A stretch of DNA of 64,000 nucleotides, taken from Ectocarpus siliculosus (taxonomy: Eukaryota; Sar; Phaeophyceae; Ectocarpales; Ectocarpaceae). Positions 1 through 64,000 of the stretch are shown here, one piece after another; within the stretch, counting starts at the first letter, position 1; each line of letters begins with the position of its first letter. The stretch covers positions 274,748 to 338,747 of the forward strand of contig FN648905.1 in the NCBI GenBank assembly GCA_000310025.1. Reading direction: 5' to 3'. The notes beneath the pieces are model-generated. The model ran no database searches. It saw nothing but the letters and a program-made list of their open reading frames with translations, and was not told where the DNA came from. The translations under genes were made by a program, and so were the position numbers.

Positions 1-230
1 CGGGGCGGTCCCGCGGGTGGGGGGTGGGGTTTTTGGGGGGGGGGGCTCCGGGGTTTGTCCTCCCCCCTTCCGGGACCTGTGCCCCTTTTTTTTTTGGGTT
101 TTTTTGTGGTTTTGTTTTTTTGGGATTTTGTGGGGGGTTTGGGGGGGGGGGGATGGGGCCTTCGTCCCCTCCCCCCCCCCGGAGGGCCCCAAAAAAAGTT
201 TTGGGGGTTAGGTGTCGGAAATTGTTTTTT
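1..230. repeat. Low-complexity G/T homopolymer edge
   Basis: The first 230 bases consist almost wholly of runs of G, T and C, with almost no normal sequence between them. This looks like degraded read-end sequence at a contig edge or a poorly resolved homopolymer tract. Open frames across it are Gly/Phe/Pro repeats and carry no coding signal. Confidence 0.7.
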
Positions 231-324
231 TGTGCGCCCTTGGGAAATTGGACAATAATGAAAGTCTTGATGAGACACACTAACTGCGAAAAGGTCACCA
301 ACTTGCAGGGCAGTAAACGTGAAA

Positions 325-918
325 ATGCCCATAGAGAATCAAGTCAGTAGACGTTGGAGTGTAAATATTCCCTGGAAGTTCAACGTTCAACGGTCGACAC
401 GCACAGCTGCGGAAGGGCAGCAAAACATGCAGGAACTCAAACGTGAAAGTGCCGGAGAGTTAGTACTAAGCTCTTATGAAAATACAAATCAGGAAATCTC
501 CATGGTCTGCTACAGTACGGCAAGAACAAAAGACAAAAAGAAGGAAGAAGCCCTGAATGAAGCGCACTTCCGTGGCGCAAGCGAACGTAAATCAGCCGCA
601 GTAGGGCACCTGAAGTCGGCGGCTTCAATGTCGACTGTCAAGGAGCACACCCCCAGCCAGTTGCAGGAAATGACGCAAAAATTCCTTGCAGCAGAAGGGC
701 GTAGGGTGACACATCGCATCCGTAGGAGAGTGATGGACTCTCGTCTCAGAATGGTGCGCGTCCAGCAATATCGCAAACATGCTCAGCCGTCAGACATAAG
801 GATTTTGTTTTTGTGTCAGCTGCATGCCAAGCGGTGGTGGGCTGTGACCAATCGGCAAAAAGTTGCACTGAACGCTCGAAACATTCGTAGTGGAGAAACG
901 TTCGTCTTCGTTGGATGA
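325..918 (+). CDS. Hypothetical basic ORF, possibly not a gene
   Basis: Open frame of 197 codons from the ATG at 325, ending just before a TGA. The product is Lys/Arg/Gln-rich with no signal peptide, membrane segment or motif I recognise. The frame is also open upstream from a GTG at 319. There are no convincing splice signals or neighbours to support it. The length is only moderately longer than expected by chance, so it may be non-coding or a remnant of a mobile element. Confidence 0.15.
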   Translation: MPIENQVSRRWSVNIPWKFNVQRSTRTAAEGQQNMQELKRESAGELVLSSYENTNQEISMVCYSTARTKDKKKEEALNEAHFRGASERKSAAVGHLKSAASMSTVKEHTPSQLQEMTQKFLAAEGRRVTHRIRRRVMDSRLRMVRVQQYRKHAQPSDIRILFLCQLHAKRWWAVTNRQKVALNARNIRSGETFVFVG

Positions 919-2032
919 AAACGACGTTGGTTGTTGGAGATTGCTGAAAGGGGTAATTTTTTCGTGAAAGACAAAGCTAATGTCCCCCACGGCCTCAGAC
1001 ATAAATATTTTGTGTCGTACGCCACATGCCATGGGATGATGGCAGGAACCATTCATCGTTTATATTTTGGCGGGGGGGGGGGTTGGAGCGGTGGGTGGAG
1101 TCGGTGTTTAGGGCAGCAGCAGTGGAGGGGAAGGTGGGGTCAAGACAGGTTAGTTGGGGTGGTGGTTGTGATGGGGAAAATAGGTGCACATTCGGTCAAA
1201 TCTACAGTATGTTCACCCCAACGAACGAACGAACGAACGAAAGAACATCGTTCTCAACCAATGAAGATGACGTCACTGCTTGCTGCTGCTGTTGTTGGTT
1301 ACGGCTGCAACAATCTACAGCAGCAGCAGTGTTCAATAGTAATCCATGACAAACGTCGTTCTTAACCATCGAATACGTATCCAGTACACACATCCGCACT
1401 TACTTTTGTCGAATATGCATACGAAGATTTATTCTGTAGTTTCAGACACAGGAACCAAACATCGTTTGATAGCTTTTGGGTGCCCCCCTGGATCTTTGGG
1501 CTTCGCTCTCACTGGATCTAATCGGAGACTTTGTGTGTGAACATTGCTTGCACACACCCGATGATGGGACAGAGTCCTGGTGGCTTGGGCATCCCTCTGT
1601 TGTCCGTAGGCTATAGAACACTCAGGATTTCAGTTCACAAAACGCGAAAAATATGCCAACGGGCTGCCACCTATCTCTCTAGCCTCGTTTGCCGCACACA
1701 TCAGATTGATGTTCACCGAGTCCAACTGAATGAGTAAGACAACGGCTGTGAGCTAGATACATCGTTCGAGGTTGCGGGGATGATTGTCCACAGAGATTTA
1801 TGCTTGTACATAGCTTATCCCCCTCGTTTTGTGGGATTGTAGAAGAATCAGTGTGCTGAACAGCAAAGGACAATAGTTTTGCACAGCCCCACCGTGACCA
1901 AACCTTGCTGACGGTTGTATGATTTTTTTGTACATTCCTTCCCCCCTGAATTTCTTGCCTTTTTTTTTTTCGCTCATTTGTGAATTGTGTGGCTTCTCCA
2001 TGAACAAGAATCACGAACAGAACGTACTATTA
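919..2032. other. Intergenic, no gene seen
   Basis: No supported gene. It contains a short ACGA microsatellite around 1221-1243 and CTG/CAG-rich stretches around 1280-1330. The open frames here are short and lack coding character. Upstream exons of the membrane-protein gene at 2831 could lie here, but I cannot identify any. Confidence 0.4.
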
Positions 2033-2757
2033 TAGTGTTGGATATCGATTCAAAAAATAGATTCGATACAATATCGCCCGTGAAGTGTTCGATATCGATA
2101 TCGATATCGATATTGGCGAGCGAATCGAGCCGGCGAGCATAGTGAGCTGACGCGCGAAGGCGCAGAAGCTCGCTGTGCGAGCCCAAGCGGCCCCCCCCCC
2201 GGCTGGTGAGGGGGCCCCGCTGGAGGCGCCGCCGGAGGCAAAAAAAATGGAGTAATTTCGCTTCATTTCCCATCAAAATTACCGGAAAATAGGCCTCCGA
2301 AACCGGCAGTCAGCGTACAGCCAACTAGTTGAAAAAACATTATGTGGGTAATCGTTTCATCGGTTGATTATTCCAACTATTGTTTCAACAAAGCTCAGCG
2401 GTATCGCTCACCGCAACAAAAAAAGCAAGCTTGTTTGTCGCAGAAAAACCAAGCTCTCACAATAATGAGAAAAAAATGGCACAATAACGAGAGATAAATG
2501 GATAGTAGTAGCTGCAGCTACTTCGATCGTTGAATGCGCGCATTTCGCGACCTCCTGTTTGCTGTGTGCTGTGTGGCTGTGTGGTGTGCAGCGGTGGGGG
2601 TTCCGTAAACATCGGGGGTTCCGTGGAGTATTTATCGATTTATCATATCGATATCGAAATATCGATATATTGAAAAGTTCAAATGTTTTCGATAGCCGAT
2701 ATCGATACGATAACTCGATACGATATATCGAAAAAAACGATACGATATGCAACACTA
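2033..2757. mobile_element. Small non-autonomous element with ATCGAT-rich ends
   Basis: The two ends are inverted repeats. The left end reads TAGTGTTGGATATCG and the reverse complement of the right end reads TAGTGTTGCATATCG. Both are followed by clusters of ATCGATATCG-type words (2040-2115 and 2636-2750). The interior is GC-rich (2120-2240) and then plain sequence, with no transposase. The size of about 725 bp and the termini fit a MITE-like DNA transposon. The AGTGTTG start recalls hAT-type ends, but I see no clean 8-bp target duplication, so the family is not settled. It ends 73 bp before the probable exon at 2831, so it would sit in the intron. Confidence 0.5.
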
Positions 2758-2830
2758 AATGGTACATTCATCTCAACGTCCTAGCTGTAACTGCTTGCTT
2801 GACCATCGACATTGTTTGTTACCAAATCAG

Positions 2831-4429
2831 GTGTTCAACAACGGGTCGGCGTCGAACGTGGCCGTCACGAACGACGAACCATTATGGAGACCGATGGTTG
2901 CCTACGAGCATGATAATGTTTGGTTGCGCTCCAACTCTCCAACAGAACAAACGGTGGGAGATGACATGTTTACGTTTCAAGTCTTTGATTCGCACTGGAA
3001 CTTTTCGGTTCCAGCGGCGATTAACATCACGGTTCTGAGTGGGGTATCGGCCATTAGCCAAAGAGAGATTTGGTGGTGCTTTGAGGACGTAAACTGTGAA
3101 GTAGAGCTGTTCGGCTCCACGAAAAGTGATAATGCCGGAAATATGTCGATTACCATTTCTGGTGTTCCCGTCTACGGCAACTTGTTTGATGCAGGCATCA
3201 ATATGCCTGTCGAAGTGGGATCGACACTATCGAGTCCAGTAAAGTATCCGTACGACGAAGGAGCAAGTGTGGTGTATCAACCCCAGATGGACTTCTTCAC
3301 AGATCCCACTACTCAATGGAATGGCACTCAACTCCCCGAGCTAGATGATGTTATAGTAACATTCTACGCCTCAATAGAACTAGGTGGTACCAGGATCTTC
3401 TCCCCTGAGGTTTCCCAAGAGCTCAAGGTCAGAAATGTGGACGATCAGAGCGCCATACGCTGCGGAGACAGTATTCTTCAAACTCTAGCTACCGGTGTTG
3501 TTGACGATGATGCCATCTTGGACGATGTTCGTCCTGATAGGCTCTTCATCTATAACTTTTCTATCACCGAGAAAGACGATGGCGTTGATCCTGTTCGTGT
3601 TTCTGTCACAGCAGAGTACGGATATTTGACGTTGAACAATACTTTGAGATCTAGAGTCAGCTTCGTGAATCCATGCAGTGGGACGCACAACTGGAGATGT
3701 CGTAGCGATGGGGTGTATTCACAAAACATGGTTTTCGTTGGTGCTCCTGAGGATGTACAACATGTTTTGAACGGCATGCTTTTCGTGTCATATGAAAGCA
3801 ACGTGGTGGATAACATGACTGTAACCATTCATGATGGGTTTGAAGGCGATTGCATTTGGGAGTTCGCCACCTACTCTGTGCGGCCGACTTGCCATTCGTC
3901 GAGTTGCTCCATTACGATTAACGTGACGGAAACATGGCTTAACGATGACAGGGGGCCGGCGCTCATCACTGTGACCATTACGGAATTTTTTGCATTGTTT
4001 GCGTTGATTTCCGCTTTGGGCGGATTGATCGTACTGAAGTGCTTGAAATCTCTCAAGTTTTGCCTTTGCTTTTGCTGCAGACGTAAAAAGCGCCGACGTA
4101 GTAAAGGGGCCGAAAGTAAGAAGATGGAGGTTGCACCTACTGCTCCTACGCCAAACTACATGTCAACAGTGCTCAACAATGCACGTCGCACCCCAGCAAA
4201 CATTCCAGCTGGGCGGACGACAAAAGCGGCTGCCTCAAGTCAGGTCGACGCACAAGCTCGTGCCTCAAGGCAGATCGATACTTCCCCACAAGCACGGGGG
4301 TGTCCTCTGTTGGGAGCGGGATGGCTTCGACGCCACCAGAGGGGTGTTGGTGGGGAGATAACTACTACGCAGGGTGCTCCGAGAGGTATTGAACGGTCAG
4401 GCGAACTAACCTGGGAAGATGACGGTTGA
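2831..4429 (+). CDS. Single-pass membrane protein, 3' exon (partial)
   Basis: The frame is open from 2831 to a TGA at 4427-4429, about 532 residues. I start it at 2831 because TTGTTTGTTACCAAATCAG directly precedes it and reads as an intron acceptor. The ATG at 2759 lies 2 bp beyond a mobile element and its peptide looks unrelated. The first ~375 residues are beta-rich and extracellular in style, with at least nine Asn-X-Ser/Thr sites and paired Cys. A hydrophobic segment follows at about residues 376-402 of the exon (positions ~3955-4035). After it come a Cys cluster, a strongly basic stop-transfer stretch (RRKKRRRSK) and a Ser/Thr/Ala-rich tail of ~120 residues. The fold resembles cadherin-like or Ig-like bacterial-type repeats, but no family is certain. 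The role is probably surface adhesion or reception. The signal peptide and upstream exons are missing from the visible sequence. Confidence 0.6.
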   Translation: MFNNGSASNVAVTNDEPLWRPMVAYEHDNVWLRSNSPTEQTVGDDMFTFQVFDSHWNFSVPAAINITVLSGVSAISQREIWWCFEDVNCEVELFGSTKSDNAGNMSITISGVPVYGNLFDAGINMPVEVGSTLSSPVKYPYDEGASVVYQPQMDFFTDPTTQWNGTQLPELDDVIVTFYASIELGGTRIFSPEVSQELKVRNVDDQSAIRCGDSILQTLATGVVDDDAILDDVRPDRLFIYNFSITEKDDGVDPVRVSVTAEYGYLTLNNTLRSRVSFVNPCSGTHNWRCRSDGVYSQNMVFVGAPEDVQHVLNGMLFVSYESNVVDNMTVTIHDGFEGDCIWEFATYSVRPTCHSSSCSITINVTETWLNDDRGPALITVTITEFFALFALISALGGLIVLKCLKSLKFCLCFCCRRKKRRRSKGAESKKMEVAPTAPTPNYMSTVLNNARRTPANIPAGRTTKAAASSQVDAQARASRQIDTSPQARGCPLLGAGWLRRHQRGVGGEITTTQGAPRGIERSGELTWEDDG

Positions 4430-5567
4430 TGACGTGAGGTAGACAGGGTAGGGAGCAAGCGTGTTCCCCTGAGGTGTGTTGACTTCAGAATTTATCGCAG
4501 CTATCGCAGCTACGCTAACAATCAAACAGAGGTTTTGTTAAAAGAGGTGAAAGTCGTTCCAGTGTACCGCAGTATGAAAGAGGTATTGAACATCCGCAGC
4601 ACACCTTTAACCTGTTCCACAGGCAGGATAGGGGATGCCTTCTCGGGAAGGCAGCACGGAGTTTGCGTTGGTGTTTAGGTTCGGCTATTTTGGTTAAATA
4701 TATGTTGTTGTCCCCTTTTAGCACTTTTGTAGGCGCCTGGAAAGCCCCAGACACTCCCGCCGTGGTTTCGGGGGGCTACTCGACTAAGAATATGAAGGCG
4801 ACATCACGCTTGTTCTGGGCCGGAGTCGTACGTATTCGCTCAGCTGATTCCCTAGACCCGGCCTCCTCGTGGGCCAAACAACCAAACAAGCCCCCGTAGG
4901 GGCGTAGAGAGAGGTAACGAGGAGAACGTCATGTTCGAGAGACACAAAGGTCGCCCAGATAGATGTGACAACAGGGGAGTACTACTAGATAGATAGGGCG
5001 GGGTAATGAGCCGCGGGATAGCGACTCCATACCTCGCAGTAGTAGTCTTATCTGCGATGCTGATGGTGCACGAATGACGACACACAGCAACGTGAATCGT
5101 TCGTGCTGCACCTATACGTGCACCAGACAGAGGGACGGGTGCGACAGGTGCGACGTTGGTTGTCTGCGGCCCGTTCAAAATTTTGCACTTTTATGCGGTA
5201 GTTTCTTTTCCGTTGATGCACGTGCACACACCCACAAAGAACCAAAATATGAAGTCTTCCCGCTGTGCGGAGGCAAACATGCACATCTGGAAGAGGCACG
5301 CATGTGGCATTTACCTGGCGGCGAGCGTATCACAGATCACACGGCCGAGGAGCACGGGCAGCAACGCAGACATAGGATTGTGACAGACAGATGCGTAACA
5401 GACATGGGATGGTGACAGACAAAACCGTGACAGATACATGCCCTGCCACATTCGCCTCGATCGAGCCTCCCTAGCTCCCGCCAAGTGAAAGCAAGCAATT
5501 CCCCAATTGCAAATGATCCTTTTACCCAACACCATCCCGCAAAAATGCAAGAAAGAAATCTTGTCCG
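4430..5567. other. Intergenic, no gene seen
   Basis: Sequence downstream of the membrane-protein stop codon. No open frame has recognisable domain content and I find no RNA gene or terminal repeat. Confidence 0.4.
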
Positions 5568-5680
5568 AATTTCGACACTTCAATCAAGTGAAACTTGTTC
5601 TCGAAATCGATACTTAAATCAAGTGAAACTTGTGATCGAAATCGATACTTGAATCAAGTGAAACTTGTGATCGAAATGTG
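5568..5680. repeat. 35-bp tandem repeat, three copies
   Basis: ATCAAGTGAAACTTG recurs at 5583, 5618 and 5653, exactly 35 bp apart, joined by TCGAAATCGATACTT. Each unit contains a short palindrome (CAAGT-GAA-ACTTG), so single strands could form small hairpins. Confidence 0.8.
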
Positions 5681-6199
5681 CTGTACATCATCATACAGGC
5701 CTCCAGCCCTGACAAAAGCCGACTGAAAAAAGAAGGAAGCGGTCGTGTGAGACGAACACACCAGGCATGTGGCAGCACCGGTATGGCACGAAGGCTGCAC
5801 TGTTTCATCTGAGATCAACAGGACACTGGTGTGGTAAGGATCTCTCTGAGCGTGCCGAGTCTCGGGTGTAGACGCGAAGAGATGCCTGAAGTGTACAAAG
5901 GACACAATTTGTTGACCTACGCATGTTGCATTTTCAATCCTTCACCCTATTATTCTGGTTCGTCATTCCGAATGGTTCAAACCCTGTTTAGAAAAAAAAA
6001 AACAATATCTGGCGGATTAGGACGACCTCATCTCTTCACTGAGAAATAATCTTACTTGATCGCTTCAATAATGGTCGCCACCCATATATCACAGGCGATG
6101 GTTGCGTTTTCGAAACACTCCCGGGGCCAGCGAGCCCCTCAAGCCTGCGAACACGATCCAGCTTGTGACGGTGGTCTTACGAGACCACAGGCTAGCTGA
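5681..6199. other. Intergenic, no gene seen
   Basis: Nothing recognisable. The right part may already belong to the truncated copia-B 3' region, whose left limit is unclear. Confidence 0.35.
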
Positions 6200-6623
6200 G
6201 ATGGAGGAATCGAAGCTGCAGCAGTTTTTATGAACGTTTTACTAACCGCTTGTTTCCGAACACGTTTGTTTGGGATGACTTCATCGGTTTGTTTGCGGAC
6301 GTTTTTTGTATTGGTATGTCTGTGTATTGGAGAAAAAGGGTTGGGCACATGTTTCGATAAGTCATGGTTGAAGCCTTTGTGCTTCCGAAGAACTGGTCAT
6401 TGAGTTGAACATGATTTCTATCTGAGGAATCTGTTCTGGGGCACGTTTTCCCGGAGGTACCCGTCCCCGCGCTGACGCAACTGCGATGTAATGTTGATCT
6501 TTACGTGGTATTTTTCCAGGGGTTATTGTTTGCGTTTGACTGCTTGAGAATTTGGTAGAGCATTTTCTCAAGAGGGTGATTGTTTATTAACAGACCTTTT
6601 AGGGGATACAATTTGACATCATC
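6200..6623 (+). mobile_element. Copia-B 3' untranslated remnant (left piece)
   Basis: This stretch is the diverged reverse complement of about 6950-7400, the 3' untranslated part of copia-A. For example, TGGTTGAAGCCTTTGTGCTT at 6365 pairs with the complement near 7240, and CCTTTTAGGGGATA near 6595 pairs with the complement near 6975. It is therefore the 3' end of a second, oppositely oriented copia of the same family. Its sequence resumes at 13430 after copia-A and at 21078 after the Ngaro-like element. Coding sequence is absent to the left, so copia-B is 5'-truncated. Confidence 0.65.
6619..6623. repeat. Copia-A target duplication (left)
   Basis: TCATC directly abuts the LTR at 6624. The same five bases occur at 13425-13429 beyond the other LTR. 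Confidence 0.9.
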
Positions 6624-6814
6624 TGTTTGGGTGCGGTAGCCCGTCAGAGGCCGAAAGAGAAAGAAGGTTGACTCAAGACCTTGGTTGATTAGAGAGTGGC
6701 ATGCACGGCGGAGGCACGAGGGGCCCCGCACGTATCATGTCCATGATACACAAACATCATCCACGTAACCCCCGGAGGCCCCGTAGATCAGTATCCTGCT
6801 GAGCACCCCAAACA
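6624..6814 (-). repeat. Copia-A 3' LTR
   Basis: 191 bp with TG...CA ends and inverted termini TGTTTGGG/CCCCAAACA. It matches the LTR at 13234-13424 except near 6731, 6748 and 6784. Confidence 0.95.
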
Positions 6815-7512
6815 GCCCCCCTGCTCTGTACGAGATACGATCTACGACACCTACCTCACGAACTGCCAGGTAAAACGGCAGATAAATCATCCACCATTCC
6901 ACTTCAAACAATCTGTCAACAACATAACAATGCCGTACAAAGCTTTCAAAGTCTTGTGATATCAAATTACTATCCCCTAAAAGGTCTGTCAATAAACAAT
7001 TCACCCTCTTGAGAAAAATGCTTTACCAAATTCTCAAGCAGTCAAAGCACAAACAGTCACCCTTGGAAGAATACCCAGCAAAGATACACAATACATCAGA
7101 ATCACGTCAGAAAGGGGACGGGTAACTCCGGGAAAACGTGTCCAACGTCCTGACTTAACTCAGAACAAATTCCTCGGAAAAGCATTCATGTTTCAACTCA
7201 TTGACCAGCTCAAATAACCTTCGGAAGCACAAAGGCTTCAACCATAACTTACGAGAACATGCCAAATCCTTCCTCCAATACCCAATACCTTGACAAATAT
7301 ACCAGTCCAACAGCCCCCCTGCTGTAACATCCATCCCAAACACGAAGGAACCAAACAAACAAACAAATCCAAAACAAATAAAACACCTGCGACTAGTATC
7401 ATGGAACAATACCAATATCCCCCCCCCATGATTCTTGTGCAGAACTACCTCATCCATCGTACGTACCAGTGAGCAGAAACATAACAACAGCAAATCAACG
7501 GCCAGTATAAAT

Positions 7513-10500
7513 TCACAAATAAAACACATCACGTAGGAAAAGGCCCCCCCGCTGAAAACACAAAGAAGAAAATCGACGAATATTCATCACAAAGTCGCGA
7601 TGCGCGCAAAAAGCCTCCTTGGGGAGCGGTTTACTCAGGAAATCCGCGTGTTGTAGGTCCGAACGTACGTGGACTACCTTGAAGTCGCCCCGCGCGACAC
7701 GCTCACGGATGAAATGGTGGCGAATGTCGATGTGCTTCGAGTTAGGGGTCGTAGCCGGGTTACTTGCCAAGTGAATAGCGCCTACATTGTCCTCCCACAC
7801 CGGAGTGCACCCCACATCACGGTCCGGAAAGATAAAACTCCAGAGATACCGCAGAAAAATAGCCTCCTTCAGCCCCTCAGACATCGCCACGTACTCCGCT
7901 TCCGTCGAAGACAGGGTGACGCTCTTCTGCGTCCTACACAGATACATCACACACGCACCAGCGAACATCACTAGTGCCCCAGAAACAGACCGCCGGCCGG
8001 TTGCCTTGCTGGCGAAGTCCGCATCGACAAAAAGTTCCATGTGGTCTCCTCCTACCATGCCCCTCTGAAAAGTAATACCGTACTCGCTCGTGGATCTAAC
8101 ATACATCAAGACATGCAAAGCCGCTTGCCAGTGCAATCGCTTCGGCGCGTGCGAATACCTCGCAACGGCACGTACCGCGTTGAGAATATCCGGGCGAGTC
8201 TGATTCGCCAGCCACATCAAGTGTCCCACCAGCGACCGGAAAGGCGCGTCAACATCGGGCTCGTCGGCGTCATACTGCTCAAGCTTCAAACCAACGACCA
8301 TGGGTGTCTCTTTGTTCGTCGTCACACCGAACTTGGCGACGATCTTCTCCGCTACAGCCTGCTGCGAAATAGTCACCGTCCCCAACGCCGTGTCACGAGA
8401 AAACCGGCAACCCGCATACCAGCGCAGTTCCCCAAGGTTGGAGATGGGCACATACCGGTTGAGATCTACACCAAACTGGTCGCACCTGCGCTTACGTCCG
8501 ATAGAAAGATGTCGTCTACGTGGATCACAACCACCATGGTGACTACACCGCTCTCGATCAGACGCATCACACACGCATCGGCAGCACAAGACTCGAAACC
8601 AAGACGCTTCATGCCACGCATCAAGTGGTGATGCCATGTGCGGGACGCCTGCTTCAGACCGTAAAGACTCCGTCTCAACCGAACGACCTTACCAGAAAGC
8701 GCGCCGCACCCAGGGGGTAGACGAATGTACACAACCTCATCCAGTTCCGATTGGACAAAGGCTTGCTCGGCATCGAAATGGCACGTATCCCAACCCAGCA
8801 CACAGGCAATAGCGGCTAACAAACGAATGCTCGTGATGGAAGGGCAACGGGAGAAAGTTTCAAAGAAGTCAACACCCTCACGCTGCGCAAACCGACGGGC
8901 CACCAACCTAGCTTTAGGACGCACACGCTGCCCAAACTCGTCTACCTTCCATGAATACACCCACTTGGAGGAGATGACGTTCGTTCCTCGTTGCTATTCC
9001 GCCCCGACCTCCTGAAAGGTGCCCACTGCGTTCAGCCCGCAAAACTCCTTGTGTTCGGCGTGGGTCCAGATGTGGTGGTGTGGCCCCGCGTGCGCCGCCG
9101 CGTATGTCTCAGGCGTCTCCTGGTCGTACGCCGGCCCCGTCGGCAAGTCTGGCTCAGAAACGCCCGGCGAAGGAAGCTCGGCAATGGACCGTTTGATCTC
9201 GTCCTCCATGGCTAGAAGCGCGAACATCCCCGGCACCCGCCCATCTCGCTTCGCCCGCGACCTCGTCACGGCGGGCGTCGCTACAAACCCCTGCTGCCCC
9301 TGCCGACGCACGCCGGTACCACCCTCATGCTTCACCTCTGTCCACGCTCCGTCTGGTGCCAGCGGCGCCGCCGCCGGAGCTGCTGCCGATGCCGCCGCTC
9401 CTGCCGCCACCGCGGGGACCCCGGCCGTTCTCCCCGCCGCCGCCGCGGGGAAAACACTGCCGCCAGAGGTCGCCGCCGGAGCTGCTGCCGATGCCGCCGC
9501 TCCTGCCGCCACCGCGGGGACCCCGGCCGTTCCCCCCGCCGCCGCCGCGGGGAAAGCACTGCCGCCAGAGGTCGCAGCCGTCGCCGCCGGAGCTGCTGCC
9601 GATGCCGCCGCTCCTGCCGCCACCGCGGCGACCCCGGCCGTCCCTCCTACCGACCCCTAAGAACGTCCATCCCCCCGAAGGCCCTCGCTGCTGAAGCCAA
9701 TGGTACAGTGTTCGGAGTACGTGGGCACCCCAGCCTGAGTGAGAATTTTGTGCGTCGCCGAGGAATGATCGTGGCCTGGGTTCAGGTAGAAGCACCGCTC
9801 CCCCTTGCTGTGCATCTTGGACGGGCGGTGACGGTGGCGGAAGCCGGGCATCATGAACGGCAGCGCCACCCTGATCCTCCTCTTGCCGTACAGCTTAACC
9901 TCCGGGCACCGCTTGTCTTCCTTGCTCACCTCAGCAGCGATGTTCAAAGAATCGTTCATCCACGCGAAAGCCTCGGGCCAGATGGCCCGGAAGGAGAGCG
10001 CCTTGGTCGGGTACGGAACTCCGGGGAAAAGCTTCGGGTATTCCAGAAACCCAGCCTTGCCTCCCTCCATCACTAGCGCGATCCTCCGCTCCACACGACC
10101 GTTGCTCTTGGGCCCGTCGACCGCCGTGAGCTCCCGCGTAACGTTCAATTCCGCCAGCAGTCCCCGAAACTCCTCGTTGACCCACTCGGTACCGTTGTCG
10201 GTCAAAACACAGCCCAGCTCCCCGTGAGTAGCCAAGAGAGCCTTGATGGAGGCGTACCACGCACGGAACGCGCCCACGACGTTTGCACCGCTCTTCTCCC
10301 TCAAGAAGAAAGTCCACCCGTAGTTGGTGTGGTGGTCCAAGATCTGCATCAAGTACTTGGCACCACCGCTGGATGAGCCGAAAGGACCGGCTAGGTCCAT
10401 GGCGACACGTTCAAGAGGCCGCGTCGTCCGGCGGTGGGAAGCGGAGATGACCTTGGGGACCGAGCGCTGGATCGCCTTCGTCTCCGCACATCCATCACAG

Positions 10501-12991
10501 TACTCCGGAGTGCCGGTCACCTTGATGCCCATCTGCTTAGCGGTCTCGTATACGGTCTTGGAGTTGGCATGGCCGAGGGAGCAGTGAAGATCGTTGTAGT
10601 TGATACTAGACTGCAGGCCAGGCCGTAGCATCGCCGCGACCATCGCGGGGGATTTGACGTGGTGGGGTAGGGGATCGACGCGAGTCCCCTGGATGTAATT
10701 TCCGTGCGGGAATTTGGTGAATTGCACTAGCCCCCCCCAAATCGATGCCCCATGCCGGTTGAGCTTGATCTCATGACGTTCCTGGATCTGGTTCAGCGAC
10801 AGAACATCTAGCGCCAAGTCCGGTACCACGCCAACATTCTTCAGCGTAACACGCACATCCTCATGGCAATGGAAAATCATATCCGAATCACCGAAGAACT
10901 CTACCGGGATAAGCTTGCCGTCGCCAAGCATGAGTAGCCGCTCCTCCGGGCGCGGTGGACTCCTGTTGTACACCTTTTCCCCGGAAGGGACCACGTGGAC
11001 CACGGCGCCAGAGTCTCCGAGGAAGACTGTGGAACCCGGGCGATGCGGGAAAAGGTTGGATATTTCGCGCGCAGGGGGGGATGAGGAGACGGAACAGACA
11101 AGGTGCATCGCGAAGAGACCGCCACCAAAGGTAACCTCGCCGTCGCCGCCAAGCGCCTCAGGAACCGCTCCCGCCGAGTCACTTGTCGCCATGGCACCGT
11201 TGGGCTGCAATCCGCCCTCGCCACCGTCCACGCCACCGCCGCCGTGGAAAATGTCGACAAACTCAAAGAAGGGCTCGGCCGGTGTCACAACCTGCTGCTG
11301 TACGATCGCCCCGTTGCCAACGCCGCCCCCACTACCGCTGCCGTCACCGCCGCTGCCGCCGCCACCACCGCCACCGGCCATCATGGCGTCACTGTAGTAC
11401 ATCCCATCGGCCGCCGGGATATCACGATATGGGGCGGCCGATGCATCCGTGGTGGCGTACGCGTACTCCGGATCGACAGCACCAGCAGAAGTGACGACGT
11501 TGAGGTGAGGGTGCCGGTTACTTTTGGCACAATTGCGCCACATGTGGCCGTATTGGCCGCAGGCGCCGCACGTACCTTCGAACCTGCGGGGGGCGGCGCA
11601 ATGCCCGGCGTGGTGGCCGTGCCTCCCACACCGCATGCATCGGTGCACTGTACCCATCGGCGCGCCGGGCGGAGGTGGTGACTCCGGCTGGTAGTACACG
11701 GCGTTACTACCGCAATCGTAGATCCCGCCAACCCCGATCATAGCGGACTGCTGCTGCTGCCGCTGCTGCTGTTGCGGCTGCCGGTACGGCTGCATCTGCG
11801 ACTGCTGTTGGTACGGCTGTTGCTGTCGCATCTGCTGCTGCGGTTGTTGGTACGGTTGTTGCATTTGTCGCTGCGGCTGCTGTGGCTGTCGGTACTGTTG
11901 CATCTGCGACTGCGGCTGTTGCTGTTGCCGCGGTTGCTGCTGCTGTTGGGCAACAGCTCCCCCAGAGGACCAGTATTGCCCGCGGCCGTCGCCGCTGTTA
12001 CCATTCCGCCGTTGGCCTCCGCCCCCCCCGCCCCCCCCGTTGCCGCCGTGCCCAAAACCACGGCCAACAACAAGAGCATGCGGGTTGGCGGAAACCGCTG
12101 GTGTCACAGCCGCCGACCTCATCTCGCTAGCCTTGAGCGTAGCATACCGACCACGCACGACGTCCTGCAGCTCAGCGCGGGTTAGATCACGCTTGGAAAG
12201 GCTACTGCGCTTCTCGACATCATAGCGTGCAGGGAGTTGACGGATGAGAATCTGCACAACCTCCAGCTCACTCTTGACAATCCCACAGCCCGCAACTTGG
12301 TCTCAAGCTGTGCAACGCGCGAGAAGAACACCTTGGGGTCCTCATCATCCTTCATTGTGATGTTGTCAAGCTCGGCGACAAGAAGCTGACAATCGGCTGG
12401 GTGGTTCGGCAAAAACCAATCCTCCATGATCCTCCACGCATCGGCCACGGAATGGCAAGAGTACAGGGTGTTCTCAAATGGGGCCCCCACCGCTGCCTCC
12501 AAGATAAAACCCCACATCCTCTTGTGCTCACCAACAAGCTTTGAGCCGAACTGGCGAGTCAGGTATCCGACGTCTTGACAACTCACAACGGGAACCTCAG
12601 CACTGCCGCCGATGGTATGCAGGAGATCATGGTTGTCCGCGTAGACCCGGAACCGTCTCCGCCAACTAAGAAAAGCGTCGGCGGTGCAATTTGACGGGAG
12701 TCTAGGCACAGGAGTTCTGACAATGGTACCTCCCAAAGGCAAACCCGGCACACCAGTACCACCACCGTGACTCACCCCACCTGGCCCCGTCGGCCCCACC
12801 GATGCAGATGGAGCCCCTCCAGTAGCAACTAGACCGTCGCCTCCTGGGCTGCCGGCAGGTGCACCCGCCGACTGCTGCTGTGCTGCCCGAACCTCCGCCG
12901 TCTCAGCCTTAGCAGCCTCTATAGCTCGCAGCGCCTCATCCAGCCTCGCGCGCACAGCTGCAATATCCTCCGTACCCCCACCATCCGACAT
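7513..12991 (-). pseudogene. Copia gag-pol polyprotein, broken
   Basis: The start is the ATG at 12991 (MSDGGG). Gag has the UBN2-like helical part, a Gln-rich stretch (about 11745-11950) and two CCHC knuckles (CMRCGRHGHHAGHC and CGACGQYGHMWRNC). Then come protease with GDSG, integrase with HHCC and D (MDLAGP), D (TDNGTEW) and E (RVERR), RT with a HVDD box, and RNase H ending in the KHIDIRHHFIRE signature. Breaks: a one-base loss near 12285 in gag, an in-frame TAG at 9657-9659, another TAG at 8994-8996, and a frame change near 8480-8500 just after HVDD. The stretch between integrase and RT is a 34-residue Ala-rich repeat. RT and RNase H motifs are otherwise well kept, so inactivation looks fairly recent, as the near-identical LTRs also suggest. 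It would make virus-like particles and cDNA if intact. Confidence 0.92.
9356..9655. repeat. GC-rich ~102-bp minisatellite in copia pol
   Basis: GGAGCTGCTGCCGATG recurs at about 9376, 9478 and 9589. On minus, in frame with pol, it encodes an Ala/Gly/Pro repeat of 34 residues (37 in the third spacing). It sits between the integrase and RT modules, where copia proteins have a variable linker. Confidence 0.85.
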
Positions 12992-13233
12992 ATCTAACTA
13001 AACCCCTAAACCTGCTGTCCCAGCCTCGAAGTGCTGTCCCAGCTATAAAACTTGCTGTCCCGGTCCCCGCAATGGCCACCGCACCAGCTACACAATGCTG
13101 CTGTCCTCGCCCCCGTTGGCCGCGATCCCAGCTTGAAGAAATATAGAAGAAAAGTGTCGACCGCTCCGTTGACCCGGCTCACACAGCTCAGACGCCAATA
13201 CCCACTACCAACACCAGGCCATACAATATATTG

Positions 13234-13424
13234 TGTTTGGGTGCGGTAGCCCGTCAGAGGCCGAAAGAGAAAGAAGGTTGACTCAAGACCTTGGTTGATT
13301 AGAGAGTGGCATGCACGGCGGAGGCACGAGGGGCCCCGCATGTATCATGTCCATCATACACAAACATCATCCACGTAACCCCCGGAGGCCCCGTACATCA
13401 GTATCCTGCTGAGCACCCCAAACA
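13234..13424 (-). repeat. Copia-A 5' LTR
   Basis: Partner of the 191-bp LTR at 6624-6814. As the element reads on minus, this is the promoter-bearing copy. Confidence 0.95.
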
Positions 13425-13429
13425 TCATC
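13425..13429. repeat. Copia-A target duplication (right)
   Basis: TCATC next to the LTR end at 13424, identical to 6619-6623. Confidence 0.9.
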
Positions 13430-13570
13430 AGAAGATTTGAAAGATTTCGTAGAAAATGTTTGGTTGGGAGATCGACACATTTCGTAGAACGTTGTTTTAT
13501 TGGGAGATGGTTTGAATTGGAATGAATGGCACATGGTTTCCGTTTCGATGCGTAGTTTGATTAATTGCCG
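13430..13570 (+). mobile_element. Copia-B 3' untranslated remnant (middle piece)
   Basis: Joining the base before the left TCATC to this stretch restores similarity to the complement of ~6860-6960 of copia-A. An example is AGATTTGAAAGATTT against AGACTTTGAAAGCTTT, then TTTGAATTGGAATGAATGG against TTTGAAGTGGAATGGTGG. It ends at ATTGCCG, where the Ngaro-like element begins, and copia-B resumes at 21078 with TACCTGTGGCA. Confidence 0.55.
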
Positions 13571-13779
13571 TTTGTTATAGGCTCAAGAATCCTGGCATTA
13601 TTTTTCTAATCTTCTACGTGAAAAATGATGAAAACCCGAGACAATATAGATCACATGTATCCGAACCGTACCTCCACTCTTCTGGGTCCTGCCCCTACGA
13701 TGTCCCTATACGATACTCGAATTCACGACTCAGCCAATCCGGTACGAGAATAGCCTCTTCCAAGCTATCTGAAAGCCAC
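13571..13779 (-). repeat. Split direct repeat B2
   Basis: About 209 bp, closely matching 14090-14299. It starts TTTGTTATAGGCTCAAGAA and ends at the shared AAGCTATCTGAAA. It forms the 3' end of the element on minus. Confidence 0.85.
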
Positions 13780-13880
13780 TATTATTACACTACTACGTGG
13801 AAAACTACACGACGTTGACCCGATCAACTTTGTGCAACCTGATTCCCTCCCTCTCTTGAGCGCTACGGTGGGCGGGTGGG

Positions 13881-14092
13881 AAAACCGATCAAGGCCCTAA
13901 CTTCCACGCTCCTTCCTCTCGCTTCCTCAACTAGTTGTTTGACTGCACTAGCGTTCTCTTCCCCGAGACGCGGGTGCACAAGAAGACTGAAGACTTTGCA
14001 CGCAGGGGACGCTCAGCGCCCGTCCCCTGCTTTCTTTCGAATTCAACAAACGCCTTCCACAAACAACGCTTTCCTTCTGAACGCTACATTTT
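13881..14092 (-). repeat. Split direct repeat A2
   Basis: About 212 bp matching 20864-21077 (A1), from GATCAAGGCCCTA through CTGAACGCTACATTTT. It adjoins B1. Confidence 0.88.
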
Positions 14093-14299
14093 GTTATAGG
14101 CTCAAGAATTCTGGCATTATTTTTCTAATCTTCGACGTGAACAATGATGAAAACCCGAGACAATATAGATCACATGTATCCGAACCGTACCTCCACTCTT
14201 CTGGGTCCTGCCCCTACGATGTCCCTGTACGATACTCGAATTCACGACTCAGCCATCCGGTACGAGAATAGCCTCTTCCAAGCTATCTGAAAACCACGC
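14090..14299 (-). repeat. Split direct repeat B1
   Basis: Copy of 13571-13779 lying between the recombinase stop and A2, which completes the B1-A2-B2 block diagnostic of split direct repeat elements. Confidence 0.88.
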
Positions 14300-14330
14300 C
14301 ATTGTGCAGGCTGAGTGTACTGTTTTACTC

Positions 14331-15562
14331 TCATCTTCCTCCTGTAAGTCCCACGGAAACCGCTTCTGCTCCTTCTCCCGCTTCCCTTACGTACACCATG
14401 AACGCTCGCGACTTCCAGCGCCCAGCCCGCTGAATCTGCAAGTCCGACACGCCTTGCGCGGCTAATTGCGTGGCGCCACCAATGCGACCCGAGTGCAATG
14501 CGTACTGTACCGGATCCTTCCCTGCACAAGCAACCATCCTCCTCAGCGCGACTACAGCTTCCACGCGAGTAACCACCTTCCACCCAGATGCACCCATCCT
14601 CGTCATCAAAGGGGCGCGTCCGGGAAGGCTCGGGTGTACGTTCAGGAGCTCCACGATCGCTTCGAAGGCTCCGAAAGGCGCCCTACCAGCTTCCTCCGAC
14701 CTCGGGCTGCGGGTGCGTGTGATCGTGCATCCCTCTCGATTCTGATCTACTTTTGACGCCACGAAATGAATCGTGACTGAATCCGCGCGCGCTCTGTCTT
14801 CAGTCTCCACTTGAGTGTCTCCTTGAAAGAACCTCAAGCAGTCACGCGTCAAACAGAAATCTGGATGGACGAGGCCGTTCGCGTACGCGAACAATTCTGA
14901 AGCTCGGCACAAGAGAAAATACGACAGCGTCAGTCCTAACCAGAAAACTTTTCCTCCATCCGGAGCGCTCGCAACCGTATGGTAGCCTTGCGACAACATA
15001 TCGACCACGTGAGGGGCAGCCTCAGTTGCGCTTGCTTGCCCGTCATCCCTCGAATGCGATCAATCCCTTTCCCTGCCGCCGTAATCATACAGTGCGACGT
15101 GGGAGGCTCCCACCCCGTACATAGCTTATGATAAAACTTGATAGCCGCGAGGTATCCCCGAACTGTGGACTGCTGGTTGTTGAACGAAAACAAACGACAC
15201 GTCATAAATTCGAGGAGGAGCGCGATGATCTCGGGCTCGTCCATCGAATTCAACCACGGTTCTTTACCCTTGTGTTTCATAAATTCCAACCATGTCTTCC
15301 ACTTCGCGGCATACACCTTGTGCGTGCTTCCCCCGATCGACGCGCTCACTAAAGTATCCACCAACCGCGCGACTTCCGTGCTCATACCCCCTCCTTCCTG
15401 CCCTGTTCCTGAAGCGTCCGTAAGCGGAGGGTTCGAGGAAAGGTTGGAGGTCACGGGGGTTGTTTTGTCGATGATTTGTTTTAGTGAGGTGTCATCATGA
15501 GATTCCATAACGTTCGATCGTGACGAGGTTGTAGGTTCTTTTTCTGCAGCACGAAGGAACAC
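14331..15562 (-). pseudogene. Tyrosine recombinase of the Ngaro-like element, frameshifted
   Basis: Two overlapping frames encode one protein. 15562-14936 gives the SAM-like core-binding half, and 15008-14331 gives the catalytic half. The catalytic set is visible: Arg in LLCRASELFAY, His-x-x-Arg in ALHSGRIGGAT, and the nucleophile Tyr in GRWKSRAFMVYVRE. The frames change near 15005 (CTCACGTGGTCGATATG), where one missing G would restore continuity, so this copy is probably inactive. The gene overlaps the end of the RT/RNase H frame by about 80 bp. It would integrate the circular cDNA without target duplication. The stop is a TGA at 14331-14333. Confidence 0.88.
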
Positions 15563-18500
15563 ATGTTTTCTCCGCGTGAACCGAGTGGTATCTCACGCCA
15601 ATCGTTTGTGTTGGTGAATTGTCGGACCCTATCGGATAGTTCCGACCTCGGCCATCGAGAAATCCCGTCCGCGAGCGTGTTTTGTACGCCCGGGATGTGT
15701 TTTGCCTCGTAACTCCATTCTCCCGAAATCTCGAGTCGTCCTAGCATTCTCATCATCAAACACGCGCGTTTGTCTCTGGCCCCGCCGCACCGGTTTGACC
15801 ATGTGACGGCCGCCATGTTGTCACCGCGCATCAAGACAGGGTCGTTGTTATTTTTTGGGCGATCCCCTACGAGACTGTGCATTACCCAGGCGGTCATAAC
15901 CATGCCCACGAGTTCGAGTAGATTGATCGTGACGCTGCAGGTCTCCCGACGCGCGGCCTTTTGTTTCAATTCGGTTGCGAAGTCCAAGGGCAAGTCGTAT
16001 CTCCAAAACACCCTTTTCTCTGGACAGAAGCCGCCAATGGCGTCGAAACTAGCGTCTGATAGATAAAGTCGTTTTGGCTGGCGTTTTACGACACCGTAGC
16101 ACGGGGCGTTCAGCGACTCTCCAGCTGTGAGCAATTCGTATTCGATTGCCCACCTGAAAAAATCCAGGTCGTCGTGGAACTCTCTCCCTAGTTCTACAAC
16201 GTGGCTACAGTTTCTCGTGTGTTTCCTGTGGAGTCCTGTGAGTCTCAGCAACCTCCAGACGAAGTACTTTCCGGCCCGAACCACGTACGTGAGGTTCCAC
16301 AGCTTCCCGGCTATGCTAAACACTTCTTGCGCTGTCGCTTCACGCTTGTGGCGCGGCCAGTCGATTTCTACGGCTGTTTTTATCGCCTCTGCTTTCTTCG
16401 TCGTCAAAGAGATTTTTAGGTCGTGCGAGTCGATGACGAACCCTAAGAATTCAAGCTGCGTGTCCCAGTTCGAACTCTTCTTCGGCGCGAGTATAGGAGT
16501 CTCCCCCGGTTCTCCCGGGCCGAACAAGCGAACGTAGTCTGATGCTAAAGACGCGGACACAGTCAGCGCTGACAAGTCGTCGGCCGATTGCTGGGTTCTC
16601 AGGAGGCCGTGATCATCTACGTAAACGACTGACATGAAATTGCTCGAGCGATCGCCTCCTTTTGTGGCGTGAACTGTGGCGTCATCCGGCACGGGCGTAG
16701 GGTCGCCTTCCTCCCACGGTTCGACGATTTTTACGTGCTTCATCATGTTTACTCCTTCGGGCAGCAACTACACGCTGTCGAGATTGGTATTACAGTGCGA
16801 GTGTTCAGCCGCGGACGCCATAACTCCGAAATGTCCCGGCGAGCCGGTCCAACCGAAAGTCAGGCGGAAATCGATGACGACGAGGTCGTCGACTACGTAG
16901 CTGAAGTTGTGTGCTTGCTCAGGTTCTACTCGAATGTTGCGATAGGCGTCGTTGACGTCCGTCGTTGACATGAGGATGCGGAGCTTTGGGTTTTTGGCTC
17001 GCAGGCTAACTAGCTCCGACAGGAATTTTGGCAGGGCTTCGGCGCAGAGGCTAGGGGGTACACTGTCGACGCCTGTGTCAGCGTTGAGACCTCCTTTTAC
17101 TCCTTTGTTGTCAGGGTCGAAAGACAAGTCGTTGATTATCCTAACCTTGTGGGTAACGACCGCTCCCAGCGGCGACACGCGGAGGTTTGGGATTTCATAC
17201 GCCGCCGATTTTTGAATAACGAGGCATCTCTCTCTTCGTACGTCCTCTGCGAGTTTCTTCCAAATGAGTGGTAGGTGCTCGTCAGCCGACCGGTGGTTTC
17301 CGTAGTTCAGTGCGCTTGCAAGGTCCGCTTTGGACGGGGCGGCACTCACTGGTACCCCTCCAGTAACGATTGTCATCAGCTCTTCGATCTGTGGAAAACC
17401 TTTTAGGTCCCCAAAATATTGTCTGACGTGGTTCGGGTCTACCGGTGGTGTGACCAGGGTTCCGCCGAGCGACCGTGCTACCTTCCCTACCGAACCACGG
17501 TTGTCTCGCATCATTTGCGTGCAAACCTCTGCTAGTTGATACAGAATTCGTTCTCTCTCTGGTTGTTCGAGGTTTGTTTTTCCGAGTATTGCTCTGTCCT
17601 CGTGCCACCTCGCCACGTGTTTTCGCTGTGTTTCACTGCGCCCTAGGCCATTGGGAATCGATGATGACCCGACGTGGGGAGGGCTACGATGACGCAAGAC
17701 TCGTTGTTCCGTGCTGTTGGTCGAGTGCAGTCCTACAGGGGTAAAGTGTGCGTGGTGCGTGAGAGACGGTTGTCGTCGTAGTGCCGACCCTTGGACCTTT
17801 GCTGGTAGGGTGGGACTTCGAGGACAGCTCGTGTCTGACGCGCCAGGCGCGGTGACCGAAGTGAGAAACGTCGATCGTGCCTCGTCTGGTACACGTGCCT
17901 CGTGGGGCTGTGTGCGAGACGGGTGATGCGCCGCCGCTGACGCGTTCAAGGGTGCTGGCGGCGTTGGAGACGTTGGCTGCAGCGCGTCTGACACGGAATA
18001 CCCCGGGGGGCGTGTGAGAGGCGAGGCGAGCCCCGTGTCCGAATCGCCGACTTCTACGCGTTGTGGGAGAGACGGAAGTCTCCCTGTGTCCGACACACAT
18101 CCGTCTGCGGCTTGTGTGGGAGACAGGTGACATGACATGTCTACCATTCTGGTCAGCGGTGATGCCTGTCGGCCTGCTTCGCGTGTTCGTGGCGGGATCT
18201 CGTCAATTCGTGTAGGGAACGGTGGTTGTGTCGACATTTCGAGGGCGCTGGGCCTGGAGTGTGGGGACAACCTACTATCCGGTCGTACAGGTGGGCTAGA
18301 TTCGGCTACGTCGAGGTTTGTGGAGCTATCAGACGGGTTCGTGTGGTTGGTCCACCTATACCTTGCTGCGCGACCGCTGCTGCTCAACGTGAGTTGTGTA
18401 TTGCGCTGGAGCTGCTGTGTAGGGGTAAAATGTGCGTGATGCGTGAGAGACGGTTGTCGTCGTAGTGCCGACCCTTGGACCTTTTCTGGTAGGGTGGGAC

Positions 18501-19233
18501 TTCGAGGACAGCTCGTGTCTGACGCGCCAGGCGCGGTGACCGAAGTGAGAAGCGCCGATCGTGCCTCGTCTGGTACACGTGCCTCGTGGGGCTGTGTGCG
18601 AGACGGGTGATGCGTCGCCGCTGACGCGTTCAAGGCTGCTAGGGGCGTTGGAGACGTTGGCTGCAGCGCGTCTGACACGGAATACCCCGGGGGGCGTGCG
18701 AGAGGCGAGGCGAGCCCCGTGTCCGAATCGCCGACTTCTACGCGTTGTGGGAGAGACGAAAGTCTCCCTGTGTCCGACACACATCCGTCTGCGGCTTGTG
18801 TGGGAGACAGGTGACATGACATGTCTATCATTCTGGTAAGCGGTGATACTCGTTGGTCTGCTTCGCGTGTTCGTGGCGGGATCTCGTCAATTCGTGTAGG
18901 AAACGGTGGTTGTGTCGACATTTCGAGGGTGCTGGCCCTGGAGTGTGGGGACAACCTACTATCCGATCGTACAGGTGGGCAAGATTCGGCTACGTCGAGG
19001 TTTGTGGAGCTACCAGACGGGTTCGTGTGGTTGGTCCACCTATACCTTGCTGCTCGACCGCTATTGCTCAACTTGAGTTGCTCACCGTGAAACAGGGCCG
19101 GCGAAACCGACCCCGGCGTGGGCGCGTCCCGAGGCCCCACGGACCTGGCGACGTCGGCGAACCAGGTACCAGCGTGTCCTGACTCCCCTCCCGCACCTAC
19201 TGTCGGCCCTGCCGTATGGTAGAGCCCAACCTG
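15481..19233 (-). pseudogene. RT-RNase H polyprotein of the Ngaro-like element
   Basis: The frame begins right after the gag UGA and has no nearby ATG, which suggests expression as a gag fusion. The N-terminal ~480 residues are Ser/Pro/Thr-rich and contain a 228-residue tandem duplication. RT follows: DVNDAYR (motif A), FGWTGSPGHFG (motif B) and YVDD (motif C). RNase H shows SDASFDAIGG, INLLELVG, GDNMAAVTW and NTLADGISRW. An in-frame TAG at 16768-16770 separates motifs A/B from YVDD, which destroys the polymerase unless it is read through. Because it sits inside the fold rather than between domains, I read it as a nonsense mutation. The RT is of the DIRS/Ngaro type. Confidence 0.88.
17741..19080 (-). 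repeat. 684-bp in-frame tandem duplication in pol
   Basis: 17741-18424 and 18425-19080 are near-identical copies offset by 684 bp, exactly 228 codons. The encoded segment is disordered, rich in Ser, Pro, Thr and Arg, with short repeated phrases such as HLSPTQAADGCVSDTGR. The divergence is small, so the duplication is recent. Confidence 0.9.
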
Positions 19234-19236
19234 TCA
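19234..19236 (-). promoter_or_regulatory. In-frame UGA between gag and pol (possible readthrough)
   Basis: Codons read TTC-TGA-CAG with gag and pol in the same frame and no other stop for over 800 codons downstream. A C directly after the stop favours leaky termination in many eukaryotes. Because this copy has other nonsense damage, a mutation cannot be excluded. Confidence 0.45.
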
Positions 19237-20457
19237 GAAACCTCCCCTCCCCCCACCGCCCCTCCCTCCGGCGCCGCGCCCCTGGTTCCCTCCTCCACCG
19301 CCCGTGCCACCGTTGACCGTCATGCTGAAGTTGCCCACACTGGGCTGACGAAGCTGCGGCTGCTGCTGCTGCTGCTGCTGCTGCGATGGTAGCGGCTGCG
19401 GCGCCGCCGCCTGCTGCGGCGGGGCCTGCGGGGGTGGCGGGACCTGCGGGGGTGGGGAAGCGGCGGAGGTGGCGGGGGCGGGACCGGCGTGTACGTGGTG
19501 GAGTTGGCAATCTGGAGTGCGGCACTGGCGGCTGAACCACCATCCCTTGCAAAAACCGGGGGAGCACGTCGGGGTCGTGGTAGTGGTCCGCTGCCGCTTG
19601 GTTGTCGCTGTCTTGGCCCCGGTCGTTCCGATCTTCCGCTTTGCACTCATGGCGGGGGCGAGGGCGGCGGCCACGGTGGGGAGAGGCCATTGGGCTGCCT
19701 TTTCCGCGAGACTCTGGGTGTGATCTTCCTCGAGCAAGGTCTTAAGGAGCTTGAATCGCGGAAATGGGACGGCATCCGTGGCGTCCGCGGTGGGGGGGCC
19801 GTCCTGGTGCGTCCGGCGTAGGTCGTATGCCATCTTGTGTAAAATGCGGAAACCGTCTTCCAAGCCGCGGTTGATGGCATCCAGGAGGGCGTTGCGGACC
19901 CGGTTTTCATGGGGCTGAAGGCCTGTGTAGTGGAGGGTGAGGTACGTAGCCAGCTTCCTTGTAATCCATGCGAACTCCGCCCTCCAGGCCGCGACGCGAA
20001 GCTTGGCATTCTCCTCGGCCGTGTCCATGCCGTACTCGATCGTTTTGAACAGCACGGTGATGAAGGTGTCGAAGTGGACCGTCACGGGCATGGCAGCGAG
20101 GGTGGCGTTGGCGGACTTGGGCGGGAAACAGTGCTCGATTTTTATGTCCCGTCAGGCTGCACATCTGTTTCCCTCCCTGCTCTGTGATGTGTGAGTATTC
20201 GCCGGCGACCATTTTAACGAAGGGCACGTCGACCGGGGCGCGAGTGTCGAATCCGCCCCGCGCGAGGAGCCACAGGGGGCCCGTCGCTTTCCAGTCCTCA
20301 GCCCTCAGCTTCTCCGTCATCTTCGACCCCGCGGTCGCCGGGGCGGGCGGCGCGGCGCTAGGGGCCACCACCGGTGCGTTGGCGGGAGGAAGAATGCCGC
20401 CGGCGGGTTGTTGCTGCTGCTGCTGTGGCTGCTGCTGCTGTTGTGGCTGCTGCTGGA

Positions 20458-20489
<32 letters not shown>

Positions 20490-20860
20490 AGGATCTGTCC
20501 CTGCTGCGCCGCCTGTTGGTGTAAGGCCGCCGTTTGAGCTTGGTGAGCGTTCATGAACTGGGTGAGCATGGCCTGGATACCGCCGAGTGGGTTCGCGCCG
20601 GCACCCTCCTCTGGTCCGTTGTTTGCAGGGGGGGCGTCGCCGCCGTTGTGCTCGGCTGCCGGGGGAGCGGCTGCAGCTGCGGCTGCGTCGGCGACTGCGA
20701 CAGCGGCTGCGGCAGCGTTTACAACGGCGGCAGCGTCTGCGGCGGCGGCGTTGGGTGCAGCGGCGTTGGCTGCGGCGCCGTCGTACGCGGGTGCGGCTTC
20801 GGCCGCGGCTGCGTCTGCTGCTATCTTTGCCTGGACCGCATTTTGCACTGATGGATCCAT
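19234..20860 (-). pseudogene. Gag of the Ngaro-like element, frameshifted
   Basis: The start is the ATG at 20860 in ACCATGG, just inside A1. The N-terminal part is a long Ala-rich stretch followed by poly-Gln (about 20405-20500). The frame changes between roughly 20150 and 20095, where the first frame runs into GHKNRALFPA and the second continues as KSANATLAAMPVTVHFDTF. The second half carries a helical core, a Cys/His cluster (CSPGFCKGWW...CRTPDCQLHH) that may bind nucleic acid, a further Gln run (about 19360-19385) and a Gly/Arg-rich tail. It ends at a UGA (19234-19236) followed directly by the pol frame. Confidence 0.8.
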
Positions 20861-20863
20861 GGT

Positions 20864-21077
20864 AAAATCGATCAAGGCCCTATAACTTCCACGCTCCTTC
20901 CTCTCGCTTCCTCAACTAGTTGTTTGAATGCACTAGCGTTCTCTTCCCCGAGACGCGGGTGCACAAGAAGACTGAAGACTTTGCACGCAGGGGACGCTCA
21001 GCGCCCGTCCCCTGCTTTCCTTCGAATTCAACAAACGCCTTCCACGAACAACGCTTTCCTTCTGAACGCTACATTTT
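20864..21077 (-). repeat. Split direct repeat A1
   Basis: About 214 bp, nearly identical to 13881-14092. It forms the 5' end of the element on minus and stops 4 bp before the gag ATG at 20860, so it acts as the leader. Confidence 0.88.
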
Positions 21078-21142
21078 TACCTGTGGCAATGATAATCGTG
21101 ACGGGGATTTCGTAGATCGTATCTCGTACCGAGCAGGGGGGC
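21078..21142 (+). mobile_element. Copia-B 3' untranslated remnant (right piece)
   Basis: It continues copia-B after the Ngaro-like insertion. TTCGTAGATCGTATCTCGTACC and the following G-run match the complement of about 6815-6860 in copia-A, directly before the LTR. Confidence 0.65.
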
Positions 21143-21337
21143 TGTATGGGGTGCTCGGCAGAGTATACTGTCTACGGGGCCTCCTGGGGATAAGCGGATG
21201 GTATATGTTGATGGGCATGCTGCATGGTGATGGTGTTCCCTACCGCGTGTCTCTCACTCTCTAAGTCACCAAGCAAGGTCTTGAGTCAATATTATTTCTT
21301 TCTCTTTCGGCCTCTGACGAGCTACCGCACCCAAACA
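21143..21337 (+). repeat. Copia-B LTR
   Basis: 195 bp in plus orientation. It begins TGTATGGGGTGCTC and ends CACCCAAACA, the reverse complement (diverged) of the copia-A LTRs. It is the 3' LTR of the outermost element in the nest. Confidence 0.75.
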
Positions 21338-22390
21338 TCACATTTTCACGGTGAATAAAGGAGCACACCCCACATAACTCCAGGTAGAACCGAGCGAAGG
21401 ATTGAAATTTAATTAATCATCTACGGCGCTCACCACGCCGACCCGTGGTATTTGCTTCAAGTCCATTCCGTACTTGACACCCATCACACCGAACGAACAC
21501 AAATATATGGACGATTGTCTCGACGTTCAACGCACTATGAAGGGGTTCAAGCGAAGTCATCGGGTCCGTAAAAGCAATTGTATGAATGGGCCAATCATTG
21601 GTGGCGCAGGTTTAGACATCAACAATAGTCATTCTGATGCGCAAAATTCCGAAGTCCCCCGACATAAGGTGATGTCGTGCGGTTCCAGTCGGTCATGAAG
21701 GCGCCCGGCTCAAAACGGTTTAAGGTTTAGGTGAAGCGATGTGCTCCAGAAGAGAGATGTCGTGGTGGGCGCGTGTGGCACTGTACAGGTAAATGGCCGT
21801 CGATCCAAAGAGACGTTGCGTTTCATGAAAAGAAACAAATGTCCTCTGTTTTCTTCCCGAGTTTCTATCTCCCCACCACACACCACGCGTACCCACCTCA
21901 CATGCTATTATTATACTCACCCATTCTTACTCCCGATTCCTCTAGTCTTCGCAGGTCTTGGGTATTATTGTGGTGTCCATATGGCGTGAAACACCGATCG
22001 ATGATTCCAGGCTGATGGTGAAACCGAGAGAAGGGATGGAAGGCAGAAAACCTTTGTATTCCCAAACCAGTTCGTTTTGCTGTGCACATCCCCCAGTTAA
22101 AGCCTCTCCCATCGATACTCTACCACACAGGTGTATTTGGACAGTCCCACATGTAGTACGATGGTACGGGGTTTTGGTCATGTGCAGGTGGAACGGTGTC
22201 ACCTGCGTGATTGGTATAAATCGATCCTGCACGATTCCTCTTTTGGGGCCGGCATTATCTAAAATATAAATGAAAACAAAATATTTTACTTGAAAATAGT
22301 GCGGAAGGGTCTTCCAAACGCTATTGTACAAAGATTGTTTTGAGTCCGCACGTATGGACCGAGGATTCGCGGCTTTACTTAAATTCGAGA
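21338..22390. other. Intergenic, no gene seen
   Basis: No recognisable gene or repeat. The open frames are short. Confidence 0.35.
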
Positions 22391-22450
22391 TGAAAAAATC
22401 GAGATGAAAATCGACATGAAATGAAAATCGACATGAAAATCGACATGAAC
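22391..22450. repeat. Short AAAATCGACATGA tandem run
   Basis: Three to four imperfect copies of a 13-18-bp word (AAAATCGACATGA, with AAAATCGAGATGA variants). The same ATCGAGATGAAAA word is the core of the larger array at 23.6-24.2 kb. Confidence 0.7.
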
Positions 22451-23620
22451 ACCGTGCCCCCACGCCCCACGCCTACGCCCATGCCCGACCCACCTTGTCT
22501 CGTAGATGAAGATCCCGGCATCGTTTGCACGGGGAATACAACAGCAACCACTGCAATACGACGTGGACTTGGACCATGGACTATTTTCAGAGGCAGACCT
22601 CCCAGGAGAGGTCAGTCAAGATGAAATATTATTTTCAGATACAATAGAGGGAATCCACGTGTTGTTGAAATGACGTGAAAGATTGACATTTCAGGAAGTT
22701 TTGACGTGAAGAGGTTGCGCCGCTTTTTTGGGGGCAAACTCTGACGGCGAAATTTTTGTGAGGAAGCGTCAAAATTAAATTTCACCCAAACATAAAACGA
22801 CGCGAAAAGATTGACGCTTCAAACATCGCCAGACTGTGGCTCACACACGCTTGCTCTGCTGCGGTCTGCTGTGCGCGGTCAGCAGCGAACACATTGGCCA
22901 TGCCTATACTGATTGCTCCTAGCGGTCCTGCACCCACGCGTCTCGGCAGTTCTCACGGCGGCCAAGTGGCCAGACGCGCGTGTTCGGCGCGCGCGTTCGG
23001 TAGATGTGCTGTCGCGATTGCGCACGGGCTTTCAGCAGCAAAAAGGGGCATAGGCAGGGGAGTGATTGGGGGAGTCTCGCCCTCGAAGGCAGCACATGGA
23101 GAGGAGTAAGGGAGGGTACACGGACTTTGCCAGTCAGTAGGTGCATTTCGCCCGCCCCCTCACGGGGTTCGGTGCTCTGCTGCCGCAGTGACATCGGTAT
23201 ATACACAGCAGTGCAGCGAGCAGCTGCCTTACTCATCAGCAACGAACGGCAGTTTGCCGCCTGGGAAGTCGCAGTTTGACGCCTGGGAAAAGTCGCCGCG
23301 GCAAAGGAGGGAAGGTCGGCGGGATGAGGCGAAGGGGTACACCTAGTCTCCTGGGAGCCTGGGGGTGTGAGTCTTCGCTTCGGAATGTCGACCCTGGGTG
23401 GCAGCCCGAACCAACCTTGAACTCTACCTCCACCATTTTTTTTTTTTCACCTCTCACGTGTCAACGGGCACACGCGGTGCGAATTTTTTCCCGTCAAAAC
23501 CCTCAACCGTCACTTTATGTTGGCGTCAATCCTCAAAGGTCAAAATTCCGCGTCAATCCATAGTGGATACCCTATGTATTTTGCCATTCGAGACGAAAAA
23601 GCTGACTGGACGCCCAATTT
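22451..23620. other. Non-coding stretch with TTGACG/CGTCAA-rich flanks
   Basis: No gene seen. 22670-22830 and 23450-23570 both contain repeated TTGACG/CGTCAA words in opposite orientation, which could be the decayed ends of a transposon. The similarity is too weak for a firm call. Confidence 0.3.
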
Positions 23621-23624
23621 CTGC

Positions 23625-24190
23625 CCATGTGCAATCGAGATGAAAAAACTGACTCAGGCACCACTTTCTGTGTTTCAAATCACATGCCACCACACTTGTG
23701 CCCCACACCTCTGCCCCACGTGTAATCGAGATGAAAAAACGTGCAATCGAGATGAAAAAACCGACTCAGGCACCACTTTCTGTGTTTCAAAAAAATCACA
23801 CGCCACTACACTTGTGCCCCACGCCCCCGCCCCACATGTAATCGACCTGAAAAAACGTGAAATCGAGATGAAAAAAACGACTCGAGCTCCACCTTGTGTT
23901 TCAAATCACACGCCACTACAATTGTGCCCGACGCCCCCGCCCCACATGTAATCGACCTGAAAAAATCGACTCGAGCTCCACCTTGTGTTTCAAATCACAC
24001 GCCACTACACTTGTGCCCCACGCCCCCGCCCCACATGTAATCGAGATGAAAACACGTGAAATCGAGATGAAACAACCGACTCGAGCTCTACCCTGTGTTT
24101 CAAATCACACGCCACACACTTGTGCCATACGCCCCCGCCCCACGTGTAATCGAGATGAAAAAACCGACTCGGGTGTTTCAAATCACAACT
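23625..24190. repeat. Tandem minisatellite, 77-115-bp unit, six copies
   Basis: TGTTTCAAA recurs at about 23671, 23782, 23897, 23987, 24097 and 24174. Each unit combines one or two ATCGAGATGAAAAAA words, CCGACTCGAGCTCCACC, the TTTCAAATCACACGCC word and CCCCACGCCCCCGCCCCACATG. Copy length varies with the number of ATCGAGATGAAAA words. Confidence 0.85.
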
Positions 24191-24372
24191 CCACACCCCT
24201 GTCTCTTAGGTGATCGACATGCAAAAATTTAGACTGGTACACATGTGCATCAAAACACGCCCCACATCCTCTCCTCCCAATACAGCCGGTTCCCGCCGTA
24301 GTGGACCAGCGTGTGCCATCACGAAGGTCTACGAGGAAAGGCCGAGGCGAAGCGTGGGCTATCGGCACCTAC

Positions 24373-25644
24373 ATGGTCACCCACGACTGGCACTACAAGC
24401 CACGTCCCTTGAAACGGGGCAGGGTGTTTCGACGAAAGGTCTCGAAAGCCAGCGGAGCCAGCGAAGCCGCCGGCATTGGCAGCGACAGCAGCAGCACGTC
24501 CAGCAACAACGGCGGAGCCGGTGGCAGCGAAGTTGGTGGTGAAGCTGGTGGGCGTGGCAACAACGGAGGTGTAGCCAGTGGTGGTGACAGCGGTGGTGAA
24601 AGCGGCGGTGACAACGGCAGCGATGGTGAAGCTGGAGGGTGTGGCAACAACGGCGGTGGCGGTGACAGCGACAGCGACAACGGCAGCGGTGGTGACAACA
24701 GCAACGGTGGTGAAGCTGGAGGGTGTGGCAACAACGGCGGTAGTGGTGACAGCGGCGGTAGTGGTGACAGCGGCGGTGACAACGACAGCGGTGGTGAAGC
24801 TGGAGGGTGTGGCAACAACGGCGGTGGTGGTGACAGCGGTGGTGACAACAGCAACGGTGGTGAAGCTGGGGTGTGTGGCAACAACGGCGGTAGTGGTGAC
24901 AACGGCGGTGACAACAACAGCGGTGGTGAAGCTGGGGGGTGTGGCAACGACGGCGGTGGCTACGAGAGGGACTGTTCCACCGACTGTTCCACCGACAGTG
25001 ACACCGACAGCGACAGCGATTACGGCAGCGGAGCCAGCTGTGTGGGAAAGGGCAGGGGCAAAACTGGTGGTGGGGGCAAGGGCAAGGGCAAAGAAAAGGG
25101 CAAAGGACAAGCTGGTGGTAGGGACAAGAACAAATTTGCAGCCCCGTACCCTAGGTTTAGTGCCACGACTCAGTCTATGAATTCTGTCGAGGAGAAACAC
25201 ATTGACGCCTGCCAGAAGAAATCGTGGGCGAAGAATGACAAACGACGCAAAGCAAAGAACGAACAGAGGAATGTATCGCTGAAGGAAATCATCTATGTGA
25301 TCAACACATGGGCGAGAGGAAAGAAGCATATCCCTCTCCCGTTCTTCGCTAAGATGGAGAAGGAGGACCCGGCGCTGAGCGGTATCGTCGCGGGGAAAAC
25401 CACCATTTTGTCGCCCAAGCACGGGAACGGAACGGTTGTTAGCTTCGACAGGGAGAAGGGGTACTGGGTGTACACCATTGAGTGGGGTCGCAAGTCCACG
25501 CCCGACGGCAAATACTCCGCTCACGACGTGCTGAAAGAGGCGAACGATTGCAAGACCGTCACACTCGAGGAAATGTACAAGAGCATGATTAACTACGCCT
25601 GCGTCGTGCTGAACGTCGTCAACATACAGTGGTATTTTTCCTGA
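24373..25644 (+). CDS. Gly/Ser/Asn-rich protein with basic C-terminal domain, unknown
   Basis: 423 residues from the first ATG at 24373. The frame is open further upstream and a spliced first exon is possible. After ~45 basic residues comes a repeat of about 190 residues built from GGEAGGCGNNGG and GDSGGDN units, then a Ser/Asp stretch and a Gly/Lys run. The last ~150 residues are ordinary globular sequence: a Lys/Arg-rich helix (KNDKRRKAKNEQRN), a helical segment, then GNGTVVSFDREKGYWVYTIEW, which looks like a small beta-barrel of the Tudor/SH3 type. That last reading is weak. The gene faces the DDE transposase gene tail to tail, about 0.46 kb apart once the assembly duplication is discounted. 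It could be an accessory protein of that element or a host gene. I do not recognise the family. Confidence 0.55.
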   Translation: MVTHDWHYKPRPLKRGRVFRRKVSKASGASEAAGIGSDSSSTSSNNGGAGGSEVGGEAGGRGNNGGVASGGDSGGESGGDNGSDGEAGGCGNNGGGGDSDSDNGSGGDNSNGGEAGGCGNNGGSGDSGGSGDSGGDNDSGGEAGGCGNNGGGGDSGGDNSNGGEAGVCGNNGGSGDNGGDNNSGGEAGGCGNDGGGYERDCSTDCSTDSDTDSDSDYGSGASCVGKGRGKTGGGGKGKGKEKGKGQAGGRDKNKFAAPYPRFSATTQSMNSVEEKHIDACQKKSWAKNDKRRKAKNEQRNVSLKEIIYVINTWARGKKHIPLPFFAKMEKEDPALSGIVAGKTTILSPKHGNGTVVSFDREKGYWVYTIEWGRKSTPDGKYSAHDVLKEANDCKTVTLEEMYKSMINYACVVLNVVNIQWYFS

Positions 25645-26246
25645 GGCCGAATTTCGTTGTCCCTCCATAACTTTTGACTGAAGTGGAGAACAAAAAAAAA
25701 AAACATGTTATTAACGCCCGCGAAGAGGCGCAAAAGAGTAGCGAGTCGGAAAAAAAAAAAAAAAAGGGAAAATTATGCCTTTCGCCGGGGCTCGAACGTT
25801 AGTCCTGGGTCATTTTTGCACCATTTTTGTTTTTTTTTGCGTCGATTTTTTTTTTTTCTTTTTCTTTTTTTTGGTTGCAAACATGCGTCACGTCGAGTAA
25901 AACACCCCCAAACACCGCACAAACGCAGGTACCCTTCACCTACTGTACTGTATCACCCTACAGCAACTTTTGGCAACGAGCAACCGCACAAAATACGTGT
26001 ATTCACACAAAAAAAAAAAAAACAGGTAAAAAAGCTGAGAAAATGTGGCGAAAACAGGGGGAAAAAAGTCAGTGCTGGACAGCACAAGGAATACAAACGC
26101 ATGCCTCTCTACTTCCTCCACGTGTTCGGCGTCGGGCGCCTGTGGGACTTGAATTTCTTGTAGATCTCCTTGCCCGTGGGTCCAAGTGCACGTGCCTTCA
26201 GGTACACGAGGGCATGCGTGTAAGCCTTCTTGCAGTAAGCCTGGAC
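25226..26246. repeat. First copy of 1,021-bp duplicated block at gap
   Basis: As far as I compared them, identical to 26347-27367 at a constant offset of 1,121 bp, including the length of poly-A and poly-T runs. It covers the 3' end of the Gly-rich gene and the last ~140 bp of the transposase gene. It ends exactly at the N gap. Confidence 0.9.
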
Positions 26247-26346
26247 NNNNNNNNNNNNNNNNNNNNNNNNNNNNNNNNNNNNNNNNNNNNNNNNNNNNNN
26301 NNNNNNNNNNNNNNNNNNNNNNNNNNNNNNNNNNNNNNNNNNNNNN
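26247..26346. other. Assembly gap, 100 N
   Basis: Exactly 100 unknown bases. The two sides are the end and the beginning of the same 1,021-bp sequence, so two overlapping contigs were probably scaffolded without merging. Confidence 0.95.
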
Positions 26347-27367
26347 GGGCGAAGAATGACAAACGACGCAAAGCAAAGAACGAACAGAGGAATGTATCGC
26401 TGAAGGAAATCATCTATGTGATCAACACATGGGCGAGAGGAAAGAAGCATATCCCTCTCCCGTTCTTCGCTAAGATGGAGAAGGAGGACCCGGCGCTGAG
26501 CGGTATCGTCGCGGGGAAAACCACCATTTTGTCGCCCAAGCACGGGAACGGAACGGTTGTTAGCTTCGACAGGGAGAAGGGGTACTGGGTGTACACCATT
26601 GAGTGGGGTCGCAAGTCCACGCCCGACGGCAAATACTCCGCTCACGACGTGCTGAAAGAGGCGAACGATTGCAAGACCGTCACACTCGAGGAAATGTACA
26701 AGAGCATGATTAACTACGCCTGCGTCGTGCTGAACGTCGTCAACATACAGTGGTATTTTTCCTGAGGCCGAATTTCGTTGTCCCTCCATAACTTTTGACT
26801 GAAGTGGAGAACAAAAAAAAAAAACATGTTATTAACGCCCGCGAAGAGGCGCAAAAGAGTAGCGAGTCGGAAAAAAAAAAAAAAAAGGGAAAATTATGCC
26901 TTTCGCCGGGGCTCGAACGTTAGTCCTGGGTCATTTTTGCACCATTTTTGTTTTTTTTTGCGTCGATTTTTTTTTTTTCTTTTTCTTTTTTTTGGTTGCA
27001 AACATGCGTCACGTCGAGTAAAACACCCCCAAACACCGCACAAACGCAGGTACCCTTCACCTACTGTACTGTATCACCCTACAGCAACTTTTGGCAACGA
27101 GCAACCGCACAAAATACGTGTATTCACACAAAAAAAAAAAAAACAGGTAAAAAAGCTGAGAAAATGTGGCGAAAACAGGGGGAAAAAAGTCAGTGCTGGA
27201 CAGCACAAGGAATACAAACGCATGCCTCTCTACTTCCTCCACGTGTTCGGCGTCGGGCGCCTGTGGGACTTGAATTTCTTGTAGATCTCCTTGCCCGTGG
27301 GTCCAAGTGCACGTGCCTTCAGGTACACGAGGGCATGCGTGTAAGCCTTCTTGCAGTAAGCCTGGAC
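26347..27367. repeat. Second copy of 1,021-bp duplicated block at gap
   Basis: Repeats 25226-26246. It contains a redundant 3' fragment of the Gly-rich protein frame (26347-26765, plus) and then the real end of the transposase gene, which continues beyond 27367. Confidence 0.9.
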
Positions 27368-30300
27368 TACCGCAATGGCCTGTCTATCCTTCTCCGGTCT
27401 AAAGCTCAACGGCACGTTTTTGCGCAAGCATTCCATCGAATATGTGCAGTTCTGGCGCGTCCAGTCCTTCGCACGGCCCCAAACGAGCTTGATGGGGTTG
27501 CACTCGCAGTGGTACTTGGGGAGCATCACGCAGACTCCCCCGTGCCGCCGCATCAACAGCACCAGACTAGAGTCAACTTCCTTGAAGTCTCGCTGCTCTC
27601 CCAGAACATGCTCCATGCTCATGCTGAGGTCCTTCTTCTCGCCCGTCCCCCCCAACTTCGACATGCCCTTCTTCAGCAACCCCCTCTCGAACAAGATCTG
27701 CCGCATCCCCTTCAGCTTCCCGACATACTCCGACGGTCGGAGGTGCTCGGCGTAGAAGGGGGGGTCGTCCCCCCTTTGGAAAACCAAGTGCTGTGTCGTG
27801 CCAGCTTTGAGGAGTGGCGTATCTTCCAGAATCGTCACGGCATCCATCGCCGCAAGCTCTTCTCCCTTTCTCACTCCACCGAAACCCACGTTCATCCCGC
27901 TCACCCTTGGCGCGCCGACCTCTAGGCAGTCATGGCAGGACGACCAGTCGAACAGGCACACAGGCTTGTGGTTGGGGTAGAGGACGGCCACCACATCCAG
28001 GACGTCGTTCGTGTGGTCCAGCATTTTCAGACCGGTCCAGTAGCCCTCCTTGTTCTTGCCGTACTCGAAGAGATGGAAGGACCAATAGTTGCCGTCGTCG
28101 TCGACATGCAGCATGTCGATTGGCCGGTACTTCTCTGGTTTGATGTTCTCCCCTCGTCTAGCTGCAGCGGCCGACTCACGGCAACGTTTCTTCCGGTTGC
28201 TCTCGGCCTCAGCTACCTGGCTCGGCGACGCCGAAAAGAAGCCAACGTTGTGGATGATCGTTCCTGACACCATGATGCCCTGGCCGGGTGACTTCTTTAT
28301 TACCACACGCTGGTCTTTCCTGAACCACGCCCACTTCTGGTCGTCGTTGGCTGCCGAAGAAAGAAGAAGAAAACAGGGGCGGCCAAAAAAAAAAGAATCA
28401 GAGAGTGCAACAAAAACGTTCAGTACTCTGCTGTAATGTACAGTACTCCTACACAGTACTGCTGTATGTGCGAGACCACTGCACACAACCCAACCTTGTC
28501 GAAGTATTTTTGCAACTTTAACTTCACGTGGTGGACGACAATTTTTGCATTGCTCTACAATATTTTTATGTTTTGACTTGACTTCCCACTAACCTCGGAA
28601 GATGCTCTCGTCCTGGTAGAGAAGCAAGGCCTTCTTCCCGTCCGGGTACGTTTTCTTGCTCTGTACTTTAGCTTGCAGGTCAGGCGACAGGTCCGCCAAC
28701 GCCGATTGTAGATCGTCGACACTCACCCAGACACCGTCACCTTCCTGCATGCGGTCGGCCTCCGGCACTTCGTTCACGTCAATGCCCCAGGCCTCGGCTT
28801 CCTCGTTCGGCACCGGAATCCACACGTCCATGCGGTCGCGAGCGTCGAACAGTTGCGGCAGAAAGTCGTTGTTCCGGTACTTGAGGGTCTCCGGGTCGTC
28901 GTGGCCGTCGAAGTAGAGACCCTTTTTGGCACCGTGGTACTCGCACCCTAGCTTCTTCAGCCATGCCGTTGCTGTAGACAGGGAGATGAAACGCTTCCCG
29001 GGAACGGGGGGCTCGCCATCTTTCTCTGTTGGTTCTTCCCGCCGCACTCTCAAGCCGTCGAAAGGGTCGAAGTCCTCCGTCTCCAGCGCCTCCAGCTTGG
29101 GCATGATGGTCTTGTTGATCCACTTGCGGAAATCTTCTGCCGTCTTGTTGGCTTCACCGCTCAGTATGCCGCAGTTGTCCAGCATCCACTGCTTCACCAG
29201 CTTTTGGATGCCTTCGTCGAGCTCCAGGAGAAAGGTCCGCTGGAAGCGACCTTTTTCTGGCGGCTTGATTTTGCCGCGTGCTAGAAAACCATGCTCCCAG
29301 TCGTTTACGGTTCCAATGCTTCGTCTGCCCACTCGTGCGGCAGCTGCTAGCGCATCGGTGCGGTTGACCCCGTCTTGCTGGAGAAGGTACAGATGGAGCA
29401 ACGTCATGGCCTGTTGAACCACGTGGGCCAGCTGGTAGTTGGACAGGGCAGCCCCCGGTGCGCTCGCCTCGTCCTGTGGAGAATGCCGGAGGGAGAGAGC
29501 GAGGGTGTGGGGACGGGGGGGTTAAACAACTGTTGTCGATGAAATGAACGTTACAGTATTGCTTTCGGATGTGCACTGCACAGCAGAGGCGCCCATGGTG
29601 CTGGGCGGACGCAGCAGCAACTTAACAGCAGTGTTTTACAGCAGTATACTTATTCGAGTGGTGACACTGTACACAGCAGTACAGTGGTTAAAGGAGAAAG
29701 TAGTTTGCGGCAGTACATTACTGCTGTACAGCAGTTCTTTACACACTCAAAAAAAACACTCACATCTTCCAGTGCCGCTGCCGCACTGATGGCCTTCTGC
29801 GCATCCCTCAACACGGTATCAAAATACTCGATGCTGTCCGCGCGAAATTCATCCGCCGCCGCCTCAACCGCCCGTGCTCTGAGATCTGCCTCGCGAGCAC
29901 GCTTGATCTTTTTTCTAGCCTGCGATGTGTTGTACGTGCCCTTGTTCATGTACCTCTTCATCGCCTCATCGGCCATCTCAGGCTCAGTTGCCTTCCACGC
30001 CCGCAACAATTCTGCCAGCGTCCCAGCTTGAAGTTCGAGTGCGCCTGGAAAGGCTTTGACGAGCTCCTCGCGCAGCATGGTAGCTCTTTCTCGCCGGGCC
30101 CTCTTTCCTAGGCTTCCTTTCTTCCTCCCGGCGCCCTCTCTGGCGCCGCCGCACCCTTCTCGCAACCTTTCGGCGCCTCCAACACCAGGTTCTTGAAGAG
30201 AACCAGGTGCGGGAGCTGCAAGTCTGACACCCGTTGTAACCCGGGAGGGTGGTTGCTGGATCGCTTCATGCTGGATGGTCTTTGCTGCAAGGTCTAACCA

Positions 30301-30546
30301 TGTTTGCGCTGTGATGGTTCTGCATGCTTGAGACTCGGCGGCTCTGTCTCTGCCACGTGCACTCTTCGTGGTGAACGTCCGGCTGTGCCACTGAAGTAAC
30401 GGCTGGCCGGCCTGGCTGCTGTGTCTTGCTTTCAGACCAATGCGGTACTTTCGTGGAGCCCCTCTGTGCACCTCGAGTTCTCCGAGCTCGTACTCAGCAG
30501 GCAGAGTTCCCTTCACATGCAGCAGCGCATCTGTATCGGGGTCCAT
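27230..30546 (-). CDS. DDE transposase, IS630/Tc1-type, three exons
   Basis: Spliced model: exon 1 30546-29764, intron with GTGAGT donor, exon 2 29473-28594 after CTCCACAG, intron with GTTAGT donor, exon 3 28350-27230 after TTCGGCAG. Phases match (0, then 1), giving about 927 residues ending in TAG. Exon 1 is basic (GRKKGSLGKRARRER). Exon 2 has a helix-turn-helix region (DALAAAARVGRRSIGTVNDW), then WLKKLGCEYHGAKKGLYFDGH, typical of the large eukaryotic DDE_3-like transposases known from fungi. Catalytic motifs are YQDES at the exon 2-3 junction, LFDWSSCHD, and HCECNPIKLVWG. The family normally has NPIE in the last motif. Here the acid is Lys, a single GAG to AAG change, so the enzyme may be dead. 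The ATG at 30546 (ACCATGG) is chosen, with the frame open to 30642. I could not define the element ends. Confidence 0.82.
28351..28593 (-). other. Transposase intron 2
   Basis: 243 bp with GTTAGTGG donor and TTCTTCGGCAG acceptor. It splits the first catalytic region, and removal joins YQDESIFR to AANDDQKW in frame. Confidence 0.8.
29474..29763 (-). other. Transposase intron 1
   Basis: 290 bp with GTGAGTG donor and CTCCACAG acceptor. It contains many CAGCAGTA/TACTGCTG words, including the palindrome CTGCTGTACAGCAG. Similar words occur around 28420-28470, in the open stretch upstream of the exon 3 acceptor on the + strand side. Confidence 0.8.
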
Positions 30547-30798
30547 GGTCCCGCCCAAGATCTGTGGCAAAAGCGTACCCTGCACGCCCTGAGAAATTTG
30601 AAATTTTCCTCTGCTATGCAGACGCTCGGAGGTTCCAACCAAACGTTTTTAGAACCCATTTTTTGCGGGGATTCCAAAAATGGAACTTTTTTTTGCGGCA
30701 AAAAAAGTCTTCGTCGTCGATTGCGCGTTTTTCCTATTTCTCGCCGATTCTATGAAAACGGCCAACCCAGCGTAGCTCGTGCCCATCTAATTTGCCGC

Positions 30799-31098
30799 AG
30801 TTTAAAGGAGGGGAAGCCGTGGGTGGTAGCTTGCTCCTAGAGATAGATGAAGGTAGGTTCTGTCGTTGACACGCTTGTCCACGATCACGTAGAGATGAGA
30901 AAGTTGCTTGTTGTTGCTGAGAGACGATCAGCAAGGGTCTGAGGTGAAGTGGGGATCCAACTTCACCTCAGGGGGGTACGCAGACTAGACAAAATCCTAA
31001 GAGGGTAGGTGTCTGAAGGGTATACCTCCTGAGACCGACCCACATCCTATCAACAATAAGATGTACCCTATTTAAGCTAGCAGCCACACTCCTTAACA
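30799..31098 (-). repeat. Gypsy 3' LTR
   Basis: 300 bp. On minus it starts TGTTAAGGAG and ends CTCCTTTAAACT, forming an imperfect terminal inversion. It is identical to 41289-41588. Confidence 0.95.
30940..30970. promoter_or_regulatory. Perfect 11-bp hairpin in the 3' LTR
   Basis: TGAGGTGAAGT and ACTTCACCTCA flank a 9-base loop. It could act in RNA end formation or as a regulatory palindrome. The same hairpin lies at 41430-41460. Confidence 0.6.
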
Positions 31099-32367
31099 CT
31101 AGCCCACCCTGAATATCATATATGCAGATTCTATACTCAAATCAATGCTCAACTCCTAAAAGTTACAACGAAGATTTTAGCTGACGATTGATGCTCATGA
31201 ATCGAAGATATGACTCTTCACAAAACATCCAAAAAGGAGGGTGAGTTGTAGAAACATCCCGAATCAACCCCCACACCATCATTGAGACGAAAGATGGATG
31301 CGAACGGCCACGAGACGACACATCGACATCTCAATGACAACGCTCCTATCAATGAAGGGATAAGGCCAAGAAAAATATGTAGTGCTGCACAGCACGCTAT
31401 CCGCAACAGACGACGGCAAGAGAAATAAAGTCAAAACCTAAACGCCACACACCACTCGTTTACGCGCACCCGCGCGTATAACAATGGGAGGAATGAGGGC
31501 GACGACCCGAGAGAGCCCCAAAATGCTGTAACAAAACTCAAAACCCAAGCAAAATTTCCGAACGAATACGGCCTTTGATACTGGACGCGACGTAAAGGGG
31601 AAGATATCAACGCAACCAATCTAGGAAAGCGTCAAAGAAGAGCAGGAGAAATGAATGACAGGCGAACACACTGACAACAATTTCCAGAGTGTCAGAGAAC
31701 TCAAACCGTATAGAGAGGCGGCCACGGCAAGACCTGATGAAAACCAAGAATGCAAAGCATGAATGATCAACGTCTGAGAAGCGATCTGACGAACTTTCCC
31801 TGGCGCGCGGGCAAAGCACAACACAGGAAGACTCAGATAACACAGAAAAATCGCAGAGATACACACAACAACACAACGACTCAAGGGCTCGACGATGATG
31901 AAGGCGTCGCCGGCAGGTAGCGATGACGGAGACGAAGTGGAACGAAGTGTGGACGACGACGAATGTCCACGGGAGAAGACGACGCCACGGGATGGAAGCC
32001 CGAAGTAACAAGCCTAGATGACACTTCGGCGATACGGTGGAGCTAAAAAAAATGAGTTGGCGAAAGGCGAACCCAGGGAAACACGAGAAACTCGGGGTTT
32101 GCCTGGTCAGAGGCGAACATACCGACGAAACTTGGAGAACTCGTTGTTGAAGTGTTCAGAGGCAAACAACACCGACGAAACTTGGGGAACTCTTTTTCCA
32201 AGTGTTCAGAGGCAAATAACACCGACGAAACTTGGGGAACTCTTTTTCCAAGTGTTCAGAGGCAAACCACTCGAAGAAAACAAGAAGGAAAAGAAAAAAA
32301 AAAAAAAAAAAAAACGAACAAACAAACAAAATCCAAGATAGACCAGCTCGAACCTAAAACGGCGACG
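31099..32367 (-). other. Gypsy 3' untranslated region
   Basis: About 1.27 kb between the pol stop and the 3' LTR. Frames here are short and lack domain content. It includes a 50-bp tandem repeat (32124-32273) and an A-rich tract (32288-32325). Next to the LTR the minus strand reads CAGGGTGGGCTAG, a weak polypurine tract. Confidence 0.6.
32124..32273. repeat. 50-bp tandem repeat in gypsy 3' region
   Basis: GACGAAACTTGG begins copies at 32124, 32174 and 32224, each exactly 50 bp, ending AAGTGTTCAGAGGCAAA(T/C)A. The last two copies are nearly identical and the first is more diverged. Confidence 0.9.
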
Positions 32368-35300
32368 CTAGGAAGAGATATTGGGAACAGCCGACGGTAA
32401 GGAGTCAGTAATGGGAGGAGTGCGATCCCGGGCGTCGCCCAAAGGGCGCGAGCGATGTTTTTCTAAACACCACGATCCACAGACGGCGTCCAAGGCGGTG
32501 GAGTAGAGGTGCGCAGGCAGAGGGAGAACGCTGGGGCCCGGGTCATCCAGAAATCGAACGATGTACGAGCCATCCTGATGAGCACCAATACGTCCTGTCC
32601 ACCATAATCCGTCGCGGGCCTTGTACCACAGCCGCGCTCCTACTAGAAGGGGCGAAATGCTGAAACGACGGAGCCAAGTCGCGTGAAGCACAAGGTCAGC
32701 CCCAGGAGGCAAATAGCGTTCGCCACGATTCCGGGCGAGCTCCCGTTGTGCCGCGCGTGTCCGAGCCACTCGATACGTGCGGTTACCCTGCTTGCTTTGG
32801 CAGACCTCTCGAGACCAGTACAAGAGGATGTGTCGACGGAATTGATCGAGGTCGGACTCCCGTTCCCAAGAAGGAGTAGTCAGGCCTAGCCAATGCGTCT
32901 GGTACAGGACAGCGAGAACGCCGCTACGGCCCCGCACCAATTGGTGTCCCGAAATGTAGTCGACCTCGAGGCGCCCGACAGGCACCGACACATCATCCGC
33001 GGTGACGTGAAACGGTGGACATTTATCGCCGAAAGAGTGCAGGACATAACGCGAAAGCTCAGCGGGTAGAGATTGGGGCAGGTCGTCCTTCTCGTACGGA
33101 TTGCGACAGGGCTTGCAACGAAGGACAGATACGCGACATCGAGCTGCTGGGCCGGAAAGATCAGAAGGCAGGTCCAGGTAGAGGAGTTTACGCGCCAACG
33201 GGCTTCCATCTGGGGTGGCGTCGGCCGACGCGGGACCCACCGCAAGAACTTTGTAAGGCCCCGTCCAGGAAAGCGCGAATTTGGCCTTGAGCACCTGGTG
33301 ATCCGTGTCGTTCCGCACACCCTGTCGAATTGTAGCAGCCGTGTTGTAGACCCAAGCCCACCCGCCAACAGTAAATTGCGGGAGCTTATGGATGGCGTCC
33401 AGCAGGGATGAATTACGGCGTTCGACTCGCGAGATCTTCAGGGCGTTGTACTCACGGACCAGGTCGTAGGCCCGGCGCTGACGATCGACAGCCAAGTTGC
33501 AATACTCTAGTTGGTCACGGGCTAAGCTTTGATGACCCCCTACCGTTGGATGATCGAAGACCGAAAGCGGAAGCCGCGGAATGCGTCCGATATGGATCTC
33601 GTTCGGCGCCAATCCAGTCGACTGGTTCACGGAATTGTTGTAGGCAAATTCAACGTGCGGGAGATGTATGTCCCAATCGTTTTGCTGTTCGTTGACGACT
33701 ACCGCAAGCATCTGAGCCATCGTGTGATTGACGCGTTCCGTGCCGCCGTTGGTTTGCGGGTGGTAGGAGCTGGTGGTGACTTTCTTGATTTTCATCATCT
33801 CGTAGATCGCCATGGAGAGCTTCGAGCAAAAATGCAGTCCGTTGTCCGACAATAACGTAGTCGGACATCCCCACTTGGTCATGTACTGGTTGACGAAGAT
33901 GTGAGCCGTCCCTTTCGCCGTAAATTCCGCCGCTGTAACCGCGAACATGTCGGCTCTCCGGCTGAAACGGTCTGTGAACAATAGAATGTAGGAGTTGCCC
34001 TTGGCAGTCACGGGCAGGGGGCCGAAGAAGTCGACGCCTACGACCGTACCAGGCCCCTGTGGCAATGGCATAGCGATGACGGGCCACCAAGCGGTTTGAC
34101 GCGAAGTCTTGCGAGCTTGACACACCAAACACGCGCGAAGCCACCAGCGTACGGATCGATCCAGACCAATCCACCAGTAGAAACGCTCAAGCAGACGTTG
34201 TGTACGATGAACACCAAGATGGAAGGACGCGGCGGTATGGCAGGCATGAAGGACCCACGGACGCATCAACATGGGCACGTAGACACGGGGCACACCAGTA
34301 TCCGGTAGACGAGTGGTCCTGCCGCCAGAGCGCCCGATCGGCGATGGCGCCGGTTTATGTACGAGGAGGGTGACGTTCTCATCGGTCGTGTGCAGCCTGG
34401 TTTTCGCCGCCAACGCAAGGACATCGTCCAACCGAGGGGAGCGGAGCGGGGCACTAAGGGTGAGCAAGTCAGAAGGGGGGGGGAAGGGAGAGCCATGAGA
34501 CAGAAAGCGCATAGCCACCACGCATTCGCTCTCCCGCTGTTGTTCCCTAGCCCAGTCCACAGTGCCGAAACTCTGAACGCAAGCTCGCAAATGTGAGGGG
34601 TCCAAGTCAGTCGGCTCCAACCCAGAGACAAGCGATCCCACGGAAGAGGCTGGAGAACGAGGGGCCTCAACGAGTGGTGAAGTTGCAGACCGCGGTGTCA
34701 CCTCAGGAGGAGGCATTGGGCGGGGCGAAGTCCCAGGCGAAACCTGGATAGAGGGCAAAACCGAGGATGCAGCGCGCGCCGATGCCGGCGAAGGCATCTG
34801 TGGCGCAGAGGCAGTCGACGAAAACGCCGACGTTGACGTCGCAGATGACGGCAGGGGACGCGTGCCGGTCCGGATGGTCTTGTTTGTCGAGCGGGACCGG
34901 CTAGGACGACGGGCAGTGGACGATGCCCGAGGGACGATGGTAGCCCGCGGCTGGCGTCCGAAATAGGTGGGACCGGTGACGGTGCCTCCAGAAGCAGCGG
35001 TGGTCTTGGCCCGAGTTCGTGAAGAAATGAGCGGTCCCCGCTCCGGAAGCGAAGACAGGACGTGCACATATCTATTCGCCAAAGACGCGGCCGGAGACAT
35101 TCCGCGGGACGTAGCCGGAGCCAAACAGGAAACAGGCACCGGAGACGTGGAAACATGTGAGACCACGAAGACTCCCGAAGACCTCCGAGAATCTTGATAA
35201 TCAATCGGGGAGTCCGATCGAACATCCAGCAGGCGCGGGTGATGACGGCGGAAATCCCCAAAATCAGATGTCTGTAGCGCTGGGGGTGAAAAGACACCCG

Positions 35301-38300
35301 CCGAGCAGGGAGGGCGGAGCCCACCCAAACCGACCTCCGGCGTAGACGACGAGTGATAGTTGAGTCCACAAGCCCGAATGAGGAAGACACCAGCGTGATC
35401 GACACCATCAATGCAATCGGGGCCGGTTGTGTCCGTGTCTTGTGCTGGTAAAGGCAGCCGCGAAAGGAAATCCGCGTTGCCGTTTGCCGAACCTTTCCGA
35501 TATTTCAAGGTGTAGGTGAAGTTGGACAGGAATTCGAGCCATCGTTGTACCCTGGCGTTGTGTTCTCCAACCTTTCCAATGCTCTCTAAGGCTTTGTGAT
35601 CTGAATAGATGATGAACTTGGTTGACCACAAATAGCCCCGAAGGCGCTTAATGGCCCAAACAATGCCACCAGCTTCCAGATCCAGAACAGTCCAGTTCCG
35701 CTCCGCCGGAAGAGTAGCGCGGCTGATGTACACAATGGGTCTTACCGAGCCATCGAGTTGTTCTTGTTCCAGGGAGGCTCCAAAGCCGTCAATGCACGCG
35801 TCGGAGCACAAACGGAGAGGACGACTGTTGTCCTCGACCGCAGCCCAATCCGGGAAGACCAAAATCGGGGGACGCGCGAGTTCGCTCAACAACGTTTTGA
35901 CAAGCTTGACCATGCCCGGGGTGTACTTGAAGGGGACGCCTTGTTTGAGAAGAGAGTTGAGAGGCCGCACCTTGGTGGCGAGATTCTGAAGGAATTTCCG
36001 GTAGTAGCTGAGGCCACCGAGGAGGCTCCTAAGCTGCTTAACATTCGTCGGCGGCGGCATGTGCGTGAGCGCCCGAACCTTGACGCCATCAGGGCTAACC
36101 CCAGCCGGGGAGATGATGTGACCGAGGAAATTGGCGTGGGTGGCGCCGACACGAGCCTTCCCTGGAGACAGCTTGAGGTTGTACTGGCGCAGCCGTTTGA
36201 AAAACTCGATCATATTGAGCACGTGTCCCAGAGGTTCCTCATCGAAACAGATAACATCATCCAGATAGGCAAGCACACGCTCCAGACCGTGCACCACTCT
36301 GTTGATGACCTTGACGAACCAAGACGGGCTGGCATTGGCTCCTTGCGGCATCCGAAGCCATTCGAACAACTGCGTGGGAGTGCAAAAGGCGGTGAGCGGG
36401 ACAGTGTCTTCGTCACAAACGATCTGGTGGAAGGCCGAATTGAGATCGAAGATGGAGAACACTTTCCCGGTGTAGAGAGAATCCAAGATACCGTCCACCC
36501 GAGGGAGAGGTTGTCCATCCAAGTCCACCAGGGCGTTGAGTCGTTTGTAGTTGACGGTGATGCGAACCGATCCGTCCTTCTTGGGGATGACGACCAGGGG
36601 AGAAGCCCAGGGAGAAGTGGAATGCTGAATGAGCCCTGCCGCCAAATACTGGTCCAAGACGGCATCCACTTTCTTCTGCATTAACGGGTTAATACGATAC
36701 GGGCGTGATGCGACGGGCTTCGTGCCTGCGGGGACAGAAAGAGTGAATGGCATGACGGTGCAGGAACCAAAATCGGTTTTCGAAGTAGAGAACACGTCGG
36801 AATACTCAACAAGGGCGTCGGCCAAACGATCAATAGCCTCCGGTGTCCATCCCGGGTTGTGTAGATCGAAAGCGATGTCGTGCATATGTGCGGGCAGCCT
36901 AGTCCACAATCGCAGAAAACTGGAGCGCTGGGCCTCGGAGAAGCGGTCAAGCAGTTCTTGTGGAGGCGGCTTCGGAGGAGGCGGGGCGGAGGCTGGGTCC
37001 GGAGAGCGGCGAGTCCCGGACTTGGGGCCAACGGCATTGACCCGATGCGGTGATGTAGAGGACGGGGGGGCGGTGGGAGTCGAAGATGGAGCCGCCTTCA
37101 GGGTTTCTACCGGTACTCGTAATAGCGGTGCAGCAGACACGCCAATAACGTCGCCCGGCTCCAATTCGGCACAACCTGCAAGGGGAATACGCTGAAGACC
37201 ATTGGAAACAAATGCATCGGGGGACGAAAGTGCACCCACTTCAGGTCGGAACGATACGAGATATTCGCCGATCAGCGCAGGCATGCCCGAAGAACGGACG
37301 AGGTCCACCTCAACAAGGGCCGGCTCCGGCCCCAAGGAAATGCCCGAGCTCCCTGCATATTTGAGGTGAAACGAAGAGGCAGGAGCGTCGTCGTGCGTAG
37401 CGTAAACACACGCGCCAGCGGTGAAACGTGGAGAGAGCGTGAGCTCGCCCATAACCCGGCCGTCCGGTCCAGGGTGGGGGAGGGTGGTGAACACTCGAGA
37501 GTTGAACCGCATCCAGCTATCGCGACCCAGAAGCACGGCGTGCCCCATGGCGGCATCTGGAACAACGCAGGCCCAGACCGCCAACGAAGCGGTAGCTCGA
37601 GCTCCATGAAGAAAATTAACGGTGAGACGAACTGACCGAGTGGTCACAAGGGCGGGTCCATCACCAAACCCACCCCAACGACGAGAGGGCGAAACACGAA
37701 CGCTGCCAGCTGTCAAGGCTCCAGCAGCTATCATGGCGGTGACCACGGAGTCAGACACAAAAGACGCAGGAGATCCAGAGTCCAGCAGCGCCATTCGCGC
37801 CAGTTGAGAAGTGGCTGTAGGTCCTCCATGCAGCAGAACCCGGGTGGTGTAAGAGTCCGAGTCCAACAGGAGCGTGCCGCCGACCAGATCGGGCCCGTGT
37901 TCCAGAAGAGGAGGTTGGTCTGCACAAGCGGAGGTCGAGGCCACCAGATGAACACCAGGAGCATGGTCCCCCGGAGCGTCCAAATGGAGACAGGCTGGGT
38001 CTTCACCCCGGTCCTCCCGTGACGACGAACCGGCCGCGGTAGCAACCTCGTGGATGCGTCTACGGCCATGTGGAGAAGGCTGCGAAATGGGAGGTGCGGG
38101 AGAAGTGGAGGCGGGGAGAGCTTCGCCAGACAGGGGATGATCACGCAAAAGGCGCCGAACTTCCATCAAAGCTTTTCCCAACAAGTTTTTACCGCTAGAC
38201 GCCCACTTGGATGAAACGCTAGCCTCCGGAAAGCATGCAGACATGCCGATACCCCAAACACGATCGAAGGGGCTAGCTTCCGCAAGGAGGCGGGTACCCG

Positions 38301-39501
38301 TCTCCAGTAGATGTTGTTTCATGTCGCGGTTTTGAGCGAATTTGGCATACGACCCCGTAAGCACGATCTCTTCTCGACGATGCTCCCATTCAGCATAGTC
38401 AAAAGGACGGACGTTACGACCCAAGTACTTGTGTGTCTTAGGATCTGGTGCAGCCATGATTTTGTCATACGACGTCATATCCCCAAACAACTTCGCTTTT
38501 TCAGACATCATAAATTGCTCACCACATGAATAACGTACCCCCAGTACGTCAAAAGCCGAGGGAGTCCATTGCGAGAACACAGACGGAGGTTTCCAGAAGA
38601 GGAGGACGTCATCCGAAGCGTACTCGCATTTGTCATCAAACGGCGGAGCCGGTGCAGGGCGCAGCGGCAAAGAGCGGGCACCAGGCACGGGCGGGGGTGG
38701 GTCAAGCGGACGGGTCCTCATCTCCGACGGGGAGGACCCAGAAAGCGAGGGAGGAGCGGGCGAAGTCGCTCCGGTCCATGATCCGGAGGGCGGCCTACGG
38801 GCGGCGGCTCCGGCGAGGTCAATGTTAGCAGAGGCCATTCGGCTATTAGAGACCTGTTCGTTAAGAGAAGTCTTTCCTGCGGCAGACGGATATGTGTGAA
38901 TGGACGCAGGGCGCTCTGGACTACTCCCCCGTGACAAAGGAGCCGAACCTTCCACAGAACGGTGGGCACTACCATCCGATCCCGATGGCAGTGGTGCAGT
39001 CAGCACGTTGTGGGCAGCAGAGGAAGACGCATTCGTATCAGGTGCTGCCACACGGGGGCAGCGGACGGTCGAAGACAACGAAAGCTGCGAAAGAGAAGGA
39101 GAATCGACGGGGTCCCTGACGAGTGTAGAAGAAGGCTCGTGTGCTATCATCCGAGAAGAGGCCCGGCTGACAATACCAGGAGAGTCTTGGCGAACAGTAG
39201 TAGACGAGGTTCTTGTTCCTTCTGTAACCCGAGACGGCGAGGTGAGCAGGGGTGAACCACTCGACGTCTTACCTCCCTGTCGCCCACACCACAAAGGTTG
39301 TGCCGGAGTGGGTTTGTCATGTCCAATACCAGCAGACGATGAGGTGGGTGACGAGGAGGCGGGCCGAGAAACTAGACGTGATTTGGGGGCGTGGGGAGTA
39401 TCCAAAGAAGTAGGCTGTACACGAACATCCTGAGAGACTCCAAAAGGGTGCACGGTGGTTGCTAGTGACGGTAGTACCGGCTGAACTCCGCCATCGGCAT
39501 G
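32368..39501 (-). CDS. pol: Gypsy pol: NADAR, protease, RT, RNase H, integrase, chromo-like
   Basis: 2,377 codons open from the base after the gag UGA. The first ATG is over 100 codons in, so I infer synthesis as a gag-pol fusion. Numbering from that codon: a disordered ~290-residue lead; a NADAR domain at 296-453; retroviral-type protease with LLDSGSPAS (DSG at 574-576); RT with motifs IFDLNSAFHQ and YLDD (1079-1082); RNase H with CSDACIDGFG (Asp 1234). Next comes a Ser/Pro-rich spacer of ~290 residues, then the integrase zinc finger (H1752, H1761 or H1765, C1791, C1794) and its core with D1824, D1886 and E1922, a proper DD35E. After that come a chromodomain-like segment (about 2176-2230) and a Tudor-like segment (VGARLWYKARDGLWWTGRIG, about 2284-2336). 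All catalytic residues are present. It ends in TAG at 32368-32370. Confidence 0.95.
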   Translation of the reverse strand, partial: HADGGVQPVLPSLATTVHPFGVSQDVRVQPTSLDTPHAPKSRLVSRPASSSPTSSSAGIGHDKPTPAQPLWCGRQGGKTSSGSPLLTSPSRVTEGTRTSSTTVRQDSPGIVSRASSRMIAHEPSSTLVRDPVDSPSLSQLSLSSTVRCPRVAAPDTNASSSAAHNVLTAPLPSGSDGSAHRSVEGSAPLSRGSSPERPASIHTYPSAAGKTSLNEQVSNSRMASANIDLAGAAARRPPSGSWTGATSPAPPSLSGSSPSEMRTRPLDPPPPVPGARSLPLRPAPAPPFDDKCEYASDDVLLFWKPPSVFSQWTPSAFDVLGVRYSCGEQFMMSEKAKLFGDMTSYDKIMAAPDPKTHKYLGRNVRPFDYAEWEHRREEIVLTGSYAKFAQNRDMKQHLLETGTRLLAEASPFDRVWGIGMSACFPEASVSSKWASSGKNLLGKALMEVRRLLRDHPLSGEALPASTSPAPPISQPSPHGRRRIHEVATAAGSSSREDRGEDPACLHLDAPGDHAPGVHLVASTSACADQPPLLEHGPDLVGGTLLLDSDSYTTRVLLHGGPTATSQLARMALLDSGSPASFVSDSVVTAMIAAGALTAGSVRVSPSRRWGGFGDGPALVTTRSVRLTVNFLHGARATASLAVWACVVPDAAMGHAVLLGRDSWMRFNSRVFTTLPHPGPDGRVMGELTLSPRFTAGACVYATHDDAPASSFHLKYAGSSGISLGPEPALVEVDLVRSSGMPALIGEYLVSFRPEVGALSSPDAFVSNGLQRIPLAGCAELEPGDVIGVSAAPLLRVPVETLKAAPSSTPTAPPSSTSPHRVNAVGPKSGTRRSPDPASAPPPPKPPPQELLDRFSEAQRSSFLRLWTRLPAHMHDIAFDLHNPGWTPEAIDRLADALVEYSDVFSTSKTDFGSCTVMPFTLSVPAGTKPVASRPYRINPLMQKKVDAVLDQYLAAGLIQHSTSPWASPLVVIPKKDGSVRITVNYKRLNALVDLDGQPLPRVDGILDSLYTGKVFSIFDLNSAFHQIVCDEDTVPLTAFCTPTQLFEWLRMPQGANASPSWFVKVINRVVHGLERVLAYLDDVICFDEEPLGHVLNMIEFFKRLRQYNLKLSPGKARVGATHANFLGHIISPAGVSPDGVKVRALTHMPPPTNVKQLRSLLGGLSYYRKFLQNLATKVRPLNSLLKQGVPFKYTPGMVKLVKTLLSELARPPILVFPDWAAVEDNSRPLRLCSDACIDGFGASLEQEQLDGSVRPIVYISRATLPAERNWTVLDLEAGGIVWAIKRLRGYLWSTKFIIYSDHKALESIGKVGEHNARVQRWLEFLSNFTYTLKYRKGSANGNADFLSRLPLPAQDTDTTGPDCIDGVDHAGVFLIRACGLNYHSSSTPEVGLGGLRPPCSAGVFSPPALQTSDFGDFRRHHPRLLDVRSDSPIDYQDSRRSSGVFVVSHVSTSPVPVSCLAPATSRGMSPAASLANRYVHVLSSLPERGPLISSRTRAKTTAASGGTVTGPTYFGRQPRATIVPRASSTARRPSRSRSTNKTIRTGTRPLPSSATSTSAFSSTASAPQMPSPASARAASSVLPSIQVSPGTSPRPMPPPEVTPRSATSPLVEAPRSPASSVGSLVSGLEPTDLDPSHLRACVQSFGTVDWAREQQRESECVVAMRFLSHGSPFPPPSDLLTLSAPLRSPRLDDVLALAAKTRLHTTDENVTLLVHKPAPSPIGRSGGRTTRLPDTGVPRVYVPMLMRPWVLHACHTAASFHLGVHRTQRLLERFYWWIGLDRSVRWWLRACLVCQARKTSRQTAWWPVIAMPLPQGPGTVVGVDFFGPLPVTAKGNSYILLFTDRFSRRADMFAVTAAEFTAKGTAHIFVNQYMTKWGCPTTLLSDNGLHFCSKLSMAIYEMMKIKKVTTSSYHPQTNGGTERVNHTMAQMLAVVVNEQQNDWDIHLPHVEFAYNNSVNQSTGLAPNEIHIGRIPRLPLSVFDHPTVGGHQSLARDQLEYCNLAVDRQRRAYDLVREYNALKISRVERRNSSLLDAIHKLPQFTVGGWAWVYNTAATIRQGVRNDTDHQVLKAKFALSWTGPYKVLAVGPASADATPDGSPLARKLLYLDLPSDLSGPAARCRVSVLRCKPCRNPYEKDDLPQSLPAELSRYVLHSFGDKCPPFHVTADDVSVPVGRLEVDYISGHQLVRGRSGVLAVLYQTHWLGLTTPSWERESDLDQFRRHILLYWSREVCQSKQGNRTYRVARTRAAQRELARNRGERYLPPGADLVLHATWLRRFSISPLLVGARLWYKARDGLWWTGRIGAHQDGSYIVRFLDDPGPSVLPLPAHLYSTALDAVCGSWCLEKHRSRPLGDARDRTPPITDSLPSAVPNISS
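38143..38616 (-). other. NADAR (YbiA/DUF1768-like) domain within gypsy pol
   Basis: About 158 residues. Recognised by LLFWKPPSVFSQW at the start, GEQFMMSEKAKLF (family pattern S/G-E-x-x-x-x-x-x-K), VLTGSYAKFAQNRDMKQHLL, FDRVWGIGMSA and the closing SGKNLLGKALMEVRRLL. The order and spacing match stand-alone NADAR proteins, and the conserved Glu, Trp-Gly-x-Gly and NLLGKALMEVR elements are all kept, so the fold and active site are probably intact. Family members act on ADP-ribose-containing compounds: riboflavin-pathway intermediates, and removal of ADP-ribose from guanine bases in nucleic acid. Its place between gag and protease suggests release as a separate enzyme or packaging in particles. 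Confidence 0.88.
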
Positions 39502-39504
39502 TCA
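39502..39504 (-). promoter_or_regulatory. In-frame UGA separating gag and pol (readthrough site)
   Basis: The codons are AAG-AAA-TGA-CAT. Gag and pol share one frame and this is the only stop in nearly 2,960 codons. UGA followed by C is the leakiest termination context in many eukaryotes. Readthrough would yield a small fraction of gag-pol, as in gammaretroviruses, which use a UAG. I see no ATG for pol or slippery heptamer nearby that would offer another route. Confidence 0.7.
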
Positions 39505-41247
39505 TTTCTTACCCTTCCAGCCCCTCTTAGCCGAAGTGGAAGTCTCCGATGAGGATTCTGTGTGCGAGGACTGTTTCATGTCCGATGTGTCAGATGAACG
39601 GCGGGCGCGTCCCGAGGAGTGAGCACGGGGTGGGTTGCGTCCGGTAGGTCGTCTATACGAGGTCATGCGCTTTTTCCACCGACTCCAAAGTGTGGGATCT
39701 TTTTCCATGCAGAGCTTGATATCATTGTTAAGCAGGCCTGTGGCGTTAATGAACCCACGAGTACAAGATTTGAAGGAGTGGTCTTCCCCTAAGCAGTTGA
39801 GGCACTTGCCCTTGTACAGCCGAAGCGCGTTGCGGCGGTCTTCAGCCGAGACCAAGGGGGTGAACAATGGCGGATCATTCTTGGTTAGAGCCATCTCACT
39901 AGCGACGTTGTATACCTCTGGAAAGTGTCCTTGCAGCGGCCAGTCGCTGTAGTGCAACAGAAAAGGGTCTCGATCATCATAAGGTAGAGGGTCAACACTC
40001 ATCACCGCAGCCGAAGAACCTGGACTCCACGAAGGGGTCACCGACGACCGCAACGCCGAAGAAGCTACAGCACGCGAAACAGCAGACGAACTCCGAGCAT
40101 TCGTGGAAGACACCGAAAAAAAATCGTCACCATGTACCGCCGGCGTGTGCGCGAATGCCCGCTTGTCCAACACATCCCACATATCGTCCAAACACGAAGC
40201 ATGTCGCCCAAAAGGGGCTTCCATGGAGAGCTGCTCATCCTTGTACACCTGTCCAGACACTACGGGAAACTGCTTCAACATGGAGTCTCGAACAGCTATC
40301 TGCACTTGTGCATCCGAAGGCTTGAACGCGTGATGAGAAACCATGACAGTCATGGCCAGAGCCTTATAGCGACGAATGTATTCTCCGTACGTCTCGCCGG
40401 TGGACACGCCAAAACTACGAAGGCGATCGATCCCCGAGCTCTTGTCTTGAGTGTCCCAGGCGGCCGCCAATTTCTGGATAAAGAACGCGTACGTCGAGGG
40501 CCCGGCCGGTTCCTTGCGCAGATGGTTTTCTACCTGTTGGAAAGTGGCATCAAGAAATTCCAGCGTGGCACGGTTGGTGGTTTGACCTTCAACGACAGCA
40601 GCACGAACACGTTTGCGCAACAACGGAAGCCATCCTGCGACCCAGGTGGAGGAAGCGAAAGTCTGCTTGCGTTTGACGTCGCTTTTGTTGAGGATCTCGG
40701 TGACCACGCCCTTGCAGCTAGACGCGAAACGAGCAAATTCATCAGGATCAGAACCAAGGGGCAAGCGTGTGACACTATCAAGTTGGTCCGGCTTCAGCTT
40801 GTCCATCTTGTCTTGAATGCGGATGGTGTCGGCCTCCGCTGCAGCGGCGTCCGCAGCGTCCAAAGCCTCCTGCCTCGTCCTCGCCCCCGTGGAAGACAAA
40901 GGCAAGCTAGCATCATCCTGAGGCAACGGCGATGTCGCGTTGGCCGGTGACGCCATGACGTGGCCGGTCGCCGGGCGAGGATCGATCAGGATAGACGTAC
41001 GCGGGAGGGGGGGGGGCACCACCAAAGGCTGTTGTAGCAGAGCTGGGGCGGTCGACGCTGATGACACCACCAAAGGCTGTTGCGGCAGAGCTGGAGCGGT
41101 CGACGCTGATGACACCACCAAAGGCTGTTGCGGCAGAGCTGGGGCGGTCGACGCTGATGACACCACCAAAGGCTGTTGCGGCAGAGCTGGGGCGGCCGGC
41201 GCTGATGACGATGACACTGCCAGGACCACAATGGATTCGAAACCCAT
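39505..41247 (-). CDS. gag: Gypsy gag
   Basis: 581 residues from the ATG at 41247 (MGFESIVVL), 13 bp after the primer binding site. The frame is open upstream into the LTR, but those codons lie in the leader. The N-terminal part carries four 16-residue LPQQPLVVSSASTAPA repeats. The middle is a helical capsid-like segment (for example QVENHLRKEPAGPSTYAFF and GETYGEYIRRYKALAMTV). Near the C-terminus a CCHC zinc knuckle CLNCLGEDHSFKSC is followed by a Ser/Arg/Lys-rich tail suited to RNA binding. It would assemble the particle and package the element RNA. The stop codon is the UGA at 39502-39504. Confidence 0.92.
41017..41208. repeat. 48-bp coding minisatellite in gag, four copies
   Basis: CACCACCAAAGGCTGTTG starts copies at 41017, 41065, 41113 and 41161, exactly 48 bp apart. 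Each encodes 16 residues of gag on minus, so copy-number change keeps the frame. Confidence 0.92.
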
Positions 41248-41260
41248 TGTGATTTCACGC

Positions 41261-41288
41261 GCAGGTTCATATCCTGCCGCTGACGCCA
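41261..41288 (-). promoter_or_regulatory. Primer binding site of the gypsy element
   Basis: Begins TGG right after the LTR. The 28 bases are complementary to a tRNA 3' end consisting of CCA, an 8-base acceptor strand (CGCTGACG) and a complete T arm with a GCAGG/CCTGC stem. The discriminator G and the acceptor strand would suit a serine tRNA, but that identity is a guess. The gag ATG lies only 13 bp downstream. Confidence 0.75.
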
Positions 41289-41588
41289 AGTTTAAAGGAG
41301 GGGAAGCCGTGGGTGGTAGCTTGCTCCTAGAGATAGATGAAGGTAGGTTCTGTCGTTGACACGCTTGTCCACGATCACGTAGAGATGAGAAAGTTGCTTG
41401 TTGTTGCTGAGAGACGATCAGCAAGGGTCTGAGGTGAAGTGGGGATCCAACTTCACCTCAGGGGGGTACGCAGACTAGACAAAATCCTAAGAGGGTAGGT
41501 GTCTGAAGGGTATACCTCCTGAGACCGACCCACATCCTATCAACAATAAGATGTACCCTATTTAAGCTAGCAGCCACACTCCTTAACA
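41289..41588 (-). repeat. Gypsy 5' LTR
   Basis: 300 bp, identical to 30799-31098. On minus it is followed immediately by TGGCGTCAGCGG, the primer binding site, which fixes the LTR end at 41289. Confidence 0.95.
41430..41460. promoter_or_regulatory. Perfect 11-bp hairpin in the 5' LTR
   Basis: Same 11-bp inverted repeat as at 30940-30970, in the copy that would serve as promoter. Confidence 0.6.
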
Positions 41589-41721
41589 GCAGCCAAAAGT
41601 GTGTTCATTCGAAAGCTCTCGTTCATAGCTTTCACATGATATATAGTTTGCTGTGTGAATCGTCTGCATAGTGGAGATATTAACCAATTGTGCCTGGGCT
41701 GGGGGCCGGAAAAATACCACT

Positions 41722-43669
41722 GCTGTACACGTCCACGACATCGTAAAAGACGACTTGCGTCGGAAAGTTGACAAGCAAGAGTTTGTCCGCCTGGAAGGAG
41801 ATGCTCTTGCTAATGCAGACAACGCTGCACGGCACGCTTAGGCTGAAGTCCAGGACATGACAGCCGCCGAAACGCTCACGCGGAGGGATCTAGAGCAGTA
41901 CGGGGCGGATCCCACAACTGGTGGAGACGCTGAAAAACACGAAGATCCTTGACATGCTGCATTTCAAGGATGCTGCCAGGGGTGATGCATCAGGGCTCGC
42001 CGGGATGGTGAAGGACATCTGGAAAACGTTCAGCAAACACCATCTAAAAGTGGCTAATCACTACGTGAAGAACCTACAGGCGGCGTTTCGAGTGGCACGG
42101 CTCCCGTGCTTGGAGTCTTTGGTGTTCACGCTCACATACGGAGGACTCCCGTTGGGGCTCGATCTCCCCGAACGTGACCTGTACGAGAACCACTTGCAGT
42201 TCAAGGATGTCTCGGGGTTCGGTGTGGCTACGAGGGCGGTGCTGGCCAAGGCAAAGAGAGAAGGCGATTTCTACGGCTTTTTGAACTACGCCCCCGTCAT
42301 TAAGCTACTCTCCGTCACCCGACCCGTCGAGATGGGTCGAGTCCAGCCCACCAGCGAGCACTCAAATACTGTCGCCAAATGCCGGAAGTCCTTTCGGGAG
42401 ATGAGGGCTGTTTTCGCCTACTCCGGGTCGACCACCCGGGAAAAGGACATGGGGGCCGCGTGGACGGTGCACGAAGCCTACTGCCTCCACTACGCTTCGA
42501 GCATAAAGGTCGCGGCCACCCGTCTTGAAAATGCGCAGAAGAAGATGGGCGGTGGCGTAAAGAAATCCAACGGGAGGATACCAGACATGACAGCGAAGGA
42601 GTGGAATAAATGCGTCACCATCATGGATACGGTGGTGAGGCGCAGCTCATGCGATGCCATAATGGAGGATGTTGGAGCAGAGGGGATCAAGATGTGCCAA
42701 GAAGTTCTCCTGGTGGACCCAGACACCATCGGCCACACCGTCGACGAGGCCCTCTTCATGCCTGGGGTACGCGAGAAAGAGATCAGGAGCATAGTGAAGC
42801 GTCTCAAGGGCAAGTTTGGCGCTGCTGAGGTGAGATTTCAAAGGGATTGGACTGAGTTCAAGTAACTTGTCTCGAAGACTTGAACATTAAATCAGCACTA
42901 TTTACAACGGGATGGGTTTTTCTCTCGTGTTTGTTTTTGCTCAGATCGCTCTCTTCAGCTGGCATGGCTCTCCTGGACGGGATTCACAACATCTGCCTTC
43001 GGTCACAATATCTGCTCATGATGGTGGCACGCGAAGGCTACAGGAAACTACAGCTAAACGCTCACGGTGAGTACGTGGTGCTGACGGAGGTACTTCTTCC
43101 CCTGGAAAACAAGAGCACCAGGTCCACAGACAAAACCGTTGACGGCACCTGTATCACCCACTTCAAGGGACCCGATACGGAAAAGGTTTGCGGTGATGCT
43201 TGTCATCCTTCACCCGCTGATGCGGAAGCTACTCCCGCAAGGAAAGCAGCTGTGCGCCGAGGTTGGCCCCTTCACCGCAAGCGGCGAGGTGTTCACCGAC
43301 ACCCAGTTGCAGCATCTCTTCGAGCACATCGGGTGGAACTTGATCGGGATCCCGAAGTGGGGGTACAATATCAACCGCTCCCTCATCATCACGGACGCTT
43401 GTATTGTGGCTTTTCAACAAGGCAAATACGCCAAATGTCCCATGATGGATGCTGTACGCTACGGGGCTCGCATGAGCGAGGATCAGATGCTGGGAAACTA
43501 CAACCAAGCAAGCTACGGAGTGTTGAATGCGACCCCGTCTTCTGATGCATACAAGTGTGGATCGTTGGCCAGAGTTAGTCGGCTTAGGATGGAACACGCG
43601 AACACGCGAAGAGGTCTTTGTCATTTCATACTGCATCCGTGTTGTGCTCGTGGCCATGCTATGAGGTAA
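41722..43669 (+). pseudogene. Tyrosine-recombinase-like gene, Crypton-type?, decayed
   Basis: Coding sequence starts in one frame at about 41722 (DIVKDDLRRKVDKQEF) and meets a TAG near 41816. It continues to about 41920 before the main frame takes over (LKNTKILDMLHF). The main exon ends at 42861 with a GTAACT donor. An 83-bp intron ends in TTGTTTTTGCTCAG (42944) and phase 2 joins cleanly to SLSSAGMALLDG. A further frame change near 43190 leads to MLVILHPLMRKLLPQ. The C-terminal part reads like a tyrosine recombinase: YNINRSLIITDAC in the place of H-x-x-R (Asn for His) and GARMSEDQMLGNYN with a possible nucleophile Tyr. The N-terminal helical half (VANHYVKNLQAAFRVARLP) would suit a core-binding domain. 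The frame then runs into satellite sequence. The assignment rests on pattern only. Another transposon protein is possible. Confidence 0.4.
42862..42944 (+). other. Predicted 83-bp intron
   Basis: GTAACT donor and TTTGTTTTTGCTCAG acceptor. Removal joins two coding frames in phase and replaces the TAA stop at the end of the first. Confidence 0.55.
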
Positions 43670-46600
43670 CAAACAACTAGTATGAATCCAATAAATATTC
43701 AGTGGTGGTAACACAACATATGGTCTGCAAACGTATTCCTGAAGGTGAAACTCAGCCTCAGGGTCACCTCTTTGAGAATCCTAAATAGAGAAACCGACCA
43801 CCGACGACCTGACCGCGGAGGACCCAGTGGCCGAACGCGTGAAGACACAATCGAAGACGCGAACAAGCGAACACGTAGGACGCGAACACGCGAACACGCG
43901 AACAAGCGAAAAAACCAACACGCGAACACACGAACACGTGAAGACACAAGCGAACACGCGAATACGCGAACACGTAAGACGCGAACAAGCCAACAAGCGA
44001 ACAAGCCAACACGTGAACATACGAACACGTGAAGACACAAGCGAACACGCGAACAAGCCAACCCGCAAACACGCAAGCACGTGAAGACACAAGCGAAGAC
44101 GCGGACAAGCGAACAAGTCTACACGCGAACACGAGAACCCGCGAACACGCTAACACACAAACACGCGAACACGTAAGACGCGAACACGCGAACAAGCGAA
44201 CAAGCCAATACGCGAAGACACAAGCAAAGAGGCGAACAAGGGAACACGCGAACATGTAAGACGCGAACACGCGAAGAGGTCTTTGTCTGTCATTTCATAC
44301 CGGATCCGTGTTGTGCTCGTGGACATGTCTTGAGATATCAAACAACTATGGTTTGAATCCAAGAAATATATGGTGGTGGTAACACAGGATATGGTCTAAA
44401 AACGTATTCCTGAAGCTGAAACTCACCCTCAGGGTCACATATCTGACAATCCAAAAACAAAGAGAAACCGAGCACCGACGACCTGACATCCGTAGACCCG
44501 GTGGCCGAACACATGAACACGAGAACACGTGAACACGAAAACACGCGAACACGCGAAGAGGTCTTTGTCATTTTCTACCGGATCCGTGTTGTGCTCGTGG
44601 CCATGTTACGAGGTATCAAACAACTGTGGTTTGAATGCAATAAATATTCAGTGGTGGTCACACAACAAATGGTCTGGAAACGTAATCCTGAAGCTGAAAC
44701 TCAGCCTCAGAGTCAATCTTCGGGGATCCTAAATAGAGAAACCGAGCACCGACGACCTGACCGCCGAGGACCCGGTGGCCGAACACGTGAAGACACAAGA
44801 GAAGACGCGAACACGTAAGACGCGAAGACGCGAACAAGCGAACAAGCCAACACGCGAATACACGAACAAGTGAAGACACAAGCGAACCCGCGAACACGCT
44901 AACAACACGCGAACACGTAAACCGCGAACAAGCGAACAAGCCAACACGCGAACACGTAAGACGCGGAGACGCGAACAAGCGAACAAGCCAATACACGAAC
45001 ACTCGAACACGTCAAGACACAAGCGAACACGCGAATTAGCGAACACGCGAACAAACGAACACGCGAACACGGGAACACGAGGAGAACACGCGAACGCGAA
45101 AGACGCAAACACGCGAACAAGCGAACAAGCCAATACGCGAACCACTACCACGTGAAGACACAAGCGAACACGCGATCAACCGAACACGCGAACACGAGAA
45201 CACGCGAACACGCAAGACGCGGAGACGCGAACAAGCGACCAAGCCAATACGCGAACCACTACCACGTGAAAACACAAGCGAAGACGCGAACAAGCGAAGA
45301 CGCGATCAAGCGAACCCGCGAACGCGCGAACACGTAAGACGCAAGCGCGCGAAGAGGTCTTTGTCATTTCATACCGGCTCCGTGTTGTGCTCGTGGCCAT
45401 GCTATGAGGCAACAAACAACTTGGTTTGAATCCAATAAATATTTATGGTCTGCAAACGAAATCCTGAAGCTGAAACTCAGCCTCAGGGCCACATCTTTGA
45501 GAATCCTAAAAAGAGAAACCGACCACCGACGATCTGACCGCCATGGACCCGGTGGCCGAACGCATGAAGACACAATCGAAGACGCGAACAAGCAAACACG
45601 TAACACGCGAACACGCGAAAAACCCAACACGCGAACACACGAACACGTGAAGACACAAGCGAACACGCTAACACGCTAACACGCTAACACGCGAATACGC
45701 GAACACGTTAGACGCGAACAAGCGAACAAGCGAACAAGCCAACACGTGAACATACGGCCACGTGAAGACACAAACGAACACGCGAACAAGCGAATAAGCC
45801 AACTGTGCTCGTGGCCATGCTATGAGGTAACAAACAACTATGGTTTAAATCCAATCAATACTCAGTGGTGGTAACACAAGAAATGGTCTAAAAACGTATT
45901 CCTGAAGGTGAAACTCACCCTCAGGGTCACATCTCTGACATTCCAAAAAAGAGAAACCGAGCACCGACGACCTGACCGCCGTGGACCCGGTGGCCGAACA
46001 CATGAACACGAGAGCAAACACGCGAACACGCGAACAAGCGAACACGCGAACACGCGAAGAGGTCTTTGTCATTTCATACCGGCTCCGTGTTGGGGCCGTG
46101 GCCATGCCACGAGGTAACAAACAACTGTGGTTTGAATCCAAGAAATATTCAGTGGTGGTCACACAACAAATGGTCTGGAAACGTAATCCTGAAGCTGAAA
46201 CTCAGCCTCAGGGTCAATCTTCGGGGATCCTAAATAGAGAAACTGACCACCGACGACCTGACCGCCGAGGACCCGGTGGCCGAACACGTGAAGACACAAG
46301 CGCAGACGCGAACACGCGAACACGTAAGACGCGAAGATGCGAACAAGCGAACAAGCCAACACGCGAACACACGAACAAGCGAACAAGCCAACACGGGAAC
46401 GCACGAACACGTGAAGACACAAGCGACCCCGCGAACCCGCAAACACGCGAACACGCGAACAAGCGAACAAGCCAACACGCGAACACACGAACAAGTGAAG
46501 ACACAAGCGAACCCGCGAACACGCTAACACGCAAACACGCGAACACGAAAACACGCGAACACGCGAACAAGCGAACACGCGAACACGCGAACACACGAAC

Positions 46601-47120
46601 ACGTGAAGACAAAAGCGACCCCGCGAACACGCTAACACGCTTACACGCAATCACGTAAGACGCGAACACACGAACAAGCGAACAAGCCAATACGCGAACA
46701 CACGAACACGTGAAGACACAAGCGAAGACGCGAACAATGAAGACGCGAACAAGCGAACACGCGAACACGAAAACACGCGAACACGCATACACGCGAAGAC
46801 GTCTTTGTCATTCCATACCGGATTCGGGTTGTGCTCGTGGCCATGCTATGAGGTAACAAACAACTATGGTTTTAATCCAATAAATATTCAGTGGTGGTCA
46901 CACAAGATATGGTCTAAAACCGTATTCCTGAAGATGAAACTCAGCCTCAGGGTCAGTCTTCGGGAATCCTAAAGAGAGAATCCGAGCACCGACGACCTGA
47001 CCACCGAGGACCCGATGGCCGAACACGTGAAGACACAAGCGAACCCGCGAACCCGCGAACACACGAACACGCGAACAAGCGAACAAGCCAATACGCGAAC
47101 CCGTGAACACTTGAAGACAC
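43607..47120. repeat. Higher-order satellite: 8-bp words plus ~230-bp cores
   Basis: Seven copies of a conserved core (GAGGTCTTTGTCATTTCATACC..., GTGGCCATGCTATGAGGTAA, AATAAATATTCAGTGGTGG, CGACGACCTGACCGCC) have the GTGGCCATG word at about 43651, 44321 (variant GTGGACATG), 44599, 45393, 45811, 46099 and 46838. Between cores run arrays of 8-bp words: GCGAACAC, GCGAACAA, GCCAACAC, GTGAAGAC and ACAAGCGA. The words recur in preferred order, giving a longer unit near 56 bp (seven words). Long open frames here (NTRTREHA-type peptides) are by-products of an 8-bp period that lacks stops. Confidence 0.92.
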
Positions 47121-47160
47121 GAGCGAACCCGCGACCTTTTTTGGGTTTACTTCGTTTTTT

Positions 47161-48111
47161 ATGTTTCAATCGTATTTCGATTATATCAAGAACCCCCAGA
47201 ACCATGGGTTTGTGAAGGCCCTGGGTGAGAGCGCAGTGAGGGATGGAGCGGTTGCCGGGGTGGCTTTGGAAAGGCAAGAGTTGATTAAGTTTGTGACCTT
47301 TGCTTACTTTAAAAAGTACCAGGCGTTGTTTTTATATCCACCCGGCCACCAGGTAGAGTCTATTGTTGATCCAAAGAAACGAGACGGGAAAGTTGATGAA
47401 ACCAAGGCGTAGGTTGCTGCCATCCACGTACGCACATCCGAAGCGGCTTACGGCCAAGGGAAACCTAGAGAGGCTGCCCCTAACTACGATGTTCTTCACC
47501 TCAGTGTGCTTCGGATGGAATGGCTGGTGGAGTATTGGCTGTCGATTGTACCGGCTAGTAGTGCTGCAGGCTCGGAACCCTCTGAAAACTACCCCATTCG
47601 AGTTCCCGAGTGGCACAAGAAAGGGTACTTGAAGGACTCAGACGTAGACGGAGGTTGTAAGATGCTGTTGCGCAGAGAGCCCAAGGTAACTATCTGGCCG
47701 GGGTGGGTCGAGACGGTGAAGTGTAAATGCGGAAATAAGCCGGGAATTGGTCTATGTGCGAAGTGCATTTGCGTAAAGAAAGGTTCAATTTGCTCAGAGC
47801 TGTGCAAATGTAGACGGGCTTGCTGCATAGAAGAGACCAGTGATAGTGCCATGCTAGTCGATAGAGATGGGGGTGAATCATCACAAGGAGAGAGCGACGA
47901 CGACCAATCGGGTGATGAATGTGACGTTGTGCCGGGTGTGGGCGGTTTGGACGGGGGCGTGAGTATTGGTGGATTTCGCGAGGATGATATTGCAGAGTAC
48001 GAGCAGCGCGACCAGATGGATTGGACCAGTCTGGGAGAGCGGTTGGTTGTATCGCCGGGGGAACCGGTTGCTGCCTCATGGGGGCAAGGGACAAATGAAA
48101 TATCTGTCTAG
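47161..48111 (+). CDS. Cys-rich (CRC/CXC-like) protein, two exons, unknown
   Basis: The start is the ATG at 47161 (MFQSYFDYIKNP). The first frame meets TAG at 47410-47412, but a GTAGGT donor at 47409 and a CACCTCAG acceptor ending at 47504 define a 96-bp intron. Splicing gives ...KVDETKA-VLRMEWLVEYW... and 284 residues in all. The N-terminal half is helical. The middle carries CKCGNKPGIGLCAKCICVKK and SELCKCRRACC, spaced like the CRC/tesmin cysteine-rich motif that binds zinc and DNA and is often found at the C-terminus of transposon-encoded proteins. An acidic Ser/Asp tail follows. It may be the 3' part of a larger transposon gene cut by the adjacent satellite array. There is no firm family. 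Confidence 0.5.
47409..47504 (+). other. Predicted 96-bp intron
   Basis: GTAGGT donor and TTCTTCACCTCAG acceptor. It removes an in-frame TAG and keeps the reading phase. Confidence 0.5.
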
Positions 48112-49220
48112 CGTGTGATGCAAAAAGAAAAAAACAGTGGAATTTTGGTGTTCCGAGCCGGAACATCTTGTTGGTGTCGAACGTGCTGCAAATGTTCTAC
48201 ATCGATGCGTTTCAACTCGAGGATGAGTATGCGCCACCTCACGTGGTGCACCCACCCGCCAACGTCAACAGCGGATACATGACCAGCCCGCACTCTACCT
48301 TGCATCGTATGATTCAGCACCCGAAGAGTCCGAACCCAACAACCTGCAGAGTGTGCCCGTGTAGGCGAAGCTGCGATGTACTTCCACAACAGTACTCAAT
48401 CCGCAAGACCGTTTGACTACTCACCGCGGGGGTGGTTCTGAATTTTTCAACGTTTTCGAATTTTCTTCGGAAATCGACAGACAGGAGCCTTCGGCAGCGC
48501 GGAACACGCAGATATAGATTCGTCAACCAGCACCACCAAAAACAACTTGCTTAAACGCCAGGGCGCCCCGCGCCCCCACCCTGAGCCCCTCTTACAAGCA
48601 CCTCTATTTAGGGCGGAACACAAGCCTCGACCCCCTGCTGTTGCCGCAGCAGCCTTCATCGGTGTACCACACTCCCCAAAATTCTCCGACCTTCACATGG
48701 TGAGCACTTTGTGTACTTGGCTCTGCGTAGAAAAACGCACACAGCCGGGGGGGTTTCTAGAAGCCAACCACCCCGGTCGGCACAGGGTTCTAGGAACGAT
48801 AGCGGCAATTTCAGCGCCGCGCGTTTCGTCGCTACCGCCAAATGACAAACCCCACAGCACCCTTATATGGAGGGCTCGTGACGACCCAGTCAGGTTGCTT
48901 TCCGGGGTTGGCTTTGAGAAAATCGTCCGGAAAAGAAAGCAAGCTCGCGTCCAGGTTGGTACCTGACGATAGCCTTTTGTGGCGGACGAAAAATACATTG
49001 GAGGTAAAGCGTGAGTACGCCTTTCCTCTTCGGTGCGTTTAAGTGGGGGATATCGATATATATACCGGTACACAAAACTGCCGGACACGAATGATCGAAA
49101 ACGTCTTCACTCCAAAACTGCACCTCCTTACCTCGAGCGCACGTCGTTCGTCAGAACTTCACACGTGCTCCCAAACCCCAGAGCGACCGCGTCTTGAGGT
49201 CCGCCACACATGTCCAGCAT
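48112..49220. other. Non-coding or unrecognised
   Basis: A further exon of the Cys-rich gene is possible after AAAAAACAG at 48138 (a short frame at 48168-48416 has CRVCPCRRSC), but I cannot join it. The rest, including a C-rich stretch near 48550-48620, holds nothing recognisable. Confidence 0.3.
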
Positions 49221-49625
49221 TCACCCCGTTATAGCAACAGCATACCGCAAGGCGTCCACCGCCTCCGGCGAAGTATAGTACCGATCAAACCGTCGGCGTT
49301 TGTCGTGCGTGACAGGTTCAGGTGCGGCGCTCCACTTCCGGCTGTGGCGCGGCGTCTGTTTTGCCCTCAGCGCTACGCGTTCCTTGCTTTGCGCCAACTC
49401 GTGCTTTTTGTACAGCTCCAGCAGACAACCCGAACGCTTACATAGCGCGAGCAAACCTGGGCCCGCGGCTCCCGACTGAAAGCCGGGAAACCTGTCTGCG
49501 ATACCGGCCTCGTCCACAAAAGCTCGAACTAATTCCCCTGTCCTAGCCCTGATGTGCCTGAAGGTCTTCTCCGCATTCAAGGCAAGCGCTGCAACGGCGG
49601 CTGCTGCTGCTCTGCATGATGTCAA
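49221..49625 (-). CDS. Hypothetical ORF
   Basis: 134 codons from an ATG at 49625. The product has a plausible protein composition: an Ala-rich helix, then [20 protein letters not shown] and a mixed charged region. No domain is recognised. An overlapping frame upstream (49833-49543) could be an earlier exon of the same gene, but no convincing splice pair joins them. Chance is a real alternative. Confidence 0.22.
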
Positions 49626-49833
49626 GGAAACCTGTCGAAATTTGCATCCAAACGATCAATGGTGCGGCAACGTGCCCCATGGATGTTTGGAAAGCTATCC
49701 ACAACATGAGCATCCCATGAACCATGATCAGCAAGCTGCAAAGCTGTAAAGCAGTCAACTTCAGCAGCGTCTCGGCGACCGTACCTGTCCTGTTTTCGAG
49801 GTTCCGCCGCGTTTTGGAGGCGACCATCGGCAA

Positions 49834-50233
49834 GGATGGTGACGCGTCCTGTAGTGCTGATCCGAATTCTTACCAGGGTCCTAACCCTACCTAACTCACT
49901 AAGAAGTAAAGCTCGGAGTATAAGGAGATTCGAGCAACTCTACGAGGTAGTCACGTTGGACCAAAGATACCCTGCCCAGCACGGTGCGACCAAGTTGAAC
50001 AAATCCACTGAACACGTTGGCGCAGCTATTTTTTCTCATTCAAGGCATTGCATGAAACAATGAACCACTCACGGGCGCAGGCTATAACCTTGTCTTGGCT
50101 CCTGCAATGTTTTGTCTCGGTCTCTGCTTTGAGCGTGAAGAACGATGTGGTTGAGTGACACCCAGTGGAACCTGCCGTCGCCCAGGGGCTCCGGATGTTG
50201 GCGTCGTGCTAACCTGTACCCTGGGCTGATATT
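49834..50233. other. Intergenic, no gene seen
   Basis: Nothing recognisable up to the left end of the foldback element. Confidence 0.35.
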
Positions 50234-51187
50234 GAGCAGTAACCAGAAACGGGTATACCCGGGTACTTTATCACCAATTTCGGGTACACTTAGAAATCAA
50301 CGCGCCTGCACCCCCAGGTACCCCCAGGTAGCCGGCGGCATCTCCAGACCCTCTGGTGTAACCGATGCTGGTTACTGGTGTACCCGGAAACGGTCGATTT
50401 CGTACCCAGAAATGGTCATATAATCCCGGCGCCGAAGACTCTAAAACCCGCAGAAAAAACCGTGTACCTCACATACCCGCACGACACGCCATGGACCGCA
50501 AACTCCAAAGAAAGTAAGTAGCCGCACAAAACCACCAACGCTTGTTGACGGGCACATTGCCTCGAAGGATACCAATCTCCTACAGCCTCCTCCGTAGATC
50601 GCGGCGAAAAACCAACCGCCGTGCCCTGCTCGCTGTGGTGCTCGTGCATAAGGTAATGACAGAGAGACAAAACGGGCACGACCTGCCTCATGCTTCCGAG
50701 GCACAGCAGCAGCACAGCAGCACAGCAGCACGGCAGCAGCAGCAGAGCACGGCGGATGGTTTCACCGCGATCTACGGAGGAGGCTGTCGGAGATTGGTAT
50801 CCTTCGAGGCAATGTGCCCGTCAACGAGCGTTGGTGGTTTGTGTGGGACTACTGTGGGAGTATGTGTGCGGTACTGGTGTGTCGTGCGGGTATGTGCGGT
50901 ATACGTGTTTTACTGCGGGTTTTAGAGTAGTCGGGCGCCGGGATAATATGACCATTTCTGGGTACAAAATCGACCTCTTCCGGGTACACTAGTAACCAAT
51001 ATCGGTTACAACACCAGAGGGTCCTAATTCCAGCGAAAGTTATACCCGATGGAGTTTTTTTCAGAAACGGGTACAATGGTTTTTCGGCCAATCAGTTGAC
51101 AGCCTGGGCGTGCAAGCGTGTTGATTTAAGTGTACCCTAAATTGGTGATATAGTACCCTGGTATACCCGTTTCTGGCTACTGGTCGT
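50234..51187. mobile_element. Foldback element with ~400-bp inverted arms
   Basis: 50237-50632 is the imperfect reverse complement of 50748-51183. Examples: AACCAGAAACGGGTATACC against its complement near 51174, TCACCAATTTCGGGTACACTT against 51135-51155, and CGATCTACGGAGGAGGCTGT against 50578-50600. The ~115-bp centre is CAG-rich. TGATATT flanks both sides (50227-50233 and 51188-51194) and may be the target duplication. No transposase is encoded, so it would be mobilised in trans. Confidence 0.72.
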
Positions 51188-51194
51188 TGATATT

Positions 51195-53186
51195 TGTGTG
51201 GACGTTTCATTGAACGGAGCCCCCCGCAACACCTGTGTACAGCCCTCGCTCTCCCAGCCTCCGTTCTCCTCGTTAGCGTACTTCCAGCCTCATGGACACC
51301 TGCTGAAGGGGCAGCACAGCCTCTCTCCCGCAGTGATGCCACCAGGTTAACTGTTGTCGTGTGTGTGCGATGTACATACATACGAAGTACAGTAATACAA
51401 TACGTAGTATAGTTGTCCTGTTGTTCTTGTTCGACTAAATTTCTCTCACCAAGCAACGCACATACGGGGATGGTGCAAAAGGGACAAGATGTAGACTTAG
51501 CGAGTAAGGCTCGGCGGTGCAAGGGATAAGATATTGACAACATGTACTAACCATCACGGCGCACGGGAAACAGTACGTGACCACGGTGGACTTGACCACG
51601 GTGGACTGCTTGCGAGGTGCCAATAATCTCCAAATTATAACACATCACCATCATCATCGAGTATGTATGTAGTACAATGACAAATGTGGTGTAGTTGACA
51701 ACAGTAGCCATCTCCATGTATGAACGAATACATGGATGGGGAGGGTGCAAGGACGAGGATATCGCAATAATAAGGTCACACGGCACACGGCGCGCGGGTA
51801 GCACTTTTATTTGGTAACTAACCGGCGAGCTGTTCGCTGCCCCCTGGAGTTACAGCAGTATTGCGCTGCCAGGATATTGTTGTCCACAAACAAGCTCCAG
51901 CTCATTGACTTCCCGTTTACACTCAGTCGCGCCGTCCCCCCAACGACCGACTTGTCCCGACGTCTAGATAGACTACTGCTGTACAGCAGCCAGCCGACAG
52001 CTTCGCCATAGCTCCGTAGATAGATACGTACGCAGCAGGGAAGCTGCTGCGACCAAACCACAACAATGGGTACTCTGCAGGCAGAGCAGGAACCTGCTCC
52101 CTGCCCCTGCTACCATCACTGTGACTGATCGCACAGAACCAGAAGTAGCAGCTCAGCAGTAGTAGTCAACTAGCCTACCCGAGCTGTACCCGAGGGAACA
52201 GCTCCTGAGCGTACTGTACTAACGAACCAACCAGCGTAGAGCAAACGCGGCGCGTTGTGCTACGATGGATGCGGGGCTACAGCATTCCTGTCCCCGTATT
52301 ATTCTCACATATGTACGGCCATCACCTTCCTCAACTCCCTTTTCAAAATATTGGAACCACGCCGTTCATTTCTTCCTAATATGTTCCGCTCTAAATCCTA
52401 TATGTTACTGGGGTTGGGTGGTAAGGCCCCTCCAGCAGTGGAGGTAAGCAGTAAAGAAAAGAATGGATTGCAAATATTCGCGCCCAAAGAAACTATCCGT
52501 CACTCCTTTGTGTTTTCCCTTGTCTCGTGAAACTTGGACCACAGGCGCTCGTAAGCAGCGCACGGATACAAGACGAACGAGCGGACAACACTACTATTGC
52601 TGCGGTCCAGCGACCGCCTCTGCTGCTAACCAGGGTTGAAGTTTTTCTCCCTGGCCGACAGATTCTCCCGCTGGCCGACGGCTACCTACTCGGTATGTGA
52701 CATGGGCAAAGAAGGAACGCGTAGACACTCGTCTCCACTGCGGACAACAACCGAAGCATAAGTAACGCGTGTATATACCGTGGAGTACACTGCCCTCGCC
52801 GTTCGCAAAAAAAGCGGTCCACGACGACCGTGAACGCGACCCATAACTCGGTCCATGGCGGTGAACCCAAGTTTCAGTCACAAACTGCTGTTTGTTTCTT
52901 TGTTTCCGCTCCGAACACAAGTTCATTGTGACACAAGGGCTCCGGACGCGGGGGGCTACCGCCCCCCCCGTCCTTCGTTTTGGCTGGTGCTCTATGCGGA
53001 GAGGAAAACGTCGGGGCGTTGAAACACATACCAAGTGGGACGTGCTTGATGTGGTCAGAATATGATTTAATTACAATATCTTCCCGAAGAAGTGGAGCTG
53101 TGAAGGCAGCTCGTGGACCACGAAAGAAAAAACACCACAAACTGAAGATTTGACCGGAACTATTCTTCGGCGCAACTTGAAGTACA
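51195..53186. other. Intergenic, no gene seen
   Basis: No supported gene. It contains palindromic CTGCTGTACAGCAG-type words (51970-52040) and, at about 52940-52980, a fragment of the GC-rich dispersed repeat also seen at 54251 and 56664. Confidence 0.35.
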
Positions 53187-53560
53187 TACAATCTCGATAT
53201 GCGAGATTTTCGGACTTGCGATGTACACCAGAAGCATTACGCGGCGTACCGTGTGAAACAATTTTACCGTAAAGTGGAGCTTAGAAGGTGGCTTTTTTAT
53301 GTTGCAAAGGAAACGACACAGTCGCAACTCTACTGTGATAGTCTAGACTTGTGATATTGGACTACGGTCTTACAATCTCGATATGCGAGATTTTCGGACT
53401 TGCAATGTACACCGGAAGCATTACTCGGCGTTCGGTGTTCAAACCATTACCGCGGTAGAGCTCAGAAGACGGCTCTTACACGGTAAGAAGGAAACGACAC
53501 AGTCCCAACTCGAATGTGATACTCTATCAAGTCTAACTAACGTGATGCTCCAGACTAAGG
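53187..53560. repeat. 184-bp direct repeat, two diverged copies
   Basis: TACAATCTCGATATGCGAGATTTTCGGACTTG occurs at 53187 and 53371, and the similarity continues through GGAAACGACACAGTC. The palindrome CTCGATATGCGAG lies at each start. 53070-53186 may be an older, truncated third copy. Confidence 0.8.
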
Positions 53561-54250
53561 CGTAATCTAGGCTGGAACTGTTCTTCGGCGCTATGTATTC
53601 ATGCAAAGTTGAAAATGTACAACTTACAAAATGTAGAGCGACAGCGTTGTTCAGACGCAATCGGGAACGGCAAACAAACGGGTCCCTTGGGAACCAATCG
53701 TTAGCGTACGCTCAAAATGTAGCGAACATTACACACACACTCATCTTGAAAGTTGTAGCCGACACTCTAAATGTACTTGGCATCTACACGTGCATGTCTA
53801 AGCCGCTTGTCTAATTGTGGTACGTGGCAACATAAGATACTCTGAATGTGATGTATTTACGTGGCTACTATACATGTCTGTCAAGGCGCGGAAAAATCGT
53901 TCGTGTAGAAGATAGGTGGTAGTACCCAAAGCTAAGAGGGAAACCGAACGACACCGAGAGGCATTTAATTTGCACAAAGAACTAAACACGAAAGAAATAA
54001 AAAAGTCAGGCAGTGACACGGCGCGCCTGGAGTTTACATGGCTACATAATACGTGTTGCGAAGCCGGAGACATGCATCACCGAAAGACACAGAAAACGAA
54101 GATCAGGCTCGTCACACAGCGTTCGTAGCGTTGATGGTCTACTTCCGTGCTGTTGAACAGGATTCCTGCCTTGGTAGCAGGAGCATCGTTGGAGGAAGAA
54201 GACCTGAGGTGGTGAAGACACTTCCGTCCAGTAAGGTCGCTTGTTCTTTA
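53561..54250. other. Intergenic, no gene seen
   Basis: Nothing recognisable beyond short frames. Confidence 0.35.
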
Positions 54251-54506
54251 CAGTCCCGAGCGGAGGGGTCCGAGGTGGAGACGCAGGTGCGACAACGTGG
54301 TTTTGAGCCGTCCCGCCGGCGCGTGCAGCTCGCCCGTCGCTGGACGCTCGGAGCCCCGAGCGGCCGCGTCTCGCTGAGAGAGGGCTCTCGGCGGGCTTCG
54401 CGGAGCGGGAAGCCGAGCGGCGGCCCCTTCGTCGCTCGCCAACATTTGACGCTATCGGTGGACGCGGGAGGCTACCGCCCCCCTCGTCCCCCGTTTGAGA
54501 GTGTTT
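54251..54506. repeat. GC-rich dispersed repeat, copy 1
   Basis: About 250 bp closely related to 56664-56870. Shared stretches include CAGTCCCGAGCGGAGG, GTGGTTTTGAGCCGTCCCGC and GAGCGGCGGCCCC. The 3' part (GACGCGGGAGGCTACCGCCCC) is also found near 52945. Origin unknown. It could be a short interspersed element, but no tRNA-like promoter boxes are evident. Confidence 0.7.
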
Positions 54507-54879
54507 GTATGTGCATACGAAACGAACGGTAACATTTGCAACACATATTACCAAGTGGGACGGTTGTTCGCTACATACAGCTGAAGAGAACGATGGACAG
54601 ACAGACGCAGGTTCAAGTCGAGAGAAGCATGCATGCATGATGCGTCATCATCTCCTTATCCACTTACCGTCTTCTTCTTTCTTCCACTGAAACAAAACTA
54701 AGTGCAAAAATAATTAATGTCAAACAAACGTTGAAGCTTCTGGCGCACACCCTGCTTGCTGTAGCCATAATGTATGTGTGTGCACCTGTCTGTCTTTAGT
54801 ATACAGTACGGCCCCGGAGATAAGAAACGTCAAGATCGGGTCGAGGCTCAATCCCTTACTTTGCGTCGAAGGACCAACC

Positions 54880-54966
54880 GAAGTCGTCCTTTTTCTTAAA
54901 AGAAATGCATTAGGGGTTTAGCTAACCCTAACCCTAACCCGAAGTCGTCAATTTTCTTAAAAGAAA
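54880..54966. repeat. Small duplication flanking a (CCCTAA)3 tract
   Basis: GAAGTCGTC(C/A)(A/T)TTTTCTTAAAAGAAA occurs on both sides of CTAACCCTAACCCTAACCC, a short telomere-like run in the interior of the window. Confidence 0.7.
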
Positions 54967-56663
54967 GGCCTTTCTTATTCCTTTGGACTGTCGCATCCTC
55001 CTGATTCTGTTATTTCTCATTTTCTTTAATTTCTGGCTAAGAAGATGCATACAACAACACAAAAAATCCATGCAGCAGTGGGTAAAGCAGCCCCCGGCGG
55101 CGCCGAGTCGTTAGCTAAATAACGCGGAGGTGGGGGGGACAGCGCCAACAATCACTCTCCCCTCCTACGAAAAAAAAACGTTGTGCAGCTAGGTACGGGG
55201 GGGGGAGTGGGAGCACGGAAGGAGCAGCAGTGGAACGTTTCATATTGGATACACCCCCCCAGCAACCCTTGTTTCTCATGTATTGGGGGTATCGCACGAT
55301 CGATCATGTTTGTTTCTTGTTAGGACGTTTCTTATGTTGTGGCCGAGATTGAGCTGTGTTTCTTAGCCCTTTTTTCTTATTTTTACTAAAAAGTTGAGCC
55401 TTTTTTTCTTCGCGGAATGTTTCTTAGTTGCGGGCCCGTACTGTAAGCAAGCGTCTGACCGCGCTAACCGGCTGACCAATGAAGACGTCAGTCTCAGTGC
55501 GGTGGAAGACACACAATGCGCTTCTACAGTAAACAATCTGGGACCCTGTGACCGAGTGTCACGGGGGAGTCTACGCTACTCTCCGGATTAAAGACAGATA
55601 GATACCGTATAGCAGCAGTAAGAAGAAAACTAACTGCACTTGTTTGCCTTGTTATGGCTGCTACTACTTTGGGTGCGCGTGGCGTGCGCTTTGACCTGTC
55701 TGTCTGTGTGTGCAAGTGTGGCTTGTACCATAGCTATATACAGCCGTGAGACTACATACAATACAGCAACATGCAGCAGTCTGTCTAGATCAGTACTCCG
55801 TATAGTAATGTTCGCACACTACACACACACCCGGTGTCTGTCGTCCTCCGGACCGCATACATACATACCGCAGAGAGATCCAGCATACAGAGAGAGCTGA
55901 TCATGAGAAACAAACATGAGCGAGATGCATGTGATGTGTTCCGAGTTCCGAGAGCCAGTTTTTTCTGTCACAATGAACGCCGCAAGTTGTCCGGCTTCCG
56001 TCTTCTCATTTATTTCCGGAAGAAATGTTTGCCCGCTACCGCACGCGCATAGAGGGGTGCCGTCACCGTTACAACACCACACACAGGTGGTCAACAGTAA
56101 ACAGTCCACCAAACACACTCCTCATGCACCATCGCTAAAGTAAGTGCACGAAAGGTATGAACATGGGGATGTAATGCATGTATGTATGTGTATGTTACCT
56201 GCTATAGATACATGTTTACGTACACGATCCGCGATACATGCATGCAGTAACGTGCGTCACGTGCACGCGGTTGTCATTTCTTCTTCAAAATTCATGTTCC
56301 GAGATAGGTTGAAGATATCAAAAAATACCGACAGCATGGTGAAGAATGAAAGAACACACGTCCGTCTGTATTCTTTGAGGTCAACAGCTTGCCGCACGCG
56401 CAATCCCAGCAGCATCGCGCAGCTGCAGAAAAAAATGCCGGCAACACCACTCACAGCAAAGTTGCACCTCTCAACGCGCCATGCCTAACGCGGTCACACA
56501 ACAACATATTGCCACATGCAGTAGTGCTACATGCACAGATGCGTGTTGCAGTGCACAATGCACAACAACAGCAACAACACACCTCACACGTCACTTCAAG
56601 TTCTCAAAAACACGGAAAGACGTTAGCCACCAATCGGATCGCTGATTCTTACATTGGAGCGAC
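54967..56663. other. Intergenic, no gene seen
   Basis: No supported gene or RNA. A G-run lies at 55195-55206 and pyrimidine-rich stretches around 55330-55420. Confidence 0.35.
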
Positions 56664-56890
56664 AGTCCCGAGCGGAGGTGTCCGAGGTGGAGAGAAAAAT
56701 TGCGACGACGTGGTTTTGAGCCGTCCCGCCGGCGCGTGCAGCTCATCCGTCGCTGGACGCCCGGAGCCCCGAGCGGCGGCGTCTCGCTGAGAGGGGGCTC
56801 CCGGAGGGCTCCGCGGAGCGGGAGGGCGAGCGGCGGCCCCGGCGTCGCGCGCCAACACTCGACGCTAATCGTGTCGAGTTGAGAGTGGGC
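56664..56890. repeat. GC-rich dispersed repeat, copy 2
   Basis: Second copy of the element at 54251-54506, same orientation, with about 10-15 percent visible divergence. The copies differ in their 3' tails. Confidence 0.7.
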
Positions 56891-57639
56891 GCAATCCCGC
56901 CGCTTCGCTCTCAGGCGCCGAACGGAGGCCTGCGGCGCGCCCTCAGGCTTGAGCTAATTTTCCTCACCTCTATTGGTGTGGGTAATCGGTGTCTGTGATC
57001 CGAAACTGCCGGTGGCACGCCACACGCAGCCGAGCAACACGCCGAAACCGTGCCGACTACGTTCGCAAAGGCTGTACACACCCATACAGCCAACACGTTT
57101 TCACGGGAAAACTGCCGGAGCAATTTTCCCCTTGCTGGCGCAATTGATCCCTTGTTCTATCTGCAAACACAATAGACAGACGTCTGCGCTACGAAATACA
57201 GCCGCAGCAATCGGATCACGGCTGCGGAGTACACGTGACATGCCAACACGCAGCCGAGTGACGCACTTCGAAGGAAAACTACAAACGGTCATTTTACGGC
57301 AAATAAATATGGCCAAAAATTGCTGTTCATGCCCTTCGCATTGCCTATTTTATCATTTTTTATACGCCTTCTGATTCGAAGGGATGACTATTATAAGACA
57401 AATTCAGTCATTTTTGGCAATTATGGCCGGCAAAGAAACGTCAGAATAGAGTTCGATTTGAGCGAACTTATGTTTTCAGAACCCGTTTTTCTCGGGGATT
57501 CCAAAAATGCAAAGATCTCGTATCGATCTCGCATCTTGTTTGGGTCCGCAGCGCAGTTGCATCACGGCGGCAAATTGCTTGCCGGGTGCCACTATTTTTT
57601 GGCGCGGCATTCATGGGCGGGATCCCGGCGCCATGTTTC
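56891..57639. other. Intergenic; short repeat shared with 30650
   Basis: No gene. 57478-57509 (AGAACCC...GGGGATTCCAAAAATG) resembles 30652-30682 upstream of the transposase gene, so a dispersed sequence is present at both places. Confidence 0.4.
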
Positions 57640-59680
57640 CGTGCGTGCGGGGTTGCGGAGAGATGGTCGTTTTGGGTCTGTCCGCGAGGGTGGTCCAGTG
57701 AACAAAAAAGGGCCGTCTCTCCGACAAAATGAGATGGTCTACGAACAAGATAGGGTCGTTTGTGGAATTATAACAAAGGAGGGGGTCGTCTTATGGTATT
57801 ACAGACCTAGGATATGGCCGTTGGATATGGCGATACGAGACCCACAGATCAGGTGAAGACACATCTCCCGTGGATACCACATTGAGATGTGAGGTCGCAA
57901 GTTCAGAGGTTTGGTATATAATTCTGGCATATTCATCGGACAGTGAATATATTGCGGTAGTTTCATCGGAAGATATTGTATTACAGTAAGATCCATCGGA
58001 AGATATTACAGATTGCTGTAAGATTCGGATGAAAGAATACTGTTATGAGATCCACCGGATATAAATATTGTTAGCAGCAGACGTAGAACTTGGATAGCAA
58101 TAAAAGTAGATAGGCAGAGGACTATGCTCCCCCCTTCTGCCTACTTGCCTGCTTCTTCCCGGATACCTTTTCCCTGGTTTGTGCTACGCTGCGAGAGAAT
58201 TAAGAAACGTGAGTGAAACTTGAGCTTTGATACCCTGCTTAACAGTGGTCGGGTCCGCCCCACACTGCCAACTGGTCCTTATAGATTCGAATATCATAAT
58301 AGTCGTCCTCGCACGAAGCAGGACAAAATGGGGTCGTCTGGAGGTAGGATGTTTTGAGAGTCCGTAAAGGCGCTGTTTTAGGAGGTCGAAGGCCAGAAAC
58401 GTTGTTTAGGGAGGTGCCCACACACCGTGCGCGGTCGTTGGAGGCTCTGGAACGCGGTTGGAAGCGGTTTCGCGAGTGTACTTGTGCGCGCCCCGCCCCG
58501 TAGTCCTGGTGACCCCTTTCTGTCCCTAAAAATGGGGGGTCGACCCCGTTTTGTCACTTTCCCTTCATTTTTACCTCACATACAAGCTGGTTCACGGAAA
58601 TAGTTAAAACTTATTCCACAACTCGTCCCAAACGCAGCACAAGCTCAATTTTTTGGCAGCTTACCGCCGGTGGATATTGACCGTGGGACGTTGTGTGAAT
58701 TCGTTGCGGAGATATGGTCGTTTTGCAGCTCTCATCGAGGTTGGTCCATGGCACAATGGGGTTATCTATTCGAGAACATGGGGGGAGTATGATTTTTTGC
58801 AGAGGAGGGGGTCGAACATGACAGTATGGGGTCTTATTTGGACAAGTTTTGTAGCGGCCGTAAATGCACTACTTTTGCCGGTCGAAGGCCGAAAAATCTG
58901 TTTGAGGAGGTTCCCACACGCGCTGCGCGGTGGGAGAAGGTGGCGGAACGAAATTTCTGAGGGTTTCGGGGCTGCACGTGAGAGCGCGATCTTTTGCAGA
59001 AAAGTTATTCCTGCCAAACCCCTGAACGTCCCCATTTTGTCCGGATTAAAGAGAAAAGAACACAGAGATGTTGCGGTATATTTACAGAGCTTGGATATTC
59101 TTGTTTCATATAGCGTTACTAAACCCACTGATCAAGTGATGATATACCGTTGTTGTTGTTGTTCTTGTTGTCCTCACATTAGAAATCATCCCGGTTTCTC
59201 TATCCAGTACCTCCTTCTCTCCCAATCTCTTCGTACTAGTCCCAACACTTGAAGCGGACAGTTCTCGTGGTCACAGGCAAGCTTACCAAATGAAAGGTAT
59301 ACAGTAAATCGTGGAAATCATCTTTAGATGTGAGGTCACTTGAGAAATTTGGAATATAATGCTGAGGCGATGCATCCGACAGACGATATATTTGTGGAAG
59401 ATTTCGGACAGAAATTTTGATTCTGGAGGCTCCTTCAAGATAATACGATTGGTGACAGACGTAAAACATTTGGTAGCGACAATACTGAAAGCGCGCGGGT
59501 GAGTGCCCCCTTGTTCACTTGCCCTGCTTCCCCTGCTTTCGGATACCCTTTCCCCTTGCATGCGTGCATGTGCCTACGCTGCGAGAGAATGAAGAAAAGT
59601 GGGTGAACCTTGAGCCTTGATACCATGCTTGCAACAGTGGTCGGGTGCGCCCTACACTGCCAACTGGTCCTATTAATTAC
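57640..59680. repeat. Diverged direct repeats, LTR-like or tandem element copies
   Basis: About 57880-58285 and 59320-59680 are diverged direct copies (AGATGTGAGGTC..., CGGATACC(C)TTTTCCC, CTACGCTGCGAGAGAAT, CAGTGGTCGGGT, ACACTGCCAACTGGTCC). Two further blocks are also paired: 57650-57830 with 58690-58850 (GAGATGGTCGTTTTG, GAGGGGGTCG), and 58365-58440 with 58855-58945 (GGTCGAAGGCC, CCCACAC). The order differs between copies. No coding domain lies between them. This could be a non-coding LTR element or a rearranged tandem duplication. Confidence 0.6.
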
Positions 59681-62600
59681 CTGAGTATTCATTGTTTCTG
59701 AGCGTCCGCACTGGTATGCCCTTGTGTGTGCTTAGGAGCAAGTACGGTTGGTGTACTGGGTGTATTGGCTCACTCGCAGAGGGAAGAAGGGGGAAGAGAG
59801 AGAGTGATAACGCACAGTTCTGGAAAAACGGTGCCCCGTGACTGATCTCTCTGAATATACCCCTCTCGATACTCCTGTACGAAACAGGAACCTCTACTCG
59901 GAATCCATATCTATGCACTCACACGAACACCCTCCCTGGTTTTTTACTCCAGTGAAAAACCCCTCGTGTGATACAAGAGAACTTCTTCCAGAAATTCGTG
60001 AAAATAAACCCCTAAACAAATCTGAGCGAAAACCCGGCCACTGGATCAAAACACCTCACGAAACCTCATCACTCATCAACGCCGTTCCTACCGCGACAAG
60101 ATTCCAACGGCTGACTTGCTCAAGACATAGAATTATTCTTTCCGTGAAAAACACGACCAAATTCCGTGCACAAGAGTTCAAATAATAAACCCAAGACTGA
60201 CAGCGTCCAACATCATCAAATCCTGCTATCTCCTCCGCCAATTGACGCACCCTGCAGCATCGACGATAGTCGCGTCATCATCGCATTCATCCGCTGGTTG
60301 ATGGCTACGTCCATGCGGTCTTCGAGCCGCTGTTCCAAGTCTTCCATGTCGCTGACATCACCCCCAGCGGGATTGACACCGCCGCTGCTGCTCATCGCTA
60401 GAGTCTTCCTCCCGTAGTCGTCGAATAGTCGAAGAGCAAAACAGAAAACATGAAAGTCTGTTCCACGAGCTGTTGAAAATCCCCAGCGGAAATGTCTTTG
60501 AGAAAACCCAATCGGCCCAGATGAGGTGTGTGTGCATGCACGCAGACGAAAATAGTACGAGCAAAATATAATTTAAAAGAGAATAATATTTCGGAGGACG
60601 ACAAAAAGATCCACCAAAAGCGAGAGAGATGAAGAGAAACTTACCCACAATACAAACGAGAGAAAGAGTGCGAGACAGCATAGAAAATCCAGGACCTCAA
60701 TCCCCGGCGGAAGGTGTGTGAAGTTTTACGAGGAGAAAAGCAAAAGATAAACAAGACCTTATTCCACGGCGAAAGGTGTTTAAAGTTCACTGTATGAAGA
60801 AAAAAGGTCTCACTAGATGAGCATTTTTTTCAAGTGATTCAGATCATCGCGTAATCCCCGATGTCGCGCGAAAAAACTTGTTAGGCCAGCAGCTCAAACA
60901 TGAACCGTGAGACTCTCGATGTTTAAGTCCACGTTTCGAAGCTGCGTTGGGTCGAAATCTCCATTTTGATGGCACTCAAACCTACATGTGTGCTTTCTAC
61001 GTTCCTGTCAGTTGTACTGATTGTTGCACTGTATTGAATCTCAAGCGAACACTGCTTTGAAAGAAAATTTATGATATGTTCGGTATTCTTCATGAAACAC
61101 ATTGAAATAAAATATGCTTGCTTTTACGCGGCGTAGAAATCTGGCCTTTGCCTATTTATTACCTGTCAGTTCTCCAATCAGCGAATAGTCGCGCAGGATG
61201 GAGAACGTATACTCGTCACCGTAACACAGCTGAATACCGCGTCCTGCCGCTCTTCCTTTCACCTCGTGCGTCTTTTTCTGCCGTGCAATCTGCAGAGCGA
61301 CCTTCCCCGCAAACAGGAGCAGCAGCAGCAGAGCAGCAGCAGCAGCAGCAGCGAAAACATTCGTAACAATTGGTGCTCCTTTACATCGGTGAAATGTGGC
61401 AAGTCTGAATTAATACCTCGTGCAGAAATTCCAATCGTTTACTCGAATTATCATACGTTCAGGAGTGGATGTCTCAATTGATCCGGATGCAGTGTTTGTT
61501 GGCGGCTGGGGCTTTGCAAGTTTCCTCTTAAAAATGGCGGTGTGTCTGAGTGTGGATGGACACCCCCCCTGGACATACGATGCGCTGAAGCCGTGGTACA
61601 AGCACACTCGAGCGTAAATAAACATGAATAGCACCAATCCAATCGACTTCTGTCTGAACATGCCGCATGTTAGACCCTTGATTTGAATGTTGAGAATGAG
61701 GGGGGTGGGGGGTGAATTTGCTGTCGAATTACGCTGACCGTGCACGAGCAATGAACAATTGCAACGAAAAAATTGTATTCGTCACTAAATGCCCTCACGG
61801 TTAATGTGAATGTGAATGTACGGTGTCCAAGCAGCAATATACGGCCAAAAAGTGACGAAGAATGGTTTGAATCCGTGTTCAAGCTTCCTCCATAATGTAC
61901 TCGGTTGCTTATGATGTCGTCGGTAAATAACCTTCAACGATTGCCTTACATTCGCGACCTTGAAAACTGGATATCGCGAAGTAGTTTCGATACTGCCCGT
62001 AATCGATACTTCGAAGGACGTATACTTGTTTAAAATTGTAGACATTCAGCTCGCTTTTCCACTCTCGAATTTGTGTGGCTGACGACATCGCCGCGGCAGA
62101 AACAGCCGTCTGTGGTTATGGTTGAGAGTAATACATTCACGCCCAGCTTCATCCTTGTTTCCTGCGCGGGACAAACCAGGAAGGCTCGCGTTGTACACGA
62201 ACGTCATCGACACCGGCACATCCTTCTTTGGACCATCCTCATCGCTGGGATTCTCGCCTGTAAGTTAATGCCGGGCATGGTTGTTGATGAGTGGTGGATG
62301 GATGAACTCATGTGCGCTGCTTGTACAATTTTTATTTTAAATGCGAAGAAGGGCACATGATTAGCTTGTTTTTCGTGTTGTGTGCATATTTCGGAGAATC
62401 GGTTCGGTGCGCAAGCAGCTGTTTTGAGCCCTTTCCGGTTCAATGGAGACGCGGCTCGAATATTTACGATGAGTCGGTACCACGAAGCGAAGCAGAACAG
62501 GAAACCGCGGGTTGGGTGGCTTTTGTGTATGCAATAAAATTAGTGACAAGAAAGATGTGTGACCAAGGGAATAAAATGTTCTTCAAATTTTTGTCGTGCT

Positions 62601-64000
62601 CTCTCAAAGGCTTCTGACGTTCACGCGTGAGTTTGAGTCTCGGTGCAGCCACGCGATCTGGGATTTTCCCTCTCAGTACACTTGAAAACGGAGGCGATTA
62701 ATTCGTGAGTAGCCACAACATCGAGTGAAATGTCCACGAGTGAAAGGGATGGCTGGACCCCTTCTCTCGATAAAACCAAAGTCAGCACCGCAGAAGGAAG
62801 TGAAGAACAAAAACAATATTCCTACATATGTAGGCTTCCTCCTGTCTGTGTGACCCCGTCTGGAGCGTCTACATGCCCTGGATGGCGCAGAGTGATCCAG
62901 GCTATATGGGATGATAACCATCGAACACAGACGCACGCTCTCTAAAGTCCAGCATATTTCCACCCTCCTCATGAATTCCGATGGAGCTGCGCTATATTCC
63001 GGAATCCGTTCTTCTCCTAGTGAGATACGGTAATCTTAACCCATCCCCGGTTCGAAACCGAACTTGGTCGAAAAAAGAAATGTATCGCTTTCACATAAAT
63101 ATTTGAAAGAGGATGTGAAAGCGGAGTACTGTGATACATCGGATGTTTACTTGGTATGTTGAGCATGGAATGTCAGTCAAGACATCGAGGGCAGTAGGAG
63201 AAAATTGCGGACTCTTGATCAAGCATATGTCGAATGCGAATGGATCAGGCAGGTGTGGAATAAGGAATGTTTGCATGATTTCTGTGTGATGTTCAATCTG
63301 CCATTGTCGGAGGGTAAGCAATAATAGTAGTAAGAGGTGATCGCGCTCGTATCTGAAACACCTGGATGCACGTGCATTGTGACTACAGATATAATTTCTT
63401 TGCAATTTTGAAACGCACGAGAAACTAGTTGAGGTTTCAAAGGTTTGGACACGTTTCGATCCCTTTGAGTTGAATGTAGGAAAATCTTCCAAGGTTGTCA
63501 TACAATAACAGGTGTGTCTTGTGATGCAAACATGAAATCAGCAGTCAATGATATGACCTGAAACCGATTTTTCAAAGGTCGATGTGCCCGGTGCGATGGC
63601 TTCAAAATCGCAGAAAACCAACTTGGTGTTGCGACCACGAAGCCACAACACAGCCGCAAAAAGGCCAGTCATGGTAATTCAACCGATGCCCGTGAAGGGC
63701 GCACGACCTCCGAAATAATGCATTATAAATGCCAGACGTTGGCCTCAATCAGGCAGGCTCGTAGACCCTGGTCTCTCATCGTTGAGAATCCGGCAAGGAA
63801 ATCTTGATGGGCTGCTCCTGTCTGCATGAAACAGCGCAGTTATTAACACAGCATTGCACGTCCATGTCTGTCTATAACTGAATTACAGGAGATTCCGCTC
63901 AAAACAGAGCATGCGGTGCTCTGCGCTGGATTTAAGCTTCATCCGGGCGCATCGAATGTATGTCAAAACCGTGGAAGTAAAGATATGTCCGATTGATCTT
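59681..64000. other. Intergenic, no gene seen
   Basis: No frame with recognisable domain content on either strand and no RNA gene. A CAG microsatellite lies at about 61317-61358. Short frames at 59838-60185 and 62073-62360 have no supporting evidence. Confidence 0.4.

What the first reader, a model, noticed from the sequence alone, without database searches (positions are those of the whole stretch)
38143..38616. A NADAR (YbiA-like) domain is built into a Ty3/gypsy Pol
Seen: a complete NADAR signature (GEQFMMSEKAKLF, FDRVWGIGMSA, GKNLLGKALMEVR) between gag and the protease of an intact element with identical LTRs, so it is retained, not debris. Known: NADAR proteins act on ADP-ribose-linked substrates, including removal of ADP-ribose from guanine. 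Inference: the element carries an enzyme that reverses ADP-ribosylation of its RNA or cDNA, or otherwise counters an ADP-ribose-based host response, much as some retroviruses carry dUTPase.
Basis: partly seen in the sequence, partly recalled or inferred. Interest (0 to 1): 0.92.

Follow-up and report, generated by a model that had tools for sequence, protein, structure and literature searches.

The report
ADP-ribose-cleaving domain inside a retrotransposon polyprotein
A jumping gene in what looks like a brown-alga genome carries, inside its own polymerase protein, a bacterial-type enzyme domain that in other organisms removes ADP-ribose from DNA and RNA; the arrangement was already reported for the brown alga Ectocarpus in 2025, and here its active site and its conservation by selection are documented.

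Summary
Pol of the Ty3/gypsy element at 30799-41588 (minus strand) holds a complete NADAR domain (Pfam PF08719, E 6.6e-45; window 38143-38598) between the Gag zinc knuckle and the protease. It is no one-off: the genome gives 150 NADAR matches (a capped count) in at least eight subfamilies, 55-78% identical to the window's domain. Synonymous sites are near saturation while the protein is conserved (dN/dS 0.13-0.21 in the 3 of 28 pairs not saturated). Of 13 residues named around ADP-ribose in the solved Phytophthora NADAR, 11 are identical in the window's copy. The model (pLDDT 95.8) matches that structure best. One related element of the same layout lacks the domain. Nearest sampled relatives are Myxococcota/Planctomycetota YbiA proteins.

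It is not new: Dinatale et al. 2025 (PMC12477816) describe a NADAR at the N terminus of Pol in one Ectocarpus Gypsy lineage, probably bacterial, with a suggested RNA-processing role. Added here: active-site residues, purifying selection, one clade of the domain, a NADAR-less relative. Function stays inferred: most likely an ADP-ribosyl hydrolase acting on element RNA/cDNA or on an ADP-ribose-based host response. No host enzyme writing the mark was identified.

The parts
30799..31098 (-). 3' LTR
   Evidence: identical to 41289-41588 over 300 nt
41289..41588 (-). 5' LTR
   Evidence: identical to 30799-31098
41264..41288 (-). primer-binding site, complementary to the 3' end of tRNA-Ser(CGA)
   Evidence: 21 of 22 nt plus CCA; three tRNA-Ser(CGA) genes found by ARAGORN
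39502..41247 (-). Gag frame (581 aa from the first ATG after the LTR) ending in TGA-C, in the same frame as Pol
   Evidence: no Pfam match
39763..39804 (-). Gag CCHC zinc knuckle
   Evidence: motif CLNCLGEDHSFKSC
32368..39453 (-). Pol open frame, 2361 aa from GTG; continuous with Gag apart from one TGA
38599..39453 (-). low-complexity Ser/Pro-rich Pol linker, loosely constrained
   Evidence: pN/pS 0.72 in 7 family-A copies; contrast with NADAR only suggestive, p 0.08
38143..38598 (-). NADAR (YbiA-subfamily) domain
   Evidence: PF08719 E 6.6e-45; model pLDDT 95.8; best fold match 8bau
38278..38280 (-). E392, equivalent of the Phytophthora NADAR Glu125 beside the distal ribose
   Evidence: E in 61 of 61 copies
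38518..38520 (-). E312, equivalent of Glu43
   Evidence: E in 60 of 61 copies
38497..38499 (-). K319, equivalent of Lys50
   Evidence: K in 56 of 61 copies
37753..37788 (-). aspartic protease motif LLDSGSPASFVS
   Evidence: motif by eye, no Pfam match
36112..36588 (-). reverse transcriptase
   Evidence: PF00078 E 4.3e-25, residues 956-1114
35518..35832 (-). RNase H
   Evidence: PF17917 E 1.3e-27, residues 1208-1312
33757..34278 (-). integrase: zinc-binding and core
   Evidence: PF17921 E 9.9e-14; PF00665 E 1.8e-6, under its cut-off
32812..32967 (-). possible chromodomain
   Evidence: PF00385 E 0.19, under cut-off; MPP8 chromodomain chains at E 1.5-1.8

Best explanation
The domain is a catalytically competent YbiA-subfamily NADAR, acquired from a bacterial-type YbiA protein, most simply once, and sitting in the Pol linker of one Ty3/gypsy lineage, where selection on the element has kept it. 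It is made as part of Gag-Pol (Gag and Pol share a frame split by one TGA, probably by readthrough), so it should be packaged into the virus-like particle next to the reverse transcriptase. There it most likely hydrolyses the N-glycosidic bond of ADP-ribose attached to bases of the element's RNA or cDNA (guanine is the nucleobase target shown for NADARs in the papers read), undoing a host or stress modification that would block reverse transcription. Shown here: fold, active-site residues, retention, one clade of the domain, position. Inferred: expression by readthrough, packaging, activity, substrate, and the benefit.
For: Profile E 6.6e-45. The model with pLDDT 95.8 matches 8bau, the P. nicotianae NADAR with ADP-ribose, at E 6.9e-12, TM 0.86, and YbiA next. 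Of 13 residues that PMC11543638 names around ADP-ribose (all 13 reproduced on the 8bau chain with one offset), 11 (E43 K50 K75 G78 R79 V81 W89 R93 E125 D130 W133) are identical in the window's copy, in 41 of 41 of the 40 top-ranked copies plus the window, and in 10 of 20 copies picked further down (51 of 61 in all). Selection: pN is below pS in 28 of 28 subfamily pairs; the 3 of 28 pairs with pS under 0.65 give dN/dS 0.16, 0.13 and 0.21. RT in the 3 pairs available has pN 0.22-0.26, NADAR in the same pairs 0.23-0.33. The 8 element NADARs form one clade, 98/89. A relative with the same layout lacks it. All NADARs tested in PMC11833690 removed ADP-ribose from guanosine in RNA, and P. nicotianae and myxobacterial members act on guanosine-ADPr too (PMC11543638, PMC11125620; passages and sections read).
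Against: No activity or expression data. E. coli YbiA also acts on riboflavin intermediates (PMC11543638), so the fold does not fix the substrate. Two of the 13 residues differ: Y84 is Phe in 58 of 61 copies, and D86, which binds the adenine-side ribose in 8bau, is Asp in 1 of 61; no copy of 61 is identical at all 13. Subfamily G (2 of 2 copies seen) has lost K50 and K75. The NADARs tested were inactive on phosphate-end and on uracil ADP-ribosylation (passages of PMC11833690 and PMC13036486), so a guanine-modifying writer is needed, and none was found: DarT none, KptA none, PARP only 4 weak exon-sized matches. Other Gypsy elements of the genome seem to do without the domain: 76 of 150 RNase H hits have none of the scored NADAR hits 1-6 kb upstream (lists capped).
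Confidence: 0.5

Rival explanations
1. The NADAR is an active N-glycosidase, but its substrate is a small molecule: a cyclic or linear ADP-ribose signal, or another NAD-derived product of the host's stress or antiviral response.
For: PMC9503650 (passages) posits that viral NADARs might prefer soluble ADPr derivatives of host conflict systems or by-products of RNA processing. The conserved pocket is the ADPr pocket and says little about what is attached to it.
Against: Another section of the same paper supports macromolecular ADP-ribosylation as the target of NADARs embedded in eukaryotic RNA-virus polyproteins beside the polymerase, the closest parallel to this layout. A particle-bound enzyme is poorly placed to clear a diffusible signal (inference).
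Confidence: 0.22
2. The domain is kept for binding (ADP-ribosylated chromatin or proteins, or RNA) or as a structural part of Gag-Pol; catalysis is not needed.
For: Subfamily G keeps the domain with K50 and K75 replaced, at dN/dS 0.21 against D. This Pol also has a possible chromatin reader near its C terminus.
Against: The two glutamates at the distal ribose are nearly invariant (E125 in 61 of 61, E43 in 60 of 61 copies). Of the 13 sites, 12 are invariant among 7 subfamily representatives (p 6e-5 against random columns; 10 of 13, p 0.0026, with G included); such sites may also be kept for the fold.
Confidence: 0.18
3. The domain performs a metabolic N-glycosidase reaction of the E. coli YbiA type (clearing reactive riboflavin intermediates).
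For: It belongs to the YbiA subfamily by its Glu at position 125.
Against: No obvious benefit to a retroelement. Sequence similarity to E. coli YbiA is weak (2b3w, E 1.7e-4); YbiA was not a row of the tree.
Confidence: 0.05
4. The domain is a passenger with no function, captured and carried along.
For: Within family A the contrast with the loosely constrained linker is only suggestive (Fisher p 0.08); within families C and E pN/pS is 0.44 and 0.57.
Against: pN is below pS in 28 of 28 subfamily pairs and dN/dS is 0.13-0.21 where it can be measured; active-site residues kept.
Confidence: 0.05

Closest known systems
NADAR-bearing Gypsy lineage of Ectocarpus sp. 7 (e.g. Gypsy-12_Ec32; Dinatale et al. 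2025, PMC12477816)
   Same: [quoted passage not shown] Gypsy-12 also with a putative chromodomain
   Different: The window's family could not be compared with Gypsy-12_Ec32 letter by letter; that assembly is 200.2 Mb, this one 189.5 Mb in 492 contigs. The parts of the paper that I read report no active-site analysis, selection test or NADAR-less sister element; its supplements were not available.
Tx1 LINE ORF1 NADARs of Crassostrea gigas (PMC12477816)
   Same: NADAR carried by a retrotransposon
   Different: non-LTR element, domain in ORF1; described there as divergent hits
NADARs in polyproteins of nidoviruses and other positive-strand RNA viruses (PMC9503650; BFVD matches)
   Same: domain embedded in a polymerase-bearing polyprotein
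   Different: RNA viruses, RdRp; lower identity (20-27% in the rows named as polyproteins or RNA polymerase)
P. nicotianae NADAR, PDB 8bau
   Same: fold and 11 of 13 named residues around ADP-ribose; hydrolyses guanine-ADPr (PMC11543638)
   Different: stand-alone protein; about 14 residues near the C-terminal part have no counterpart in the window's copy; N-terminal extension not compared
Myxobacterial YbiA, antitoxin of YarT (PMC11125620)
   Same: YbiA subfamily; the nearest sampled bacterial relatives of the element domain include Myxococcota
   Different: toxin-antitoxin gene pair; the C. crocatus protein itself was not in the tree, and no ART was recognised by eye beside four sampled relatives
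dUTPase of some retroviruses (recalled)
   Same: accessory nucleic-acid hygiene enzyme inside Gag-Pol; in betaretroviruses between nucleocapsid and protease
   Different: unrelated fold and chemistry

Membership tests
NADAR superfamily (Pfam PF08719) | profile score above the curated cut-off, whole domain | tested here: met
   153.7 bits vs 35.1, profile 2-163 of 163
NADAR superfamily (Pfam PF08719) | YbiA/NADAR fold | tested here: met
   model pLDDT 95.8; 8bau E 6.9e-12, YbiA 2b3w E 3.1e-8, next match E 2.8
NADAR superfamily (Pfam PF08719) | residues that hold and cleave ADP-ribose | tested here: met
   11 of 13 identical in the window copy, the other two F for Y84 and Y for D86; catalytic E43, K50, E125 all present
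NADAR superfamily (Pfam PF08719) | ADP-ribosyl hydrolase activity | not testable with these tools
   needs purified protein
YbiA subfamily of NADAR | Glu (not Asp or His) at the position of P. nicotianae E125 | tested here: met
   E392 in the window, Glu in 61 of 61 copies; criterion from PMC11543638 section 12
YbiA subfamily of NADAR | core domain without the N-terminal extension of DarT1-linked NADARs | tested here: inconclusive
   the model of the 168-residue piece shows the core only; the low-complexity linker before it was not modelled
Ty3/gypsy (Metaviridae) | RT, RNase H, integrase in that order, with a protease motif before them | tested here: met
   integrase core under its Pfam cut-off, zinc-binding part over it
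Ty3/gypsy (Metaviridae) | LTRs and tRNA primer-binding site | tested here: met
[quoted passage not shown]
   subfamilies A-E with RT downstream; F, G and H seen as NADAR only
NADAR-bearing Gypsy lineage of Ectocarpus (Gypsy-12_Ec32) | C-terminal chromodomain | tested here: inconclusive
   PF00385 E 0.19, under cut-off; fold model pLDDT 39
NADAR-bearing Gypsy lineage of Ectocarpus (Gypsy-12_Ec32) | sequence identity to the published family | not tested
DarT-NADAR toxin-antitoxin system | a linked ADP-ribosyltransferase toxin | tested here: not met
   no such domain in Pol or Gag, no DarT match in the genome, six frames

The most novel reading that the evidence does not exclude
The element-encoded NADAR is a working eraser of guanine ADP-ribosylation packaged with the reverse transcriptase. 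That would mean brown algae mark retroelement RNA or cDNA with ADP-ribose as a defence not yet described, and that one retrotransposon lineage has countered it for long enough that synonymous sites between its subfamilies are saturated.
Probability: 0.25. Interest if true: 0.88.

Novelty: already known. Interest (0 to 1): 0.52.

Why it matters
Nucleic-acid ADP-ribosylation has few known roles in eukaryotes. A retroelement that keeps the active-site residues of an eraser under purifying selection is an unusual pointer to where such a modification might matter, and it can be tested with one purified domain. The fusion itself is published for Ectocarpus; its likely catalytic competence, its retention by selection and its single clade make the functional question concrete.

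Tried and rejected
A lone or decayed insertion was rejected: 150 matches and eight subfamilies. A chance or truncated motif was rejected by profile and fold. Giant-virus origin was considered: the nearest sampled relatives are bacterial (best four 53-57% identity), viral contigs reach 31-47%, and the tree puts L077-L079 (Myxococcota and Planctomycetota MAGs) beside the element clade with 83/89, which is not full support. That tree used 25 of 71 loci of genome contigs and 11 of 15 viral loci (13 were read out; L150 and L160 were dropped as near-copies, L159 and L161 were not read) plus 8bau, whose long branch makes its place unsure; it held no other eukaryote, so a eukaryotic intermediate is not excluded. 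The RT tree (24 rows; 3 of 15 fetched loci without NADAR, L009, L010 and L165, were dropped for short matches; 'without NADAR' rests on the capped list, except for L168) could not settle whether L168 lies outside the NADAR clade (49/45, in 45% of bootstrap trees; no AU test was run). The within-family selection contrast with the linker is only suggestive (Fisher p 0.08). A fold of the Pol C terminus failed (pLDDT 39) and was not searched. KptA, DarT and ART searches gave nothing; introns could hide such genes, and the ART search had no working control. No ART was recognised by eye beside four of the nearest bacterial relatives; no profile was run on those neighbours.

Full report
What is there. 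The window carries a Ty3/gypsy element on the minus strand between two LTRs of 300 nt that are identical (30799-31098 and 41289-41588). Directly inside the 5' LTR lies a primer-binding site for tRNA-Ser(CGA): the 22-nt complement occurs exactly only in the window itself and with one mismatch at three other places in the genome, all three tRNA-Ser(CGA) genes by ARAGORN. Gag (39502-41247, 581 aa from the first ATG after the LTR, CCHC zinc knuckle at 39763-39804) is followed in the same frame, after one TGA, by a 2361-aa Pol frame (32368-39453) with protease motif, RT, RNase H and integrase in Ty3/gypsy order.

The NADAR. Residues 286-437 of Pol match PF08719 from profile position 2 to 163 of 163, E 6.6e-45. 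phmmer against the PDB finds two chains, 8bau (E 2.4e-17) and YbiA 2b3w (E 1.7e-4). An AlphaFold2 model from a 32-sequence alignment has mean pLDDT 95.8 and pTM 0.90. Foldseek ranks 8bau, the P. nicotianae NADAR with ADP-ribose, first (E 6.9e-12, TM 0.86) and YbiA second; the next match has E 2.8.

Active site. PMC11543638 (passages and section 12 read) names the residues around ADP-ribose in the P. nicotianae enzyme. All 13 that I checked fall on the right letters of the 8bau chain with one offset. Eleven of the 13 (E43 K50 K75 G78 R79 V81 W89 R93 E125 D130 W133) are identical in the window's copy; the other two are Phe for Y84 and Tyr for D86. I looked at 61 copies: the window, the 40 top-ranked matches, and 20 picked further down the list, mostly for low score or odd length. 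The eleven are all kept in 41 of 41 of the first set, which is ranked by profile score and so biased towards intact copies, and in 10 of 20 of the second; 51 of 61 in all. No copy matches at all 13: Y84 is Phe in 58 of 61, and D86 is Asp in 1 of 61. Glu at E125, the mark of the YbiA subfamily, is present in 61 of 61. Among representatives of seven subfamilies 12 of the 13 sites are invariant (61 of 155 columns are; p 6e-5); with subfamily G included 10 of 13 (p 0.0026). Subfamily G (2 of 2 copies seen) lacks K50 and K75, and three low-scoring copies (L057, L058, L068) carry an out-of-frame stretch between indels across this region.

Retention. The genome (189.5 Mb, 492 contigs) gives 150 NADAR matches over the cut-off, with 150 of 230 candidates scored. 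73 of these 150 have an RNase H match 1-6 kb downstream, and 74 of 150 listed RNase H matches have a NADAR upstream; both lists are capped. The copies seen fall into at least eight subfamilies, A (the window's) to H: A 9, B 10, C 4, D 6, E 12 of the first 41 copies, and F, G and H among the 20 fetched later. Two of the 41 have a stop inside the NADAR. Among eight representatives pN is below pS in 28 of 28 pairs (pN 0.07-0.36, pS 0.27-0.85). In the 3 of 28 pairs with pS under 0.65, dN/dS is 0.16 (A-H), 0.13 (D-F) and 0.21 (D-G). RT in the 3 of 10 pairs where it could be read has pN 0.22-0.26, NADAR in the same pairs 0.23-0.33. Within family A, 7 of its 9 copies give pN/pS 0.72 for the Pol linker, 0.15 for NADAR and 0.23 for RT-RNase H, but counted as distinct changes the linker-NADAR contrast is only p 0.08. 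Within-family NADAR ratios vary (0.07-0.57 over five families), as expected when copies also decay after insertion.

Origin. A scan of bacterial and archaeal genomes found 71 loci; the first three (Deltaproteobacteria, Polyangia and Planctomycetota MAGs) are 57%, 54% and 53% identical, in open frames of 187-235 codons stop to stop. Of viral contigs it found 15, best 47%. In a tree of 45 domains the eight element NADARs form one clade (98/89), next to L077-L079 with 83/89. No eukaryotic NADAR but 8bau was in it. A related element, L170 plus L168 (C24:3719600-3723909), has a Gag zinc knuckle, a stop (TAG), a low-complexity linker, protease and RT (46% identical to the window's over 271 residues). 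In L170, which spans Gag to RT, no NADAR shows in six frames by a profile that finds the window's at E 1.1e-69. Whether it branches before the NADAR clade or lost the domain is unresolved (49/45).

Host. The genome has at least 150 EsV-1-7 cysteine-motif matches (150 of 880 candidates scored), a family that I recall as expanded in brown algae; with the literature below this points to a brown alga, species not determined. Possible ADP-ribosylation genes: four PARP exon-sized matches, E 4.5e-6 to 4.3e-4, two of them with a stop inside, one Macro exon, no DarT, no KptA, no ART, the last without a working control.

What is known. Dinatale et al. 2025 (PMC12477816; passages and part 1 of 2 of section 5 read) report that the families of one of four Gypsy lineages of Ectocarpus sp. 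[quoted passage not shown] they also find NADARs in Tx1 LINE ORF1 proteins of the Pacific oyster. Searches for NADAR or YbiA with retrotransposon, transposable element, brown alga or Gypsy listed no other such report that I could recognise from titles and the start of abstracts; two searches listed 20 of 104 and 20 of 139 papers, and only open-licence papers are held. NADARs reverse guanosine ADP-ribosylation on DNA (PMC11543638; PMC11125620, sections 6 and 7) and on RNA (PMC11833690, passages), were inactive on phosphate ends and, for the bacterial ones tested, had no or negligible activity on uracil (PMC13036486, passages), and sit in RNA-virus polyproteins (PMC9503650, passages).

Most likely working. 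An active NADAR made within Gag-Pol, carried in the particle with the RT, and clearing ADP-ribose from bases of the element's RNA or cDNA (0.5). The main rivals are a small-molecule ADPr substrate (0.22) and a binding role without catalysis (0.18). Steps shown are the fold, the active-site residues, retention and position; readthrough, packaging, activity, substrate and benefit are inferred.

Verdict. The interpretation stays a good, untested hypothesis. Because the fusion is in print for Ectocarpus, I file it as already known and score its interest for the functional question it opens.

Noticed in passing
39502-39504 and loci L017-L056: Gag and Pol share one frame split by a stop codon followed by C: TGA-C at the same place in 8 of 9 family-A copies and 5 of 10 of B, and TGA-C upstream in 2 of 4 of C and 7 of 12 of E; no such stop was seen in D (0 of 6, reach about 1.27 kb). 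The NADAR-less relative has TAG-T. This looks like programmed stop readthrough; not tested.
   Followed up: partly
41264-41288: Primer-binding site matches tRNA-Ser(CGA), 21 of 22 nt plus CCA.
   Followed up: yes
32518-32967: Pol C terminus has a weak chromodomain match (E 0.19) and behind it a strand-rich stretch with a Tudor/SH3-like look by eye; model confidence too low to decide.
   Followed up: partly
L057, L058, L068: Three NADAR copies of two subfamilies (B and D) carry an out-of-frame stretch between indels over the same ADPr-binding part of the domain; in one (L057) the surrounding frame of 2346 codons stays open. Possibly a selection effect of the search.
   Followed up: partly
L062, L066: Subfamily G NADARs have Thr and Glu in place of K50 and K75.
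   Followed up: no
L168, L170: A Gypsy element of the same RT clade and layout without NADAR.
   Followed up: partly
43600-47050: Dense arrays of an 8-nt unit (GCGAACAC-like) mixed with longer repeated segments.
   Followed up: no
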